A stretch of DNA of 64,000 bases from Pseudorhodobacter wandonensis (lineage in GTDB: Bacteria; Pseudomonadota; Alphaproteobacteria; Rhodobacterales; Rhodobacteraceae), in NCBI RefSeq assembly GCF_001202035.1, contig NZ_LGHT01000025.1, positions 248,001 to 312,000 on the forward strand, read 5' to 3'. Below, one piece after another: positions 1 to 64,000 of the stretch; position 1 is the stretch's first letter; the number at the start of each line of letters is the position of its first letter. The position numbers were made by a program, and so were the translations under genes. Under the pieces are notes generated by a model that saw only the letters and a program-made list of their open reading frames with translations, did no database searches and had not been told where the DNA came from.

Positions 1-456
1 ATGGCCGAAGTTGAAGGCGGTGTAGTTGGCGCAGGCACCTTGCTGACGCCTGCCGATGTAAAAGCGGCCAAGGCGGCGGGGGCCAAGTTTGGCGTGTCTC
101 CGGGGGCGACGCCGCGCTTGCTGGATGCCTGTGCCGAATATGAATTGCCTCTGTTGCCCGGCGCGGCCACAGCCAGCGAGGTGATGGCGCTGTTGGAACT
201 GGGCTATACCGTGCAAAAATTCTTTCCGGCCGAGGCTGCGGGTGGCGCGCCTTTGCTGAAGTCGATCGGCGGGCCAATTCCGCAAGTGCGTTTTTGCCCG
301 ACTGGCGGCGTTAGCCTGAAAAATGCAAATGATTACCTAAGCTTGCCAAACGTCATGTGCGTTGGCGGCTCTTGGGTAGCCCCTGCCGCTATGGTAGCTG
401 CGGGTGATTGGGCGGGCATTACCGCGCTTGCAGCCGAGGCGGCAAAACTGAAGTAA
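1..456 (+). CDS. eda: 2-dehydro-3-deoxyphosphogluconate aldolase, 3' part (cut by window edge)
   Basis: KDPG aldolase of the Entner-Doudoroff pathway, which cleaves 2-keto-3-deoxy-6-phosphogluconate to pyruvate and glyceraldehyde-3-phosphate in the cytoplasm. The 151 visible residues match the C-terminal three quarters of the family: GAGTLLTP near the start, then the Schiff-base lysine in VQKFFPAEA, then the phosphate-binding RFCPTGG and CVGGSW motifs. The family is about 210 residues, so roughly 55 N-terminal residues lie outside the window and the ATG at position 1 is most likely an internal methionine. A partner edd gene would be expected upstream, but that is outside what can be seen. Confidence 0.95.
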   Translation: MAEVEGGVVGAGTLLTPADVKAAKAAGAKFGVSPGATPRLLDACAEYELPLLPGAATASEVMALLELGYTVQKFFPAEAAGGAPLLKSIGGPIPQVRFCPTGGVSLKNANDYLSLPNVMCVGGSWVAPAAMVAAGDWAGITALAAEAAKLK

Positions 457-512
457 GATTAGCAGAAAGGCCCCGTTCGTCGATACCGAGCGGGGCAAAA
501 CAAGAGGGGCAA

Positions 513-962
513 ATGCAACAGCCATCAATTTCAACCTGTTTGTGGATGGACGGCGATGCCGAGGCGCCCGCCCGCTTTTATTGCAGTTTGTTTGACGGTG
601 CCGAAGTGACCCGCGTGGTGCGTGACAAAAGCGGTGCCGCGTTTACCGCGGCCTTTACCCTTTTGGGCCAGCACTATTGGATATTGAACGGCGGGCCACA
701 TTTTCAACTCACCCCTGCCGCCTCAATCACTGTCGAAGTGGAAACCCAAGACGAGATTGACCGGCTTTGGCAGGCGCTGTTGGCAGATGGTGGCACGGAA
801 AGCCGTTGCGGCTGGCTGACCGACCGCTTTGGCCTGTCATGGCAAATTGTGCCGCGCGTATTGCCAAGCCTGTTGGCGAATGACACCGCCGGCAAGGTAA
901 TGCAGGCGATGATGGGCATGGTAAAGCTGGATATCGCCGCCTTGCAAGCGGCAGCTAGTTAG
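513..962 (+). CDS. PhnB-like VOC (glyoxalase-fold) protein
   Basis: 149-residue protein of the PhnB/3-demethylubiquinone methyltransferase-like branch of the vicinal oxygen chelate superfamily. It opens with a first-strand motif typical of this branch (STCLWMDGDAEAPARFY) and carries the late TDRFGLSWQIVP strand. The exact reaction of these proteins is generally unknown. The ATG at 513 is preferred over an upstream in-frame start at 408 because it begins at the domain and has an AGAGGGG ribosome-binding sequence just before it. It lies 56 bp downstream of eda on the same strand and may be co-transcribed. Its 3' end overlaps the convergent gene at 955 by 8 bp. Confidence 0.8.
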   Translation: MQQPSISTCLWMDGDAEAPARFYCSLFDGAEVTRVVRDKSGAAFTAAFTLLGQHYWILNGGPHFQLTPAASITVEVETQDEIDRLWQALLADGGTESRCGWLTDRFGLSWQIVPRVLPSLLANDTAGKVMQAMMGMVKLDIAALQAAAS

Positions 963-1230
963 GTACCCGTGCCGCCCGCCCGCCCCTGCGCTTGGGTGTC
1001 TCTGGGGCGATAAGCGCGTGTTTTAGAACCGTGGTCATCGGGTGATCTGACTGCGCGCCATAGGTTTCCAACAGATGCAAAAGCGGTGCACGCGTGTCGG
1101 CATCCACCGGCAGGCTTAATGCCCAATCCATGAAAATCGACCGGCATTCGCCCGGCGTGATCCCTTCTATCCGATAGCTTTCGCGGATCAGCCCTTTTGG
1201 GTCGGCAATCGTCAGGTCCATCATTCCCAT
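955..1230 (-). CDS. conserved hypothetical protein, 91 aa
   Basis: Small acidic soluble protein with no signal peptide and no family that I can name. It reads in the same direction as glnE, starting 27 bp after the glnE stop codon, so the two probably share a transcript. The middle part (GLIRESYRIEGITPGECR) and the helical C-terminal half look like genuine protein rather than a shadow frame, and no better frame exists on the other strand here. Start choice is uncertain: ATG codons occur at 1230, 1224 and 1221, and a TTG at 1242. The 3' end overlaps the VOC gene tail to tail by 8 bp. Confidence 0.65.
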   Translation of the reverse strand: MGMMDLTIADPKGLIRESYRIEGITPGECRSIFMDWALSLPVDADTRAPLLHLLETYGAQSDHPMTTVLKHALIAPETPKRRGGRAARVPN

Positions 1231-1257
1231 TTCCGCCCGCAAGGGCCGTTGTTCGCG

Positions 1258-4038
1258 TTACGGGGCGGCGTAAAGCCGGTTGATCACAGCCTCGGCGGCG
1301 GACAAGACTTCGGCCAAGCGCTGTGACAGTGCGGCCAGATCGACCTGCCCGGTTTCACGCAGCAAAAACGCCCGCGCCCCAATCCCGAGACTGTCCATAT
1401 CCAGCGCTTTATCTGTCAGCAACCGTGACCCGGCTTGCAGCCGCCAACACAGCCTGTAGGCATCAAGCAAAGCCTGCTCATCCGATTGCGACAGAAATTT
1501 CCGTTTTACACCAGCCCGCAGCTGCGCCTCGACCCGCCGCGCGGCATCGCCCGCCAACAGCGCGCCCGTTTGCGCGGCCAGTTCAACATCCATCAAGCGG
1601 CCCGGGCCATTTTTGGCATCCCAAGCACCGCTTGCGGGCTTTGCACTGGCCAGCCGCGTGCGCATTTCGGCCACATCAGACAGCACGGTGCCACCCCCCG
1701 ATTTTGCGCCCAATACCTCACGTCGCAAGGTTTCAAATTCGGCCCGCAGATCGGCATTGCCAGCAATGGGTCGCGCGCGTGTCAGGGCCAGATGCTCCCA
1801 CGTCCAGGCCTCGGTCATCTGATAGTCGCGAAACGACTGGATCGAGGTTGCTACCGGTCCTTGCCGCCCCGAAGGCCGCAACCGCATATCCACCTCATAC
1901 AGCCTGCCATCCGCCATTTGCGCAGTCACGGCTGTCACCATTGCTTGAGTTAGCCGCGCGAAATAGGGGCGGATGGCCAGCGGTTTGCGGCCTTCGGAAT
2001 ATTCGGCATCGCCTGCGTCATAGATCACAATCAGATCAAGGTCCGACCCTGCGTTCAGCCGCCCCGCGCCAAGGCTGCCCATTCCCAGCAGAATTGCGCC
2101 TCGGCCCGGTGGAGCTCCGTATTTCAACGCAAATTCTGCTTCAACCACAGGCCAGATAGCGGCGAGTGTTGCCTCGGCCAGATCGGCATATTGTTTGCCC
2201 GCCTCAAACGCGTCGATCAGGCCGCGCAGGTGATGAACGCCAATGCGGAAATGCCATTCCTTCATCCAGCGGCGGGCGGCATCCAGTTTACGTTCATAAT
2301 CGGGTATTTCAGAGAGGTTGGCAGAAAGACCCGCCGACAACATCAGAAAACTTGGCCAGGCGTCAAAGAAACTGCCACCGATCACCGCATCCAAAACGGC
2401 ACCATTGCGCGACAGATAGAGCGCAAGCGCAGGCGATGTGGCGGCGATATCTACAATCAGATCAACCAGTTGCGGGTTGGCCTCAAATAACGAGAATATT
2501 TGAACCCCTGCAGGCAAACCTGCCAGAAAGCCGTCAAAGGAAATCAGCGCTTCGTCGGGGTTGGCCGCACGTTGCAGGCGTTTCAGCAAGCCGGGCCGCA
2601 CGCGGCGAAAGATCGTGCCTGCCCGTTCCGACCGCAGCGCGGGATAACTATCCCAGCCGCGTACAATTGCGCGGGCGTTTTCTGAAAGTTCGGGGCCGTC
2701 TTCGGCTTCGGCGGGCGCGAAAAATCCCTCGGTCAAATGGTCTGTTCGCGCCAAGCGATCAATCAAAGCTGTGCGAAACGCTGCCTCATCCTGCCCACAG
2801 AACGCAGCAATCCGCGCTACCCCTTCGGCGGTGGTCGGCATGTCATGGGTTTGCGCGTCATTCACCATTTGCAGCCGATGCTCCACCTCCCGGTGCGCGC
2901 GGTACAATGTGATCAACTCTTCGGCTGTCTCGGCCGGAATCCAGCCTTTTTCGGCCAGCGCCCGCAGGCTTGGCACTGTTTCGCGGCCGCGCAAATCGGG
3001 GTCACGCCCGCCCGCGATCAACTGCCGCGTTTGGGTGAAAAACTCGATCTCGCGGATGCCACCGACACCCAGCTTCATATTATGCCCTTCAACCACGATG
3101 GGGCCATGCAGGCGGCGGTGGTCGCGGATGCGCAGCCGCATATCATGCGCATCCTGTATCGCGGCAAAATCAAGATGCTTGCGCCAGACAAAGGGCGTCA
3201 GGGTTTTCAAAAACCGTTCACCTGCCGCAAGATCGCCTGCACAGGGCCGTGCCTTGATCCAGGCGGCCCTTTCCCATGTGCGACCCACGCTTTCATAATA
3301 GCTTTCTGCGGCAGCGAACGACAGGCACACCGGCGTTACTGCCGCATCGGGGCGCAGGCGCAAATCGGTGCGAAACACATAGCCATCCGAGGTACGATCG
3401 CCCACCAATGCCGCCATTTTGCGCGTCACACGGATAAAGGCGGCCCGCGCATCGCTTGCGCCATCGGCGTATCGGCTTTCATCAAACAGGCAGATCAGGT
3501 CTATGTCAGACGAGTAATTCAATTCCCGGGCGCCCATCTTGCCCATCGCAAACACGACCATTCCGGCGGCGGTCGCTGCATCCTCGGGCACCGCACCCGG
3601 AATTTTGCCCCGCCGGATTTCCTCGGCGACAAGGCGCTGCAAAGACAGATCAACCGCGCGGTCGGCCAAATCGGTCAACGCAGCGGTCACGGCCTCAAGC
3701 GGCCAAACCCCACCCAGATCAGCGAGCCCAGCAAGCAACGCCACCCGCCGCTTGGCCTGTCGCAGCCCCGCGCCAAGGGCGTCAAGCGATAACGCATCAA
3801 GTCCGCCCAGTTCCTCGACGATGGCCGTTTCGGGTGCCACAACCAGCGCCGCACGCAACCATACGGCTTCGCGCCCCATCAGATCGGCCAGATAGGGGCT
3901 GCAGCCGGCGGCACCGGCTAAAAGTTTGGTCAATTCGGGCGCCAAGTCATCAAAACTTGCACCGATGTCAGCCGCTGCTTTTGCATCGAATTGTCGGGGA
4001 AAGCGCGAGATACGGGGGGCAAAACTTTGATATGTCAT
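1258..4038 (-). CDS. glnE: bifunctional glutamine synthetase adenylyltransferase / adenylyl-removing enzyme
   Basis: Controls glutamine synthetase by adding AMP to it (inactivation) or removing AMP by phosphorolysis (activation) in response to nitrogen status signalled through PII. The 926 residues contain the two expected nucleotidyltransferase halves. The N-terminal adenylyl-removase half has SSDID at residues 176-180, and the C-terminal adenylyltransferase half has GSDLD near residue 663, each followed by a helical regulatory region. The ATG at 4038 begins MTYQSF; an in-frame start 63 bp upstream would add a Cys/Pro-rich stretch unlike the family. Long open frames on the opposite strand inside this gene are shadows. 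Confidence 0.95.
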   Translation of the reverse strand: MTYQSFAPRISRFPRQFDAKAAADIGASFDDLAPELTKLLAGAAGCSPYLADLMGREAVWLRAALVVAPETAIVEELGGLDALSLDALGAGLRQAKRRVALLAGLADLGGVWPLEAVTAALTDLADRAVDLSLQRLVAEEIRRGKIPGAVPEDAATAAGMVVFAMGKMGARELNYSSDIDLICLFDESRYADGASDARAAFIRVTRKMAALVGDRTSDGYVFRTDLRLRPDAAVTPVCLSFAAAESYYESVGRTWERAAWIKARPCAGDLAAGERFLKTLTPFVWRKHLDFAAIQDAHDMRLRIRDHRRLHGPIVVEGHNMKLGVGGIREIEFFTQTRQLIAGGRDPDLRGRETVPSLRALAEKGWIPAETAEELITLYRAHREVEHRLQMVNDAQTHDMPTTAEGVARIAAFCGQDEAAFRTALIDRLARTDHLTEGFFAPAEAEDGPELSENARAIVRGWDSYPALRSERAGTIFRRVRPGLLKRLQRAANPDEALISFDGFLAGLPAGVQIFSLFEANPQLVDLIVDIAATSPALALYLSRNGAVLDAVIGGSFFDAWPSFLMLSAGLSANLSEIPDYERKLDAARRWMKEWHFRIGVHHLRGLIDAFEAGKQYADLAEATLAAIWPVVEAEFALKYGAPPGRGAILLGMGSLGAGRLNAGSDLDLIVIYDAGDAEYSEGRKPLAIRPYFARLTQAMVTAVTAQMADGRLYEVDMRLRPSGRQGPVATSIQSFRDYQMTEAWTWEHLALTRARPIAGNADLRAEFETLRREVLGAKSGGGTVLSDVAEMRTRLASAKPASGAWDAKNGPGRLMDVELAAQTGALLAGDAARRVEAQLRAGVKRKFLSQSDEQALLDAYRLCWRLQAGSRLLTDKALDMDSLGIGARAFLLRETGQVDLAALSQRLAEVLSAAEAVINRLYAAP

Positions 4039-4295
4039 CTGCGCAGAATGACGGGTGGCACAGGGTGGGTCAACGGTAATCACGCAAGGACATGACAACA
4101 AAGCACGTATTTCATACCATTTTTGAAATCATATTTTTGTTTGGTTTCAATACATTAGTCAAAATCTCGGCGTTGCGCACAAAATAAATGTAAACTTCCT
4201 TAACATACCCGCTTGAAATACTGCAGGCCAATGGCAATCTTGGTAATGTAAAGCGAGTAAACATACCCTGAAACCCAACCCACGGAGAGCGCATT

Positions 4296-4727
4296 ATGTA
4301 CGACACATCGACCCAAAGCCCCCATTACGGCATTACCAGCTGGCCGCGCCGTGCGGAAAGCTGGCTGGATGATCGGGGCAAGCCAGCCTGGATTGCAGCC
4401 ATGGTTCTTGGCTTTATCTTCGTCTGGCCTGTCGGCCTTGCCATTCTTGCCTATATGATCTGGAGTAAACGCATGTTCAATCGTTCCGCCTGCCGTCACC
4501 GTCGCCACCAACACGCCCCATGGAAATCGAATTCCAGCGGCAACACGGCCTTTGATGCCTATCGCGATGAAACCATTCGCCGCCTTGAAGAAGAGCAAGG
4601 CGCATTCGAGGCTTTTTTGAAACGTCTGCGCGATGCCAAAGACAAACGGGAATTCGACTCGTTTATGGATGAACGCGCGAAATCCAACGCTGCCGATGAT
4701 ACTGCAAAGGACGTATCGGCATACTGA
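4296..4727 (+). CDS. DUF2852 membrane protein
   Basis: 143-residue protein of the DUF2852 family common in alphaproteobacteria. One transmembrane segment is visible at about residues 30-52 (PAWIAAMVLGFIFVWPVG begins it). A basic, His/Arg-rich stretch follows, then a charged C-terminal helix (RDETIRRLEEEQ...). No function is established for the family. The start at 4296 has GGAGAG 8 bp upstream. The 257 bp between this gene and the divergent glnE must hold both promoters. It is AT-richer than its surroundings, but I see no clear sigma-70 box or operator there. Confidence 0.85.
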   Translation: MYDTSTQSPHYGITSWPRRAESWLDDRGKPAWIAAMVLGFIFVWPVGLAILAYMIWSKRMFNRSACRHRRHQHAPWKSNSSGNTAFDAYRDETIRRLEEEQGAFEAFLKRLRDAKDKREFDSFMDERAKSNAADDTAKDVSAY

Positions 4728-4733
4728 TCTTTT

Positions 4734-4755
4734 GGGCGGCCTTGCGGGGCCGCCC
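4734..4755 (+). terminator. hairpin after DUF2852 gene
   Basis: Perfect 8-bp inverted repeat GGGCGGCC / GGCCGCCC with a 6-nt loop, just after the stop codon of the DUF2852 gene. There is no long T-run after it, so it may be a weak terminator or an mRNA-stabilising hairpin before the RDD gene. Confidence 0.5.
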
Positions 4756-4784
4756 TACCTTCACACATAAGGACCCAAGCCCAA

Positions 4785-5228
4785 ATGTATTCCAACGCCC
4801 TGCCCGACCCTGAATATCAACGTGAATTTTACCAAGGCGTGCCTGCAAAGCGGGGCATTGCTTGGGTGATTGATACAATCCTGACATTGATCCTGACAGC
4901 GATCATCGTACCCTTTACCGCCTTTACCGCCCTGTTCTTTTTGCCCGCCCTGTTCATCATGGTGAACACCGCCTATCGCTGGATCAGCCTTGCCAACAGC
5001 TCGGCTACGCCCGGTATGCGATTTGCCGCGATCGAATTTCGCCGTGCCGATGGCCGCGCCTTTGATACCGGAACCGCGTTTTTGCATACTTTGGGGTATG
5101 TGGTCAGCATGACCCTGGTTTTGCCGCAGATTCTGTCGGTCGCGATGATGCTTTTCACGCCAAAGGGCCAAGGGCTGACCGACACCGTGTTGGGAAGCGT
5201 GGCGATCAACAAGACTGCACGTTTCTAG
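4785..5228 (+). CDS. RDD family membrane protein
   Basis: 147-residue integral membrane protein of the RDD family (named for conserved Arg-Asp-Asp residues). Hydrophobic segments lie at about residues 25-65 (two helices in a hairpin) and 100-122. The family motif region (ATPGMRFAAIEFRRADG) is clear, and an Asp sits in the first helix. RDD proteins are putative transporters or membrane partners, and the substrate cannot be read from the sequence. It follows the DUF2852 gene by 57 bp with a hairpin between, and the two may form a small membrane-protein operon. Confidence 0.85.
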   Translation: MYSNALPDPEYQREFYQGVPAKRGIAWVIDTILTLILTAIIVPFTAFTALFFLPALFIMVNTAYRWISLANSSATPGMRFAAIEFRRADGRAFDTGTAFLHTLGYVVSMTLVLPQILSVAMMLFTPKGQGLTDTVLGSVAINKTARF

Positions 5229-5239
5229 TTTGATGGGCC

Positions 5240-5264
5240 ATTTCCGCAAAACTTGCGCGGAAAT
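5240..5264 (+). terminator. possible terminator hairpin after RDD gene
   Basis: 8-bp inverted repeat ATTTCCGC / GCGGAAAT, 11 bp after the RDD stop codon, followed by CCGGTTTT. It is consistent with a modest rho-independent terminator separating the RDD gene from bpt. Confidence 0.45.
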
Positions 5265-5351
5265 CCGGTTTTCATGTTCAAAGCGGCGCACTCTTTCCTT
5301 GGCGGCGGGGTATAGTCTTGCTAACTTAGGCGAAATAATCACAATATTCGG

Positions 5352-6227
5352 ATGTCGATGCGACACACGCTTCCCCTCGCGCCGCAGTTTTATGTGACTG
5401 CTCCCCAACCCTGCCCGTATCTTGACGGGCGGATGGAGCGTAAGCTGTTCACAGCCTTACAAGGCGAGCATGCGCAATTACTGAACGATACCTTGTCAAA
5501 ACAAGGGTTCCGCCGGTCGCAGAACGTTTTGTACCGGCCCTCTTGTGCTGAATGTTCGGCCTGTATGTCGGCGCGTATCCGTGTGGCTGATTTCAAACCA
5601 TCGCGCACGCATAAACGTATCTTGCGGCGCAATGCAGCATTGAAGCGCAACGCCACCAGCCCTTGGGCAACCGAGGACCAGTTCGCGCTGTTTCGCCGCT
5701 ATCTGGACTATCGCCATGCCGAGGGCGGGATGGCGGATATGGATATCTTTGAATTTGCAGCGATGATCGAGGAAACCCCTATTCGCAGCCGTGTCATTGA
5801 ATATTCCGAATCCGAAGGAAAAGGCCCGGCAGAGGTTTCTGCAGTCAGCCTGACGGATGTTTTCGATGACGGGTTGAGCATGGTCTATTCCTTTTATGAC
5901 CCGGACCTTGCGGGGCGTTCATTGGGAACCTTTCTGATCCTCGACCATATCGAGATCGCGCTTGCTGCAGGTTTGCCCTTTGTCTATCTGGGCTACTGGG
6001 TGCCGGGCAGTAAAAAGATGGGCTACAAAGCCGGCTTTACCGGGCTAGAGATTTTCAAAGCCGGGCAGTGGCAGAAAATGGGCGACCCTACCGACCACCA
6101 TGCAGAGCTGCACCCCCTGTCCGTCGAACCGATTGCCGAGCAAGTTGCCAAAATTAGCCTACCGGATGGACGGACCCCGAAAGACATGCCCACCAACCTG
6201 CCCCCCCCCCGAGCGACCCAGGAGTAA
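5352..6227 (+). CDS. bpt: aspartate/glutamate leucyltransferase (N-end rule)
   Basis: Transfers leucine from Leu-tRNA to proteins with N-terminal Asp or Glu, marking them for ClpS/ClpAP degradation. The 291 residues fit the bacterial R-transferase-like family. The N-terminal Cys-containing region (CPYLDGR) and the Cys-rich [17 protein letters not shown] motif come first, then the GNAT-like C-terminal half with FLILDHI and [15 protein letters not shown]. Two in-frame ATGs (5352, 5358) are possible starts and neither has a strong ribosome-binding site. The last codons run through a tract of ten C (6201-6210) encoding three prolines, so slippage would alter only the last few residues. The next gene starts 4 bp after the stop. 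Confidence 0.92.
6201..6210 (+). repeat. C10 homopolymer in the 3' end of bpt
   Basis: Ten consecutive C within the final codons of bpt (Pro-Pro-Pro before RATQE). Such a tract is prone to replication slippage and to assembly error. In the present length the frame is intact. Confidence 0.9.
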
Positions 6228-6231
6228 TGGG

Positions 6232-6618
6232 ATGATGCAATCAATTTCCGCTATTGCGCTGGTCGTACCCGAATACGACGCAGCGATAGATTTTTACGTG
6301 CGCGTGATGGGGTTTGACCTGACCGAGAATGTCGATCAAGGCCATAAACGCTGGGTGCGGGTAACGCCGAAAGGCGGGCAAGGCGCCTCGCTAATTCTGG
6401 CCAAAGCCGAAGGAAAACAGCAAGCAAGCGCAGTTGGAGATCAGGCCGGAGGGCGGGTATTTCTGTTTTTGGAAACCGATGATTTTGACCGTGACCACGC
6501 AAATATGTTGGCCGCCGGTGTGGTTTTTGAGGAAGCCCCAAGAGATGAACCCTATGGAAAAGTCGCCGTTTGGAATGATCCTTTTGGCAACCGCTGGGAT
6601 CTTTTGCAGCGCATGTGA
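6232..6618 (+). CDS. VOC family (glyoxalase/bleomycin-resistance-like) protein
   Basis: 128-residue single-domain glyoxalase-fold protein with the beta-alpha-beta layout (ISAIALVVPEYDAAIDFY at the N-terminus, AVWNDPFGNRWDL at the C-terminus). Potential metal ligands are present (a Glu in FLETDDF, and late acidic residues), but the reaction cannot be assigned. The ATG at 6232 has GGAG 7 bp upstream, placed across the bpt stop codon, so translation is probably coupled to bpt. A second ATG lies at 6235. An upstream in-frame extension inside bpt is rejected as a shadow. Confidence 0.85.
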   Translation: MMQSISAIALVVPEYDAAIDFYVRVMGFDLTENVDQGHKRWVRVTPKGGQGASLILAKAEGKQQASAVGDQAGGRVFLFLETDDFDRDHANMLAAGVVFEEAPRDEPYGKVAVWNDPFGNRWDLLQRM

Positions 6619-6805
6619 CAGCGGCAAGTTCGCTTGCGATTTTAGCGCATCATATTGATATTTCTTAGCATTGTCGGATTGTTCGACCAAAAATCACCTT
6701 TTGCCACACGGCAATGGTTTGAAATTTTGCGGATAGGTATAGCAACCCGACTTTGGACCCAGTAGCCTTAACTTTGCTTTAAGCGATCGCTGCGAGGATG
6801 ACCTC

Positions 6806-8437
6806 ATGGCCCGCCAAATGAACAGAGAGGCTTTGATGTTCCCTTTGCGATACACCCCTCTTGCACTTGTGCTGCTCTGCGTGCCGATTGGCCTTGCGGT
6901 GGCACAGTACCACCCGATCTGGGGCGGGCTGATTACTGTTCTTGCGATGGCGTTTTCGGCACTCGGCCTGTTTGATCTGACGCAGCCGAACAGTTCTGTC
7001 CTGCGCAACTATCCCGTTTCGGCGCGGTTGCGGTTTTTGCTTGAAACCTTTCGACCGGAAATCCGCCAGTATTTTGTCGAAAGTGATCAGGATGAGACCC
7101 CGTTTTCGCGCGAACAGCGCGCGCTGGTCTATCGCCGCGCCAAAGGAATTGACGGGTTACGCCCTTTCGGCACGCTTTTGGATGTTGAAAAGATCGGCCA
7201 TGAGTGGATCAACCATTCGATGAAGCCTTCGCACTTGCACAGCCAGGATTTGCGCGTGACGGTTGGTGGACCACATTGTATCCAGCCATACTCGGCCTCG
7301 GTGCTAAATATTTCGGGGATGTCCTATGGCGCATTGTCCCCGACTGCGATTGAGGCACTGAACCGCGGCGCGGCGACCGGTGGATTTGCCCATACGACGG
7401 GTGAAGGCTCTATTTCGCGGTTTCACCGCGCGGGCGGCGGTGATTTGGTTTGGCAGATCGGCTCGGGGTATTTTGGCTGTCGCAATGCCGATGGCAGCTT
7501 TTCCGAAGACAAATTCACCCAGAATGCCGCTTCGGATCAGGTAAAGATGATCGAAATAAAACTAAGCCAAGGCGCCAAGCCCGGCCATGGCGGCATTTTA
7601 CCCGGCGCCAAAGTCACCGAAGCTATTGCCGAAGCGCGGGGCGTCGAGGTGGGTCAGGATTGCATCAGCCCTTCGGCGCACTCAGCATTTTCCACGCCGT
7701 TGGAACTGTGTAAGTTTGTGCAGCATTTGCGCAGCTTGTCAGGCGGTAAACCAGTGGGCATCAAGCTGTGCGTCGGCCACCCGTGGGAGTGGTTTGCCTT
7801 GGCCAAAGCCTTTGCACAAACGGGGCTGACGCCTGATTTCATTACGGTAGACGGGGCCGAAGGTGGCACAGGCGCCGCCCCCGCCGAATTTGCAGACCAT
7901 TACGGCGCCCCGCTGCGCGAGGGTTTGATGCTGGTGCATAACACATTGGTTGGGCTTGGAATTCGTTACACAACCAAGATTATTGTTTCGGGCAAACTGA
8001 TCTCGGCGTTTGATATTTGCCGGTTGTTTGCGCTGGGGGCTGATGCTTGCAACATGGCCCGCGGGTTCATGTTTGCCATTGGCTGCATCCAGGCGCAGTC
8101 TTGCCACAACGGCAAATGCCCGACCGGTGTGACCACACAAGACCCAAGCCGCTATCGTGCATTGGTGGTCGACGAAAAATATCAGCGCGTGGCAAGATTT
8201 CACGCAAACACCATGCACACGCTGAAAGAAGCCATTGAGGCGAGCGGTTTGCAGCACCCTAGCGATTTCACGCCACATCATTTGATGATCCGCGTGAATA
8301 GCCGCGAAGTACGCTCGGCCGCCAGTCAATACCTGTGGTTGGACCAGGGCGCGCTAATGGGCAATGATGTGACGCATCCTGCTTTTGCCAAATATTGGAA
8401 TCATGCTGATCCAGAAAGTTTCGCATTTAGCATGTAA
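6806..8437 (+). CDS. membrane-anchored FMN-binding glutamate synthase family protein
   Basis: 543-residue protein. Residues about 15-60 contain two hydrophobic helices, followed by a glutamate synthase central/FMN-binding barrel domain (residues about 130-510). The barrel shows MSYGALSPTAIEALNRGA, the glycine-rich GGTGAAPAEFADH and a cysteine cluster (CHNGKCPTG) like the 3Fe-4S site of glutamate synthase. The N-terminal glutamine amidotransferase domain and the GXGXG C-terminal domain of GltB are absent. By family knowledge it is an archaeal-type or stand-alone synthase-like oxidoreductase, and the true substrate is uncertain. It has its own transcription unit, with 187 bp upstream showing no clear operator. 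Confidence 0.85.
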   Translation: MARQMNREALMFPLRYTPLALVLLCVPIGLAVAQYHPIWGGLITVLAMAFSALGLFDLTQPNSSVLRNYPVSARLRFLLETFRPEIRQYFVESDQDETPFSREQRALVYRRAKGIDGLRPFGTLLDVEKIGHEWINHSMKPSHLHSQDLRVTVGGPHCIQPYSASVLNISGMSYGALSPTAIEALNRGAATGGFAHTTGEGSISRFHRAGGGDLVWQIGSGYFGCRNADGSFSEDKFTQNAASDQVKMIEIKLSQGAKPGHGGILPGAKVTEAIAEARGVEVGQDCISPSAHSAFSTPLELCKFVQHLRSLSGGKPVGIKLCVGHPWEWFALAKAFAQTGLTPDFITVDGAEGGTGAAPAEFADHYGAPLREGLMLVHNTLVGLGIRYTTKIIVSGKLISAFDICRLFALGADACNMARGFMFAIGCIQAQSCHNGKCPTGVTTQDPSRYRALVVDEKYQRVARFHANTMHTLKEAIEASGLQHPSDFTPHHLMIRVNSREVRSAASQYLWLDQGALMGNDVTHPAFAKYWNHADPESFAFSM

Positions 8438-8695
8438 TCAAGGCCGTTTAGCCAATCATTCAACCTGCCACGCGCTGCGGGACCAAGGTCGGGAAAGGCA
8501 TCCGAGTGATTTGCAGCTACAACGCTGCTGGAAATAGAAATGGCTGAGCCTGCGTCACCAAAACACACCGACCAACCCAATCGTGCGGTATGGCTATACG
8601 ACAAAATGTCCATTCTCGACGGGTGACGCGGAAAATGCCCCAGAGAAAGTGAGAACCCACCATTCCCAATAAAACCTAATGATTTCAAAGAAGAA

Positions 8696-8779
8696 TGGTG
8701 GGCGATCCTGGAATCGAACCAGGCGTGAGTCGCCTCGAGGGAGTTACAGTCCCCTGCCACACCTTGCGGCCTATCGCCC
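8696..8779 (-). tRNA. tRNA-Tyr (GUA)
   Basis: An 84-nt gene including an encoded CCA end. The 7-bp acceptor GGGCGAT/ATCGCCC, a 3-bp D stem, an anticodon stem GGGGA/TCCCT with loop CTGTAAC (anticodon GTA), a 14-nt long variable arm (class II) and the T arm CCTGG-TTCGATT-CCAGG are all present. It reads opposite to rlmB and away from it. The 258 bp between the upstream glutamate-synthase-like gene and the tRNA hold nothing I recognise, and there is no integrase or att duplication around it. Confidence 0.97.
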
Positions 8780-8934
8780 ACTTAGCGGGGTGAATAATGC
8801 GGGGGCTTGGGGGCGTCAAGCGCAAAGCGACGGATTTTTGAACCAAACGTTGCTTTAGCCACTGAATAAGGTTTTCCCCTTGCGCCCCCGCCCGTCAATG
8901 CCCATTCTTGGCGCCAATCTGCGGACTAGGGGCA

Positions 8935-9726
8935 ATGAATATGACGAACCAGAAACCCACCTGGGTTATCGACAAAGAGCGCGCAAAGCGGCAGGCCGCG
9001 AATGAAACGGTTTGGCTGTTTGGCCTGCATGCCGTGCGCGATGCCCTGGTGAATCCGGCGCGTGAAAAACTGCGTTTAGTGCTGACCAAAAACGCTGCCG
9101 ACAAATTGGCCGAGGCTATTGCAACCAGCGGCATGGAGCCCGAGATTGTCGACCCGCGAAAATTTGACGTGCCAATTGATGAGGGCTCGGTCCATCAAGG
9201 GGCAGCCCTACAAGCCAAACCGCTGAATTGGGGCAAGTTGGATGAGGTAGCAATTTCCGGCAAGGGCGCGGCTTTGGTCGTGTTGCTGGACCGCGTGACG
9301 GACCCGCATAACGTTGGGGCTGTGCTGCGCTCGGCCGAGGTTTTTGGCGCGCGTGCCGTTATCGCGCCGCACCGCCACTCCGCGCCGGAAACTGGCGCGT
9401 TGGCCAAGACCGCAAGTGGCGCGTTGGAACGTCAACCCTATTTGCGGGTCGGCAATCTGTCGGATGCGATGGAGGAATTGCGCGCGATGGGCTATGTGTT
9501 GATCGGTCTTGCCGGCGAAACGGATACCGACTTGTCGGATGCGTTGACCGAAGCAGGCAGCCGTCCGGTTGCACTTGTGCTTGGCGCCGAAGGGCCGGGC
9601 CTGCGCGAAAAGACCCGTGAGACTTGCGATATGTTGGCGCGGATACCTGCTGCCGGTGGGTTCGGGTCGTTGAACGTATCGAATGCGGCGGCGATCTCGC
9701 TTTATGCGGCAGCGACACGGCGCTGA
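8935..9726 (+). CDS. rlmB: SpoU-family 23S rRNA (guanosine-2'-O)-methyltransferase
   Basis: Cytoplasmic SAM-dependent ribose methyltransferase of the TrmH/SpoU family, most like RlmB, which methylates G2251 of 23S rRNA. The 263 residues show the N-terminal substrate-binding domain (WLFGLHAVRDALVNP) and the three SPOUT motifs: DRVTDPHNVGAVLRSAEVFG, LVLGAEGPGLR and NVSNAAAISLYAA. ATG 8935 is preceded by AGGGG. An upstream in-frame start at 8908 would add residues unlike the family. Assignment to RlmB rather than a tRNA methylase of the same family is by the N-terminal domain and is probable, not certain. Confidence 0.88.
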   Translation: MNMTNQKPTWVIDKERAKRQAANETVWLFGLHAVRDALVNPAREKLRLVLTKNAADKLAEAIATSGMEPEIVDPRKFDVPIDEGSVHQGAALQAKPLNWGKLDEVAISGKGAALVVLLDRVTDPHNVGAVLRSAEVFGARAVIAPHRHSAPETGALAKTASGALERQPYLRVGNLSDAMEELRAMGYVLIGLAGETDTDLSDALTEAGSRPVALVLGAEGPGLREKTRETCDMLARIPAAGGFGSLNVSNAAAISLYAAATRR

Positions 9727-9851
9727 TTTGGGGCGGTGGTATCACAGTTGCGAGAGCGGGCTTTCAATCGGCGCAAGGGGTTCCCATGTTCATATTATGG
9801 CAGCGGGATCGGAACCCCCGTTGCACCTTGACTGTCCCTCGTTCCACACTA

Positions 9852-9884
9852 GCGCCCTGCCGTTCCGGCACGGGCGCTTTTTTT
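9852..9884 (+). terminator. rho-independent terminator after rlmB
   Basis: GCGCCC / GGGCGC outer stem with an inner TGCCG/CGGCA extension, followed by seven T. It lies 125 bp downstream of the rlmB stop codon and just before the CoA-binding protein gene. The 125 bp between hold no gene that I recognise. Confidence 0.85.
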
Positions 9885-9905
9885 CGCTGAGAAGGATTTA
9901 AGAGC

Positions 9906-10325
9906 GTGACTGATGCCGAAATCAGAAAGATTTTGTTGAACTCTAAGGTAATTGCGCTGGTTGGCGCATCGGCCAACCCGGCGCGGCCCAGCTATGGCGT
10001 GATGCAGTTTCTGTTGGCACGCGGCAATCAAGTGATTCCGGTAAATCCGGGACTGGCCGGGCAAACCCTACAGGGACAAATGGTCTATGCCTCGTTGGCC
10101 GACATTCCGAAAGATGCGGCCGTGGATATGGTGGACGTGTTTCGCAATTCGGATGTGGTGTTGCCATTGGTCCAACAAGCCTTGGCCGATTTGCCGCAAC
10201 TGCGAGTGATCTGGTTGCAGCTTGGCGTGGAAAGTGCCGCCGGGGCCGCACTGGCAGCGGAGCATGGCGTGACATGGGTACAAAACCGCTGCCCCAAGAT
10301 AGAATACGCGCGTTTGGGGCTTTGA
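9906..10325 (+). CDS. CoA-binding domain protein (YccU-like)
   Basis: 139-residue protein made of a single Rossmann-type CoA-binding domain as in succinyl-CoA synthetase alpha. The IALVGASANPARPSYGVMQF motif at residues about 16-35, a central VDMVDVFR strand and a C-terminal NRCPKIEY motif define the YccU/YneT group. Function is unknown beyond probable binding of acyl-CoA or a nucleotide. The start is GTG at 9906 (MTDAEIRKIL), with AAGGA upstream. The gene converges on hisE with no gap: this stop ends at 10325 and hisE ends at 10326. Confidence 0.85.
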   Translation: MTDAEIRKILLNSKVIALVGASANPARPSYGVMQFLLARGNQVIPVNPGLAGQTLQGQMVYASLADIPKDAAVDMVDVFRNSDVVLPLVQQALADLPQLRVIWLQLGVESAAGAALAAEHGVTWVQNRCPKIEYARLGL

Positions 10326-10637
10326 TCAGCCCCGCGCCGCTTTTTCGGCGATACCAGAGGTGCCCTCGCGGCGGGTCAATTCGGCCTGCACGTCATCGAG
10401 CGTGATATCGCGGGCCGCGAGCATAACCAGAAGGTGATAGAGCACATCAGCCGCCTCGGAGGTGAGCTTGGCGCGATCCCCTTTGACCGCCTCGATGATT
10501 GCTTCGATTGCCTCTTCGCCAAACTTCTCGGCGCATTTCTCGGGGCCTTTGGCCAGCAGCTTCGCAGTCCAGCTGGAGGCCGGATCAGCGGATTTGCGCG
10601 CGGCGATGGTGTCGGACAGGCGTTGCAATGCAGTCAT
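10326..10637 (-). CDS. hisE: phosphoribosyl-ATP diphosphatase
   Basis: Second step of histidine synthesis, hydrolysing phosphoribosyl-ATP to phosphoribosyl-AMP and pyrophosphate. The 103-residue all-alpha MazG-like protein has the conserved [18 protein letters not shown] helix and [13 protein letters not shown] motif that provide Mg2+ ligands. It overlaps the 3' end of hisF by 4 bp (ATGA), so it is translationally coupled as the last gene of hisA-hisF-hisE. The length is normal for the stand-alone form. Confidence 0.96.
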
Positions 10638-11395
10638 GTCAGCCTCATAGGGATGCCGGCGGCGGCCATATGGGCCTTGGCCTGACCAATAGTGAAATCA
10701 CCAAAGTGAAAGATCGAGGCGGCGAGGACGGCAGACGCACCGCCAAGGGTGACGCCTTCGACAAGGTGGTCAAGGTTGCCGACCCCACCCGAGGCGATGA
10801 CCGGCACCGACACGGCATCCGAGATAGCGCGGGTCAGTGGCAGATTAAAACCAGCGCGGGTGCCGTCTCGATCCATCGAGGTCAACAAAATTTCGCCCGC
10901 CCCTTTGGCAGCAACGGTGCGGGCAAACTCGACGGCATCAATGCCGGTCGATTTGCGCCCGCCATGGGTAAAGATTTCCCATTTGCCCGGCGAAACGGTT
11001 TTGGCGTCAATCGCCACCACGATACATTGAGAGCCAAAGCGATCGGCAGCTTCGGCCACAACATCAGGATTGGCAACGGCGGCCGAGTTGAAGGACACTT
11101 TGTCGGCGCCGGCCAGAAGCAATGCCCGTACGTCTTCATGTGTGCGCACGCCGCCGCCAACGGTTAGCGGCATGAAGCATTGCTCGGCCGTGCGTATAAC
11201 CAGATCAAACATTGTGCCACGGTTTTCATGCGTGGCGTGGATGTCGAGAAAACACAGCTCATCCGCGCCAGCAGCATCGTAAGCACGTGCGGCCTCAACC
11301 GGGTCGCCGGCATCGCGCAGGCCAACGAAATTGACGCCTTTGACCACGCGGCCATCAGCGACATCGAGGCAAGGAATAATTCGGGTTTTGAGCAT
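10634..11395 (-). CDS. hisF: imidazole glycerol phosphate synthase cyclase subunit
   Basis: Uses ammonia delivered by HisH to convert PRFAR into imidazole glycerol phosphate and AICAR. The 253-residue TIM barrel starts [16 protein letters not shown] with the catalytic Asp, and contains VAIDAKT with the second catalytic Asp, plus two phosphate-binding loops ([13 protein letters not shown]). The start at 11395 is chosen because the family begins at MLKTRIIPC; the open frame extends upstream through repeat element A, without protein-like sequence. Its partner hisH lies about 2.3 kb away in the hisB-hisH block. Confidence 0.97.
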
Positions 11396-11420
11396 GAGTA
11401 TTGCCTTTGAGTGAGGTAGC

Positions 11421-11484
11421 GGGGGCCTTGCCCCCCTTGGCCTTGCGGCCAATTCCCCCCAGGATATTTGGGCCGAACAGAAAG
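11421..11484. repeat. double-hairpin intergenic element, copy A
   Basis: Between hisF and hisA. In order: hairpin GGGGGC-CTT-GCCCCC (11421-11435), hairpin TTGGCC-TTGC-GGCCAA (11437-11452), a run of six C, then a conserved tail AGGATATTTGGGCCG...AGAAAG. The same layout recurs at 30541, 38820 and 59871, with a degenerate relative at 16872. Confidence 0.85.
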
Positions 11485-11486
11485 CG

Positions 11487-12206
11487 TTAGAGTTTAAGTG
11501 CTTTTAGAGCTGAAGAAAGGTCTATTGCCCCATCATAAAGGGCGCGGCCAGAGATTGCACCCGCAATCACGCCTGTATCGCGCAGCGCTGTCAAATCGGC
11601 CATGGAAGATACGCCGCCCGAGGCAATGACTGGAATGGAAACGGCGCGGGCAAGGGATTCGGTTGCCGCAATATTCGGGCCTTGCATTGCGCCGTCGCGG
11701 TCGATGTCTGTGTAGATGATCGCCGCGACGCCTGCATCTTCGAAGCTTCGGGCAAGATCGGTGGCCATGACATCGGTTTCGTTCGCCCAGCCTTTGGTTG
11801 CCACACGGCCATTGCGGGCGTCGATCCCTACGGCGACCTTGCCGGGAAAGGCGCGCGCGGCCTGACGCACCAGCGCCGGGTTTTCGACTGCCACAGTGCC
11901 AAGGATGACACGAGAGAGGCCTTTGGACAGCCAGTTTTCAATCGTCGCCATATCACGGATGCCGCCACCCAATTGGCAAGGGACTTTGACGCGGTTCAAG
12001 ATAGCTTCGACGGCGGCGGCATTGACCGGTTGGCCTGCGAAGGCGCCGTTGAGGTCGACCAGATGCACCCATTCACAACCGGCAGATTCAAAGGCCGCGG
12101 CCTGTGCAGCCGGATCATCGCCAAAGACCGTGGCCGCCTCCATCTCGCCGCGCAACAGGCGCACGCATTGGCCGTCTTTCAGGTCGATTGCGGGATAAAG
12201 GATCAT
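11487..12206 (-). CDS. hisA: ProFAR isomerase
   Basis: Phosphoribosylformimino-5-aminoimidazole carboxamide ribotide isomerase, fourth step of histidine synthesis. This 239-residue barrel, paralogous to HisF, starts [17 protein letters not shown] with the catalytic Asp in PAIDLKDG. It has the second-half catalytic Asp in [10 protein letters not shown] and the phosphate loop IASGGVSS. The start at 12206 fits the family; about 57 upstream in-frame codons are rejected. It is first in hisA-hisF-hisE, with repeat element A between hisA and hisF. Confidence 0.97.
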
Positions 12207-12379
12207 TGGGGTCTCCGGTTTTTTGCTTGGATTGTCTTTGGCACAGCTGCGCGGCGATGCCAAGATCTGCTGGCCGCGCGTTTGACCCGCAATTCGTACC
12301 ACAATTCGACCCAACGTCACACTTGATCGGGCATTTTTTTCACCGCACTGCTGGGCTCTACGCTTTGGGAGGAGCACAG

Positions 12380-12763
12380 ATGAAGCAAGTAGTTACCGCC
12401 GTTGCATTGGTATTGACGGCAAGCATGGCACAGGCCGCGGACCCGGTTTTCGGCATGTGGAAAACCCAAGTGGATGACGGGGCCTATGCGCAGGTGCAAA
12501 TTGCCCCCTGTGGCAAAAAGATTTGCGGCACGATTGAACGGACATTCAATGCGAGCGGCGAGTATAAGTCACCGAACATCGGCAAGAAGTTGGTTTGGGA
12601 TATGGCGGCCAATGGTGATGGGGCCTATTCGGGTGGCAAGATTTGGCAGCCTTCGACGGGTAAAGAGTACAAGTCAAAAATGGCGTTGAGCGGGGATGTG
12701 CTGAGCGTATCGGGGTGCTGGGGCATTATCTGCAAAAAACAAAGTTGGAGCCGCGTGAAATAA
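12380..12763 (+). CDS. DUF2147 exported protein
   Basis: 127 residues with a signal peptide ([19 protein letters not shown], cleavage about residue 19). The following DUF2147 domain is recognised by [21 protein letters not shown], a pair of cysteines (PCGKKICG) and the terminal [14 protein letters not shown]2147 proteins are lipocalin-like beta-barrel periplasmic proteins of unknown role. A strong GGAGGAG lies just upstream of ATG 12380. It is on the plus strand inside the otherwise minus-strand histidine locus, with a probable own promoter in the 172 bp after hisA. Confidence 0.85.
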
Positions 12764-12835
12764 GCGCAGGATTCGGGTCGCCTTTGGCGCCGGTTTCGCG
12801 GTAGCTGATACGGATTGCCGATCAGGAGCGAGCCT

Positions 12836-13747
12836 ATGCCACAAAATCTGAAAATGAGCGGCGCTGACTGGGGGTTGCTGGCGGCCTTGTCGCTGCTTTG
12901 GGGCGGATCGTTTTTCTTTGTGCAGCTTGCGGTGGGGCATTTGCCTGCCTTTACGATTGTGTTTTTGCGGGTGTCGCTGGCGGCTTTGGCGCTGGGTTTG
13001 GTGTTAATGCTGCGCGGCATCGGCTTGCCCAAGGGCTGGCTCGTCTGGCGGGCATTGCTGGTGATGGGGTTGTTGAACAACGCCTTGCCGTTCAGCTTTT
13101 TCGTGCTGGCGCAGGGCGAGATTGGCAGCGCGCTAGCAGCGATTTTAAATGCGACAACGCCGCTGTTTACATTGCTGGTTGCACATATTGCGACGACGGA
13201 TGAGCGACTGAACGGGGCCAAACTGCTGGGCCTGACCTTGGGTTTTGGCGGGGTCGTGGTTATGATGGGCGGGGCGGCACTGTTGGGGGGCAGTGCGACG
13301 GTGCTGGCGCAAGCGGCCTGTTTGGGGGCGGCGGTATGTTACGCCTTTGCCTCGGTGTGGGGCCGACGGTTCAAGGCGATGGGTGTCGCGCCGCTAGCCA
13401 CGGCCTTTGGTATGTTGGCATCATCAAGCGTGATCATGCTGCCGTTGGTTTTGGCAATAGACCGGCCTTGGCAGCTGGTCTTGCCCGGAACGGTGCCAAT
13501 GGCTGCGATTTTGGGATTGGCGCTGTTGTCAACCGCGCTGGCCTATCTGTTGTATTTCCGGCTGTTGGCCAGTGCGGGCGCGGTGAACCTGGCGTTGGTC
13601 ACGTTTCTAATCCCTGTCAGCGCGATTACCCTTGCGGTATTGGTGCTTGGCGAGACGTTGGCGCTGCGGCACCTGGTTGGAATGGCGCTGATTGCATGTG
13701 GGTTGGCGGTGATTGATGGACGGTGGGCGCAGAGGTTCCGGCCCTAA
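12836..13747 (+). CDS. EamA/DMT family permease
   Basis: 303-residue inner-membrane protein with about ten transmembrane helices in two EamA repeats (residues about 10-140 and 152-300). The N-terminal WGLLAALSLLWGGSFFFVQL and the second-repeat features fit the 10-TMS drug/metabolite exporter family. The substrate cannot be predicted, though many members export amino acids or metabolites. AGGAG lies 8 bp before ATG 12836. Its 3' end overlaps the convergent hisH stop by 4 bp. Together with the DUF2147 gene it separates hisA-F-E from hisB-H. Confidence 0.88.
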   Translation: MPQNLKMSGADWGLLAALSLLWGGSFFFVQLAVGHLPAFTIVFLRVSLAALALGLVLMLRGIGLPKGWLVWRALLVMGLLNNALPFSFFVLAQGEIGSALAAILNATTPLFTLLVAHIATTDERLNGAKLLGLTLGFGGVVVMMGGAALLGGSATVLAQAACLGAAVCYAFASVWGRRFKAMGVAPLATAFGMLASSSVIMLPLVLAIDRPWQLVLPGTVPMAAILGLALLSTALAYLLYFRLLASAGAVNLALVTFLIPVSAITLAVLVLGETLALRHLVGMALIACGLAVIDGRWAQRFRP

Positions 13748-14391
13748 GGCGCCCAACGCAGGAAATTGCCGATCATCCGCAGGCCGTTCGTCTGGCTTTT
13801 TTCAGGGTGAAACTGCATGCCGACCATGTTATCGCGGCCAATAATCGCCGTGATATCGCCCGCATAATCCACATGGGCCAATCGCTCGGCAGAGTTTTCT
13901 ACGCGAAAGTGGTAAGAGTGGACAAAATAGGCATGATCGCCGGTTTGCAACCCTGCCAGCACCGGATGCGAAACGCCTTGCGGATCGATAACCAGATCAT
14001 TCCAGCCCATATGCGGCACTTTTAGCGCCTTGTCGGCGGGGGCAATATGCGCCACCTCGCCGCCAATCCAGTCAAAGCCCTGGGTATCGGAATATTCGCG
14101 GCCCCATGTCGCCATCATCTGCATACCAACGCAAATGCCAAGGAATGGCACAGCGCGGCGGGTCACGCCGTCCTCAATCGCCTCAAACAACCCGCCATAA
14201 CTGCCCAATGCGCGGCGGCAGGCCGGAAAGGCACCATCGCCCGGCAATACGATACGGTCAGCGCGCGCCACATCTTCGGGGTTAGACGACACAAGCACCT
14301 CGCCTGCCCCCACCTCAACCGCCATGCGCTGGAACGCCTTTTCGGCCGAGTGCAGATTGCCCGAGTCGTAGTCAACCAGAACTGTCAGCAT
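13744..14391 (-). CDS. hisH: imidazole glycerol phosphate synthase glutaminase subunit
   Basis: Class I glutamine amidotransferase that supplies ammonia to HisF. The 215 residues have the oxyanion region VLPGDGAF, the nucleophile elbow GICVGMQ (Cys), and the His/Glu of the triad in GMQFHPEKS. It starts at 14391, immediately after the hisB stop (hisB ends 14392), so the two are translated in tandem. It ends overlapping the convergent EamA gene by 4 bp. Confidence 0.97.
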   Translation of the reverse strand: MLTVLVDYDSGNLHSAEKAFQRMAVEVGAGEVLVSSNPEDVARADRIVLPGDGAFPACRRALGSYGGLFEAIEDGVTRRAVPFLGICVGMQMMATWGREYSDTQGFDWIGGEVAHIAPADKALKVPHMGWNDLVIDPQGVSHPVLAGLQTGDHAYFVHSYHFRVENSAERLAHVDYAGDITAIIGRDNMVGMQFHPEKSQTNGLRMIGNFLRWAP

Positions 14392-14979
14392 TCAGAGGCT
14401 ACCTTTGGTTGACGGGATCGCATCGGCGCGGCGCGGATCGGGTTCAACCGCCTCGCGCAGCGCACGGGCAACTGCCTTGAACGCGGCCTCGGCAATGTGG
14501 TGGCTGTTGATGCCGTGGATCATATCAACATGTAGGGTGATGCCACCATGTGTGGCAAGCGCCTGAAAGAACTCGCGGACCAGCTCGGTATCAAAACTGC
14601 CGATCTTGGCGGTCGGGAAAGGCATGTTCCACACCAGATAGGGCCGTGCCGACAAATCCAGCGCGCAGCGGATTTGCGCGTCATCCATCGCCAGGTGAAA
14701 ATTGCCATAGCGGCGGATACCGCGCTTGTCGCCCAAAGCTTGCGTCAGCGCTTGGCCCAACGCGATGCCCACATCTTCGACTGTGTGGTGATCATCGATG
14801 TGCAAATCACCCGTGGCTTTGACCTCGATATCAATCAGCGAGTGGCGCGCCAATTGGTCCAGCATATGGTCAAAGAACCCGACGCCGGTTTCAATCGCAG
14901 ATTGGCCGGTGCCATCCAGATTGATCTCGACATAGATTTTGGTTTCGTTGGTGTTGCGGGTAAGGTTGGCCTTGCGCAT
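14392..14979 (-). CDS. hisB: imidazoleglycerol-phosphate dehydratase
   Basis: Mn2+-dependent dehydratase making imidazole acetol phosphate in histidine synthesis. The monofunctional 195-residue form has both metal-binding motifs ([12 protein letters not shown]... and [11 protein letters not shown]) and the C-terminal [14 protein letters not shown]. No phosphatase domain is fused, as usual in alphaproteobacteria. It is first of the hisB-hisH pair. The 63 bp upstream toward the metal transporter hold a GC-rich spacer with no clear operator. Confidence 0.97.
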
Positions 14980-15042
14980 GGCGGGCTCCGGTTTATTGGC
15001 TCTGGGTGGGTTATAGGGGGCAAGGGGCAGGTTGGAAAGGGG

Positions 15043-15954
15043 TTAGCCTGCTTTGCGATGCGGCCCGAACAGGGCGGCCAGCGCCAGTAGCGCGCCCGAG
15101 GTAACAGCTATCATCCCTGCTGCCGAAACCGCCCCCGGCAAGCCAAGCCACACGGGGCCTTGCCCGGCCAGAACATAGCCCAGCACCGCCGAAAGCGCCG
15201 CAATGATTAGGCTCAGAAACACTTGCACCCCCAAGCGGTCGGTCATCAATCGGGCTGTGGCAGGTGGACAGATCAGCATGGCGATGGTCAAAATAGATCC
15301 AACTGCCGTAAAGGCCGCAACCGCAGCCATAGCCGTTGCCGCCACAATCCCCAATGAAATCAGCCCAACGGGCAGCCCCAGTACGGCCGCGTGGCCTGCA
15401 TCAAACGACGCCATGACCAGCACCCGCCAAAACACCCACATCAGCAGCGATAGCACGGCAACCACCAGCGCCAGTTGCGGCAGTTCGGGCGGCAACCCCG
15501 CCAAGGCCTCAGGGTCCAGCAAAGATTGCCACCCTTGAGCATCCAGCCAGATCAGGCTTTCCAGATTACCATAAAGCGCATGTTCCACATCCAGATGCAC
15601 GCCCGATGCGCCTGTTAGTTCCAGCAACAGAACGCCAGCGGCAAACATGGTTGTAAAGCTCATCCCCATCGCCGCGCCGGGATCAACGCGCGCCAGCTTG
15701 GTCACTGCCTCGACCAACAAGGCCGCGACCAGTGCCGCAGCCCCTGCCCCCAAAAACATCGCCCAGCCTGATACCTGCCCCGTTAGCAAGAATGCGGCAA
15801 TCAGTCCGGGCAAAACCGAATGGGCCATCATATCGCCCATCATAGCTTGCCTGCGCAGCAGCATGAAATTGCCGGGCAAGGCACAGGCAACCGCCGCGAA
15901 AACCCCGATCAACAAGGGCGCAAAGGACAGGACCAGAAAGTCTTCGCCCATCAT
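15043..15954 (-). CDS. metal ABC transporter permease (SitD/MntD-like)
   Basis: 303-residue inner-membrane ABC-3 family permease with about eight helices. LLRRQAMMGDMMAHSVLPGL is the family coupling/His motif, and the C-terminal ICPPATARLMTDR is typical. Two adjacent ATGs (15954, 15951) overlap the stop of the preceding permease by 4 bp. The open frame continues far upstream in another gene's region and that part is not coding. It is the last gene of a four-gene importer (binding protein, ATPase, two permeases). Two different permeases is the arrangement of sitABCD/mntABCD systems rather than znuABC, which has one. Confidence 0.85.
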   Translation of the reverse strand: MMGEDFLVLSFAPLLIGVFAAVACALPGNFMLLRRQAMMGDMMAHSVLPGLIAAFLLTGQVSGWAMFLGAGAAALVAALLVEAVTKLARVDPGAAMGMSFTTMFAAGVLLLELTGASGVHLDVEHALYGNLESLIWLDAQGWQSLLDPEALAGLPPELPQLALVVAVLSLLMWVFWRVLVMASFDAGHAAVLGLPVGLISLGIVAATAMAAVAAFTAVGSILTIAMLICPPATARLMTDRLGVQVFLSLIIAALSAVLGYVLAGQGPVWLGLPGAVSAAGMIAVTSGALLALAALFGPHRKAG

Positions 15955-16856
15955 AGTGCCCGCCCTTGCCGCCAACGGCCGATCACCCCGCGCCGTGGCG
16001 CAAAAATTGCCGACAGCACAAACGCAGCAAAGGCCAGCATCACAATCATCGGCCCCGTTGGCACCCCTGGCAAAGCCGCCGATAGCACCGCTCCGCCATA
16101 CCCCGCCGCACCGCCAATCCCTGCCGCAACCACGGCCATTATTCCGACACGGTCGGTCCACATCCGCGCAGCAACCGCAGGCGTTATCAGCAGCGCCACC
16201 ACCAGTATCGCCCCTACCACGCGAATGCCCAACAGCACCACGGCCAACACCAAGACCATCAAGGCCGCATCCACCCACGCAGGCCGCACACCCATCACCT
16301 GCGCATAGCCCGGATCAAAGGCAACCATCACCAACAGACGCCGCAATGCCACCAATGCCGCAATCACCAGCGCACCACCCCAGGCGATCAGCAACACATC
16401 CTCGCGCAGCATACCCGCGGTCGAGCCAAGCAAAAAGCCTTCAAGCCCCGCTTGCCGCCCTGCCCCCAATCCCTGAATATAGGTCAGAAGCACAATCCCC
16501 GCACCGTAGAATGTCGACAGCACAATGCCGATCGCCGCATCCTCGGGCAAACGCGTGCCGCGTACCAAACTTTGCAGCACCCATAACCCCAATAGCGCCG
16601 ACAAACCTGCCCCGAGCAACAATCCTGGCAAAAACCGCCCCTCGCCCCCCAGCGCGACCATCACCAAAAACGCAATCCCGACTCCGGGCAACGTCGCATG
16701 TGCCATCGCATCCGGCACAAGGGACCTGCGGCGCAAAAACAAGAATGCCCCGACAGCGCCCATCGCCATACCCAACGCCATCGCGCCCAGCGTCACAAGC
16801 GTGGCATTATACCCTGATTGCAACAACAGCGCCTGGATCAACCCGTCCTTTTTCAT
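15951..16856 (-). CDS. metal ABC transporter permease (SitC/MntC-like)
   Basis: 301-residue inner-membrane ABC-3 permease, the paralogue and probable heterodimer partner of the permease at 15043. FLFLRRRSLVPDAMAHATLPG matches the family motif and LLITPAVAARMWTDR the C-terminal one. It overlaps the next permease by 4 bp. Unlike the other junctions in this operon there is a 93-bp gap before it, containing a degenerate copy (E) of the window's repeat element and a hairpin. Confidence 0.86.
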   Translation of the reverse strand: MKKDGLIQALLLQSGYNATLVTLGAMALGMAMGAVGAFLFLRRRSLVPDAMAHATLPGVGIAFLVMVALGGEGRFLPGLLLGAGLSALLGLWVLQSLVRGTRLPEDAAIGIVLSTFYGAGIVLLTYIQGLGAGRQAGLEGFLLGSTAGMLREDVLLIAWGGALVIAALVALRRLLVMVAFDPGYAQVMGVRPAWVDAALMVLVLAVVLLGIRVVGAILVVALLITPAVAARMWTDRVGIMAVVAAGIGGAAGYGGAVLSAALPGVPTGPMIVMLAFAAFVLSAIFAPRRGVIGRWRQGRAL

Positions 16857-16871
16857 TGGGCCCCTTGCCCA

Positions 16872-16923
16872 TCATCTATTCTTAAATATCCCCGCCGGAG
16901 GCAAAATTTTCGCAGAAAATTTG
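16872..16923. repeat. degenerate intergenic element, copy E
   Basis: Lies between the ATPase and first permease genes of the metal importer. It has an AAATATCCCCGCCGGAGGC core, comparable to the AAATATCC tail of copies B and C, followed by a hairpin GCAAAATTTTC-GCA-GAAAATTTGC with one bulge. The GGGGGC hairpin of the other copies is missing, so membership is tentative. Confidence 0.5.
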
Positions 16924-16949
16924 CGCTTCCTGCCAACACATTTTCCATT

Positions 16950-17678
16950 CTACACCGCCAGCACAGGCGGTAATGCGCCGCCATAGGTCTCGCGCAGGGC
17001 TTCTGGCGTAAATACCTCGGAAACGGCCCCCGCCGCGATTACATGCCGGTTCAACAGCACCACGCGGTCAAACCATAAAGGCACAGATGCAAGATCATGA
17101 TGCACGGCCACCACCGCAGCACCTTCGTCACGCAAGGCTTGCAACACACTGACAATCGCGGCCTCGGTTTTTGCATCGACACCGGCAAAGGGTTCGTCCA
17201 GCAAATACAGGCTCGCCCGCTGCGCCAGGGCCCGCGCCAAGAATACCCGTTGCTGTTGCCCACCCGACAAGGCACCGATTTGACGCTTGGCAAACTCGGT
17301 CAACCCAACCCTCGCGAGGCACTCCATCGCCCAAGCCCGATCAGCGGCGCGTACAGGCCGAAGCAATCCAAGTTCGCGCTGCATACCCATCAGCACGACA
17401 TCTATCACCCGTATCGGAAAATCCCAATCTACCGAAGCACGTTGCGGCATATAGGCCACTTTGGCACGCACTTGTGCCAAAGGTTTGCCAAAAAACAGTG
17501 CATGTCCACCTGCTTTGGGCACCACCCCCAAAGCCGCCTTTAACAGGCTGGATTTCCCCGCGCCATTCGGCCCGACAATCGCGGTCATTGCACCTGCGGG
17601 AAAATCGGCACTTACCTGCTCTACGACTGTCACCGCGCCATAGCGCACCGACAGTGTATCAATGCTTAGGGCTGTCAT
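16950..17678 (-). CDS. metal ABC transporter ATPase (SitB/MntB-like)
   Basis: 242-residue cytoplasmic ABC ATPase energising the two permeases downstream. Walker A GPNGAGKSS at residues about 35-43, Q-loop region YMPQRASVDWDFP, signature LSGGQQQRV, Walker B LYLLDEPFAGVD and switch His in VAVHHDL are present. The QRASVDWDFP stretch is typical of Mn/Zn/Fe-type importers. Its ATG overlaps the stop of the binding-protein gene by 4 bp. Confidence 0.9.
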   Translation of the reverse strand: MTALSIDTLSVRYGAVTVVEQVSADFPAGAMTAIVGPNGAGKSSLLKAALGVVPKAGGHALFFGKPLAQVRAKVAYMPQRASVDWDFPIRVIDVVLMGMQRELGLLRPVRAADRAWAMECLARVGLTEFAKRQIGALSGGQQQRVFLARALAQRASLYLLDEPFAGVDAKTEAAIVSVLQALRDEGAAVVAVHHDLASVPLWFDRVVLLNRHVIAAGAVSEVFTPEALRETYGGALPPVLAV

Positions 17679-18637
17679 ACGCCTGCCGCGAGTTTGCCCG
17701 CAAACCCGCGCTGCGGTACATTCGCCCCCAAGGCACGGGCAATCACCGTGATATTATGGTCCATCATACCCGGATATGTGCCTTCATAGGTGCCCTCGAC
17801 GCCCATGGCATCCGAGAACAGCTCGCCGCCAATCACAACCTGATGACCTTGTGCAGCCGCCCCTTCTACCAAGGCGCGCATTGCACGCGCCGGAACCGAG
17901 CTTTCGACGAAAACCGCCTTGATCTTGCGGGCGACCAGCATGTCAACCAATTCACCAATCCGTGCAAGGCCGGCCTCGCTTTCGGTTGAAATCCCTTGCA
18001 GGCCTTCCACCTCAAACGCGTAGGCGCGACCGAAATAGGAAAACGCGTCATGGGCGGTCACCAAAACCCGCGCCTCTTCCGGCACTTGCGTCAGAACATC
18101 ACGGGCATACCCATCCAGCGCACGAATCTCTGCGCTATAGGCCGCCGCATTCGCGGCATGCAGATCGGCATCGTTGGGGGTCAGCTCTGACACAGCGCTT
18201 TGCACGGCAGCCACCGCGTCAAGCCAAAGTATCGGATCCATCCAGACATGCGGGTCATGGTGGTCGGCATAGCCTGCCCAAGACAGCAGCCTATCCTTCG
18301 GAATTGCCTCGGCAACCGGAACCACGGGTACACGGCGCGCAATATCAGCTATGAAATCAACCAGCTGCGCCTCAAGCCGCAAGCCATGCCATAACACAAG
18401 ATCGGCGCGCAGCATTGCGGCAATATCACTGCGGGTCTGGCGATAGCTGTGCGGGTCCACCCCCGGCCCCATCAGCGCGTTCACAGTGCCGCCGCTGATC
18501 CGCCGGGCGGCATCGGCAATCATGCCTGTGGTCGCCACGATTGTTGGGGCCGATGTTGCCAAGCCTGCCTTGGGCAATGCAAGCAAGAGAGGAGCGGCCA
18601 GCATGGCCCTACGAGTCAGGTGCGTTTTATCTGTCAT
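17675..18637 (-). CDS. metal ABC transporter substrate-binding protein (SitA/TroA-like)
   Basis: 320-residue periplasmic cluster A-I binding protein. A signal region with twin Arg (LTRRAMLAAPLLLALPKAGLA) could be a Tat or Sec signal. Putative metal ligands by alignment to the family are H63 (GVDPHSY), H130 (DPHVWMD), H196 (TAHDAF) and D276 (ELFSDA). There is no His-rich loop like that of ZnuA, which with two permeases argues for Mn2+ (possibly Zn2+ or Fe2+). The three-His/one-Asp set is TroA-like, so specificity is not certain. ATG 18637 is chosen over one at 18673 because the latter would place a palindromic operator inside the coding sequence. Confidence 0.85.
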   Translation of the reverse strand: MTDKTHLTRRAMLAAPLLLALPKAGLATSAPTIVATTGMIADAARRISGGTVNALMGPGVDPHSYRQTRSDIAAMLRADLVLWHGLRLEAQLVDFIADIARRVPVVPVAEAIPKDRLLSWAGYADHHDPHVWMDPILWLDAVAAVQSAVSELTPNDADLHAANAAAYSAEIRALDGYARDVLTQVPEEARVLVTAHDAFSYFGRAYAFEVEGLQGISTESEAGLARIGELVDMLVARKIKAVFVESSVPARAMRALVEGAAAQGHQVVIGGELFSDAMGVEGTYEGTYPGMMDHNITVIARALGANVPQRGFAGKLAAGV

Positions 18638-18650
18638 GCAGCCTGCAATA

Positions 18651-18695
18651 TTGCGAATGGTTCGCAAAGTCAATGAAATTGAGAACCATTCGCAA
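18651..18695 (-). promoter_or_regulatory. two palindromic boxes, probable Mur/Fur-family (Mn) operator
   Basis: Box 1 (18651-18667) is a perfect inverted repeat TTGCGAA-TGG-TTCGCAA. Box 2 (18679-18695) is TTGAGAA-CCA-TTCGCAA with one mismatch. They begin 14 bp upstream of the binding-protein start codon and their starts are 28 bp apart. The pattern resembles the TGC-AAT-N-ATT-GCA type site described for alphaproteobacterial Mur, which controls Mn uptake. The match is from memory of that motif and is an inference. Confidence 0.7.
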
Positions 18696-18710
18696 GTTTA
18701 TACCGCTGCC

Positions 18711-19196
18711 TTAGCGCCGCAGACCAGTTTCCACCAACATGCCGCGCCGTTTTGCCTCGTAATAATAACCTTTTGAATACCAGCTTTCGGCCGCATCCTG
18801 GCTGCCATTGGACACGAGCCAAGCGCCGCGCAAATACTTAACCCCGAATTTCAGGTTGGTTTCGGCATCCAAAAGCCCGCTCGGGCTGCCGCGATAGCCC
18901 ATACCTTGTGCCGTGGCGGGCAAAAGCTGCATCAATCCGAAATACGGGCCGTTGCGGGCCTCGGGGCGATGATGGCTTTCGCGTAGAATGATGCGGTGAA
19001 CCAAAGAGCGCGGCACCTTATAATGATCGGCATATTTATTGATGAGAAACCGCAGCTTCGGGGTCTCATTCACATATAAAGGTGGATCGAACTTTTGGTT
19101 TCGATACGGATCGCGCCCGTTTGAATTTGGGCCCGCGCAAGCAGATACCAAAGCGATCGCCCCCAACATCGCCGTGCGGCGCGTGATCTTCTGCAT
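18711..19196 (-). CDS. lytic transglycosylase lipoprotein (SLT domain)
   Basis: 161-residue predicted lipoprotein: n-region KITRRTAML, hydrophobic core and lipobox VSAC with Cys near residue 20. The SLT/GEWL domain has the catalytic Glu in ILRESHHRPEARNG, followed by YFGLMQLLPATAQGMGY and NLKFGVKYL. It should cleave peptidoglycan glycan strands at the outer-membrane side of the periplasm. The ATG at 19196 follows AAGGAG; the TTG three bases upstream is less likely. It lies upstream of the metal importer on the same strand, separated by 73 bp holding the palindromic boxes. Confidence 0.88.
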   Translation of the reverse strand: MQKITRRTAMLGAIALVSACAGPNSNGRDPYRNQKFDPPLYVNETPKLRFLINKYADHYKVPRSLVHRIILRESHHRPEARNGPYFGLMQLLPATAQGMGYRGSPSGLLDAETNLKFGVKYLRGAWLVSNGSQDAAESWYSKGYYYEAKRRGMLVETGLRR

Positions 19197-19244
19197 CAAA
19201 TTCTCCTTGCGTCAATGTAACCTCATTAACTTTGAGACAATTTT

Positions 19245-19291
19245 CTGGCAAACGCTGGTTTCGACCAGCGGCTTTTTTCCGCCTATTGCCA
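19245..19291 (+). promoter_or_regulatory. structured leader upstream of metY (attenuator-like)
   Basis: An intrinsic-terminator-like hairpin CGCTGGT-TTCG-ACCAGCG (19253-19270) followed by GCTTTTTT lies about 180 bp before metY on the same strand. An outer pair TCTGGCAA (19245-19252) / TTGCCAGA (19284-19291) encloses it. A competing pair GCGG/CCGC overlaps the 3' arm and the T-run. No gene ends here on the plus strand, since the neighbour is divergent. The hairpin therefore sits in the metY leader or ends a small RNA. Confidence 0.5.
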
Positions 19292-19447
19292 GATCAGGAA
19301 CCTTGTATTGGAATGTACTTTCAATTCGGGAAAACCGCCCTGCGACGGATGTCCCTGCCTGAAATCGGCCAATTGTACTGCCGGCAGCTTTGCCTTAACG
19401 TCGCCCGAGACGAGCCACTTTTGCAGACCTATCCAGGGGGAAGACAG

Positions 19448-20734
19448 ATGTCAGATACGGCCAATTACAGCTTTGATACCTTGCAGATTCACGCGGGCGC
19501 AAACCCTGATCCGGCGACGGGCGCACGGCAGATCCCGATTTATCAGACCACGGCCTATGTGTTTCGCGATGCCGATCACGCGGCAGCATTGTTCAACTTG
19601 CAAGAAGTTGGTTACATCTATTCGCGCCTGACCAACCCAACCGTCGCCGCCCTTGCCGAACGGATTGCAGCGCTTGAAGGCGGTGCGGGCGCTGTCTGCT
19701 GCTCGTCCGGTCACGCGGCGCAGTTGATGGCGCTGTTTCCGCTGATGCAGCCTGGTTGCAACGTCGTTGCCTCGACCCGGCTTTATGGCGGTACAATCCA
19801 GCAGTTCACGAACACGATCCGCAAATTCGGCTGGTCGGCCAAGTTTGTCGATTTCGACGATCTGGAAGCACTGGAAGCGGCTGTCGATGACAATACCCGC
19901 GCGATTTTCTGTGAAAGCATCGCGAACCCGGGTGGCTATATCACCGATATTCCGGTAGTGGCCAAGGTGGCCAACAAAGTGGGCTTGCCGCTGATTGTAG
20001 ATAACACGACCGGCACGCCCTATCTGTGCCAGCCGATTAAGCTGGGCGCGACTTTGGTTGTGCACTCAACAACGAAATATTTGACCGGAAACGGCACTGT
20101 TACCGGCGGCTGTGTGGTGGATAGCGGCACGTTTGACTGGTCGGCGAGTGGCAAGTTCCCAAGCCTGTCCGAGCCGGAACCAGCCTATCACGGGATCAAA
20201 TTCCATGAAGCGCTTGGCGGCATGGCCTTTACCTTCCATTCCATCGCCATCGGTTTGCGCGATCTGGGCATGACGATGAACCCGCAAGGCGCGCATTACA
20301 CGTTGATGGGGATTGAAACCCTGTCGCTGCGCATGGCGCGGCATGTGGAAAACGCACAGAAAGTGGCCGAATGGCTGGAAAAGCATCCCAACGTCGAGAA
20401 AGTCACCTATGCGGGGCTGGACAGCTCGCCCTATAAATCGCGGGTGGCGACGGTTTGCCCTAAAGGGGCTGGTGGGCTGTTTACCGTCTCGTTGAAAGGC
20501 GGGTATGAAGCCTGTGTCAAGCTGGTGTCGAACCTAAAATTGTTCAGCCATGTGGCGAACTTGGGCGATACGCGCAGCCTGGTCATTCACCCGGCCTCGA
20601 CCACGCACCGCCAGCTTTCCGAGGCCCAGCAAGTGGCCGCAGGCGCCGCGCCGAATACGCTGCGGCTGTCAATCGGGATCGAAGATGCGGGCGATATTAT
20701 CGCCGATCTGGAACAGGCTTTGGCCAAAGGTTAA
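19448..20734 (+). CDS. metY: O-acetylhomoserine aminocarboxypropyltransferase / sulfhydrylase
   Basis: PLP enzyme combining O-acetyl-L-homoserine with sulfide (or methanethiol) to make homocysteine (or methionine). This 428-residue cytoplasmic enzyme of the Cys/Met metabolism family shows FDTLQIHAGANPDPATGARQ, IYSRLTNPTVAALAERIA and the PLP lysine in VVHSTTKYLTGNGT. Its length and C-terminal LRLSIGIEDAGDIIADLEQAL are typical of MetY rather than MetB/MetZ. ATG 19448 follows AGGGGGA; the frame is open further upstream but without family similarity. It is a single-gene transcription unit, ending in a strong hairpin. Confidence 0.94.
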   Translation: MSDTANYSFDTLQIHAGANPDPATGARQIPIYQTTAYVFRDADHAAALFNLQEVGYIYSRLTNPTVAALAERIAALEGGAGAVCCSSGHAAQLMALFPLMQPGCNVVASTRLYGGTIQQFTNTIRKFGWSAKFVDFDDLEALEAAVDDNTRAIFCESIANPGGYITDIPVVAKVANKVGLPLIVDNTTGTPYLCQPIKLGATLVVHSTTKYLTGNGTVTGGCVVDSGTFDWSASGKFPSLSEPEPAYHGIKFHEALGGMAFTFHSIAIGLRDLGMTMNPQGAHYTLMGIETLSLRMARHVENAQKVAEWLEKHPNVEKVTYAGLDSSPYKSRVATVCPKGAGGLFTVSLKGGYEACVKLVSNLKLFSHVANLGDTRSLVIHPASTTHRQLSEAQQVAAGAAPNTLRLSIGIEDAGDIIADLEQALAKG

Positions 20735-20740
20735 AGAGTG

Positions 20741-20772
20741 GTCGGCCTGCAAAAGAACAGTTGCAGGCCGAC
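20741..20772 (+). terminator. long hairpin after metY
   Basis: Perfect 12-bp inverted repeat GTCGGCCTGCAA / TTGCAGGCCGAC with an 8-nt loop, 6 bp after the metY stop codon. No T-run follows, so it may act as a stability hairpin or a rho-assisted terminator. It would fold equally on the opposite strand, from which the exported-protein gene approaches. Confidence 0.65.
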
Positions 20773-20912
20773 GCTTTGTGGTGCGGGGCGCTAAAGCGCA
20801 CCCTACCCTTGCCGAAGGAACGGGTTAACCCGACCTGCGCGCACAGAGCATTGGCCTGACGGCCCCCTGCCCAGTTTGCTCCGGGCAGGGAAATTTCGTA
20901 GTTTTGGCAACT

Positions 20913-21300
20913 TTATTCAATATGCCAAAGGTTCTTTTTTGCCTTGCCGTTTTCATAGAGCCGCAGTGATTTGGCGTCGACCTGCTCAACATCCCAACAG
21001 GCGTGACCATCGCCCCAGTTTTCACACCATTTGTCCCCTTCGACATACCATTTGGATGCCATCGAATACGCCTTTGATTGTTCCCTTCTTGGTATCACCC
21101 TTTTTCGCGCTATAGGTTTGGGTCCACGGGATACCTCGGGCGGTTTTACCGTTTATGGTTGCGCCCGGAAATGGCGCAAGCAACTGATCTTGTTTTAAAA
21201 ATTGCTGGGCCGCCGCGGCTTGGGGTAAAACAAGTGCCGCCAGAAACCCGATTTTCAGGAATTCTTTAAAATGGTGTAGGCATCCTCCACTCTTTTGCAT
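20913..21300 (-). pseudogene. small exported protein gene with an apparent frameshift
   Basis: The 5' part (21300 down to about 21070) starts after a strong AGGAGG. It encodes a signal peptide (FLAALVLPQAAAA) and a mature start PFPGATINGKTARGIPWTQTY, then runs out of frame. The continuation is in another frame (to 20913): SKWYVEGDKWCENWGDGHAC then WDVEQVDAKSLRLYENG. Joined near 21070-21080 by a one-base shift they give one coherent protein of about 125 residues with a Trp/Cys-rich C-terminal domain. No slippery heptamer is evident at the junction. This is either a recent frameshift, a sequencing error or, less likely, recoding. I do not assign a family. Confidence 0.65.
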
Positions 21301-21420
21301 GATTTCCTCCTATCAAAAAGAGTAAATCAAGGATGCGCTTGCTCTCGAGACAGGTCAATTGGTAGTATTTTTAGTGTGTATCTCGGGCCAATTCTTGCTG
21401 TCGAGGCATGGAGGGCAGCC

Positions 21421-22632
21421 CTATTGAGCCGCCTTCAGAAGTGCGCCTAGCCGTTTGATACCTTCGGCGATTGTCACCTCATCCACGCGCGAGAATGAAA
21501 GGCGAATGGTATTGCGGCCGGAACCGTCGGCAAAGAAGGCCGAACCAGGCACAAAGGCTACCTTTTGGTTTTGCAAGGATTTTGCCAAAAGCGCGGCGCC
21601 ATCCATGCCTTTGGGCAGCGTGATCCAGACGAACATGCCACCCTCGGGCCGCGTCCATTCAACACCGGCGGGCATGTGTTTGGCCAAAGCGGCAAGCATG
21701 GCGTCGCGGCGGGCACGATAGGCGGCTTTGATTTTGGCGACATGGTCTTCAAATATCTTACCCGCCACATCAGCGATGGCCATTTGGTTCAGTGTCGAGG
21801 AATGCAGGTCGGCGGCTTGCTTCATCAGGACAAGGCGGCTGATGACCTCCTTGGCGCCACAAATCCAGCCGACGCGCAGACCGGGGGCAAGCGTTTTGGA
21901 AAACGAGCCGCAATAGAGCGTGCGGCACGCCTCGATACTGCCCTTTTGCGCGATCTCCATCGCAAGGATCGGTGGGATAGCCTCGCCATCAAAGCGCAGG
22001 GATTGGTAGGCAGCGTCTTCAATAATCGCGATGTCCAGGTCCTCGGCTAGCTGCAACATGGTTTCGCGGGTGGTATGGTCAAGCGTTTCGCCTGTGGGGT
22101 TGGCAAAATCGACCGACATATAGGCAAATTTTACACGGCCACCTTTGGCAGCGGCGGTTTGCGCATAGTCGGCGGCCGCGCGGTTGCCACGCGGATCAAG
22201 GCGGTCGTACTCTGGTTCATAGGCGTTGAACGCACCAAGCGCGCCAAGGTATGTGGGCCAACCCACAAGCGCCGTATCTTTGGGGGTAAGGAACAGTTTT
22301 CCCAAGTAATCAAGTGCTTGCTGCGACCCCGAGGTGATAAGGATGTTGTCCGCATCGCATGGCACACCGATGCGGCCCATTTGCCCGGCGATCCAGTCGC
22401 GCAGCGGTTTATACCCTTCGGATACCGAGTATTGCAGCGCCGCCTCGGCACGCGGGCCGCTTAGGATGTCGCTGATTGCAGATTGGAATTCAGCGGCGGG
22501 AAAAAGCGCTGGGTCAGGGATGCCGCCTGCGAATGAGATGATGTCGGGTTGGTCGAGCAGCTTGAGCAGCTCGCGGATTTCGGACGCCTTCATGCGGCTG
22601 GTGCGGCTGGCGAAAACGTGGTCCCAATTCAT
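21421..22632 (-). CDS. PLP-dependent class I/II aminotransferase (2-aminoadipate aminotransferase-like)
   Basis: 403-residue fold-type I aminotransferase, cytoplasmic. ISFAGGIPDPALFP at the N-terminus, ITSGSQQALDYLGKLF, the PLP lysine in GSFSKTLAPGLRVGW and the C-terminal Arg in NTIRLSFSR are visible. This is the LysN/MocR-catalytic-domain group, which includes 2-aminoadipate and aromatic/branched-chain aminotransferases, so the amino acid substrate cannot be fixed. No helix-turn-helix is fused. It has no close co-directional partner: 83 bp separate it from the SIMPL gene upstream. Confidence 0.88.
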   Translation of the reverse strand: MNWDHVFASRTSRMKASEIRELLKLLDQPDIISFAGGIPDPALFPAAEFQSAISDILSGPRAEAALQYSVSEGYKPLRDWIAGQMGRIGVPCDADNILITSGSQQALDYLGKLFLTPKDTALVGWPTYLGALGAFNAYEPEYDRLDPRGNRAAADYAQTAAAKGGRVKFAYMSVDFANPTGETLDHTTRETMLQLAEDLDIAIIEDAAYQSLRFDGEAIPPILAMEIAQKGSIEACRTLYCGSFSKTLAPGLRVGWICGAKEVISRLVLMKQAADLHSSTLNQMAIADVAGKIFEDHVAKIKAAYRARRDAMLAALAKHMPAGVEWTRPEGGMFVWITLPKGMDGAALLAKSLQNQKVAFVPGSAFFADGSGRNTIRLSFSRVDEVTIAEGIKRLGALLKAAQ

Positions 22633-22715
22633 CTGTTGTCCCTTCCCCGAAATGGCTCGGAGAAGGAGTGGCGCGGATTTGAGAGTAAGTCAATAAGGCT
22701 GACGTAAGCGCAGGA

Positions 22716-23402
22716 TCAGTTAGGCTGAACAAGCTGCCAAGTGATGGTGACCGACGCGGAAAGCGAAAGCTCGCCGCCTTCGACCGGGGTGTCGGCCATT
22801 GCGGCACGGGCAAATTGCGGGGCTGGGTTATAGGTGTCGGCCTCGGTGATGGTCACAATCGGGCCAAGGGTGACACCCGCCGCTGAGGCAAAAATCTCGG
22901 CGCGATGGCGGGCATCGGCAACAGCCGCCTCACGCGCATTGTCGAGCAAGGGCGCGGGTGCCGTAATACCGAATTGCACCCCGCCCAATGTGTTCGCACC
23001 GTCACCAATCGCGGCGTCCAAGATGGAACCAAGCGAGGCCAGATCGCGCACCCGAACCGCGAGTTGGTTGGACGCGGTATAGCCGTCGATTCTGTTGCTG
23101 CCCCCACTGCTGTTGGACCAGTTTGGTTGCAGCGAAAGGTTTGAGGTTTGCAAATCGCGCGGCGCGATTCCTGCAGATTTGAGCGAGGCCAGAACCACCG
23201 TCAACTGGCTGGCATTCCCCTCCATCGCCGCGCGGGCAGTTTTGGCCGTTGTCGTCACACCAAGCGAGACAGTCGCCATATCGGGAGCAGCGGCAACTTG
23301 GCCTTGGCCGGTGATGGTAATCTGCGCGGCCGCAGTTTCGGCAGCACATGGGGCGGCGAAAGCAAAAAAGGCTGGAAAAATCAGGCTGTAGTAGGCGCGC
23401 AT
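22716..23402 (-). CDS. SIMPL (DUF541) periplasmic protein
   Basis: 228 residues with a cleavable signal peptide (MRAYYSLIFPAFFAFAAPCAAE) and the SIMPL domain: ITITGQGQVAAAPDMATVSLGV at the start, YTASNQLAVRVRDL in the middle, VSASVTITW-like ending. SIMPL proteins (BP26/OMP28, YggE) form oligomeric periplasmic rings linked to oxidative stress or cell-envelope functions. The start at 23402 is set by AGGAG upstream and by the signal peptide; the longer frame to 23522 is rejected. It is divergent from the large protein at 23596 across 193 bp. Confidence 0.9.
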   Translation of the reverse strand: MRAYYSLIFPAFFAFAAPCAAETAAAQITITGQGQVAAAPDMATVSLGVTTTAKTARAAMEGNASQLTVVLASLKSAGIAPRDLQTSNLSLQPNWSNSSGGSNRIDGYTASNQLAVRVRDLASLGSILDAAIGDGANTLGGVQFGITAPAPLLDNAREAAVADARHRAEIFASAAGVTLGPIVTITEADTYNPAPQFARAAMADTPVEGGELSLSASVTITWQLVQPN

Positions 23403-23595
23403 GTCGGGTTCTCCTAGGTTTTGCGTCTGCTGTCTTAGCAATGACACGGGCAAATAGCAGAGTCTTGGCGGATTTGGGCCGATTGTGTTGAAAAATCGAG
23501 GGCTTTTTCTTTCATTCGGCAAAAACCTGCTGTAGGACGGTATTAACCTAGGGCGGAACTTTCCGCACCTTTTCCTTTTGTGCTAGACGCGTGCA

Positions 23596-26500
23596 ATGAA
23601 ACCAAATTTTGCCCTGAACATCACTGAGTCCGGATTAAGCCTTTTGCACCGCACCCCGCGCGGCTGGCTAGAGGTTGGGACGGCCAATTTCGATGCACCC
23701 GATCTTGACGAGGCGCTGGGATACCTGCGTGCGTCGGCGCTGGGGCTGTCGCCTCATGGAATCACGACCAAGCTGATTTTGCCGCCCGACCAGATTTTGT
23801 ACACCGAGGTTGAGGCCCCCGGCCCCGATAAGGCCACGCGTGAAAAACAGATCCGTGCGGCTTTGGAAGGGCTAACCCCTTACGCGGTTGAGGACTTGGT
23901 GTTTGACTGGTGGGGCACCGGCCCCAAGGTCAAGGTTGCCGTTGTTGCGCGCGAAACTCTGGATGAAGCAGAGGGCTTTGCCACGACACACCGGTTTAAC
24001 CCGGTCTCATTCGTAACCACACCTGCCGAGGGGCAATTTGCCGGCGAACCATGGTTTGGCGTAACCAAGCTTTCGGCTTCGGTTTTGCCTGCGGGTGAAA
24101 AGGTTGCGCGCGATCAGGATCCGATAAAGGTGATTGCACGTGATGCGCCCAAGACGGCCGCAACCGTCAAACAGGATACAGATAACGAAGATACGGCAGA
24201 AGCCGCAGAGGACGCGGTAGACGGCAAGGCCGACGCGAGCAGCAAATCCGCACCAGCCGACAAAGCAGATGCAAAAGCCGAAGCGGCAGCCAAGGCCGAG
24301 CAAGACGCCAAAGCAGCTGCAGAAGCAGACGCAAAAACCGAGGCACAAAAAGCCGAGAAACTAGCGGCTGAAAAGCTGGCTGCCGATTCAAAGGCTGACC
24401 AAGAGGCAAAGGCCAAACAAGACGCCGAAGCCGCGCAAAAAGCCAAAGACGACGAGCAGGAACGCCTTGACGCCGAAGCGGCGGCTGATGCCGAAGCCTT
24501 GCGCAAGATCGAGGCCGCCAAAGCCGAAATGGAACGTCGCGCGCAAGAGCTTGCGCAGGCAGAGGCAAAGCGCCTTGTCGAAGAGGCTGAAAAGGCCAAG
24601 GCGGCCCAGCTTGAGCGCGAGAAGACCAAAACTGCACTGATCGAAGCCGAACGCAAACGCGCCGATTTGGAGCGCGTGGCCGCCGAAGCCGCCGCCGCCA
24701 AGGCCGAAGCCTTTAACGGGGTAACTGACCAAAACATTGCCGATGGCAAAGGCAGCAAAGCCAACGCGCCGCAGCCCGAAGCGGCCAAAGCCTATGGGAT
24801 TCCTGCTTTTACCAGCCGGCGGGCCGATGCCACCTCTGCCGCACCTACGCTTGGCCCGGCCTCGGCCAAAGACTCCGCCAAAGAACCTGCTGCAACATCG
24901 CGACCAGAACTTGGAAAAGCAGACCCGTCTACAGACAAGTCCAAAAGCCCGGCTGCGCCAAGCGCGCGCCCGGTCAGTGGGTCAAAGCCTGCGTCAACAC
25001 TTGCTGCAGCAATTGCAAAATCATCCGCTCCAAAACCGCTGAATGGGACGGCCGCGTTTGCAACTGGCGCAAAGGCCGAGTTGGCAAAGCCCAAGCAGGA
25101 CGAAGCAAGCGTTGCGGCAAATGTCGCGGCGGCAAAGGTGACCGCCGCACGGATTCCGGGTGCTGGTGCCGCCTTGGCGCGCTTCAAATCCAAAACGCAG
25201 AAAAAGGCTTTGGCAAAATCGGGGCAGGCAACTGCGACCAAGCCGATATTGCCTAAATCGGGTGGACGTGCCGATTCTGCAAATACCATGGGTGCGTTTG
25301 GCGCCAAGATGGCACCTCGTCGCGGCAAGCCCCGTTTTCTGGGCCTGATTCTAACGCTTGTTTTGATTGCCGTGCTTGCTGGTATTGCTGCATGGTCGTC
25401 GCTGTACCTATCGCGCGATACGGGTACCCCAGAGACCGTTCAGCAGGCTGATGCAGGGGCAACGACCGCAGCCGCCCCCACCACAGATGAAGTCGCAATG
25501 ACCCAAGGAACCGCGCCAGACGGAGTTGCAACCGAGACCGCGCCAGAAGTGAACGCCGAGATACAGGCCGATGCAGAGGCCGAGTTGCCGCCCATCGAAG
25601 AAGTAACTGCAACGGCCCAGAGTGACACCCAACCGCCGGCTGCAGAAATGATTGCAGGCTCTGAACCGGCCGAAAAGGCGCCTACGTTGGCCGAAACCGA
25701 AGGCCAGGCGCAGGCCGAAGGTCCAGGACGCGGCCCGCAAGACGAGATATTCTTGGCAGCCATCGATCAGGCGCAGCCCAGCTTTGACGCGATTGCCTTG
25801 CCGCGCCCTATTTCAAAGCCTGACTCGGCACCTACGCAGGTCTCTGCGCCGCCGCCTTTTGGTACGCAATATGAATTCGAGCCTGATGGCACGATCAAGG
25901 CCACTGCAAACGGCGTGGTCATGCCTGAAGGTTTTTGGCTGATTGCAGCCAAGCCGCCAGTGCTTCCCCCTGCCCGACCGGCAGCGATTTCTTCCCCGGT
26001 CAGTACGGCACCTGACTTGGTCACTGCGGCGCCCCCACCGCCCGACACACCGGGCGGAGCAGCGGTAGATCCCGCTAACGCCAGCACCGCAGGGGTAGCA
26101 CAAACGGAGGGCACGGGCCCTTCTTCTGTTTTTCAGGCCGATGCGAATGTGAATAATACGCGCCCCAAGGGCAAGCCTGCCATGCCTGATGCAGCCGCGG
26201 CGCCTTCTCAGGATGACGGTGCCGCTTTGGCAAGCGAAGACCCGGCACTGGCGCGGCTGACCAGCTTGCGGCCACTTGCACGGCCGAAAGCAGTTTTGAT
26301 TGCAGCAGAAGAGGCCAGCAAAGCGGTTGAGGCTGCGTCATTGGCTGCAAAAGCCGCGGCGCAAGAACAGGCCGCACAAGATGGGGCGTTGACGGTTGCG
26401 CTGTCACCTCGCCCTGCCGCCCGGCCACGTGATTTTTCGGGCGCGGTCGAGGCCGCGATTGCAGCAGCATCACGCGAGTCGACCCGCCAGGTTGTAGCGC

Positions 26501-26817
26501 CCGAGGCCATAGTAGAACCGGAACAAGCTGATGAGCCCGAGGTCACAGTTGCATCTGCACCGCGCATTCCAACCCATGCCAATGTGGCCCAGCAAGCCAC
26601 TTTCAAGAACGCGATAAACCTGTCCAAGACCAACCTGATCGGGGTTTATGGCTCGGATAGAAAACGCTATGCATTGATCCGCACTGCGTCGGGTAAGTAT
26701 TCCAAGGTGCGGGTAGGTGATCGTCTGGACGGCGGCACGGTGGCCGCGATTACGAACAATGAAGTCCGCTATAAGAAAGGCAGCCGGATGCTGTCGCTGT
26801 CAATGCCGAACGGCTAA
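23596..26817 (+). CDS. large single-pass protein: GspL/PilM-like N-terminus, TolA-like coil, PilP/GspC-like C-terminus
   Basis: 1073 residues. Residues 1-170 look like the actin-like cytoplasmic domain of GspL/PilM (LILPPDQILYTEVEAPGPDK, then REKQIRAALEGLTPYAVEDL). Residues about 190-375 are Ala/Lys/Glu-rich with heptad character, as in TolA. A single transmembrane helix lies at about 582-604. Residues about 605-1010 are a Pro/Ala/acidic low-complexity linker. The last ~60 residues (NLIGVYGSDRKRYALIRTAS, then VRVGDRLDGGTVAAI) resemble the PilP/GspC homology region. Topology should be N-in, C-periplasmic. No secretion or pilus genes are nearby. The domain assignment is by eye and the role is unknown. 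Confidence 0.6.
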   Translation: MKPNFALNITESGLSLLHRTPRGWLEVGTANFDAPDLDEALGYLRASALGLSPHGITTKLILPPDQILYTEVEAPGPDKATREKQIRAALEGLTPYAVEDLVFDWWGTGPKVKVAVVARETLDEAEGFATTHRFNPVSFVTTPAEGQFAGEPWFGVTKLSASVLPAGEKVARDQDPIKVIARDAPKTAATVKQDTDNEDTAEAAEDAVDGKADASSKSAPADKADAKAEAAAKAEQDAKAAAEADAKTEAQKAEKLAAEKLAADSKADQEAKAKQDAEAAQKAKDDEQERLDAEAAADAEALRKIEAAKAEMERRAQELAQAEAKRLVEEAEKAKAAQLEREKTKTALIEAERKRADLERVAAEAAAAKAEAFNGVTDQNIADGKGSKANAPQPEAAKAYGIPAFTSRRADATSAAPTLGPASAKDSAKEPAATSRPELGKADPSTDKSKSPAAPSARPVSGSKPASTLAAAIAKSSAPKPLNGTAAFATGAKAELAKPKQDEASVAANVAAAKVTAARIPGAGAALARFKSKTQKKALAKSGQATATKPILPKSGGRADSANTMGAFGAKMAPRRGKPRFLGLILTLVLIAVLAGIAAWSSLYLSRDTGTPETVQQADAGATTAAAPTTDEVAMTQGTAPDGVATETAPEVNAEIQADAEAELPPIEEVTATAQSDTQPPAAEMIAGSEPAEKAPTLAETEGQAQAEGPGRGPQDEIFLAAIDQAQPSFDAIALPRPISKPDSAPTQVSAPPPFGTQYEFEPDGTIKATANGVVMPEGFWLIAAKPPVLPPARPAAISSPVSTAPDLVTAAPPPPDTPGGAAVDPANASTAGVAQTEGTGPSSVFQADANVNNTRPKGKPAMPDAAAAPSQDDGAALASEDPALARLTSLRPLARPKAVLIAAEEASKAVEAASLAAKAAAQEQAAQDGALTVALSPRPAARPRDFSGAVEAAIAAASRESTRQVVAPEAIVEPEQADEPEVTVASAPRIPTHANVAQQATFKNAINLSKTNLIGVYGSDRKRYALIRTASGKYSKVRVGDRLDGGTVAAITNNEVRYKKGSRMLSLSMPNG

Positions 26818-26884
26818 AGCGATTGGGCCTTAATGTAGGCTTTGATCTGATTGGCAAGGCGATCCGTAGCAAGCATGAAGCTCT

Positions 26885-27976
26885 CTATGTGACCTTGAGT
26901 ACGCCCCGATCAATTTGATCTTGCTCGATGGATTCGAACAAAGCCCGGAAGTTGCCCTCGCCAAATCCGTCGTCGCCTTTGCGTTGGATGAATTCAAAGA
27001 AGATTGGGCCGATCACGGTTTTTGAGAAAATCTGTAACAAGATACGGGTTTCGCCGCCATCGACTACGCCTTCGCCGTCAATCAGAATGCCATGCTTGGC
27101 CATACGGTCCAGCGGCTCGCTATGGCCAGTAACGCGGGTTTTGGACAGTTCGTAATAGGCGGCAGGGGGTTTGGGCATAAACTTCAGACCGCGGTTCGCG
27201 ATTTCATCTACGCTGCTGTAAATGTCATCCGCGCCGACGGCGATATGCTGGATTCCTTCGCCATTATAGCGTTTGAGGTATTCGACAATTTGGCCGGTCT
27301 CGCCGCGATCCTCGTTGATTGGAATACGGATGCGGCCGCAAGGTGAGGTAAGCGCACGACTGTAGAGGCCAGAATGCTTGCCTTCGATATCAAAGAACCG
27401 AATTTGTTTGAACCCGAAGATGTCGCCGTAAAACGCAAACCAGATATCCATATTGCCCTTGTGGACGTTATGCGTCAGGTGATCGAGATAGTAAAACCCC
27501 ACGCCTTTGGGTTTTGGAGAACTTAACCAGTTGAAATCACTGTAGGGATTTTGGTCGCCGTACTGATCGGTAAAATAGATCAAGCTGCCACCGATGCCAA
27601 CAATAGCAGGCAAATCCAACGCCTTGTCGGGGGCGTCATAAGGCGTGGCACCAGAGGTGACCGCATGGGCATAAGCCGCCTGTGCATTGACCACCCGCCA
27701 CCCCATCGAGGACGCGCAAGGCCCGTGTTGGGCGGCAAAGCGGGTCGCATGGCTGTCGGGTTCAGTATTCAGGATATAGGTAATGTCGCCTTGCTGCCAC
27801 AGCTCGATCGCTTTGGTCTTATGCTGCGCCGTATGCACATATCCCATGCGGCCAAACAGATCACGCAGGACCTGCGGTTCGGGGTGCGCAAATTCTACAA
27901 ATTCAAACCCATCCGTGCCTGCGGGGTTTTCTGCCGAAATGCTTGCCCGAGGGGCTGAATGTGGGAAAGGGCCCAT
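26885..27976 (-). CDS. hppD: 4-hydroxyphenylpyruvate dioxygenase
   Basis: Non-haem Fe(II) dioxygenase converting 4-hydroxyphenylpyruvate to homogentisate in tyrosine degradation. It has 363 residues in two VOC domains. The iron ligands are visible: H166 in LDHLTHNVH, H244 in GIQHIAV and E328 in FFEFIQR. The start at 27976 has GGAGAG upstream. It is divergent from an AsnC-type regulator across 130 bp carrying repeated sites, which suggests local control by an aromatic amino acid. No hmgA or fahA is next to it. Confidence 0.95.
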   Translation of the reverse strand: MGPFPHSAPRASISAENPAGTDGFEFVEFAHPEPQVLRDLFGRMGYVHTAQHKTKAIELWQQGDITYILNTEPDSHATRFAAQHGPCASSMGWRVVNAQAAYAHAVTSGATPYDAPDKALDLPAIVGIGGSLIYFTDQYGDQNPYSDFNWLSSPKPKGVGFYYLDHLTHNVHKGNMDIWFAFYGDIFGFKQIRFFDIEGKHSGLYSRALTSPCGRIRIPINEDRGETGQIVEYLKRYNGEGIQHIAVGADDIYSSVDEIANRGLKFMPKPPAAYYELSKTRVTGHSEPLDRMAKHGILIDGEGVVDGGETRILLQIFSKTVIGPIFFEFIQRKGDDGFGEGNFRALFESIEQDQIDRGVLKVT

Positions 27977-28028
27977 GAATCTCTCCTATTTACGTAACAA
28001 AAGTTTATCACGAAAGTCATCGCTTTTT

Positions 28029-28087
28029 TGCGCATTATTCGGTAAACTTGGGGCGAAGCATGCGCGAACTGCGCATTTTTTAAACTT
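28029..28087. promoter_or_regulatory. repeated putative AsnC/Lrp sites in the hppD promoter region
   Basis: A direct repeat with core TGCGCATT...TAAACTT occurs at 28029-28049 and 28070-28087, with starts 41 bp apart, close to four DNA turns. A further AAGTTTA in inverted orientation lies at 28001-28007. The whole set lies between hppD and the divergent regulator. Confidence 0.5.
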
Positions 28088-28106
28088 TTTCCGCGGGGTT
28101 TACGCA

Positions 28107-28562
28107 TTGCTGGATGATCTTGATGCCCGGCTTTTAAGCGAAGTTCAAAAAAACGCCATGCTGACTGCGCAGGAACTGGGCGAAAGGCTGCATTTGTCAG
28201 CTTCGCAAGCTGGCCGCCGCCGCCAGAGGCTTGAGGCCGAGGGCTATATTACAGGCTATACCGCGCGGCTAAACCCTGACCGCGTGGGCCTGACGGTGCA
28301 GGCCTTTGTGCAAATTCAAATGGCTACACACGCGCCCGATGGCGCACGCAGTTTCGCCAGCCTCATATCAACACGCCCCGAGATTATCAGCGCCTGGACG
28401 TTGACCGGCGAGGCCGATTACCTGCTGCGGGTCTGGTGCGCCGATTTGGCGGGGCTGAACCGGCTGATCCATCAGGTCTTGTTACCGCACCCTTCGGTAT
28501 CACGTGCGCAAAGCCAGATCGTAATGGATCAGTTCAAACCCGACGCGGCCTTACCAACATAA
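28107..28562 (+). CDS. Lrp/AsnC family transcriptional regulator
   Basis: 151 residues. The N-terminal winged helix-turn-helix has LDDLDARLLSEVQKNAM, then LGERLHLSASQAGRRRQRLE as recognition region. The C-terminal RAM effector-binding domain runs from about residue 65 (AFVQIQM, then LTGEADYLLRVWCADL). No ATG is available in front of the HTH, so TTG 28107 (MLDDLD...) is taken as start; CTG 28110 is the alternative and the ribosome-binding site is weak. Divergence from hppD implies that it senses tyrosine, phenylalanine or a related ligand, which is an inference. Confidence 0.85.
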   Translation: MLDDLDARLLSEVQKNAMLTAQELGERLHLSASQAGRRRQRLEAEGYITGYTARLNPDRVGLTVQAFVQIQMATHAPDGARSFASLISTRPEIISAWTLTGEADYLLRVWCADLAGLNRLIHQVLLPHPSVSRAQSQIVMDQFKPDAALPT

Positions 28563-28613
28563 GGGTCCGATTTAGGCACCCCGTCCGATTTTCTAATGAC
28601 CTAAAGGATAGTA

Positions 28614-30530
28614 ATGGAAAGTTTTCTGCTTCAGGCGTCGATTTATCTTGGTGCGGCTGTTTTAATTGTGCCTTTGGCAGTTCGGCTAGGCTTAGGGTCA
28701 GTGCTTGGCTATTTGGCGGCAGGTATTCTTGTCGGGCCTATCATGGGCCTTGCCGGCACCGAAACCGCCGATTTGCAGCATTTCGCCGAATTTGGCGTGG
28801 TGATGATGCTGTTCCTGATCGGGCTGGAACTGGAACCGCGCGCACTGTGGGATATGCGGCACAAGCTGATTGGCTTGGGCGGTTTGCAAGTGGTGCTGAC
28901 CACCGGGGCAATTGCTGGCGTCGCGTATTGGCTGGGCTTCAGCTGGCAGGTTGGGGCAACGCTGGGGATGCTGTTTTCGCTATCCTCTACTGCTATCGTC
29001 TTGCAAACCCTATCAGAAAAGAACCTGATGCGTACAGGCGGCGGGCGCGCAACATTCGCAGTCCTGCTAACCCAGGATATCGCGGTGGTGCCGATTCTGG
29101 CGATTATCCCGCTGCTTGCGATCAGCGGCACCGGTATGCCCGAGGGTATTTCGGCAGCCACCTTTGGCATTAGCAACCCCAACGTAGTGACAGATTCCCA
29201 TGCCGCAGCCGGGCCGGCCGAACCATTGCTGACGCTTGTACAATCCTTGCCTGGCTGGGCCGTGACGATGATGACATTGGGCATCGTCGTAGGCATCATG
29301 CTGGCAGGGCATTTCCTGACCCGGCCGGTATTTCGTTTTGTGCATGCCTCTCGGCTGCCCGAGATGAGCACATTTATTTCCTTGCTGATGGTGCTGGGTA
29401 TTGCGTTCTTGATGATGCTGGTCGGATTGTCACCTGCTTTGGGCACGTTTATGGCCGGTGTGGTTTTGGCCAACTCGGAATTCCGGCACCAGCTCGAAGC
29501 CGACATCCAGCCCTTCAAAGGCATTCTGATGGGCTTGTTTTTCATCACCGTCGGGGTCGGGATCAACTTTGATGTCTTACTGGCAAATCCGTTTCTCGTT
29601 GTGGCGCTGACACTAGCGGTAATTGCCCTAAAAGTTGCGGTTTTGCTGTTGCTTTCGGTGATATTCAAAGTGCGCGGGCATAACCGCTGGCTGTTTGCCC
29701 TGGGGCTGGCACAGGCGGGCGAGTTCGGCTTTCTGTTGGTCAGCTTTGCGCGCAAACAGTCGATTTTGCCATCGTCGATTGCCGAGATCGTGTTGCTGAT
29801 CATCAGTCTGTCAATGCTGCTGACACCGGCGCTCTTCATCGGGTATGAGGCGTTGGCGAAACGCATGAAAACCCGCGAGAAAGAAGATCCCGCGGATGTG
29901 ATCGACGAACAAGGCCGCGTAATCATCGCCGGCGTGGGCCGCTTTGGTCAAACCGTCAACCGCTTGGTCCGGATGAGCGGCGGCTCGACGGTAGTGCTCG
30001 ACAGCGATATGCATGCGATTGAACAAATGCGGCGCTTTGGCGCCAAAGGCTTTTTCGGCGATCCGACGCGGCCGGAGTTGTTAGAGGCAGCAGGCTTGGC
30101 CGAGGCTTCGGTGCTGGTGGTAGCGGTCGACAATCAGGAAAACGCTCTGAAAATCGTGGCCCATGCCCGCAAACATCGCCCCGACCTGCACATTATCGCA
30201 CGCGCCTATGATCGCCCGCATGTGTTTGCCCTCTATAAGGCCGGGGCAAACGACATCGTACGCGAAACATATGATAGCTCAGTTCGTGCTGGTCGTTATG
30301 TATTGGAAAACATCGGATTCACCGATTATGAAGCCGCCAAAATGACCCAAACCTATTTCAAGGTGGAACGCGCTGCCTTGCGCGATCTCGCCGAGCTATG
30401 GGTGCCGGGCCAACCCGTGCATTTGAACGATGCCTATGTGGCGCGTGCCGTGCAACTGGAACGCGATCTGGCCGATGCAATGAGCCGTGATCTAGATGAA
30501 ACCCGCGCAAACCTAGAGGCGGCACAGTAA
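28614..30530 (+). CDS. CPA2-family cation:proton antiporter with RCK domain (KefB/C-like)
   Basis: 638-residue inner-membrane protein. About twelve transmembrane helices (residues about 5-410) form the Na/H-exchanger domain (GLELEPRALWDM and SSTAIVLQTLSEKNL are typical). A cytoplasmic TrkA-N/RCK nucleotide-binding domain follows from about residue 435 (VIIAGVGRFGQTVNRL). The family includes glutathione-gated K+ efflux systems KefB/KefC and K+/H+ antiporters. No KefF/KefG-type ancillary quinone reductase lies next to it, so gating by glutathione adducts is not established. It starts 51 bp after the AsnC gene and ends just before repeat element B. Confidence 0.88.
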   Translation: MESFLLQASIYLGAAVLIVPLAVRLGLGSVLGYLAAGILVGPIMGLAGTETADLQHFAEFGVVMMLFLIGLELEPRALWDMRHKLIGLGGLQVVLTTGAIAGVAYWLGFSWQVGATLGMLFSLSSTAIVLQTLSEKNLMRTGGGRATFAVLLTQDIAVVPILAIIPLLAISGTGMPEGISAATFGISNPNVVTDSHAAAGPAEPLLTLVQSLPGWAVTMMTLGIVVGIMLAGHFLTRPVFRFVHASRLPEMSTFISLLMVLGIAFLMMLVGLSPALGTFMAGVVLANSEFRHQLEADIQPFKGILMGLFFITVGVGINFDVLLANPFLVVALTLAVIALKVAVLLLLSVIFKVRGHNRWLFALGLAQAGEFGFLLVSFARKQSILPSSIAEIVLLIISLSMLLTPALFIGYEALAKRMKTREKEDPADVIDEQGRVIIAGVGRFGQTVNRLVRMSGGSTVVLDSDMHAIEQMRRFGAKGFFGDPTRPELLEAAGLAEASVLVVAVDNQENALKIVAHARKHRPDLHIIARAYDRPHVFALYKAGANDIVRETYDSSVRAGRYVLENIGFTDYEAAKMTQTYFKVERAALRDLAELWVPGQPVHLNDAYVARAVQLERDLADAMSRDLDETRANLEAAQ

Positions 30531-30540
30531 TCGGCGTCCG

Positions 30541-30611
30541 CTTTCTTTTCGGTCCAAATATCCTCAGGGGGTGAATTGGCCGCAAGGCCAAGAGGGGGCG
30601 CGAGCGCCCCC
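30541..30611. repeat. double-hairpin intergenic element, copy B
   Basis: Inverted orientation relative to copy A: CTTTCTTTTCGGTCC, AAATATCCTCAGGGGG, hairpin TTGGCC-GCAA-GGCCAA (30576-30591), hairpin GGGGGCGC-GA-GCGCCCCC (30594-30611). It lies between the convergent antiporter and cobT genes, where it can serve both as terminator. Confidence 0.85.
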
Positions 30612-30618
30612 TGCCCGC

Positions 30619-31629
30619 CTACCCCGCCGCGACGCCCGCCTCGGCAAAGGTAGCCATACCAGAATGGCAGGCCACCGCCGCTTTCAGCACACCAATCGCA
30701 ACAGCCGCGCCCGAGCCTTCGCCCAGCCGCAAACCAAGGTTCAACAAGGGCTCTTGCCCCAAGTGGCGCAGCAACACGGGATGGGCGCCTTCGGCACTTA
30801 CATGCCCTGCCACGCAATGGTCCAACGCGCCGGTTTGCATTTTGGCCAGAACGGCAGCAGCGGCGCAGCAGATAAAGCCATCAAGGATGACCGGGATGCG
30901 TTCCGCCCGTGCACGGGCGATTGCACCGGTCATCGCAGCAATCTCGCGCCCGCCAAGGCATGCCAGCACGTCAAGCGGGTCGCGCGATCTGTGCAATGCA
31001 AGCCCCAAGCCTACAGTTTCGGCTTTGCGCGCCAGTCCCGCGTCATCCACGCCGGTGCCGCGTCCTACCCAATCTGCAACCTCTCCCCCAAACAATGCGC
31101 AAGCAATTGCGGCGGCGGGGGTGGTATTGCCGATCCCCATCTCGCCAGTGACAAGCAGATCGGAAGTGGGATCAACAGCATCCCAACCGGTTTTCAAGGC
31201 GGTTAGCAACTCTGCCTCAGTCATCGCAGGTGCTTTGGTAAAGTCTGCGGTGGGGCGGTCAAGCTCAAGCGCGTGAACTGACATTTTCGCACCAAAGGCT
31301 TTGGACAGCTGGTTTATCGCCGCGCCGCCCGCTTGAAAGTTCGCGACCATTTGCACCGTAACCTCGGGCGGAAAGGCCGACACACCGCGTGCCGCAACGC
31401 CGTGATTACCTGCAAAAATAATCACTTGCGGGTTGGCAATCTGCGGGCGTTCATTGGCGCGCCAAGCAGCATACCAAATCGCCAGATCCTCAAGCCGCCC
31501 CAAAGCACCTGGCGGCTTGGTCAACTGGCCGTTGCGATCCTTGGCACCTTGCGCCGCAGCGCTATCAAGGCCAGGCGCATTGGCCAAAATGGCCCTGAAT
31601 GCGGTCAAATCAGTGAAAGTTTGGGTCAT
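30619..31629 (-). CDS. cobT: nicotinate-nucleotide--dimethylbenzimidazole phosphoribosyltransferase
   Basis: Makes alpha-ribazole-5'-phosphate for the lower ligand of cobalamin. It has 336 residues. The N-terminal [15 protein letters not shown] and the glycine-rich [14 protein letters not shown] motif are diagnostic, with a further [16 protein letters not shown] near the C-terminus. It is divergent from cobS across 81 bp, too short for a cobalamin riboswitch and none is seen. Confidence 0.95.
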
Positions 31630-31710
31630 GGGGCTGGCGTCCTTGTCGATTTCTGTCAGCTTGGGTACCTAAGCCGCAAGGATTTGACCAGTGCCGAAAG
31701 GGACGAAACA

Positions 31711-32451
31711 GTGAAGCAAAACGACACAGGGTTGATTGGCGATATTTCGGGCGCATTGCGATTGTTGACGCGGCTGCCAATGCCTGCATCGGAGCGGATA
31801 GCAGGGCCGAGGGCCGCTTGGGCTTGGCCGCTTGCAGGCGCCGTTGTTGGCGGTTTGGCGGCACTGCTCGGGTTTGTGGCTTTGCCTTTGGGCGCGGGTG
31901 TTGCGGCGGCACTGGTGCTAGGGGCGCAAGCAATGATGACCGGCGCAATGCACGAAGACGGGCTGGCCGACACTGCCGATGGCCTTTGGGGCGGGTGGGA
32001 ACCCGCGCGGCGGCTAGAGATCATGAAAGACAGCCATATCGGCACCTACGGCGTGATGGCGCTGTTGGTGCTGGGTCTGGTGCGGTGGAGCGCGATTGCG
32101 ACCCTTCTAACCGGCGGCGTTTGGTGGGGGCTTATTGCCGTGGCTGTACTGTCACGCGCCCCGATGGCCGTTCTGATGACAGCAATGCCCAATGCCCGTG
32201 GCAAGGGATTGGCGCAATCAGTGGGGCAAGTGCCACAGACGTCGGCAGACATAGCGGTGATGATCGGGCTGGCGGCGGCGGGATGCCTTGGCTGGTCTGG
32301 CCTCTGGATGGTTCTGGCTACGGCCATGGTGGTTTTAGCATTGGCACTGGTAGCGCGGGCGAAAATCGGCGGACAAACCGGCGACATTTTGGGCGCAAGC
32401 CAGCAATTGGCCGAGGCGGCGGGCTTGGTCGTTTTGGCCGCAACCCTGTAA
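31711..32451 (+). CDS. cobS: adenosylcobinamide-GDP ribazoletransferase (cobalamin synthase)
   Basis: Inner-membrane enzyme joining adenosylcobinamide-GDP and alpha-ribazole to form adenosylcobalamin (phosphate). It has 246 residues and about six helices, with the conserved MHEDGLADTADGLWGG acidic motif and MKDSHIGTYG. GTG 31711 is chosen as start: it follows AAAGGGA and begins just before the family's GALRLLTRLP. The frame is open for 126 codons upstream through cobT antisense, which is not coding. It ends at a strong bidirectional terminator. Confidence 0.93.
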   Translation: MKQNDTGLIGDISGALRLLTRLPMPASERIAGPRAAWAWPLAGAVVGGLAALLGFVALPLGAGVAAALVLGAQAMMTGAMHEDGLADTADGLWGGWEPARRLEIMKDSHIGTYGVMALLVLGLVRWSAIATLLTGGVWWGLIAVAVLSRAPMAVLMTAMPNARGKGLAQSVGQVPQTSADIAVMIGLAAAGCLGWSGLWMVLATAMVVLALALVARAKIGGQTGDILGASQQLAEAAGLVVLAATL

Positions 32452-32454
32452 AGT

Positions 32455-32484
32455 AAAACGGCGGCCCAAAAGGGCCGCCGTTTT
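32455..32484. terminator. bidirectional terminator between cobS and carD
   Basis: Perfect 13-bp inverted repeat AAAACGGCGGCCC / GGGCCGCCGTTTT with a 4-A loop. A-run and T-run on the two sides let it work for cobS on the plus strand and carD on the minus strand. Confidence 0.93.
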
Positions 32485-32502
32485 AGTCGTCTTTAAAGAG
32501 GC

Positions 32503-33012
32503 TTAGGCGGCGCGGGCGGTCAACACATCGCCAACAGTTTTCTGTGCGCCTTTTTCGTCAACGCCGGAAACAGCCGCAACTTCGCGGGTCAGGCGTTCCA
32601 AAGCAGCCTCATACAACTGACGCTCGGAATAGCTTTGCTCACGTTGGTCATCGCTGCGGTGCAGGTCGCGCACCACTTCGGCGATCGACAGCAAATCACC
32701 CGAGTTAATCTTTTGCTCATACTCTTGGGCGCGGCGCGACCACATCGCACGTTTCACACGGGCTTTGCCCTTAAGCGTATCCAGCGCTTTATTGATCAGA
32801 TCTGGCGAAGACAACGAGCGCATACCGATCTCGGTCGCTTTATGCGTTGGTACCCGCAAGGTCATCTTGTCTTTTTCAAAGGAAATAACAAAAAGTTCCA
32901 TATGAAGGCCCGCAATTTCCTGTTCTTCGATGGAAACGATACGGCCCACCCCATGGGCAGGATAAACAACAAACTCGTCCGGACGAAACTCAGGCTTTTT
33001 AGTCTTTGTCAT
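32503..33012 (-). CDS. carD: CarD family transcriptional regulator
   Basis: 169-residue RNA polymerase-binding regulator that stabilises open complexes. The N-terminal RNAP-interacting Tudor-like domain has DEFVVYPAHGVGRIVSIEEQ. The C-terminal helical DNA-binding domain includes RRAQEYEQKINSGDLLSIAEVVRDL, which carries the conserved Trp just before it (KRAMWSRR). Start 33012 follows AAGGAAG and begins MTKTKKPEF; the longer open frame upstream is not family-like. The 289 bp between fdxA and carD hold its promoter and nothing else that I recognise. Confidence 0.94.
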   Translation of the reverse strand: MTKTKKPEFRPDEFVVYPAHGVGRIVSIEEQEIAGLHMELFVISFEKDKMTLRVPTHKATEIGMRSLSSPDLINKALDTLKGKARVKRAMWSRRAQEYEQKINSGDLLSIAEVVRDLHRSDDQREQSYSERQLYEAALERLTREVAAVSGVDEKGAQKTVGDVLTARAA

Positions 33013-33301
33013 ACAGTCACTTCCTTGCTTGGACGCACACCCTATTGTGACACGAAAAAGGACGCACATAGCCAAAAGGCTACGATCGCGTTTTTCAGGT
33101 TTAGATGTTCCCCGCAGGCTGGCAGCTCTGGCGTAGGGACTGGGTTTGGGTGGCCGTCCTTGGTTATCTGTAACAATTGTATAACACAGAATCACCCCGA
33201 TTCCAACAGGCTTAGAATCGGGCCGCTGCGCAGACGGCGCCTGCAAATCAAGGCGTTAGGCTAGACTTCGCCGATTGACCCAAGGTAAATTGATTCGCCG
33301 A

Positions 33302-33640
33302 TCAACCGCCTTCGCCGGGGGCTTCAGAGAAGTACTTCGACAATTTGTCCTTTTCGCCGTCGCGCTCTTCATAGCCCGGCAACGGGTCTTTCTTTGATAC
33401 GATAACCGGCCATTTCTCGGAATATTTGCGGTTGAATTCCACCCATTTTTCCATATCCGGCTCAGTATCGGGGCGGATTGCGTCGGCTGGGCATTCGGGT
33501 TCACAAACCCCGCAGTCAATGCACTCATCAGGATGGATGACCAGCATATTCTCGCCGTCATAGAAACAGTCTACGGGGCAAACCTCGACGCAGTCGGTGT
33601 ATTTGCAGGCAATGCAGTTGTCGATCACGACATAGGTCAT
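33302..33640 (-). CDS. fdxA: 7Fe ferredoxin FdxA
   Basis: 112-residue cytoplasmic electron carrier. One cluster region is [17 protein letters not shown] at residues about 9-25. The second is [12 protein letters not shown] at about 40-51. This gives a 3Fe-4S plus 4Fe-4S pair, as in Azotobacter FdI-type ferredoxins. The C-terminal extension [17 protein letters not shown] is characteristic of the alphaproteobacterial form. It follows the S4-domain gene by 61 bp on the same strand, in the conserved helicase-S4-fdxA-carD order. Confidence 0.95.
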
Positions 33641-33701
33641 GGTGGCCTCATCTTTTTTGCAGACGGTCTATTTGCGTCTTTGGTTAAAACACCTGCGCCG
33701 A

Positions 33702-34070
33702 TCATTCAAGCGGCGATGCAGGGGCTGCGGCGTTTGGTTCGGGTTCATCAAGGTCAAAATAAAGCGTTTGGGCCTCGGACGCGGGGCCGCGGCGGGTGCC
33801 GGTGGCAAGCACACGAACCTCACGTTTTTGGTCGCCCATCGGAAAGCTAATGATATCGCCGGGGGAAATGGCATGACCGGGTTTGGATTGGCGTTGGCCA
33901 TTCAGGCGCACACGGCCTTTGGTAATCTGAGCCGTAGCAAGGGCGCGGGTTTTAAAGAACCGCGCGTAGAACAGCCATTTATCAACGCGCTGCTTGTCGG
34001 GGCCGCAATCGGGGCCGGTTTCAGCGGGGGCAGATGAACTGCCCGCCGCTTTATCTTTTCGCCCAGCCAA
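33702..34070 (-). CDS. S4 RNA-binding domain protein (Hsp15-like)
   Basis: 122 residues. The S4 fold at residues about 28-75 reads RVDKWLFYARFFKTRALATA, then ITKGRVRLNG, and binds structured RNA. Hsp15 rescues stalled 50S subunits carrying nascent chains, and this protein is of that type with a longer acidic Pro/Ala-rich tail. There is no ATG before the domain: TTG 34070 is the plausible start, 3 bp past the helicase stop codon with AAGGGC upstream inside the helicase. Translation is therefore probably coupled to the helicase. Confidence 0.85.
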   Translation of the reverse strand: MAGRKDKAAGSSSAPAETGPDCGPDKQRVDKWLFYARFFKTRALATAQITKGRVRLNGQRQSKPGHAISPGDIISFPMGDQKREVRVLATGTRRGPASEAQTLYFDLDEPEPNAAAPASPLE

Positions 34071-34073
34071 GGG

Positions 34074-36944
34074 TCAGATCTTGCCCTTAAGTGCTGCGAG
34101 GGCCGCGAACGGGTTGTCAGGATCGATCTTTTTCTCGGGCCTTGCGGGGCGCGATTCGAACTTTTGCGGGCTGTTTTGCGGCGGCTTGCCGCCTTTTTTG
34201 CCCTTGCCCTTATAGCCGCCTTCGGAGCGCTCGGGGCGCTTGCCCTGCCCTGCCGGGCGGTCACCACGGCCTTCGCCGCGCGGTTTGCCACCTTCACGCT
34301 TTTCAGCATTCGGGGCGGCATCGCCTGCAGGTTTTGCATCGCGGCGTGGTGGGCGACGGTCGGCACGCGGGCGAGGTGCCCATGTAAAGGTGTAGAAGCT
34401 TTCCATCTCGACCGCTGGTTCCGGTGCAGCTGCGGCGTCGGTCGCAGCGGCAACCTCGGCATCAGCCACAGGTGCGGCCTCATCCTCGACGATGATCTTG
34501 CTTGCGGCGGCAGCGGCTGCGGCAGCTTCGGCGATTGCCTCGGCGGTCAGCTCTTTCGGGGCTGCGGGTTTGGCTTTTGGACGTTCGGCCTTTTCGCCTT
34601 TATAGCCCATACCCGCCATCAGATCGGCAAACTGGTCCAGCGTCATACCAGTGATCGAAAGCATGTCAGGTTTTGCTTCAAACCCGCCGCGGCTGTCTTC
34701 GCCGCGCAGCATATCAGCCAGACGTTCCAGCATATCAATGCGGATCGCTCGGCTGCCTGCGGGGCGATAACCTGCCAGCGTGTAATGCTGCTGGGGCACA
34801 TCCGCGATATTCGGAATGGTCACCAAACCGGGAGGCGGGCTTTCAGGAAATTCCTGCAAGCCATTGGCAAGAGACCACAAAACCAACCGCAAACGGGTAG
34901 GCGCAGGTTTCAGCAACAGCTGCTGAAAGATCGTATATTGACCAAAACGGATGCCATGCTTGCGCAGCTGGCCGCGCGCCTCTTGGTCCAGCGCCTTCAC
35001 CTCATCGGCCACGTTTTCACGCGGGATGATGCCAAGCGCCTCGACCATCTGAAACGCGAAACCACGGGCCATGCCAGTCAGGGTCTCATCCCGGCTCATC
35101 GCCAACAGCGGCTCGAACAGGGTCGCAACCTTGCGGTCGATAAAATGCTGCAGGCGGCGCTTTACCTTTTCGGTGATGTCGGGGCCGGCGTCTTCATCGA
35201 CGAATGCCTCAACCGTCGGGCGCAGCGCATCGGCACCGGCCACCAGCTTGCCCACAGCCGAGCTGCCCCACATCAGGCCCCCCTGCTCGGTGAAATCCAG
35301 CTCGGTGTCGGGGGCGTTATAGAACTTGTCCGACCGCAGGTGGAATTCGGGCTTTAGCGCCTGAACGGCTGCCATGCGCAGCGTGCGCGCCTCATCTGGT
35401 GACGCGCTGGCATCTTGCCGGAACCGGAAACCTTCCAGTTTCCCGACAAATTCGCCTTCGACAGTCACTTCGCCTTTATCATTAACCTCGGCCACAAGGC
35501 TCTCCTTTTGCTTCAACCGGCGCATGAGCACAGAAGTGCGCCGGTCAATAAATCGTTGGGTCAGCCGCGCATGAAGCGCATCTGACAAGCGGTCTTCTAC
35601 AGCGCGAGTCTCGTCGCGCCAATGGGATTCGTCTACAACCCAATTCTTGCGTTGGGTGACATATGTCCACGTCCGGATAAAGGCCAAACGTCTGGACAAT
35701 GTGTCAATGTCGCCTTCGGTCCGGTCAATGAACTTTATCTGCCGGGCCAACCAATCGGCGGGAATCGGCCCTTTGCGCAAATAATCAAAGATGGTTTGCA
35801 GCAGGTTTGCGTGTTCCGAGGTCGAAATTCCGCGAAAATCGGGAATGCGGCACACGTCCCACAACAAGCGCACATCCTGCGGGGTTTTGACGCGGTCACT
35901 GATTTCGGGCACCGCCGACAGGGTTTTTAGCGCGGTCACATCATCAGCATCGCGTGCACGCGACAGCCAATCATTGTCAGTGTGGCGTTCCAGCGCGGAA
36001 ATCAGGCGTGGGACAGTGCCAAATTCAAGCTGCTCATTGCGCCATGACAATTTGCGGACGGGCTGAAAGCGGTGCTGTTCAATCGCGTCCACGACATCAT
36101 CATTCAGCGGCCGTGCCTCGCCTGTCACGCCAAAGGTGCCCGGTGCCGTATGGCGGCCGGCACGGCCAGCGATCTGCGCCAGCTCTTGCGGGTAAAGCGC
36201 CCGCATCCGACGGCCATCAAACTTGGCGGTCGAGGAAAAGGCCACATGGTTGATATCAAGGTTCAAACCCATGCCAATGGCATCAGTGGCAACCAGATAA
36301 TCCACATCGCCATTCTGATAGAGCGCCACCTGCGCGTTGCGCGTACGCGGGCTAAGCGCCCCCATAACAACCGCGCAACCACCTTTGGTGCGGCGGATGA
36401 GTTCGGCAATCGCGTAAACGTTTTCGACCGAAAACCCGACGATTGCGCTGCGTTCTGGCATCCGGGCGATCTTTTTCGACCCGGAATAGGCCAGCTCGGA
36501 CATGCGCGGGCGGGCCATGAACTGCACCCCCGGCACAAGTGCCGCAATTGCAGGGCGCATCGTATCGGCGCCCAGAAACAGCGTTTCATGCAGCCCCCGC
36601 GCCCGCAGCAAACGGTCGGTAAAGACATGGCCACGTTCGTCATCTGCGCACAGTTGGATCTCATCAATCGCAATAAAATCGGCGCCGATTTCCAGCGGCA
36701 TCGCCTCTACCGTACAAACCCAATACTGCGTGCGATCAGGGACAATGCGCTCTTCACCCGTGACCAACGCAACAACATTGGGGCCACGCTGCGCCACGAT
36801 CCGGTCATAGACCTCACGCGCAAGCAGGCGCAATGGCAGGCCGATAACCCCCGTCCGGTGGGTCAGCATGCGTTCAATTGCGTAATGGGTTTTGCCGGTA
36901 TTGGTCGGTCCCAGAACCGCCGTTACCCGCGCGGTGCTGCGCAT
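34074..36944 (-). CDS. SUV3-like ATP-dependent RNA helicase
   Basis: 956-residue superfamily 2 helicase close to mitochondrial SUV3. Walker A is GPTNTGKTH (residues 12-20), the DEIQ box IAIDEIQLCAD lies at about 92-102, and motif VI is QIAGRAGRH near residue 265. The middle is a long helical SUV3-type region and residues 820-956 form a disordered tail, first Ala/Glu-rich and then Arg/Lys/Gly/Pro-rich, likely to bind RNA. SUV3 is the helicase of the mitochondrial degradasome, so a role in RNA turnover is likely but inferred. It is followed by the S4 gene, 3 bp downstream. Confidence 0.9.
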   Translation of the reverse strand: MRSTARVTAVLGPTNTGKTHYAIERMLTHRTGVIGLPLRLLAREVYDRIVAQRGPNVVALVTGEERIVPDRTQYWVCTVEAMPLEIGADFIAIDEIQLCADDERGHVFTDRLLRARGLHETLFLGADTMRPAIAALVPGVQFMARPRMSELAYSGSKKIARMPERSAIVGFSVENVYAIAELIRRTKGGCAVVMGALSPRTRNAQVALYQNGDVDYLVATDAIGMGLNLDINHVAFSSTAKFDGRRMRALYPQELAQIAGRAGRHTAPGTFGVTGEARPLNDDVVDAIEQHRFQPVRKLSWRNEQLEFGTVPRLISALERHTDNDWLSRARDADDVTALKTLSAVPEISDRVKTPQDVRLLWDVCRIPDFRGISTSEHANLLQTIFDYLRKGPIPADWLARQIKFIDRTEGDIDTLSRRLAFIRTWTYVTQRKNWVVDESHWRDETRAVEDRLSDALHARLTQRFIDRRTSVLMRRLKQKESLVAEVNDKGEVTVEGEFVGKLEGFRFRQDASASPDEARTLRMAAVQALKPEFHLRSDKFYNAPDTELDFTEQGGLMWGSSAVGKLVAGADALRPTVEAFVDEDAGPDITEKVKRRLQHFIDRKVATLFEPLLAMSRDETLTGMARGFAFQMVEALGIIPRENVADEVKALDQEARGQLRKHGIRFGQYTIFQQLLLKPAPTRLRLVLWSLANGLQEFPESPPPGLVTIPNIADVPQQHYTLAGYRPAGSRAIRIDMLERLADMLRGEDSRGGFEAKPDMLSITGMTLDQFADLMAGMGYKGEKAERPKAKPAAPKELTAEAIAEAAAAAAAASKIIVEDEAAPVADAEVAAATDAAAAPEPAVEMESFYTFTWAPRPRADRRPPRRDAKPAGDAAPNAEKREGGKPRGEGRGDRPAGQGKRPERSEGGYKGKGKKGGKPPQNSPQKFESRPARPEKKIDPDNPFAALAALKGKI

Positions 36945-36959
36945 AGGGCTTTGCCTTAG

Positions 36960-37520
36960 TTACATTTCTTGCCCGGCGGCTTTGGTTTCCAACCGGTCGA
37001 TAGCGTCTTTTACCCCGTCAAGATTGGGATGTATAGCAAGCGCGGCGCGATAGAGCACCAAGGCGCGTTCCGGCCTGTCCGTATCCTCTAGAATCCGTGC
37101 AAACCCGACCATTGCGCCGAAATGCCGCGGATTCAACGCAAGCACATGCTGGATATCAGCAACCGAGGGGCCATATAGCCCAGCTTGAAAATAGGCCGTG
37201 GCCCGCGCATTCCAACCTTCGGCAAAGTCAGGCGCGTGGTCGATCAACGCGGTCAGATGTTCAATCGCAGCAGCGGTATCACCCTCGTCCAGCGCATCAC
37301 GGCCACGTTGCAACAGCAAGTCCATTGAGGCCGAGCCGGATTTTGACCACTCGCGCCAGATTTGCCGCTCAATCCGGTTAGACTCAAGCGGCGTCGCGGT
37401 TTGTAGCTGCGAAAACAGATCATCAAGCCCTGCCGATACTGCCGGTAGGGCGCTAAGCCCCAGCAAAATCGGAAAAAGTGCCGCAACGATACGATTGTTT
37501 AATGATGCGCGTGGTTTCAT
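36960..37520 (-). CDS. tetratricopeptide-repeat exported protein
   Basis: 186 residues with a signal peptide (MKPRASLNNRIVAALFPILL, then GLSALPAVSA) and at least two TPR units in residues about 75-175 (AIEHLTALIDHAPDFAEGWN, ALVLYRAALAIHPNLDGV). It is a protein-interaction scaffold in the periplasm with unknown partner. ATG 37520 is favoured for the standard signal peptide; ATG 37556 is also possible and neither has a strong ribosome-binding site. It is 15 bp upstream of the helicase start on the same strand, so the two are probably co-transcribed. It is divergent from the SCP2 gene. Confidence 0.8.
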   Translation of the reverse strand: MKPRASLNNRIVAALFPILLGLSALPAVSAGLDDLFSQLQTATPLESNRIERQIWREWSKSGSASMDLLLQRGRDALDEGDTAAAIEHLTALIDHAPDFAEGWNARATAYFQAGLYGPSVADIQHVLALNPRHFGAMVGFARILEDTDRPERALVLYRAALAIHPNLDGVKDAIDRLETKAAGQEM

Positions 37521-37598
37521 AAGTGAAACTGTAGCGTGTGTTGCGGGAATTGCCATATCCCAAAGCTCACTTTCAGATGATGATAGAGGGGATATACG

Positions 37599-37883
37599 AT
37601 GAGTTCTTTAATTGACACCGCCGTAGCGAAACTGGCCGAAAAGGTGCAAAGCTTTGACGGGGTGGCGAAATTTGTGCTGAAAGGCGAAGGCGCCATCATG
37701 ATCGATGAAAACGGCGTGCGGGCCGGTGATGATGAAGCAGACGTGACGTTGACCGCCGACACCGAGGTTTTCCAGGCGATTCTGGAAGGTGAAATGAACC
37801 CGACTTCCGCGTTCATGACGGGCAAGTTGTCGGTTGACGGCTCGATGGGGATGGCGATGAAACTTGCCTCGGCGCTGGGTTAG
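37599..37883 (+). CDS. SCP2 sterol-carrier-like lipid-binding protein
   Basis: 94-residue single SCP2 domain: FDGVAKFVLKGEGAIMID, DVTLTADTEVFQAILEG and the C-terminal MTGKLSVDGSMGMAMKL, which closes the lipid pocket. Stand-alone bacterial SCP2 proteins probably bind fatty acyl or other lipids. It is followed after 3 bp by a lysophospholipase-like gene on the same strand, which fits a shared lipid-handling role (inference). Confidence 0.9.
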   Translation: MSSLIDTAVAKLAEKVQSFDGVAKFVLKGEGAIMIDENGVRAGDDEADVTLTADTEVFQAILEGEMNPTSAFMTGKLSVDGSMGMAMKLASALG

Positions 37884-37886
37884 TCC

Positions 37887-38816
37887 GTGGACGCCCCGCT
37901 CTATAATGACTTGGCGCAAGGCCCCGCAGGGGGCCGCGCCTATTGGCTCACCGCCAAAGATGGCACACGCCTGCGTATGGCGGCATGGCCTGGCGGTGAC
38001 AAAGGAACAGTTTTGCTGTTTCCGGGGCGGACAGAATACATTGAAAAATACGGGCGCGTCGCTGCAGAGTTTGCAGCGCGTGGCTATGGTTGCGTGGCCA
38101 TCGACTGGCGTGGACAAGGGTTATCGGACCGGCCAAAACCAGACCCGATGGTTGGCCATATTGAAAAATTCTCCAATTATCAATTAGACTTACAAGCCGT
38201 TCTTGCCAAACTGGATGAGCTTTCCCTGACAGGTCCGCTCTACCTAGTGGCACATTCGATGGGCGGCTGCATCGGCCTACGGGCTTTGCTGAACGGGCTG
38301 AATGTCAAGGCGGCGGCCTTCACCGCACCAATGTGGGGCATTCGGATGGCGCCCGGCTTGGCCCCTGTCGCGCGGATGGTGGCCCGTACCGCGCGCGCTT
38401 TAGGCCAGGGACATCGCTATGCGCCCGGGACCAACGGCGATACTTACGTCAACACATTTCCCTATTTCGGCAATGTCCTGACACGAGACGCCGAAACCTA
38501 TGCCTGGATGCAAAACCAACTGAAACAACAACCCTCACTGGCCTTGGGCGGCCCCGGCCTTCATTGGCTGGATGAGGCGATGCACGAATGCCGCAATCTG
38601 GCAAACCTGCCCTCACCCGATCTTGCTTGCCTGTGTTTTTTGGGGGCCGAGGAAAAAGTCGTCGATCCCTTGCCCATTCATGACCGAATGGCGCGCTGGC
38701 CCAAAGGAAATCTGGTCCTTGTTCCAAACGCCGAGCATGAAATCATGATGGAAATACCCTCAACCCGACAACAGTTCTTTGAAATGACGACGGAACTCTT
38801 CCAGAAAAACACCTAA
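37887..38816 (+). CDS. alpha/beta hydrolase (monoacylglycerol lipase / lysophospholipase PldB-like)
   Basis: 309 residues of the hydrolase-4 type. The oxyanion region is LFPGRTEYIEKYG, DWRGQGLSDRP follows, the nucleophile elbow is AHSMGGCIG and the catalytic His lies in PNAEHEIMME. There is no signal peptide, so it is cytoplasmic. The start is GTG 37887, 3 bp after the SCP2 stop codon. By family it hydrolyses mono-acyl lipids, and pairing with an SCP2 lipid binder supports this. Repeat element C begins 4 bp past the stop codon. Confidence 0.87.
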   Translation: MDAPLYNDLAQGPAGGRAYWLTAKDGTRLRMAAWPGGDKGTVLLFPGRTEYIEKYGRVAAEFAARGYGCVAIDWRGQGLSDRPKPDPMVGHIEKFSNYQLDLQAVLAKLDELSLTGPLYLVAHSMGGCIGLRALLNGLNVKAAAFTAPMWGIRMAPGLAPVARMVARTARALGQGHRYAPGTNGDTYVNTFPYFGNVLTRDAETYAWMQNQLKQQPSLALGGPGLHWLDEAMHECRNLANLPSPDLACLCFLGAEEKVVDPLPIHDRMARWPKGNLVLVPNAEHEIMMEIPSTRQQFFEMTTELFQKNT

Positions 38817-38819
38817 TTG

Positions 38820-38888
38820 CTTTCTGTTCGGCCCAAATATCCTCAGGGGGGAATTCGCCGCAAGGCGAAGGGGGGCGCGAGCGCCCCC
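38820..38888. repeat. double-hairpin intergenic element, copy C
   Basis: Same orientation as copy B: CTTTCTGTTCGGCCC, AAATATCCTCAGGGGGG, hairpin TTCGCC-GCAA-GGCGAA (38854-38869), hairpin GGGGGCGC-GA-GCGCCCCC (38871-38888). The first hairpin differs from copy B in the stem on both sides, a compensatory change that preserves pairing. It sits between convergent genes. Confidence 0.87.
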
Positions 38889-38906
38889 GCGATTGGCCTG
38901 TAAACG

Positions 38907-39815
38907 CTATAGTTCCTTGGGCAAAAGCACATATTCCGCTTTGGCGCGCCCCGCAAAATAGTCCAGAATGTTCTGGGCTGCCATCATTCCCATGCGCCGA
39001 AACGCCCCTGCCGACAACGTGGCCGCATGCGGCGTCAAGATCACATTCGGCGTGCGTCGCAAAGGGTCATCCATTGGCAACGGCTCGGTCACTGTGACAT
39101 CCAGACCCGCCCCGCCCAAATGGCCAGCGTTCAGCGCGTCGATCAACGCAGCCTCATCCACCAGCCCGCCGCGGGCGCAATTGACCAACAAAGCCCCCAC
39201 AGGCATCTGCGCAAAAGCCTCGGCTGCAAACAAGTTTTGGGTTTGTGCTGTCAACGGGCAATGCAGGCTGACCACGTCGGCAAAGGGCAGCGCCTTGCCT
39301 AAATCAGGCGCAACCGGATAGCCCAAATGCCGCGCTTCCTTTAAATCGCGCGAATGGATTGTCACATTCATCCCCAATGCCTTGGCCAGTGCCGCGACAC
39401 GCTTGCCTGTCGCACCAAAGCCGACAATCAACAGCCGACGCCCCTCTAAGCCCAACACTTGCGATGCAGCTTGGCCTGGCGCAACAGATCGTTGGCCATC
39501 AAGATTGCGCGCCAGGGCCAACATCAGCAGAATTGTCTGCTCTGCTACCGCAGCTGCATTCGCACCCGGGGTGTTCATCACCGTCACACCTGCCAACGCC
39601 GCAGCAGACATGGCGATGTTGTCGACACCAACCCCGTGTTTGGAAATCATCTGGTATTGCGCAACGTCTTGTGCCGAAACTCCACAGGTCCGAACCAGCA
39701 GTGCATCGGCTGGTTGCATGGGCATATCGGGGCCGATGACCGTAAAGCCTTCGTCACGCAACAATGCCAGCGCATCAGGATGGACAGGTTCGGTGACAAA
39801 AACGGTTCGCTCCAT
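38907..39815 (-). CDS. D-2-hydroxyacid dehydrogenase (SerA-like)
   Basis: 302-residue NAD(P)-dependent 2-hydroxyacid dehydrogenase. The Rossmann loop is LIVGFGATGKRVAALAKALG, the catalytic Arg lies in NCARGGLVDE, the Glu in VTVTEPLP and the His in ILTPHAAT. No ACT domain is fused, so it is not a standard SerA. Its ATG overlaps the Anbu stop codon by one base (TGATG), so it is translated as the last gene of the Anbu operon. The substrate is unknown. The coupling suggests that it may act in the same pathway, which is inference. Confidence 0.88.
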   Translation of the reverse strand: MERTVFVTEPVHPDALALLRDEGFTVIGPDMPMQPADALLVRTCGVSAQDVAQYQMISKHGVGVDNIAMSAAALAGVTVMNTPGANAAAVAEQTILLMLALARNLDGQRSVAPGQAASQVLGLEGRRLLIVGFGATGKRVAALAKALGMNVTIHSRDLKEARHLGYPVAPDLGKALPFADVVSLHCPLTAQTQNLFAAEAFAQMPVGALLVNCARGGLVDEAALIDALNAGHLGGAGLDVTVTEPLPMDDPLRRTPNVILTPHAATLSAGAFRRMGMMAAQNILDYFAGRAKAEYVLLPKEL

Positions 39816-40537
39816 CAGAGTTCAATCTGCGAAAAGCCGTCGCGCAAAGCGCCTGACCATGCTTCAGACATTGCACGAAACGATTCGTCGCCGGCTTCAA
39901 TCCGACGGCGTTGGCTTACGCGGCAGTCATCCCGTTCAATAATTGCCAAATCCAGCGGCATGCCCACAGACAGGTTCGAACGCAGGGTCGAATCCATCGA
40001 CAGCAACACAGCCTTTTGCGCGTCTTTCAGGCTGGTATGGGTTGTAACCACACGGTCGAGAATCGGCTTACCGTATTTATGCTCACCAATCTGCAGGAAC
40101 GGGGTGTCTTCGGTTGCTTCGATATAATTGCCTTCAGGATAGACCAGAAACATGCGCATCGCCCCCCCCCTTCGCTGCCCGGCCACGATCATCGACGCCG
40201 AGGCCGCCTGCAGCATCGACAGCTTTTGTCCGATATCCACGCGCACTTCGGCCAGCTTGGCGCCAACGATATCGACCACCTTTAGCATGGTTTCGGCCTT
40301 CATGATCGACGTTTCCGGTGTTGAATCCGGATCATCTGCAATTTCACGCAGGCGGGCCATCGTGGTTTGCGTGACCGACAGGCTGCCCGCGGTCAGGATG
40401 GTAATCACACGGTCGCCCGGTTCCTCGAACACGAACATCTTGCGATAGGTGGCAATGTTATCCAGCCCCGCATTGGTGCGCGTATCTGACAGCAGCACGA
40501 TACCTGCATCCAGCAAAAGGCCAACACAATATGTCAT
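39815..40537 (-). CDS. Anbu proteasome-like peptidase (ancestral beta subunit)
   Basis: 240-residue Ntn-hydrolase of the 20S/HslV superfamily. It begins MTYCVGLLLDAGIVLLSDTRTNAG, so removal of Met leaves Thr as N-terminal nucleophile. Conserved Asp/Ser in SDTRTNAG and the GSLSVTQ region are as in Anbu. Anbu forms open ring- or spiral-like assemblies with poorly known natural substrates. ATG 40537 is fixed by the required N-terminal Thr, which excludes an in-frame start 15 bp upstream. A tract of nine G on the coding strand (40162-40170) lies mid-gene, in frame. Confidence 0.93.
   Translation of the reverse strand: MTYCVGLLLDAGIVLLSDTRTNAGLDNIATYRKMFVFEEPGDRVITILTAGSLSVTQTTMARLREIADDPDSTPETSIMKAETMLKVVDIVGAKLAEVRVDIGQKLSMLQAASASMIVAGQRRGGAMRMFLVYPEGNYIEATEDTPFLQIGEHKYGKPILDRVVTTHTSLKDAQKAVLLSMDSTLRSNLSVGMPLDLAIIERDDCRVSQRRRIEAGDESFRAMSEAWSGALRDGFSQIEL
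40162..40170. repeat. C9/G9 homopolymer within the Anbu gene
   Basis: Nine consecutive C on the plus strand (nine G on the coding strand), encoding the Gly-Gly region of QRRGGAMRMF. In frame at this length. A one-base slip would truncate or alter the second half of the peptidase. Confidence 0.9.
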
Positions 40538-40570
40538 AGATGCTCCACCCAAAGACGCTAAACGTAACTG

Positions 40571-41380
40571 CTACTGCTCGCTTTGCTGAACTTCAAGCTT
40601 TACGTCAAGCGACTCGGCGCCTTGGCCGCGCGCGGTGCCTTTTATCGGGGCCGCGTCCATCGCATCAAGGCCCGATCCGAGCCGGATATAGCGTTCATCC
40701 GGCGAGCAACGATTCGCAGGGTCAAACCCGACCCAGCCCAACCCTTCCAGCCACAGCTCGGCCCAGGCATGCGCCGCTTCATGTGCTGCTCCGTCTTGGG
40801 TCGAATGCAAATAGCCCGAGACATAACGCGCAGGAATGTTATTGCGCCGCGCAAGAACCAAAAGCGCGTGTGTCTGGTCTTGGCAAACGCCTTTGCCTTG
40901 TGCCAAAGCCTCAGCCGCCGTTGTCATAGCGTGGGTAGTGCCTGTGCGATAGGTAATAGTATCTGAAACCAGCGCTGAAAGGCCATGGGCCAACGCCAAT
41001 CCATTGTCATCGGCGTCAACGGAATCGGCCAGTTCTGCCAAGGCCATGTCGGCCGTAGTGGCTGCGGTAGCGCCCAGATAACATTGCGGCGGCACTTTTT
41101 CCTTATGACCGCGCAGCACACCGACCAAATCTGTGGTTTCAACTTTGCCGCGCACGGTTACAGTGATCTCAGACACGGGGCCTTGAACAGTCCACGCCTG
41201 AATATGATCGCCTGCGCCATCGACAAAGCTGCCACCGCGGATGCCGTCACTGACGATAACCTCCCAATTCAGGACTCGTTGGCCATCGAATTTTGAAGGC
41301 GTCAAACGGTGGCTTTGTACCACGCCCCGCACGGGCTGGCTATAGCGGTACAGCGTTACATGATCGACAGTCAGCAGCAT
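40571..41380 (-). CDS. bacterial transglutaminase-like cysteine protease
   Basis: 269 residues. An N-terminal transglutaminase-N beta domain (VTLYRYSQPVRGVVQSHRL) is followed by the transglutaminase core with catalytic Cys in GKGVCQDQTHALLVLAR, His in AAHEAAHAWAELWLEG and Asp in VGFDPANR. No signal peptide, so cytoplasmic. The ATG overlaps the alpha-E gene stop codon by one base (TAATG). This is the usual partner of Anbu, proposed to act in synthesis or processing of a peptide or peptide tag. Confidence 0.92.
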   Translation of the reverse strand: MLLTVDHVTLYRYSQPVRGVVQSHRLTPSKFDGQRVLNWEVIVSDGIRGGSFVDGAGDHIQAWTVQGPVSEITVTVRGKVETTDLVGVLRGHKEKVPPQCYLGATAATTADMALAELADSVDADDNGLALAHGLSALVSDTITYRTGTTHAMTTAAEALAQGKGVCQDQTHALLVLARRNNIPARYVSGYLHSTQDGAAHEAAHAWAELWLEGLGWVGFDPANRCSPDERYIRLGSGLDAMDAAPIKGTARGQGAESLDVKLEVQQSEQ

Positions 41381-42330
41381 TACCGAATATCCCCGTTCAG
41401 ATAGCTTTCATGAATTTCAAACGCCAGTTTGCCGGTTTGCTGGATAAACCGCGAGAGAAACTCGTGCAGGCCCTCGTCAAAAATGTCACCAACCTCAGCC
41501 TCGGCCAATTCGGCCAGCAATGACCGCGCTTGCGAGCGGGCCGTGCTTTTGCGCCGATACCCACGATCAAGCCGTTCCAGATGCGTGACCATGCCATCAA
41601 CACAGGTCAGCAAAGAGCGCGGGCATTGCGGATTGAGGATCAGAAAATGCCCGATCTTACGCGCCGTTACATCGCCACCATAGGCCCAATGAAAGGCGCG
41701 GTGAGACGACATGGCGCGCAAAAGCGTGGTCCATTGATAGTTATCCAAACCCGAACCAACAAAATCGACACGCGGCAGCAAGACGTAATACTTCACATCC
41801 AACAGGCGGGCCGTACTGTCTGCACGCTCCAGATAATAGCCGAGGTTCATGAAATCATACCCATCGCCGCGCAGTTGTGTCGCCTCGATGGCGCCGCGCA
41901 TCATCGCGGTTTGGCGCATGGTCCACTCGGTCAGGCGGCTCAGATCCAGCTCGGATCGTGGCTGTCGTTCCATCTGCCGCAGATCTTGAAACGCGGCATT
42001 TATGGCATCCCACACCTGGCTGGTCAGCGCTGTGCGCACGATGCGGGCATTTTCACGCGCTGCCGTGATGCAAGAAACCACCGACGAAGGGTTGTCGCGG
42101 TCAAAGAACAAGTGGCTTTCAATGTTGCGCTGCACCGGATCGCCGTATTTCTCCTTGAACGCGGCGGCCGTGCCAATGGCGTGCAGCAGGCTGTCCCATT
42201 CGCTGCGGTGACCATGCGCCGAAGGGATCAGCGAGTTGCGCGCCCCCACCTCCATCAAACGGGCGGCGGTTTCCGCGCGTTCCATATAGCGCGCGATCCA
42301 GAACAGATTGTCGGCGGTTCTACTTAGCAT
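41380..42330 (-). CDS. alpha-E domain protein
   Basis: 316 residues, nearly all alpha-helical, starting MLSRTADNLFWIARYMERAE, the signature of the alpha-E family. The family always travels with the circularly permuted ATP-grasp enzyme and is thought to assist it, possibly binding the product or tRNA-like or peptide substrate. The biochemical role is not known. It starts 4 bp after the ATP-grasp stop codon. Confidence 0.92.
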   Translation of the reverse strand: MLSRTADNLFWIARYMERAETAARLMEVGARNSLIPSAHGHRSEWDSLLHAIGTAAAFKEKYGDPVQRNIESHLFFDRDNPSSVVSCITAARENARIVRTALTSQVWDAINAAFQDLRQMERQPRSELDLSRLTEWTMRQTAMMRGAIEATQLRGDGYDFMNLGYYLERADSTARLLDVKYYVLLPRVDFVGSGLDNYQWTTLLRAMSSHRAFHWAYGGDVTARKIGHFLILNPQCPRSLLTCVDGMVTHLERLDRGYRRKSTARSQARSLLAELAEAEVGDIFDEGLHEFLSRFIQQTGKLAFEIHESYLNGDIR

Positions 42331-42334
42331 ATCA

Positions 42335-43747
42335 TTACCCCGCCAATACCCAAGTGTCTTTTACCCCGCCACCTTGTGACGAGTTCACAACCAGTGACCC
42401 CTCGGTCAGTGCCACGCGCGTCAGGCCACCCGGCACCAGTTCGGCACGCTCACCCACAAGGCAGTATGGCCGCAGATCAACGTGGCGCGGGGCGATGCCT
42501 TGGTCCACAAAGGTCGGCGTGGTTGACAGCGCCAACGTGGGTTGCGCGATGTAATTATGCGGCTTGGCCTTGATGCGCTTGGCAAAATCCTCAATTTCGG
42601 CCTTGGTCGATTTGGGGCCAACAAGCATACCGTAACCGCCCGAGCCATGAACCTCTTTGACGACAAGTTCTTTCAGATTATCCAGCACATATTTGCAATC
42701 ATCCGCCTTGGCACATTGCCACGTCGGGACGTTGTTCAAAATAGGCTCCTCGCCCAGATAAAAGCGGATCATCTCCGGCACGAATGTATAAACAGCCTTG
42801 TCGTCGGCCACCCCTGCGCCCGGTGCAGAACAAATCGACACGCCGCCCGAACGGTACACATCCATTAAACCCGGCACGCCCAGCATGGAATCGGGGCGGA
42901 AGCACAAAGGATCGATGAAATCATCATCAATCCGGCGGTAAATCACATCCACGCGGCGCGGGCCTTCGGTGGTGCGCATATAGACAAACTCGCCTTCGAC
43001 AAACAAATCCTGCCCCTCGACCAGTTCGACCCCCATCAGATCGGCCAAAAAGCTGTGTTCATAATAGGCCGAGTTGAAGTGACCCGGCGTCAAGATAACA
43101 ATCACCGGCTCGCCCTTGCATTTGCTGGGCGCAACCGAGGCCAATGTACGGCGCAGCAGGTCGGGGTAAACATCTACCGGCTCAATCCGGTTTTCGCGGA
43201 ACAGGGCGGGGAACATCCGCATCATGATCTCGCGGTTTTCCAGCATGTAGGACACGCCCGAAGGCGTGCGGCAATTGTCTTCAAGAACAAAAAAATCCTC
43301 AGGCCCGGTGCGAACCAGATCAACACCAACGATATGCGAATAAACGCCTTTGGGTGGCAAAAAGCCTACGACCGATTTTTCATAGGCTGCATTTTGATAA
43401 ACCAGATTGGCCGGAATGCGGCCTGCACGCACAATCTCGCCCCGCCCATACACATCGGCCAGAAAGGCGTTCAACGCGCGGGCCCGTTGCTTGACGCCGC
43501 GTTCCAGCTTTGCCCATTCAAAAGCCGAAAACACGCGGGGAAACATATCAAAAGGGATAAGCCGGTCAGGGTCGCCGCCCTCGCCATAGACGGCAAAGGT
43601 TATGCCGATGCGGCGAAACAGCGCCTCGGCCTCGGCCTGTTTCATCTGCTGCAATTCGGCGGGCATGTTGCGCATCCACTCATCAAGCTGGGCATAAGGC
43701 GCGCGAACCTGTCCACCGTCATACATCTCATTGAAATAGTTGGTCAT
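42335..43747 (-). CDS. circularly permuted ATP-grasp amidoligase (type 2)
   Basis: 470 residues. FDMFPRVFSAFEWAKLERGV, then RIDDDFIDPLCFRPDS and GSGGYGMLVGPKSTKAE are characteristic of the permuted ATP-grasp clan that forms amide bonds. Acidic Mg2+ and ATP-binding residues are conserved in the VVKEVHGSGGYG loop. It is first in the operon with alpha-E, transglutaminase, Anbu and a dehydrogenase. Genomic work on this clan suggests synthesis of a small peptide or peptide tag, so the combination looks like a make-and-process system. The leader upstream contains a long-range CCCCTGTC/GACAGGGG pair. Confidence 0.93.
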   Translation of the reverse strand: MTNYFNEMYDGGQVRAPYAQLDEWMRNMPAELQQMKQAEAEALFRRIGITFAVYGEGGDPDRLIPFDMFPRVFSAFEWAKLERGVKQRARALNAFLADVYGRGEIVRAGRIPANLVYQNAAYEKSVVGFLPPKGVYSHIVGVDLVRTGPEDFFVLEDNCRTPSGVSYMLENREIMMRMFPALFRENRIEPVDVYPDLLRRTLASVAPSKCKGEPVIVILTPGHFNSAYYEHSFLADLMGVELVEGQDLFVEGEFVYMRTTEGPRRVDVIYRRIDDDFIDPLCFRPDSMLGVPGLMDVYRSGGVSICSAPGAGVADDKAVYTFVPEMIRFYLGEEPILNNVPTWQCAKADDCKYVLDNLKELVVKEVHGSGGYGMLVGPKSTKAEIEDFAKRIKAKPHNYIAQPTLALSTTPTFVDQGIAPRHVDLRPYCLVGERAELVPGGLTRVALTEGSLVVNSSQGGGVKDTWVLAG

Positions 43748-43972
43748 GTAGGTGATGTCCCCCTGTCAGGCCAGGCAATTTGGGGCCTTGCGTTAGGGAT
43801 AGTAAGACAGGGGTTTAACAGAAAGGAAAGAGTGACGCGCTGTTTTTTGGCGCGGCATCCAAGGGTGCGCCCAAAATTTAGGCGCCAGCCCTCAAAGCAG
43901 TTTTTGGCGGGCGGGGTTGCGCAAGTTGGGGCAGCACCCCTAGATAGGTACAAATGAAAAAGAGGTTTGCCC

Positions 43973-45817
43973 ATGACGCTGTTTACCAAGATGCTGTTTG
44001 ACCGCCGCCCTGTGTTTGACGCCAATGCCACAGGTGCAGGCGGTTTGGGCAAGCTGCCCGATTGGGACCTGACCGACCTCTACCCTTCGCCCGATGCGCC
44101 CGAGTTTGACCGCGATATGGACTGGCTGGAAAAGGCCTGTGCAGATTTCGCCGCCACATACGAAGGCAAGCTTGCCACCTTGGATGCCGCCGCAATGTTG
44201 GCCTGCGTACAGGCCTATGAGGCGATCGATGTAACGGCAGGGCGCGTGATGTCCTATGCCGGCTTGCGCTATTACCAAAACACGATGGATTCCGAGCGCG
44301 CCAAGTTTATGGCCGATGCGCAGGATGAGATCACGACGTTTACCACGCCTTTGGTATTTTACAGCCTTGAATTCAACCGCTTGGACGAAGCGCATCTGGC
44401 GGGATTGCTTGCCGCCAATGCCGATCTGGCACGGTATAAGCCGGTGTTTGACCGCATGCGCGCCATGCGCCCGCACCAATTGTCGGATGAGATGGAAAAG
44501 TTCCTGCACGACCAATCCACTGTCGGGGCCGCCGCGTGGAACCGCTTGTTTGATGAAACCATGGCGGGCCTAATGTTTGAGGTGGCTGGCGAGGAAGAGC
44601 CACTAAACCTTGAGGCCACGCTGAACCTTCTGACCGACACGGACCGCGCGAAACGCGAGGCGGCTGCGCGTGCACTTGCTGCGGTTTTTGATAAGAATAT
44701 CAAACTGTTCGCGCGCGTTCATAATACGTTGTGTAAAGAGAAAGAGGTCGAAGACCGCTGGCGCAAGATGCCCAACCCACAAGCTGGTCGGCATTTGGCA
44801 AACCATGTGGAACCTGAGGTGGTCGAGGCGCTGCGCAATGCCGTTGTCGCCGCGTATCCGAAACTGTCGCACCGCTATTACGCGCTGAAAGCCAAGTGGA
44901 TGGGGCTGGACACCTTGCAGGTCTGGGACCGCAACGCACCCCTGCCGCAAGAAGCGCCCAAGCTGGTAAATTGGGACCAAGCCCGCAAAACCGTGACCGA
45001 GGCCTATGCCGCGTTCTCGCCCAAAATGGCCGAGCTGGCCGAGCCGTTCTTCACTAAGGGCTGGATTGATGCCGGCGTGAAACCGGGCAAAGCACCGGGC
45101 GCATTTGCGCACCCTACTGTCACCACAGTACACCCCTATGTGATGCTGAACTATCTGGGAAAACCCCGTGATGTCATGACCTTGGCGCATGAACTTGGTC
45201 ATGGTGTGCATCAGGTTCTGGCAGCAGGCCAAGGCGAGCTATTGTCATCCACCCCTCTGACCTTGGCCGAAACAGCCAGCGTGTTTGGCGAAATGCTGAC
45301 CTTCCGCAAGCTTTTGGACGGCGCCAAGACCAAGGCCGAGCGCAAGACCCTGCTGGCGGGCAAAGTTGAGGATATGATCAACACGGTCGTCCGCCAGATC
45401 GCGTTTTACGACTTTGAGTGCAAACTGCATGAGGCGCGCCGCGATGGTGAACTGACGCCGGACGATATCAACGCGCTGTGGATGTCGGTGCAGGCACAAA
45501 GCCTTGGGCCGGTCTTCGACTTTATGGACGGGTATGAAACCTTTTGGGCCTATATCCCGCATTTCGTGCATTCGCCGTTCTACGTCTACGCCTATGCCTT
45601 TGGTGATGGCCTTGTTAACGCGCTTTATGCCGCCTATGCCGATGGCCTTCCGGGGTTTGAGGAAAAGTACTTTGAGATGCTGAAAGCCGGTGGGTCCAAG
45701 CATCACAAGGAATTGCTCGCGCCATTCGGGTTGGATGCCAGCGACCCCGCGTTCTGGGATAAGGGTCTTGATATGATTTCCGGCTTTATTGACGAGCTGG
45801 AAGCAATGGAAGACTGA
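43973..45817 (+). CDS. pepF: M3 family oligoendopeptidase F
   Basis: 614-residue cytoplasmic zinc metallopeptidase degrading oligopeptides. The HEXXH zinc motif is TLAHELGHGVHQ with His406-Glu407 and His410, and the third ligand region is ETASVFGEMLTF. YETFWAYIPHFVHSPFYVYA near the C-terminus supplies substrate-binding Tyr/His. The start at 43973 follows AGAGG; a TTG six bases upstream is less likely. It is divergent from the Anbu operon across 225 bp. A peptidase beside a peptide-processing operon is suggestive, but the two have separate promoters. Confidence 0.93.
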   Translation: MTLFTKMLFDRRPVFDANATGAGGLGKLPDWDLTDLYPSPDAPEFDRDMDWLEKACADFAATYEGKLATLDAAAMLACVQAYEAIDVTAGRVMSYAGLRYYQNTMDSERAKFMADAQDEITTFTTPLVFYSLEFNRLDEAHLAGLLAANADLARYKPVFDRMRAMRPHQLSDEMEKFLHDQSTVGAAAWNRLFDETMAGLMFEVAGEEEPLNLEATLNLLTDTDRAKREAAARALAAVFDKNIKLFARVHNTLCKEKEVEDRWRKMPNPQAGRHLANHVEPEVVEALRNAVVAAYPKLSHRYYALKAKWMGLDTLQVWDRNAPLPQEAPKLVNWDQARKTVTEAYAAFSPKMAELAEPFFTKGWIDAGVKPGKAPGAFAHPTVTTVHPYVMLNYLGKPRDVMTLAHELGHGVHQVLAAGQGELLSSTPLTLAETASVFGEMLTFRKLLDGAKTKAERKTLLAGKVEDMINTVVRQIAFYDFECKLHEARRDGELTPDDINALWMSVQAQSLGPVFDFMDGYETFWAYIPHFVHSPFYVYAYAFGDGLVNALYAAYADGLPGFEEKYFEMLKAGGSKHHKELLAPFGLDASDPAFWDKGLDMISGFIDELEAMED

Positions 45818-45820
45818 CTG

Positions 45821-46162
45821 ATGACGCGCGAAGAGATCAACGCGATTTGTCGATCGCTTCGCGCGGTGACCCATGTCGTGCAATGGGGTGGCGCCGATGT
45901 CTGGAAAGTGGGCGGCAAGGTCTTTGCCATCAACTGGGACGATGGGGTGACATTCAAGGCGAGCGACATGGCGTTTGAGGTGCTACAGGGCGGGCCAGGC
46001 ATTGGCCCTGCCCCGTACATGGCGTCACGGGGCCTGAAATGGCTAAAGAATTACGGGACCGAGGGGCTTTCGGATGCGGCGCTACGTGACCATTTGGTTG
46101 CGTCTTATGACATGGTGTTCGCAGGGCTGACCAAGAAAAAACAAGTCGAGCTATTGGGCTAG
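45821..46162 (+). CDS. MmcQ/YjbR family protein
   Basis: 113-residue protein with the double-wing YjbR fold, ending in helices (DHLVASYDMVFAGLTKKKQ). The N-terminal AVTHVVQWGGADVWKVGGKVFA is typical. Members bind DNA weakly in vitro, but the cellular role is unknown. It starts 3 bp after the pepF stop codon, so it is co-transcribed and probably translationally coupled. The 3' end overlaps the convergent glycosyltransferase gene by 12 bp. Confidence 0.85.
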   Translation: MTREEINAICRSLRAVTHVVQWGGADVWKVGGKVFAINWDDGVTFKASDMAFEVLQGGPGIGPAPYMASRGLKWLKNYGTEGLSDAALRDHLVASYDMVFAGLTKKKQVELLG

Positions 46163-47092
46163 TGGATAACCTGCAGCAGCGACCCGCGCCAGAAAATCAT
46201 CGACCAGCGTTTCTTTGCCCGCATTAATACAGTTCAGGTCGAAATACCAGTACAAAAACGCGTCATGTGGCCAAGTGGTTTGTGTCGCCTGCGCAATAGC
46301 GGCCTCCATTTCGGCGGCAGTCTTTACCGTCACGGCGCAATGGTGAAAATCGGTTTGGCCGCACAGCACAACCGGCACGCCCTGCATCATCGCCTCGATC
46401 CCGACCGCCGAATTGATCGTAACGCAAACGGCAGCCTGCGCCAGAATATCGTGGATATTGGCGTCGGCAATCTGAATACGCGGGTCACGGCCTGCGATGC
46501 GGTTTAAAAACCGGCGGGTGGTAGGGTCGTGGTCGCGCGGATGCGGCTTGATGACAATGGCACGCGGATCATCGCGCGCCATCAGCGCCTTAACCATCTG
46601 GCGCAAATCAAGATGGCAGGTTTCCATTGCATCGCGGTGGCCTTCAGATTGCAGAAAGACGGCAATACACCCCGATGGAATCTGCGCGGTTTGCATAGGT
46701 TGCTCATAGCGCGATTTGCGCTGCTTGACCCAACGCTTACGCAACCGATTGGCAAAATCCGTGGCAAGTTCGCTATCTATCACATTGGGATAAAATGATT
46801 TTTCGGAAATTGATGACAGCGCTCGAATGCCCCAAGGGTCGAGGTTCCAAAACGGGTAAACATAGGCGATGCCGGTGTTCAAAACCCGCGCGTGGCGCTG
46901 GGTGCCATGGTCCACGATATGAAAATCATCGCTTGTCGCCACCTCGGGCAACAGCGTCAATCGGTCATGCAGCGCAAGCGTGACACGGTGCCCCCGTGCC
47001 GCCAAGCCTTGGGTCAGCTTGGCGTAATAAGGTTTCATCTCGGCCCGGTCACGCAGAACCGTGCCGGGAAGGTGAAAGGTAAAACCACTCAC
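46151..47092 (-). CDS. capsule polysaccharide synthesis/transfer protein (KpsC/KpsS-like)
   Basis: 313-residue GT-B-like glycosyltransferase of the capsule-synthesis group. IVIKPHPRDHDPTTRRFL and CVTINSAVGIEAMMQGVPVV are the nucleotide-sugar/phosphate motifs shared with KpsS, LipB and CDP-glycerol transferases. There is no signal or membrane segment. KpsS-type enzymes add beta-Kdo linkers to lipid for capsule assembly, but the acceptor here is unknown. It overlaps the Gfo/Idh/MocA oxidoreductase upstream by 4 bp, hence coupled translation and a likely shared sugar pathway. Confidence 0.75.
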   Translation of the reverse strand: MSGFTFHLPGTVLRDRAEMKPYYAKLTQGLAARGHRVTLALHDRLTLLPEVATSDDFHIVDHGTQRHARVLNTGIAYVYPFWNLDPWGIRALSSISEKSFYPNVIDSELATDFANRLRKRWVKQRKSRYEQPMQTAQIPSGCIAVFLQSEGHRDAMETCHLDLRQMVKALMARDDPRAIVIKPHPRDHDPTTRRFLNRIAGRDPRIQIADANIHDILAQAAVCVTINSAVGIEAMMQGVPVVLCGQTDFHHCAVTVKTAAEMEAAIAQATQTTWPHDAFLYWYFDLNCINAGKETLVDDFLARVAAAGYPLAQ

Positions 47093-48081
47093 GCTAGCGA
47101 GATCACCGAGGCGTTGGCAAAGGCCATATCGATCATAGCGGCAGTACCGTATGTAAACTCCAGCGGGCAGGCATAGGGCGTGCCGCCTCTGATGCTGTCA
47201 CCAAAGTTCTCTACTTGCAGCACGTAATGGTTAACGCCGGGCCAACGCTCAGTGGTGACGGACATACCTTGGCGCAGCTCCAACTGGGCCTCGGCAAAGA
47301 CATTGGGGTTGAATGGCGCGGTTAGGCGGATCACGCCTTTGTCGCCGTGAAAGGTCATTTCCTGCCGGTTGTGCAACCGCATCGAGGTAATGGCGGAATA
47401 GGTGTAGCGCCCCAGCGGGCCGGCCATCAGCCCCGTTACCTGCGCCCAAACGTCAACGCCATTTTCCTGCCGCATCACGCAGCTCAGGCTTTCGGGTTCG
47501 GCCCCTGTCACAAAGCGGGCCGAGCCGTAAGTATAGACGCCAATATCATAAATGCCGCCGCCACCGGTATCGGCTTTGTTGCGGATATTGCCGGGGTCGC
47601 TGCGGTTATCATAGGAAAACACGCCATCCACATGGGTCAAGCTGCCAATGGCACCGGATTGTACCAGTTCGCGGGCTCGGTGCCATTGCGGGTGGTGAAC
47701 AATCATATAAGCCTCGGCCGCGAGCAGGCCAGACGCGTCACGGGCGGCGATGATCTTTGCAATTTCATCCGCGCGCAGGCAAATCGGCTTTTCGGTCAGC
47801 ACATGTTTGCCTGCCGCCAGCGCCTTTAGCGTCCATTCCACATGCAGATGGTTTGGTAGCGGGATGTAAACCGCGTCGATTGTGGCGTCAGCCAATAGCG
47901 CGTCATAACTGGCATGGGTTTTCAGGCCCGGTGCAAAGGCCCTGAACGGCGCAGCCTTTTCGGGCGAAGAGGTGGCGATGGCAGCCAGCTCGGCACCTTT
48001 GGCCGCGTGAATGGCAGGTGCCATATGCTCGCGTGCGAACTTTGCAGCACCAAGGATTCCCCAACGGATCGGTTTTGTCAT
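47089..48081 (-). CDS. Gfo/Idh/MocA family sugar oxidoreductase
   Basis: 330-residue NAD(P)-dependent dehydrogenase. The N-terminal Rossmann fold has RWGILGAAKFAREHMAP, and the conserved catalytic motif is LTEKPICLRADE, with the lysine of the EKP triplet. A D..H-type region follows (GGGGIYDIGVYT). Substrates of this family are sugars, sugar nucleotides or inositols. ATG 48081 follows AAGGGG; the longer upstream frame is not family-like. It is coupled to the capsule-type glycosyltransferase. Its start is 83 bp from the nearest of three palindromic operators. Confidence 0.88.
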   Translation of the reverse strand: MTKPIRWGILGAAKFAREHMAPAIHAAKGAELAAIATSSPEKAAPFRAFAPGLKTHASYDALLADATIDAVYIPLPNHLHVEWTLKALAAGKHVLTEKPICLRADEIAKIIAARDASGLLAAEAYMIVHHPQWHRARELVQSGAIGSLTHVDGVFSYDNRSDPGNIRNKADTGGGGIYDIGVYTYGSARFVTGAEPESLSCVMRQENGVDVWAQVTGLMAGPLGRYTYSAITSMRLHNRQEMTFHGDKGVIRLTAPFNPNVFAEAQLELRQGMSVTTERWPGVNHYVLQVENFGDSIRGGTPYACPLEFTYGTAAMIDMAFANASVISLA

Positions 48082-48163
48082 GTTATTCCCCTTTTTGCGG
48101 CAGCCTAACCCGCCCCGCGTGATTGGGAAAGATATAGTTCGCCCACACGTGACGCCACGTAAG

Positions 48164-48230
48164 TGAACCTCGTTCACGCTTTCCATTGACGACTCCAGAA
48201 ATATGAACAATGTTCAATGAACAACGTTCA
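48164..48230. promoter_or_regulatory. triple TGAAC-N3-GTTCA operator in a divergent promoter
   Basis: Three 13-bp palindromes: TGAACCTCGTTCA (48164-48176), TGAACAATGTTCA (48204-48216) and TGAACAACGTTCA (48218-48230). The first extends to GTGAAC/GTTCAC. Centres are 40 and 14 bp apart. They lie between the divergent oxidoreductase and small exported-protein genes, and the last is 17 bp before the latter's start codon. A TTGACG that may be a -35 element lies at 48186-48191. The form suits a dimeric TetR-type repressor, but none is encoded nearby. Confidence 0.8.
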
Positions 48231-48246
48231 ACCAATGGAGGATGTC

Positions 48247-48570
48247 ATGTTGAAGCAGCTTACAGCCCTACTCCCAGCCCTTGGCCTGACAGTGGCCCCT
48301 GCCCTTGCAGGCGGCAGCTCGGAACACTCGGCGCAGGCCGGCTATCTCTCGGGTCAGGCGTCAAGCCAATCGTCGCAAGCAATTGCATCGGGGGCAGCCG
48401 CCGTAGTGGCTGTGCCACTGGTCGTCTTTGGCGCAGGCATCACGATTTCCGGCGCCGCGCTGGCCGAGGTTGGCACCGGCTCGATGGCCGCAGGCAGCGC
48501 ATTTGCCACGACGGGTGACGATAAACCCACGCGCCACGTCAAACCCGACGGCGCACCGCGTCTCGATTAA
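48247..48570 (+). CDS. small exported Gly/Ala-rich protein
   Basis: 107 residues with a signal peptide (MLKQLTALLPALGLTVAPAL, cleaved about residue 22). After a Ser/Gln-rich segment (SEHSAQAGYLSGQASSQSSQ) comes a 40-residue hydrophobic Gly/Ala/Val stretch (AAAVVAVPLVVFGAGITISG) with small-residue periodicity, then a polar charged tail. I do not recognise a family. GGAGG 5 bp before ATG 48247 fixes the start. It is first of a two-gene unit with the DUF2145 gene 20 bp downstream, under the triple operator. Confidence 0.75.
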   Translation: MLKQLTALLPALGLTVAPALAGGSSEHSAQAGYLSGQASSQSSQAIASGAAAVVAVPLVVFGAGITISGAALAEVGTGSMAAGSAFATTGDDKPTRHVKPDGAPRLD

Positions 48571-48590
48571 CCTTGCAACAGGAGAGCATC

Positions 48591-49385
48591 ATGTATCGTT
48601 GGATTATCCTTGCGTTTCTTGCACTGTGTTTGGCCCTGCCCGTTCATGCGGGCAGTTCCGAGGCCGGTAGGCCCCAGTTGCCGGCAAATGAAGTGGCCGC
48701 GTTTTCAAACCGGGTTCAGCAGGATCTGGCTGCGCGTGGCGCACATGTGGCGATAGTGGCACGGATGGGCCGCAACCCCGACCACTTGCCTGCGGGCGTG
48801 CACTACACGCATGTCAGCTTTTGGGTACTGTCGCAGATAAAAACCGCAGATGGCAAAACCGGCACCGGATACCGCGCCTACAACCTTTATCAACAGGGGC
48901 AAAACGGCACGCGCAGCAAGTTGGTACAGGACAGCCCTGCCGATTTCTTTGCTGGCGCCTATCGATTTGACGCGGGGATTATTATTCCAGACATCCGGTT
49001 GCAGAAAAAACTGCTCGCGGTGATCAACAGCCCGACCTACGCGAAACTGCATAACCCGCGCTATTCGGTGCTGGCCAATCCTTTCACATCCGAGTTTCAG
49101 AACTGCACCGAGCATACGCTGGATGTCATAATGTCCACTATCTACGGCACCCGCGACATTGCACAGATCAAAGCGAATGAAGCCGCCTATTTCAAACCGC
49201 AGGTCATCGCGATTGGCGGGGTAAAGCGGGCACTGGCCCCTGTAGCAAGCCAAGCACTAACCACATCCGATCACGGCCCGGTGGTGGCAACGGCAACCTT
49301 TGGCTCTATCGCCCGTTTCATGAAGGCAAATGGTCTGGCAAGCCAAGTGTACCGTTTAACGCCCGAAGCGGCCTACCGATATTAA
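48591..49385 (+). CDS. DUF2145 exported protein, possible permuted papain-like enzyme
   Basis: 264 residues: signal peptide MYRWIILAFLALCLALPVHA, then a DUF2145-type domain. Two motifs stand out: HYTHVSFWV with His74 on a predicted strand, and FQNCTEHTLDVI with Cys172 at the start of a helix. A strand-borne His before a helix-capping NC is the order in circularly permuted NlpC/P60-like (LRAT/YiiX type) hydrolases. That reading is my inference. The ATG at 48591 follows AGGAG. It is co-transcribed with the small exported protein upstream and ends in a bidirectional terminator. Confidence 0.8.
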   Translation: MYRWIILAFLALCLALPVHAGSSEAGRPQLPANEVAAFSNRVQQDLAARGAHVAIVARMGRNPDHLPAGVHYTHVSFWVLSQIKTADGKTGTGYRAYNLYQQGQNGTRSKLVQDSPADFFAGAYRFDAGIIIPDIRLQKKLLAVINSPTYAKLHNPRYSVLANPFTSEFQNCTEHTLDVIMSTIYGTRDIAQIKANEAAYFKPQVIAIGGVKRALAPVASQALTTSDHGPVVATATFGSIARFMKANGLASQVYRLTPEAAYRY

Positions 49386-49405
49386 GCGTCTGTATCTGTG
49401 CAAAA

Positions 49406-49432
49406 AAAATGGCCCCGCTTTGGGGCCATTTT
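49406..49432. terminator. bidirectional terminator between DUF2145 gene and rpoH
   Basis: Inverted repeat AAAATGGCCCC / GGGGCCATTTT with a 5-nt loop, preceded by an A-run and followed by T residues. It serves both convergent genes. Confidence 0.92.
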
Positions 49433-49435
49433 GTC

Positions 49436-50332
49436 TTATGCAGGAATGGCCATGCCTTTTTCGCGGGCCAGCTCGCGCATTTTATCTTGCAACTTTTCAA
49501 AGGCCCGCACCTCGATTTGGCGGATGCGTTCACGGCTGACACTATAGGTTTCGGACAACTCTTCCAGCGTGGCTGGCACATCATTCAGACGGCGCTGCAC
49601 CAGGATGTCTTTTTCACGATCGTTCAAGACAGCCATCGCCTGCACCATCATATCGCGGCGAATGTCCAATTCGTCCTTTTCGGCATAGTCGCCGGCTTGG
49701 TCGCTGTCTTCGTCTTCCAGCCAATCTTGCCACTGGGCCGTACCTTCGCCCTCGGCCCCAACGGTCACGTTCAAGGATGCATCTCCGCCGGACAAACGGC
49801 GATTCATTGAAATGACCTCATCCTCGGTCACATTCAGATCACGCGCGATTTGGGCGACGTTTTCAGGGCGCAGATCGCCCTCTTCCAACGCGCCAAGTTT
49901 TGCCTTGGCTTTTCGCAGGTTGAAAAACAGCTTTTTCTGCGCGGCAGTGGTGCCGAGTTTGACCAATGACCACGAACGCAAGATATATTCCTGAATGCTG
50001 GCACGGATCCACCACATCGCATAGGTGGCAAGGCGAAAGCCTTTTTCGGGGTCAAAGCGTTTGACAGCTTGCATCAGGCCCACGTTCGCCTCGGAAATCA
50101 CCTCGGCCTGGGGCAAGCCATAGCCGCGATAGCCCATGGCAATTTTGGCTGCCAGTCGCAGGTGAGATGTGACCATTTTATGCGCGGCCGTGCTGTCCTG
50201 GTGATCTACCCAGCGCTTGGCCAACATGTATTCTTCTTCGGGTTCCAGCAGCGGGAACTTGCGGATTTCCTGCATATAGCGGTTCAGCCCTTGTTCCGGG
50301 CTTGGTGCTGGCAGATTTGCATAAGTACTCAT
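49436..50332 (-). CDS. rpoH: heat-shock sigma factor sigma-32
   Basis: 298-residue alternative sigma factor directing RNA polymerase to heat-shock promoters. Region 2 (GLMQAVKRFDPEKGFRLATY, AMWWIRASIQEYILRSW), the RpoH box QKKLFFNLRK and region 4 with a C-terminal HTH (TYSVSRERIRQIEVRAFEKL) are all present. ATG 50332 (6 bp from GGAGG) is favoured over the adjacent ATG 50335. Rhodobacterales commonly have two rpoH genes, and which one this is cannot be decided here. Two related 15-bp sequences lie upstream in the 5' region. Confidence 0.95.
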   Translation of the reverse strand: MSTYANLPAPSPEQGLNRYMQEIRKFPLLEPEEEYMLAKRWVDHQDSTAAHKMVTSHLRLAAKIAMGYRGYGLPQAEVISEANVGLMQAVKRFDPEKGFRLATYAMWWIRASIQEYILRSWSLVKLGTTAAQKKLFFNLRKAKAKLGALEEGDLRPENVAQIARDLNVTEDEVISMNRRLSGGDASLNVTVGAEGEGTAQWQDWLEDEDSDQAGDYAEKDELDIRRDMMVQAMAVLNDREKDILVQRRLNDVPATLEELSETYSVSRERIRQIEVRAFEKLQDKMRELAREKGMAIPA

Positions 50333-50385
50333 CATCGTCCTCCGTTCCGCATTCGGTCATTTGCCGTGCCGCGGATTGGCACTAT

Positions 50386-50475
50386 CCGACATATGTCCGG
50401 GCTAAGGTTTCGCCCGATTTCGTATGTTGAACGTAAATTGTTACCTATTCTGTCGAAGTTCCAGATATATGTCGG
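50386..50475. promoter_or_regulatory. pair of related 15-bp sites upstream of rpoH
   Basis: CCGACATATGTCCGG (50386-50400) is a near-perfect palindrome. CCAGATATATGTCGG (50461-50475), read on the other strand, matches it at 13 of 15 positions. They lie 54 and 129 bp upstream of the rpoH start. They could be operator sites or, for the nearer one, an mRNA hairpin. I could not place a sigma-32 or ECF promoter with confidence. Confidence 0.4.
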
Positions 50476-50510
50476 CCAGATCACAAACTTGTTAGCTTGG
50501 CACGCATCGC

Positions 50511-51164
50511 CTATTCGGCAACTTTACGCAGATGCGGAAATTCTCCGGTGGCGATATATGCGGCTTCTTCCGCTGTTGAGGGGCGCCCCAAAATGGCGTT
50601 GCGGTGCGGGTGGCGGGCAAAACGCTCCAATACACTGGTCACAATTTCATGCTGGCCGCGCAGCCGGTCGGCCATTGGGGCAAGAATGGCAGGCAGATTG
50701 GCCGCGATTTTTTCTACGGTCGCGCGGTGGCGATACATCCGTTCCACATGTTCGGGGCCTTCGCAATGGCTTATTGCAATGACAAAAAACGTCTGCTCCC
50801 AAGCTTCAAGGCCATCAAAATCACCGTTGGCAATGCCCTCTTCGGCCAATCGGGCAGCTTTGATATCTTGCGCAAAGGCTGCCGGCGTATCGCGCCAGAG
50901 CGAGCGCGGAAACTGGTCCAGCGCTATCAACAATGCCAGCCGTCCGCGCGCGGTCTTGGCCCAATGGTCAAGTTGCCCGGTAGCAGCGGCATAGGTCAGC
51001 GCGGCAAAGCGATCAATGATCGCGGCATCCATCCCGCCATGCATCCGCTCATCCCAAAACGCACGATGCGTTTCAGCTGATGTCCAATGGCCATTATCTG
51101 GAAACCAAAGGTCAAGGACGGTTTGCGGATCAAATTCTATCAAGTCAGCCGGATTTTCTGCCAT
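50511..51164 (-). CDS. DUF924 family protein
   Basis: 217-residue cytoplasmic helical protein of the DUF924 family (YjjB/YPL245-like, TPR-like superhelix). FDPQTVLDLWFPDNGHW at the start, ALLIALDQFPRSLWRDTPAA and the C-terminal HPHRNAILGRPSTAEE are diagnostic. Function unknown. ATG 51164 is preferred to a GTG directly before it. It lies upstream of rpoH on the same strand, with 178 bp between. Confidence 0.9.
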   Translation of the reverse strand: MAENPADLIEFDPQTVLDLWFPDNGHWTSAETHRAFWDERMHGGMDAAIIDRFAALTYAAATGQLDHWAKTARGRLALLIALDQFPRSLWRDTPAAFAQDIKAARLAEEGIANGDFDGLEAWEQTFFVIAISHCEGPEHVERMYRHRATVEKIAANLPAILAPMADRLRGQHEIVTSVLERFARHPHRNAILGRPSTAEEAAYIATGEFPHLRKVAE

Positions 51165-51260
51165 CACTTTACGTTGTCATCCTCAGGTACCCAAATGCGG
51201 TTGCCCTATACGACAAGGATAACAGGTTTATGCAATCGGGCAAGCCTTGGGCACTTACGC

Positions 51261-52310
51261 TTAGGCCTGCACCTCTCCGCGCAGGACGACCAACAAGTCC
51301 GCCATGTCATCGGGCAAAGGCGATGAAAACTCTAGCATCTGCCCGGTGACAGGGTGCTCAAAACCCAAGGTGGCGGCATGCAGGGCCTGGCGCGGAAAAT
51401 CCGCAACGGCAGCGACCGCAGCCTGCCCGACGGCTTTTTCACTGACTTTTCGCTTTCCGCCATATGTGGGATCACCGATCAACCCGTGGCCTGCATGGGC
51501 CATATGAACGCGGATCTGGTGGGTGCGGCCAGTTTCCAGCCAACATTCCACGAGCGCGGCAACAGGCGGCGTGCCAAAGGTTTCCAACGTGCGGGCACGG
51601 GTCACGGCATGCCGACCGACGCCTTCAAAGAACACGGCTTGGCGCTGGCGGTCGGTTTTGTGACGGGCAAGGTTGGTGGCAATGCGCAAAATATTGCTGG
51701 CCTCAAAACTGGCACCTTTGATACCGCGCAGACGCGGGTCAGCGGCGTCAGGGGCACCATTGACAACAGCAAGATAGCGGCGATGCACGGAATGTGCCTC
51801 AAACTGCGCGGCAAGCCCGTGATGCGCGCGGTCAGATTTCGCCACGACCAAAAGTCCCGAGGTTTCCTTGTCGATCCGGTGCACGATGCCGGGCCGCTTT
51901 TCGCCGCCAACACCCGACAGATTGCCACCGAAATGATGTAGCAGCGCATTGACCAACGTTCCGCTCCAAGACCCCGGGGCCGGATGCACAACCATGCCTG
52001 CAGGTTTGTTGACCACGATCAGATCGTCATCCTCCCACATCACTTCCAGCGGGATATCCTCGGCCACAGTATCAACATCGGCAGCCGGTTCCAGCGTCAG
52101 GGAATAGGTTTGGCCCTCTTCCACCTTGGCCTTGGGATCGGTCACCGCAACGCCATCAAGGCAAACCAGCCCCTCGGCTATCATCTTCATCAAGCGCGAG
52201 CGCGAAAGTGACGCTTCTTCTGGCACATCACGAGCAAGCGCCTTATCAAGGCGGTCAGGCGGGAAGTCGCCAATGGTGACGTGCAACAGCGACAAGGAAG
52301 AATTGGCCAT
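51261..52310 (-). CDS. rluD: RluA-family 23S rRNA pseudouridine synthase (RluD-like)
   Basis: 349 residues. An N-terminal S4 domain (SRSRLMKMIAEGLVCLDGVA) is followed by the pseudouridine synthase domain with catalytic Asp in GIVHRIDKETSGLLV, and the RTHQIRVHMAHAGHGLIGDP motif. By length and S4 domain it matches RluD (U1911/1915/1917 of 23S rRNA) or RluC. The start codon at 52310 overlaps the start codon of the divergent gene (shared CATG), so its promoter must lie inside that gene. GGAG 9 bp upstream is also inside it. Confidence 0.88.
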   Translation of the reverse strand: MANSSLSLLHVTIGDFPPDRLDKALARDVPEEASLSRSRLMKMIAEGLVCLDGVAVTDPKAKVEEGQTYSLTLEPAADVDTVAEDIPLEVMWEDDDLIVVNKPAGMVVHPAPGSWSGTLVNALLHHFGGNLSGVGGEKRPGIVHRIDKETSGLLVVAKSDRAHHGLAAQFEAHSVHRRYLAVVNGAPDAADPRLRGIKGASFEASNILRIATNLARHKTDRQRQAVFFEGVGRHAVTRARTLETFGTPPVAALVECWLETGRTHQIRVHMAHAGHGLIGDPTYGGKRKVSEKAVGQAAVAAVADFPRQALHAATLGFEHPVTGQMLEFSSPLPDDMADLLVVLRGEVQA

Positions 52311-52626
52311 GGATCAGGCTCCGGCACCGGAAGGGCTTCCGCCCAGCCTCAGGTTACTAAAAGGGTTGGTGATTGTGCTTACACTCACCATGATTATCGG
52401 CGTCATAACGGTGGTTGCAGTGCTTGTCACCCGTATGCAGCAAGGATTTGACGCACAAAGCGCTGCGCCCTCTCTGCCAGCAAGCATTTCTTTGCCATCC
52501 GGCGCAGAGCCGCAGGCCGTGACCTTTGGCGCGGGCTGGGTGGCCGTTGTGACCAAAGATGATCGCATCATGATCTTTGGTGCTGACGGGGCGTTGCAAC
52601 AAGAAATGCAGATCACTGTAAAATAG
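52309..52626 (+). CDS. small single-pass membrane protein (DUF6476-like)
   Basis: 105 residues. One transmembrane helix at about 17-42 (LLKGLVIVLTLTMIIGVITV). The C-terminal periplasmic part (SISLPSGAEPQAVTFGAGWV, then DDRIMIFGADG) reads like a short beta-propeller-blade motif. Conserved in Rhodobacterales by my recollection, but function unknown. ATG 52309 shares two bases with the divergent rluD ATG; AAGGAAG about 9 bp upstream lies in the rluD coding sequence. The histidine kinase gene follows after 72 bp. Confidence 0.75.
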   Translation: MDQAPAPEGLPPSLRLLKGLVIVLTLTMIIGVITVVAVLVTRMQQGFDAQSAAPSLPASISLPSGAEPQAVTFGAGWVAVVTKDDRIMIFGADGALQQEMQITVK

Positions 52627-52698
52627 ACTGCGGCCTGCGGCACAACAGATTGCCCGCCCCCCATCTGACCAGGCTGCCACGATTTCAAAGGAAATACC

Positions 52699-54447
52699 GT
52701 GCTGTTTCAAGACCCTAACGCCAAAGAGGAGATCAAGCGCCAACATGACCTGTTGTGGCGCGAGCGGTGGGGCCGCCTACCGCTGACAATGTTGGGCATA
52801 GCCTTAACAACGATCTATCTTCCGCTTTGGATAGCGCTTGTTATCGGAATCATGGTTCTTGGCGCAGAAATTGCCAGCATGCGATATATGCGTGCGTTAG
52901 ACCCAAGGCGGCACCCTGCCCGCTATCTTTTTGTTATATTTTGTACATTTGTGATGGAATTGTTCTTTTCGCTTTCGGCCGCGTTGATCTGGCAAGTCGA
53001 CGATGACTATGCCAAGCCATTTGCTGTCGGCATAATCATGGTGACGCTGATGCAGATCATCTCGGCACGCACCATCCATATGGCCTTTGGGTATGTGGGG
53101 TTCACTGCTGTTGCATTGGTGACCCTTGTTGGCAACGCGGTTTATTGGCTTGGCTTTGACGACTACTTGGGTTTGGGCGTGTCAACCCTCGCTGCCAACG
53201 CGGTCTTGATCTATACTTTGATCGCAATGCATTCAAACAACACTTTGCACCGCACAGCCGCATTGGACCGTAAGGCAGCTTTGGCCAGTAATAACGCCAA
53301 AAGCCGGTTTCTAGCGCAGATGAGCCATGAACTGCGCACGCCGATGAACGCCATTCTTGGCATGGGCCATGCTGAACAACGCCGCGCAAAGGATGCTCTT
53401 AGCCAAAACCGACTGGCGGTTCTGATTTCTGCCGCCGAGGGACTTTCAACCATTCTCGACGATATTCTGGATATGTCGGCGATTGAGGCAGGGCGCCTGC
53501 CCATCCGGACAGAACGTGTTGTGCCAAGCACAGAAGTCCTGGCCGTGGCAAATCTGTTTCAGCCTGCAATCACAGAGGCAGGCCTAGCCTTGACCCATAA
53601 AATTGATCCACAGCTTGGCAAAGAATGGCTGTTGGACCCGAAACGTTTGCGGCAATGCATGTCGAACCTGCTGTCAAACGCGCTGAAAAATACCCAGGAT
53701 GGCGGCATTCATGTCTTGGCAGATCTTGCCTCGGATGCATCAGGCGCCCCGCAAATGCGGATAGAGATTTCCGATACCGGACCAGGCGTTCCAAGCCATT
53801 TGCACCGCAGCTTGTTTGCGCCATTCTCGCAGGCCTACAGGCCGCTAGGAGGGACGGAAAGCAACGGGCTCGGGCTGTCGATATGCCGTACGATGGCACG
53901 ACAGATGGGCGGTGATCTTACCTTGGCCGGGAATACCGAAGGCCAAAGCGGCGCGCGTTTTATATTGACATTGAAACTGGGTCTTCCCGATGTAACCGAC
54001 AGTCCTGCATCGGTGGCGCAGGCGACCCAAATTCCCTACCCTGCTGCTGCCACCACTGGCCTGCGGGTTTTGGTGGTTGATGATATCGCGACCAACCGGC
54101 TCGTCGCCTCGACCTATTTGCGCATGCTCGGGGCAGCGATGATTGAGGCCGAAAGTGGCGCAAAAGCTTTGGAAATCATAACCACATCCTGCCCCGATCT
54201 GATATTGCTTGATATGAACATGCCAGAAATGAACGGTTTACAGACGCTTGCGCGCATTCGCAGCTTGCCCGGCCCTCTTGCCAAAATTCCAGTGATCGCG
54301 ATGACGGCCAATGCAATGGCCGAACACCGCGCCGAATACATGGCCAGCGGGGTTGACGGTTATTTGGCCAAGCCGATCACCCCCGCGCGCATAGAAGCCG
54401 AAATCAAGGCTGTGCTGGACAAAAAGGGTAGAGCAAGGTCAGATTAG
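52699..54447 (+). CDS. hybrid sensor histidine kinase / response regulator
   Basis: 582 residues. About six transmembrane helices at residues 20-175 without a large periplasmic loop form a membrane sensor. HisKA has the phosphorylated His210 in SHELRTPMNAIL. HATPase_c has the N-box SNLLSNALKNT and G-boxes SDTGPGVP and GLGLSICRTMA. The C-terminal receiver (VLVVDDIATNRLVASTYLRM) has phospho-Asp505 in LILLDMNMPEM and Lys in YLAKPIT. There is no output DNA-binding domain or Hpt, so an unlinked Hpt or regulator is needed. The start is GTG 52699 with AAGGAA upstream. Confidence 0.92.
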   Translation: MLFQDPNAKEEIKRQHDLLWRERWGRLPLTMLGIALTTIYLPLWIALVIGIMVLGAEIASMRYMRALDPRRHPARYLFVIFCTFVMELFFSLSAALIWQVDDDYAKPFAVGIIMVTLMQIISARTIHMAFGYVGFTAVALVTLVGNAVYWLGFDDYLGLGVSTLAANAVLIYTLIAMHSNNTLHRTAALDRKAALASNNAKSRFLAQMSHELRTPMNAILGMGHAEQRRAKDALSQNRLAVLISAAEGLSTILDDILDMSAIEAGRLPIRTERVVPSTEVLAVANLFQPAITEAGLALTHKIDPQLGKEWLLDPKRLRQCMSNLLSNALKNTQDGGIHVLADLASDASGAPQMRIEISDTGPGVPSHLHRSLFAPFSQAYRPLGGTESNGLGLSICRTMARQMGGDLTLAGNTEGQSGARFILTLKLGLPDVTDSPASVAQATQIPYPAAATTGLRVLVVDDIATNRLVASTYLRMLGAAMIEAESGAKALEIITTSCPDLILLDMNMPEMNGLQTLARIRSLPGPLAKIPVIAMTANAMAEHRAEYMASGVDGYLAKPITPARIEAEIKAVLDKKGRARSD

Positions 54448-54475
54448 CCCAAGTCAGAGTACGAAAGGCCTTTGC

Positions 54476-55927
54476 ATGACCTCTTATCCGCCTATCCCTG
54501 ATGCGACCGACCTCGCCGCAGCTGTTGCCGCCCGCCGTGTCAGCCCAGAAGAGCTGTTGAACAGCGCCTTGTCGGCGGTGGAACGGCTGAACCCCGAGTT
54601 GAACGCCGTGGTTTTGGTACAAGAAGCGGTCGCGCGTGCGCATATCGCGGCAGGCCTGCTGCATGGGCCGTTTCAGGGCGTGCCGTTCTTGCTAAAAGAT
54701 CTGGGCTGCGAGGCGGTGGATTTTCCCGGGCACAATGGTTCGCGACTGCTCGCCAACACGCAATATGCCCAAAATTCCAGCATCTTTGCCCGTATTCAAG
54801 CAACCGGCGTCGTGACTTTTGGCCGCACAACTGCGCCCGAAGGCGGAATAGGGCCTGCCACAGAAAGCGCGGTTTATGGTGGCCCGACGCGCAACCCTTG
54901 GGCGCTGGGCCACACACCCGGCGGGTCTTCGGGTGGTGCGGGGGCGGCTGTGGCGGCAGGTATTGTGCCCTTTGCGCATGGGTCGGATGGCGGCGGATCA
55001 GTGCGGATACCGGCGTCTTCTTGCGGGTTATTCGGCTTCAAACCGACCCGCGCACGCCTGCCCGATGGTCCCTATGTCGGTGAAGGCTGGGCCGGCATGG
55101 CGATTGACGGGTTTCTGACACGCTCGGTCCGCGATACGGCGGTAATGCTGGATGCCTGCGAAGGGCCGGACCTTGGTGCGCCTTATGTCGCGCCGCCGCT
55201 TTTGCGCAGCCATGCCGATGCGATCAGCCGCCCGCCAAAGCGAATGCGCGTGATGCTGTGTGATACCAGCTTTACCGGCGCGGCGATTGACCCTGACTGC
55301 GCCGCCGCCGTGCATCAAACAGGGCGGCTGCTGGAAAGCCTTGGGCATGAGGTCACCCCTGGCCTGCCCCGTGCAAACATAACAGGAATGATGCGGGCCT
55401 GGACCGATATTGTCGCCGTTGGCACCGCGCTTTCGATAGCCAAGTCACTGAAATCACGCCAGCTTTCTCTGGACTACGTCGAAGGCATCGGGCGCGGGGC
55501 ATTGGCCCATGCCCAAACCTTGCCCCCTACCCGCTACCTTGAGGCGGTGAATGAAATCCACGCCCTTGGCCGGGAAATGGCCGCAGTGTTTGACGGTACA
55601 GGCGCCCCTGATGTGATCCTTAGCGCCACCTTGGCCGAGCCGCCCGCCCGGATCGGCCGCTTTAACCACGCACCAGAGGATTACGTCGATTACCGCATCG
55701 GGCCGGGTCGCGTATTTGACTATTCGCCTTTCTGCGCGGTGTTCAATGCATCGGGGCAACCGGCCGCATCGGTACCGCTGGGGCAATCGGCGGCTGGCCT
55801 GCCAATCGGCATTCATCTGGCCGCACGTTTCGGCGCGGATGAGACGCTGATCGCGCTGTGCGCCGAACTGGAACGCGCCGCCCCTTGGGGCCACAAGCGC
55901 CCACCAATCTGGGCCGGCGCTTTCTGA
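54476..55927 (+). CDS. amidase signature family protein
   Basis: 483-residue cytoplasmic amide hydrolase of the Ser-cisSer-Lys type. The signature [14 protein letters not shown] starts at residue 149 and continues to [20 protein letters not shown] with the nucleophilic Ser. The catalytic Lys lies in [10 protein letters not shown]. Members hydrolyse diverse amides and the substrate cannot be read off. It precedes the polyamine-type importer by 75 bp on the same strand, with another amidase after that importer. Confidence 0.9.
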
Positions 55928-56002
55928 ACCATTTGGCAAAAGCCCTTGATTTGTGGGAAAATACGCGCCTAGGATAAAGGGAATCCCATCAAGGAGCCTA
56001 TT

Positions 56003-57067
56003 ATGCCTGAAACCACGATCGCCGTCGAAGCCCGAAATGCAGTCAAGACATTTGGGCAAGGTGCGGTTGCGGTGACAGCGCTGGACAACGTCTCGGTCAA
56101 AATCAAACAGGGCGAGTTTTTTACCCTGCTAGGCCCCTCGGGCTGCGGGAAAACCACGCTTTTGCGACTGATTGCAGGTTTTGAAACGCCTACCTCGGGC
56201 CAGATTTTGCTGGATGGCGACGACATCACCAATTTGCCGCCGAACAAGCGCGCGGTGAATACAGTGTTTCAAAGCTATGCTCTGTTTCCACACCTGACCG
56301 TGGCGCAGAACATCGGTTTCGGATTGGAAATGCAGGACCGCCCGCGCGCCGAGATCAAAGACACCGTGGCACGCATGCTGGCCCTTGTGCAGCTGGAACC
56401 AATGGCCGATCGCAAGACCAGCCAACTTTCGGGCGGGCAGCAACAACGCGTGGCTTTGGCCCGCGCCTTGGCCCCCACGCCCAAGGTTCTTTTGCTGGAT
56501 GAGCCGCTTTCGGCGCTGGACCTGAAACTGCGCAAGGAAATGCAGATTGAACTGAAACGCTTGCAACAAGAGACCGGCATCACCTTTGTATTCGTGACCC
56601 ACGACCAAGAGGAAGCCCTGACCATGAGCGACCGAATTGCGGTGATGAGCGCGGGACTAATCCAACAGGTCGGCCCGCCGCGCGATATTTACACCCGCCC
56701 CGCCAACCGCTTTGTCGCCAGCTTTATCGGCGAGACGAATTTTCTGGCTGGCATAAGCGATGGTGCGCGCGTGAAATTGGGCAATGGCGCTATGCTGGAT
56801 GTCGTGGCCCCGCGCGGCCCGGTTGGCCTTGCCATTCGGCCCGAACAGGTGCGGGTGGTGGCAGTCGATACGGCGGGGGCGATACTGGCCACGGTTGCAT
56901 CAACTGTTTATTTTGGCACCGATACACATGTGCATGTAACCCTTTCCGATGGCACCGAGATCGTCGCGCGTCAGCAAAGCCCCGCCACAGGTGGGGTCGA
57001 AATGCAAAAAGGCGCCGCTGTAGGTGTGGTTCTGGCGCAAGACGCCCTGCAAGTGATGGGGGATTAG
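56003..57067 (+). CDS. polyamine-type ABC transporter ATPase (PotA/PotG-like)
   Basis: 354-residue ATPase of the spermidine/putrescine (MalK-like) class. Walker [10 protein letters not shown] at about 47-55, signature [15 protein letters not shown], Walker [13 protein letters not shown], switch His in [13 protein letters not shown], and a C-terminal TOBE domain (about 265-350, with [11 protein letters not shown]). It starts the four-gene importer unit: ATPase, two permeases, binding protein. Confidence 0.92.
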
Positions 57068-57070
57068 GCA

Positions 57071-57985
57071 TTGACTTCTGAGGCAGAAACCAAAGCCGAG
57101 GCAGCGCGCACCCGTTCTGCATGGCTGCTGTCGGCACCCGCACTGGTGGTGCTACTTTTTGCGGCCTCGGGGCCGTTGCTGATTGTATTGGCCTATTCGT
57201 TTTTGACGCCCGGCCAATATGGTAATGTGATCTGGGAATGGGATCTGAACGGCTGGATCGGGATTTTGTTCACCAAGGACATCTTTGATGGCACTTGGGG
57301 GCTGGCCGATGCGCATATGACCATCTTTTGGCGGTCGGTAAAACTATCGCTGATGACCACAGCAATTACCTTTCTGGTTGGTTTTCCAACGGCTTGGTTC
57401 ATCGCCACACGGCCCCCTGCACAGCGCGCATTCTGGCTGTTTTTGATCACTATTCCCTTTTGGACCAACCTGCTGATCCGAACCGTGGCGATCAATGAGG
57501 TGATCCGCAACGAAGGGCTGTTGAACACCTCGTTGATCTGGCTGGGTGTTATTTCCGAACCGATCCGGATTATCTATACCGATACGGCAGTGCTGATCGG
57601 TATGGCCTATGTCTATCTGCCGCTGATGGTACTGCCGCTGTATGCCGCGATTGACCGGTTTGATATGCGGCTGCTAGAGGCGGGCTATGACCTTTATGCC
57701 AGCCGTATTCGGGTACTGCGCCGCGTGATTTTGCCGATTGTAAAACCGGGAATCGTGGCCGGATCGATTTTGGTCTTTGTGCCCTCGCTAGGTGCCTATG
57801 TGACACCCCGCGTGCTGGGCGGTGGCAAGAACATGATGATCGGTAACTTTATCGAGCTACAATTTGGGCAAGGCCGCAACTGGCCGCTAGGGGCGGCATT
57901 ATCGATGACCTTGCTGGTTGTCGTGATGGTGGCGCTGCTGGTTTACGTGCGTGCAGCCAATAAGGAGGGCAACCCACATGGCTGA
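57071..57985 (+). CDS. polyamine-type ABC transporter permease 1 (PotB/PotH-like)
   Basis: 304-residue inner-membrane permease with six helices. The cytoplasmic coupling motif EAGYDLYASRIRVLRRVILP near residue 200 is the EAA loop. NVIWEWDLNGWIGIL and a long first periplasmic loop fit the PotB/PotH group. The start is TTG 57071, 3 bp after the ATPase stop codon, with no ATG in front of the first helix. The end overlaps the second permease gene by 8 bp. Confidence 0.9.
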   Translation: MTSEAETKAEAARTRSAWLLSAPALVVLLFAASGPLLIVLAYSFLTPGQYGNVIWEWDLNGWIGILFTKDIFDGTWGLADAHMTIFWRSVKLSLMTTAITFLVGFPTAWFIATRPPAQRAFWLFLITIPFWTNLLIRTVAINEVIRNEGLLNTSLIWLGVISEPIRIIYTDTAVLIGMAYVYLPLMVLPLYAAIDRFDMRLLEAGYDLYASRIRVLRRVILPIVKPGIVAGSILVFVPSLGAYVTPRVLGGGKNMMIGNFIELQFGQGRNWPLGAALSMTLLVVVMVALLVYVRAANKEGNPHG

Positions 57986-58781
57986 CCGCAGCTTTGAAGT
58001 GGCCCGCCTTCCAGGGTTCAAATTTATCGCCATCTCGGCCTTTGTGCTGTTGTATTTACCAATCATTACGCTCGTGGTTTTCAGCTTTAACAGCGGGCAA
58101 TCGGTGGCGCTGTGGGAAGGATTTTCTTTCGACTGGTACGGCAAGGCCTGGGCTAATGAGGCAGTCAAGGGCGCGACCATCCGGTCCCTGATCATTGCAG
58201 CCTCGGCCTCGGCCATTGCGACAACGGTGGCGACAATGGCGGCATTGGGTACAACGCGCAGAAAGGCGTTTAAGGGGCAGACCTTTATCTATGTGATGAT
58301 TAACCAGCCGCTGATGGTGCCCGAAATTGTAACAGCCGTGGCACTGTTGATCTTCTTTGCCTCGATCAAAGTTGCAACGGGCTATAACGGTTTGATCTAT
58401 CTGGTTATTGCGCACGCAGCCTTTTGCATTCCCTTTGCTTATTTGCCCATTCGGGCGCGGTTGGAAGGTATGGATTTGACACTGGAAACCGCTGCGGCCG
58501 ATCTTTACGCAAGCCATTGGCAAGCGTTTCGATATGTCACTTTGCCGCTGATGCTGCCAGGAATTATCGCAGGCGCAATGCTGGCATTTGTGATAAGTTT
58601 GGATGACGTCGTTATCACCGAATTTGTGAAATCCGGCGGGCAAGATACCCTGCCGACGTACATGCTGGGCCAGATGCGCCGGGCTGTGACACCCGAAGTT
58701 AACGCCATTTCAACAGTGTTGCTGGCGCTGACAGTGGTGATGTTAACCGCGTTTTTTGTTTTGACGCGCAAGAAAGACTAA
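57978..58781 (+). CDS. polyamine-type ABC transporter permease 2 (PotC/PotI-like)
   Basis: 267-residue inner-membrane permease with six helices. It starts after an AAGGAGG placed inside the previous gene. The LPIITLVVFSFNSG start and the EAA loop (ETAADLYASHWQAFRYVTLP) are typical of PotC/PotI. It forms the heterodimeric channel with the product of the overlapping upstream gene. Confidence 0.92.
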   Translation: MADRSFEVARLPGFKFIAISAFVLLYLPIITLVVFSFNSGQSVALWEGFSFDWYGKAWANEAVKGATIRSLIIAASASAIATTVATMAALGTTRRKAFKGQTFIYVMINQPLMVPEIVTAVALLIFFASIKVATGYNGLIYLVIAHAAFCIPFAYLPIRARLEGMDLTLETAAADLYASHWQAFRYVTLPLMLPGIIAGAMLAFVISLDDVVITEFVKSGGQDTLPTYMLGQMRRAVTPEVNAISTVLLALTVVMLTAFFVLTRKKD

Positions 58782-58803
58782 AAAACCAACTGGGAGACGA
58801 CCT

Positions 58804-59829
58804 ATGAAAAAGATCTTGACTGCTACTGCTTTGCTTTTGGCCAGCACCTCACTGGCGGCGGCCGAGGGCGAATTGCAACTGTACAACTGGGGCAATTATA
58901 CGTCGCCCGAGTTGTTGAAAAAGTTTGAAGATGAAACCGGCATCAAAGTGACGGTCACCGATTATGACAGCAACACAGCCGCCTTGGCAAAGGTAGAGGC
59001 CGGCGGGGCAGGATTTGACCTTGTAGTGCCTTCGGCGAACTATATCCCGATCTGGGTTGAAAAAGGTCTGATTGTTGAGCTTGACGAAAGCAAGCTGGCA
59101 AACAAAGGCAACATCGCACCCGAATGGGTTGATGTGCCTTGGGATATGGGGCGCAAATATTCGGTGCCGTGGCAGTGGGGTTCGGTCGGGATTTCTGTAA
59201 ACACGTCAGTTTACAAAGGTGACATCAACACGTCAGATCTCTTCTTGCGTGTGCCGGACGAATTGAAAGGCAAAATCAACGTTGTGCCCGAAATGACCGA
59301 TGTTTTGAACATGGCCATTTTCAATGTCGGCGGCGAACCTTGTACAGAAGACACCGAAGTGTTGAAAAAAGTACGTGATCTGGTGGTCGAGGCCAAGAAA
59401 GACTGGCTGTCGATGGACTATGGCGCGACTGAAAAGATGACAAACAATGACTGGGCAGCCAGCGTGAACTGGAACGGGTCGAGCATGCGAGCACGCTTGG
59501 CGAACCCGGATGTGGCATTTGGCTACCCGAAAGAAGGTTACCCGTTGTTCATGGACTCGGTCGCTTTGCTGTCAGATGCCAAGAATGTGGACAACGCCTA
59601 TAAGTTCATTGATTTCATCATGCTGCCCGAAAACGCAGCGATGATCTCGGCCTATGCGCGATACGCCAACGGGATTGCTGGCTCGGGCGAGTTTATGCCA
59701 GAGGAAATGAAAACTGCGCCCGAGGTTGTCACGCCTGCAGAGTTGGCAAAGGCGGGGCGTTTCTTGCCGACCTGTGGCCAGAAATCGCAAGAGTATCTGA
59801 CCGCAATTTGGACCGAGTTGCAAAAGTAA
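58804..59829 (+). CDS. polyamine-type periplasmic binding protein (PotD/PotF-like)
   Basis: 341 residues with signal peptide MKKILTATALLLASTSLAAA. The mature start ELQLYNWGNYTSPELLKKFE is the hallmark of the PotD/PotF family. VPWQWGSVGISVNT and the Trp/Asp-rich ligand site region (WAASVNWNGSSMRARL) follow. Two cysteines (CTEDTE, PTCGQK) could form a disulfide. The ligand may be a polyamine or an N-acylated or amide derivative, given the flanking amidases (inference). Confidence 0.9.
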   Translation: MKKILTATALLLASTSLAAAEGELQLYNWGNYTSPELLKKFEDETGIKVTVTDYDSNTAALAKVEAGGAGFDLVVPSANYIPIWVEKGLIVELDESKLANKGNIAPEWVDVPWDMGRKYSVPWQWGSVGISVNTSVYKGDINTSDLFLRVPDELKGKINVVPEMTDVLNMAIFNVGGEPCTEDTEVLKKVRDLVVEAKKDWLSMDYGATEKMTNNDWAASVNWNGSSMRARLANPDVAFGYPKEGYPLFMDSVALLSDAKNVDNAYKFIDFIMLPENAAMISAYARYANGIAGSGEFMPEEMKTAPEVVTPAELAKAGRFLPTCGQKSQEYLTAIWTELQK

Positions 59830-59839
59830 CAAAGCCCAG

Positions 59840-59868
59840 CCCGGCGGCGGCATCGAGCCACCGCCGGG
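59840..59868 (+). terminator. terminator hairpin after the binding-protein gene
   Basis: Inverted repeat CCCGGCGG / CCGCCGGG with a 13-nt spacer, 11 bp after the stop codon. It lacks a T-run but is followed directly by the hairpins of repeat element D. Confidence 0.6.
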
Positions 59869-59870
59869 CC

Positions 59871-59950
59871 GCAGGGGGCGTTGCCCCCCTGCACAGTTTT
59901 GTCAGGGACAAAACTGTTACCCCCAGGATATTTTTGGATAGATGAAAGGG
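59871..59950. repeat. double-hairpin intergenic element, copy D
   Basis: Same orientation as copy A: hairpin GCAGGGGGC-GTT-GCCCCCCTGC (one bulge), then an 11-bp perfect hairpin ACAGTTTTGTC-AGG-GACAAAACTGT in place of the TTGGCC stem, then CCCCCAGGATATTTTTGG and ATAGATGAAAGGG. The tail's GAAAGGG also serves as ribosome-binding site for the amidase starting at 59958. Confidence 0.83.
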
Positions 59951-59957
59951 TCTTCCG

Positions 59958-61364
59958 GTGGATTTGACTAGGATTTCTGCCGAAACTTTGGCTGCAATGA
60001 TTGCGCGGCGCGAGGTGGGCTGTGCTGAGGTCATGGAAGCCTATTCGGCGAAGATCAACGCGGCGAACCCTGCCGTAAATGCCATTGTTAGCCTCCGTGA
60101 TGCCGATGCGTTGATCGCTGAAGCGAAGGCAGCGGATAAGGCACAACAGCGTGGGCCGTTGCATGGCCTGCCCATGGCGGTAAAGGATTTGGTGGCAACC
60201 AAGGGCTTGCGAACGACCTATGGGTCGCCAGTGTTTTCCGATTATGTCCCGGTTAACGACGATCTTTTGGCCGCACGCATGCGGGCGGCAGGGGCGATTT
60301 TCATTGGCAAGACGAACACACCGGAATGGGGCCATGGCTCGCACAGCTTTAACCCTGTGCATGGGGTGACGCGCAACCCGTATGACCTTTCGCGCACCGC
60401 CGGGGGGTCATCAGGCGGTGCCGCTGCTGGCTTGGCCGCGCGGATGTTGGCGGTTGCGGATGGCTCGGACATGATGGGATCGCTGCGCAATCCGGCAGCG
60501 TTTTGCAATGTCTACGGGTTTCGGCCAACATGGGGGCTGGTGCCCGGTGATGCGGTTGGCGACACTTTCATGGCGACATTGGCGACTGATGGACCTATGG
60601 CGCGCAACATAGTCGATTTGGCGTTGTTGTTGGATGTGTTGGCGGGCGAAAACCCGTCGGCGCCGTTCGGGCGCTCGGCGCATTTTGCAGCGCCTGTACC
60701 TGCCGATATGCGCGGCAAAAAGATTGCTTGGTTGGGCGATTGGGGTGGGGCATATGCGATGGAGCCCGGCATCTTGGCGCAAGCAGAAACGGCGCTGCGG
60801 GTGTTTGAGGAATTGGGGGCCGAGGTGGTACCGCTTGCGCCGCCCTTTCCCGCAGAAAAGCTGTGGCAGTCATGGGTGACGCTGCGGGCAATGCTGAATG
60901 CGGGGGCCAAACGCGGGCTTTATGAAAACGCTGCGCATCGAGCGCAAACCAAGCCTGAGACGCTTTGGGAAATTGAACAGGGCTTAACCCTGACGGCGGC
61001 GGCTGTGTATGACGCCTCGGTCATCCGGTCACGTTGGTATGCGCGGGCGGCGGGATTGTTTGAGCAATTTGATGCGCTTGTGCTGCCTGCCGCGCAGGTC
61101 TGGCCATTTCCGGTTGAGTGGCGATGGCCGCAAGAGATTAACGGCGTGGCAATGGACACCTATCACCGGTGGATGGAAGTGGTAGTACCCGCCAGCCTGA
61201 TTGGCTTGCCAGCCTTGGCGCTGCCTGCGGGGTTTGGCGCGAATGGCCTGCCGATGGGGGTCCAGTTGATCGGGCGCGCTGGTGCAGATGCTGCGGTTTT
61301 GGCGATGGGGCAGGCCTATCACATGGCGACCGATTGGCCGGAAAAGCACGCGCCCAAGCTTTAG
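59958..61364 (+). CDS. amidase signature family protein (second copy type)
   Basis: 468 residues of the amidase signature family. The catalytic Lys lies in GLPMAVKDLVATKG. The GGSSGGAAAGLAAR motif again starts at residue 149, followed by DGSDMMGSLRNPAAFCNVYG with the Ser nucleophile. NTPEWGHGSHSFNPVHG is more like AtzF/GatA-type and aryl-amide hydrolases than the first amidase, so the two are diverged paralogues. The start is GTG 59958, in the tail of repeat element D. The end overlaps the convergent FG-GAP gene by 4 bp. Confidence 0.9.
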   Translation: MDLTRISAETLAAMIARREVGCAEVMEAYSAKINAANPAVNAIVSLRDADALIAEAKAADKAQQRGPLHGLPMAVKDLVATKGLRTTYGSPVFSDYVPVNDDLLAARMRAAGAIFIGKTNTPEWGHGSHSFNPVHGVTRNPYDLSRTAGGSSGGAAAGLAARMLAVADGSDMMGSLRNPAAFCNVYGFRPTWGLVPGDAVGDTFMATLATDGPMARNIVDLALLLDVLAGENPSAPFGRSAHFAAPVPADMRGKKIAWLGDWGGAYAMEPGILAQAETALRVFEELGAEVVPLAPPFPAEKLWQSWVTLRAMLNAGAKRGLYENAAHRAQTKPETLWEIEQGLTLTAAAVYDASVIRSRWYARAAGLFEQFDALVLPAAQVWPFPVEWRWPQEINGVAMDTYHRWMEVVVPASLIGLPALALPAGFGANGLPMGVQLIGRAGADAAVLAMGQAYHMATDWPEKHAPKL

Positions 61365-62052
61365 AGTTTGCAGGCCAAGGCTTGATTGATCGCGCCAGGT
61401 GAATACTTGCCAAGCGGGCGGGCATGCAAATTGCGCCCCTCTAGCCGCACGGCCATAACTTTGGACCAGTCGGCACTGGCCAGTATCGCCTCATTGCCCT
61501 GCCCGCAATTGCGGATGCCGCCGGTGATGGTTTTGTCACCAATCCGGTGATTGGTCAGCCCGTTGATACGGGCGATTTCGGTCAGCCTGTCGCCGCGAAA
61601 TTGCACGATCACCAGCTCACGGGCCAGATGCGGGCGGTCGACATAGGCAATTTCAGGCAGACCATCGCCATCAAGATCGCCCACGCCCAAAGGTGCAAGC
61701 CAGCGATGGGTGCGGCCGATGAATGGTGTAGCCGTCACCCTGCCCGCGATGTCGTACACCGCCAATGAGGCACCTCGCGCAATGTCGGTTTCAACAACCA
61801 GCACCTCGGTCGTACCGTCGCCGTCAAGGTCGGCCACGCGGGCTGTCACATCCTCGAACACGCGGCTTTGTGGCAAGGTTACCTCAACCGTGCCGCTGGG
61901 GCCCGTCAGGCGCAACCCGCCCCATTCCAAAGCATCGCCTAGAATGGCGTGGTCATAGCGCGTGGTGGCTTGGATTAGCTGCGCGCTTGTCACCTCGGCC
62001 TGCGCGGCACAACTGCACAGCAGGGCACAGGCGGTGGTAAGCGCGCGCGCCA

Positions 62053-62053
<1 letters not shown>
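61361..62053 (-). CDS. exported FG-GAP/VCBS-repeat protein
   Basis: 230 residues with a signal peptide (MARALTTACALLCSCAAQAE; a Cys in the region may allow lipidation but the lipobox is poor). Two Ca2+-binding-like repeats are present: VADLDGDGTTEVLVVE and VGDLDGDGLPEIAYVD, as in FG-GAP beta-propeller blades. The C-terminal part holds ITGGIRNCGQGNEAIL. Function unknown. It starts one base overlapping the stop of the ferredoxin gene (TGATG). Confidence 0.82.
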
Positions 62054-62385
<332 letters not shown>

Positions 62386-62559
62386 TTATCCTTCACTAAC
62401 CCAATTGGTTCGCCTTTGATTTAAGGTAGTTCAGAGGCATTTGCCAGTCCAAGCCGCGACCAAAGCGCAACGCCGTTCTGAAAAGCATTTGCTTGGCCGC
62501 TTTCCTTTGGGGCCAATGGCGCTATGGTGCGGCACTGAAACCTTGAACGAGTAACGCCG

Positions 62560-63090
62560 ATGCATCGCCCTGCCCTTTTATTCTTACTGGCGATTGCCGT
62601 GACGGGGTGCCAACCCAACCTTCCCAACGCGCCGGTTTTGAACAACAGCCTGCAAAAGGAACTGGTGACGAAAAAGGGCTCAAAACCACCGAGCGAAGGC
62701 AAAGGGATTTGCTGGGCCGACGATGTTACGCCTGCAGTGATTGAAACAGTGACCGAGCAGGTTCTGGTGCGCCCCGAGGTACGGGGGCCTGACGGTGCAC
62801 TGATTTCCACAGCCGTATTCCAAACAGCAGCATCGCAGCGCATCGTCCAAGACCGCCGTGAGGTTTGGTTCCGCACGCCCTGCCCCGAAGTGGTTACCGT
62901 TGATTTCATTGCAAGTTTGCAACGTGCGCTAAAGGCGCGGGGATATTACCGCGATGGTGTGACAGGGCAGTTGGATGCCCCCACGCGCCGTGCCTTGCGC
63001 CAGTTCCAAGAGCCATTGGGGTTGGATAGTGAGCGACTGTCTTTGGCGGCGGCCCAGCGACTGGGGATTTCAGCGACCGAGTTCAAATGA
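62560..63090 (+). CDS. peptidoglycan-binding lipoprotein
   Basis: 176 residues. Lipobox AVTGC with Cys17 after a hydrophobic signal. Middle region with CWADDVTPAVIETVTEQV and two further cysteines. C-terminal PG_binding_1 domain at about 113-175 (LQRALKARGYYRDGVTGQLD, RRALRQFQEPLGLDSERL). It is probably an outer-membrane-anchored protein that contacts the cell wall. Its stop codon overlaps the HD-domain start by 4 bp (ATGA). Confidence 0.88.
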   Translation: MHRPALLFLLAIAVTGCQPNLPNAPVLNNSLQKELVTKKGSKPPSEGKGICWADDVTPAVIETVTEQVLVRPEVRGPDGALISTAVFQTAASQRIVQDRREVWFRTPCPEVVTVDFIASLQRALKARGYYRDGVTGQLDAPTRRALRQFQEPLGLDSERLSLAAAQRLGISATEFK

Positions 63091-63719
63091 TGACACAAGC
63101 AGACTTCAGGGCCAAAATTGCCGCGCATTGGGCCGATGAAACCGATGGCGCGCATGATCTGGGGCATCTGGATCGCGTTTGGGCCAACGCGCAGGGTATA
63201 GCCTTGGCACTGGGCGGCGCAGATCTGGAAATCCTGTTACCTGCGGCCTATTTCCATGACGCGGTAAACCTGCCGAAAAATCACCCCGATCGGGCACAGG
63301 CGTCATTGGCCTCGGCCAATTGGGCCGCAGAATATTTGGCAGGCACCACCTTTCCCACCGCTAAAATTCCGGCTGTGGCCCATGCGATTGCAGCACACAG
63401 CTTTTCTGCCAATATTACGCCCAAAACACTCGAGGCCGAAATCTTGCAAGATGCCGACCGGCTAGAGGCCTTGGGCGCGATTGGCATTGCGCGAATGTTT
63501 CATGTCGGCGGTGCTATGGGCGGGCTGCTGTTTGACGCGGATGACCCGATGGCCCTGAACCGGCCGCTGGATGACAAGCGTTTTTCTTTGGATCACCTAG
63601 AGGTAAAGCTGTTCCCCATCGCGCAGACCATGCGCACCGCACCGGGGCGCGATATGGCGCTGGCCCGCGTGGAATGGATGCGCACTTTCCGGTCTTGCCT
63701 GCTGCAAGAGCTGGGTTAA
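63087..63719 (+). CDS. HD-domain phosphohydrolase
   Basis: 210-residue cytoplasmic protein with the HD metal motif: H in AHDLGHLDRVWANA, HD in LLPAAYFHDAVN and the late D in LQDADRLEALGAIG. It resembles the YedJ/PgpH-like small HD hydrolases acting on nucleotides or other phosphates. ATG 63087 and 63090 are both possible. It is translationally coupled to the lipoprotein gene, and followed by a terminator. Confidence 0.9.
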   Translation: MMTQADFRAKIAAHWADETDGAHDLGHLDRVWANAQGIALALGGADLEILLPAAYFHDAVNLPKNHPDRAQASLASANWAAEYLAGTTFPTAKIPAVAHAIAAHSFSANITPKTLEAEILQDADRLEALGAIGIARMFHVGGAMGGLLFDADDPMALNRPLDDKRFSLDHLEVKLFPIAQTMRTAPGRDMALARVEWMRTFRSCLLQELG

Positions 63720-63731
63720 GGCACAAATAAG

Positions 63732-63763
63732 AAAGGGCGGCAGGTTTCCCCGCCGCCCCTTTT
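63732..63763. terminator. terminator between HD gene and protease gene
   Basis: AAAGGGCGGC / GCCGCCC-C-TTTT hairpin with a short loop, between two convergent genes. The A-run and T-run allow use from both strands. Confidence 0.85.
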
Positions 63764-63779
63764 CCTGAAGATCAAAAGC

Positions 63780-64000
63780 TTACTTGTCGATAGCGATCGC
63801 AACAAAGCGCGGGTCGCCACCTCGGCGGATTAACAACAGCAAAGATTTGCGGCCGGCGCTGCGGGCCTCGTCTTCGCGGTCTTGCAAGTCCTTGACTGTC
63901 ATTACCTTTTGCTGACCTGCCTCGGTGATAACGTCGCCAACGCGCAAGCCTTTGGTAAAGGCCTCGGACATCTCATCAATTTCAACCACAGCAAGCCCCG
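63780..64000 (-). CDS. Do-family serine protease, C-terminal PDZ part (cut by window edge)
   Basis: The last 73 or so residues of a longer gene running off the right edge. The visible part, GLRVGDVITEAGQQKVMTVK then LQDREDEARSAGRKSLLLLI, is the second PDZ domain of DegP/DegQ-type periplasmic proteases, ending in RFVAIAIDK. The protease domain is not in the window, so catalytic residues cannot be checked. Confidence 0.85.
   Translation of the reverse strand, partial: GLAVVEIDEMSEAFTKGLRVGDVITEAGQQKVMTVKDLQDREDEARSAGRKSLLLLIRRGGDPRFVAIAIDK

Follow-up and report, generated by a model that had tools for sequence, protein, structure and literature searches.

A D-2-hydroxyacid dehydrogenase gene at the end of the Anbu operon in one lineage of Rhodobacterales

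In Pseudorhodobacter wandonensis, the gene for a D-2-hydroxyacid dehydrogenase (hereafter DH) directly follows, and overlaps, the last gene of the Anbu operon. This attachment is a variant on an otherwise ordinary operon and is confined to one lineage. The DH gene was apparently acquired once by the ancestor of part of the Rhodobacterales, and would have become the last gene of the operon, where it separates Anbu from a convergent hydrolase gene. Its product most likely performs its own piece of 2-oxo-acid metabolism, with expression as the only thing it has in common with the Anbu proteins. Taken whole, this explanation is preferred here with modest confidence. In its favour, the DH orthologues, a clade of 25, sit beside the operon or beside the genes that flank it.

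The five-gene locus and the published Anbu operon

The window, i.e., the whole stretch of 64,000 nucleotides of P. wandonensis DNA that was analysed, contains the following features around the operon:

43748..43966, no strand: intergenic region that separates the operon from a divergent M3 oligopeptidase gene, the expected site of the operon promoter (by position only)
42335..43747, minus strand: circularly permuted ATP-grasp (CP_ATPgrasp_2), gene 1 of the Anbu operon (Pfam PF14403, E 1.9e-166)
41380..42330, minus strand: Alpha-E protein (Pfam PF04168, E 7.8e-90)
40571..41380, minus strand: transglutaminase-like protein (Pfam PF01841 and PF08379), with a 1-base overlap with Alpha-E
39815..40537, minus strand: Anbu, a proteasome-like Ntn hydrolase (Pfam Proteasome; PDB Anbu matches)
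39813..39817, minus strand: TGATG in the window sequence, one base being common to the Anbu stop and the DH ATG
38907..39815, minus strand: DH, 302 aa (Pfam PF02826, E 1.9e-51; PF00389, E 3.2e-16)
37887..38816, plus strand: alpha/beta hydrolase, convergent to DH (Pfam)

The original prediction had placed the five genes in this order, on this strand and at these coordinates, and the open reading frames and junctions bear this out. The genes are joined by 4 bp (ATP-grasp/Alpha-E), a 1-base overlap (TAATG, Alpha-E/transglutaminase), 33 bp (transglutaminase/Anbu) and a further 1-base overlap (TGATG, Anbu/DH). The last of these, at 39817-39813, confirms that the DH start shares one base with the Anbu stop, as had been claimed. 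All five products are named by Pfam, namely as circularly permuted ATP-grasp, Alpha-E, transglutaminase core, Proteasome, and 2-Hacid_dh. Among PDB chains, Anbu matched a designed Anbu entry at E 3.5e-73 and the next Anbu entry at E 5.3e-69. If the Met is removed, the window Anbu has Thr1, Asp17, and Lys32, which are given as candidate catalytic residues of Anbu in a part of PMC6376114.

Judging from the junctions, DH is very likely co-transcribed with Anbu, and the overlapping DH is probably translated by re-initiation. The operon promoter is placed in 43748..43966 by position only; a sigma-70 consensus scan found no site in this region and gave no excess of sites (4 found vs 2.8 expected). 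As for a terminator after DH, the fold of the 3' region was no stronger than that of shuffled sequences (z -0.51), and a terminator consensus scan likewise gave no excess (5 found vs 7.2 expected).

The first four genes had been described as a conserved operon, and this was upheld, since their order matches the ATP-grasp, Alpha-E, transglutaminase, and Anbu operon set out in sections of PMC6376114 and PMC5666114. The window has the four genes, order, strand, short junctions, and candidate Anbu catalytic residues in common with the published operon, and differs from it by the overlapping fifth gene, DH, at the 3' end. Regarding function, the same section of PMC6376114 states that peptidase or amidase activity was not seen and that hypotheses are unconfirmed, an excerpt of PMC8665760 describes the operon as being without known function, and in part of PMC5666114 the finding of substrates for Anbu is named a future task. 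The word 'dehydrogenase' is absent from the main texts of PMC5666114, PMC6376114, and PMC8665760, and no paper pairing Anbu with a hydroxyacid dehydrogenase was found among open-licence PMC papers. The operon in an excerpt of PMC12239564 was set aside as a different ATP-grasp/transglutaminase operon.

Distribution and ancestry of the Anbu-DH pair

Among 196 genomes, all from the window's family, Anbu was found in 145; six had a DH orthologue (E < 1e-70; next best 6.6e-52), which directly follows Anbu in 6/6. By identity to the window, Anbu in this sample falls into one type of at least 68% (41 genomes) and another of 42-57%; DH follows 6 of the 41 same-type genes. A second sample, which overlaps the first, consisted of 394 genomes of 393 genera and contained DH orthologues in seven genomes (E < 1e-125; next 2e-85) and window-type Anbu in 95 (E up to 1e-90, lowest identity 64%). 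The two were found together in six genomes and were adjacent in all of these, i.e., DH follows 6/95 window-type Anbu genes, and the remaining genome (G477, by position the same genome as locus L084) has DH without window-type Anbu. As a counter-point to the preferred explanation, DH orthologues co-occur with window-type Anbu (6/7 vs 89/387, Fisher p 0.001), although the genomes are related and hence not independent, and this shared ancestry breaks the Fisher test.

Across the phylum, Anbu was present in 119 of 349 genomes. Outside the family, 103 Anbu loci were found, of which 100 were analysed, some shortened by contig ends; with the window proteins as queries, all four operon genes lay within ~5 kb at 74 of these. 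A D-2-hydroxyacid dehydrogenase directly after Anbu was found at 0/100 loci outside the family, and any such enzyme within ~5 kb at 3/100 (L160, L166, and L172, all from one family), where it lies 1.9-3.0 kb downstream and is SerA-like by open-frame length only. A general association between Anbu and D-2-hydroxyacid dehydrogenases was therefore rejected. Such an enzyme is not a regular member of the Anbu operon at the observed frequencies, i.e., 6/41 and 6/95 in the family and 0/100 outside.

In a wider search, the best 80 of 475 DH relatives in the genome collection were kept, and a DH tree was built from 52 sequences, namely the window and 51 of these loci, with the other 29 omitted. The DH orthologues, including the window, form the one clade of 25 (support 100/99), of whose 24 loci 22 are labelled Paracoccaceae or Roseobacteraceae and two Proteobacteria only (L082 and L094). 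Anbu is the next gene upstream of DH in 19 of the 25 members (window included), five are without the operon there, and L072 begins inside DH, so that its upstream neighbour is unreadable. No Anbu operon genes were found near the other 56 loci (tblastn E 1e-6; flanks up to 6 kb, shorter at contig ends).

The original prediction had looked for the pair to recur in distant genera with the same overlap, and this held in part. The pair is not restricted to Pseudorhodobacter: it also occurs in Szabonella, Allgaiera, Acidimangrovimonas, and Solirhodobacter, and in metagenome-assembled genomes (MAGs) labelled Gemmobacter and Defluviimonas. The exact TGATG is found in four, namely, the window, P. ferrugineus, Pseudorhodobacter sp. 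E13, and the MAG L094 from another genus (loci L070, L071, and L094 besides the window). On the other side, these genera represent a single lineage with one apparent origin of the pair, most sampled same-type Anbu genes are without DH, and either partner is found without the other. In 17 of the 19 readable genomes, the distance between the Anbu stop and the DH start is in the range -4 to +16 bp, within a full range of -4 to +139 bp:

-4 bp: L069, L075, L085; L074 at -4 or +2
-1 bp: window, L070, L071, L094
0 bp: L073, L087
+1 bp: L079 (read by eye)
+3 bp: L076, L082, L104
+6 bp: L077
+7 bp: L090
+16 bp: L083
+90 bp: L078
+139 bp: L081

A second possible DH start exists in L071, L074, L075, L078, and L081. 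TGATG also follows Anbu at 2/35 same-type loci without an intact DH, one of which is the L017 remnant described below, and the overlap alone is therefore weak evidence.

An operon tree was computed from the four concatenated proteins by a quick method. Of its 53 rows, 18 have DH, 30 are of the same type without DH (among them L017, which was scored as such), and 5 other-type rows serve as the outgroup; the tree excludes six loci at which fewer than three of the genes were present, along with five duplicates and additional outgroup rows. The DH label, for which 17 of the 18 DH rows had been picked, needs three changes on this tree, two of which are imposed by branches with good support, whereas shuffled labels need 15.1 on average, and the DH rows fall within one group of 28 rows (support 91). 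The sequences thus compared suggest a single acquisition of DH. However, L090 and L104 are the earliest branches of the DH clade, whereas the operon tree gives them, and also L077, an inner position; because of this conflict between the trees, DH may have been transferred instead of being cleanly acquired once. A plasmid origin of DH found no support; the single match was 40% identical and stood right at the E 1e-40 threshold. In 12 of the 35 same-type loci without an intact DH, the convergent hydrolase ends at most 25 bp from the Anbu stop, which marks DH as an extra gene in the slot between Anbu and the hydrolase. In relatives, this slot takes other genes as well: L047, for example, has a gene of the fumarylacetoacetate hydrolase family 54 bp downstream of Anbu, and L032, L038, and L041 have a malic enzyme fusion.

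DH without the operon and the operon without DH

At L017, a broken 5' remnant of DH is present, split between two frames (51 residues at 51% identity and 34 residues at 56%); it starts at the same TGATG between Anbu and the convergent hydrolase, and the four operon genes beside it are open. DH was thus lost at this locus and the operon stayed. DH without the operon beside it is found at L080, L084, L086, L088, and L089 (Actibacterium, Rhodovulum, and a MAG). These five form one sub-clade (support 100/99) nested within the operon-bearing DH sequences, so the loss of the operon represents one event and not five. At L080, L084, and L086, DH lies between the M3 peptidase and the hydrolase and the operon is gone, and at L088 and L089 the M3 side alone is retained next to DH. 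L080 and L084 have almost nothing at the former site of the operon, and in L086 and L088 this site is taken by other divergent genes (a DNA ligase and a metallo-beta-lactamase-fold exonuclease, named by eye). Elsewhere in the genome, four of the five carry an Anbu of 47-57% identity; the L084 genome had no Anbu match (E 1e-5) and no Alpha-E match, completeness not being given for any of these genomes.

In 10/10 DH pairs, with or without the operon, dN is lower than dS, e.g., 0.038 vs 0.172 for L088/L089 and 0.268 vs 0.784 for L084/L086 (operon-less), and 0.217 vs 1.566 for window/L070 (operon-linked). DH has therefore been maintained in functional form both beside the operon and away from it. 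Thirteen alignment columns set the operon-less five apart from the other 18 orthologues, and Ser or Ala 155 to His, Cys186 to Leu, and Ala214 to Gly are fixed in the five, near cofactor or catalytic sites. These shifts could reflect a change in the job of DH after the operon was lost, which would speak against the preferred explanation, but any single clade shows such columns.

The one apparent origin of DH, its frequent absence, its decay beside the operon, and its persistence without the operon make a required shared pathway unlikely, and a shared product for which both Anbu and DH are required is unlikely as well. Under the preferred explanation, DH would share expression alone with the Anbu proteins, so that the operon and DH can be lost independently.

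Predicted activity and role of DH

Judging from its residues, DH is probably catalytically active and reduces a small 2-oxo acid that carries an extra negative charge. It has both Pfam domains and the Arg-Glu-His triad of 2HADH enzymes; the triad (Arg215, Glu244, His263) is invariant in 23/23 aligned DH orthologues, together with Gly132 and Gly134 and also Arg42, Lys59, His60, and Asn86. In an AlphaFold2 model made from the orthologue alignment (mean pLDDT 93.9), the strands place Arg42 at the start of the beta3-alpha3 loop, Lys59 at the end of beta4, and His60 at the start of the loop after it. DH resembles the SERA subfamily, as characterised in a part of PMC6303947, in its best-scoring relatives, its catalytic triad, and the invariant Arg at beta3-alpha3 (Arg42, 23/23), the site of the phosphate-binding Arg of SERA enzymes. 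It differs from the SERA enzymes of that description in having Lys59-His60 in place of the beta4-alpha4 Arg of types I and III, in having Thr/Ile/Val instead of Ser in the Arg-Ser motif of the orthologues, and in being without the NAD-type Asp in the betaB-alphaD loop and without a further domain. At position 155, where the aligned 1wwk has its Asp, 23/23 orthologues carry Ser, Ala, or His and 0/23 carry Asp; the window has Ser155-Arg156, and Arg156 is kept in 17/23. Where the Asp after betaB is missing, the same part of PMC6303947 takes this to hint at a possible preference for NADPH. The absence of this Asp is shared with the glyoxylate/hydroxypyruvate reductases GHRA/GHRB/GHRC, and a GHR-like Ser-Arg after strand betaB was read by eye in 11/23 orthologues. 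The [ST]R[ST]X[RK] NADP(H) fingerprint of GHRA is full in 2/23 (L071 and L078), and SRDLK of the window departs from it at one position. From its residues, DH is likely to use NADP(H), and perhaps prefers it. In contrast to GHRA/GHRB, the window DH scores higher on the NCBIfam PGDH model (TIGR01327, 205 bits) than on GhrB (115) or GhrA (67.5).

This top NCBIfam match, and a best solved relative labelled phosphoglycerate dehydrogenase, would fit a 3-phosphoglycerate dehydrogenase for serine synthesis that stands behind Anbu by chance. However, 205 bits is far under the PGDH cut-off of 454 bits, the protein has 302 aa and carries no other Pfam domain, and the NAD-type Asp and the SERA beta4-alpha4 Arg are absent. 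Moreover, a separate, full canonical SerA (669 bits) is encoded elsewhere in the genome; DH as a serine-pathway enzyme was rejected, and is scarcely credible. The solved relatives of DH also include chains named McyI, as in a peptide gene cluster of cyanobacteria, and 2HADH-type enzymes do therefore occur in peptide pathways.

In line with the original prediction, DH could also be imagined as a lineage accessory of the Anbu pathway that makes or removes a 2-hydroxy or 2-keto group on an amide-linked product, which would then differ between DH-bearing and DH-less operons. Besides the McyI-named chains, this is consistent with the conserved position and tight junction across several genera, the adjacency to Anbu in 6/6 operon-bearing DH genomes of each sample, and the residue shifts near the active site of the operon-less sub-clade. 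Such a role appears unlikely, given that DH survives without the operon, that it decayed beside four operon genes in L017, and that none of the 100 Anbu loci outside the family has such an enzyme directly downstream. It is less probable again that, in one Rhodobacterales branch, the Anbu product would be a 2-hydroxy- or 2-oxo-acid peptide-like compound whose redox state is set by DH, and that DH would have been re-purposed after the operon loss (Actibacterium/Rhodovulum), leaving the changes at 155, 186, and 214. More doubtful still is neutral hitch-hiking, in which DH landed behind Anbu and is expressed by read-through, with a junction that drifts without any benefit from co-expression. The variation of the junction from -4 to +139 bp and the other genes in the downstream slot of relatives (L047; L032, L038, L041) agree with such drift, but dN < dS in all 10 DH pairs does not, and neither does the junction of at most 16 bp kept in 17/19 readable genomes. 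The latter suggests that co-expression is worth keeping, and is as such a counter-point to the preferred explanation too.

In view of the unconfirmed function of the Anbu operon in the papers cited above, a metabolic enzyme attached to it as a rule would offer a chemical clue of a rare kind. The present survey grades the clue given by DH as real, yet limited to one lineage and separable from the operon. Genomes that have the operon with DH, the operon without DH, and DH without the operon are available as natural contrasts for metabolite comparison.

Genes behind Anbu and dehydrogenases at a distance

The site between Anbu and the convergent alpha/beta hydrolase gene, occupied by the D-2-hydroxyacid dehydrogenase in other species, holds a different gene at one relative's locus, L047:

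L047:6130-7017, fumarylacetoacetate-hydrolase-family gene, 54 bp behind Anbu and ahead of the convergent hydrolase gene

Keto-acid compounds are also among the substrates of this family. At L032, L038, and L041, a malic enzyme/phosphotransacetylase fusion is encoded behind Anbu on the same strand. D-2-hydroxyacid dehydrogenases were also observed further away. Three genomes from a single family (L160, L166, and L172) have one 1.9-3.0 kb downstream of Anbu, and two from a different family (L036 and L038) have one 5.7-6.0 kb upstream of it; by length only, these are classed as SerA-like, i.e., like the 3-phosphoglycerate dehydrogenase of the serine pathway.

Anbu and Alpha-E outside the operon

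Solitary Anbu genes were found at L035, L039, L040, L045, L048, and L068 (genomes G106, G151, G052, G185, G165, and G186, respectively), with no ATP-grasp, Alpha-E, or transglutaminase gene in the fetched flanks. Alpha-E is present at a separate site in five of these six genomes and was not found in G106. The genome of the window carries a second Alpha-E, which is probably a fused paralogue:

G000:C4:83671-84504, second Alpha-E, within a 787-residue open frame

Anbu identity beyond the family

Outside the window's family, Anbu of L149 (G743) and L150 (G710) shares 58% and 62% identity with that of the window, whereas the other matches listed there reach 37-51%; because of this difference, the two sequences could reflect horizontal transfer.
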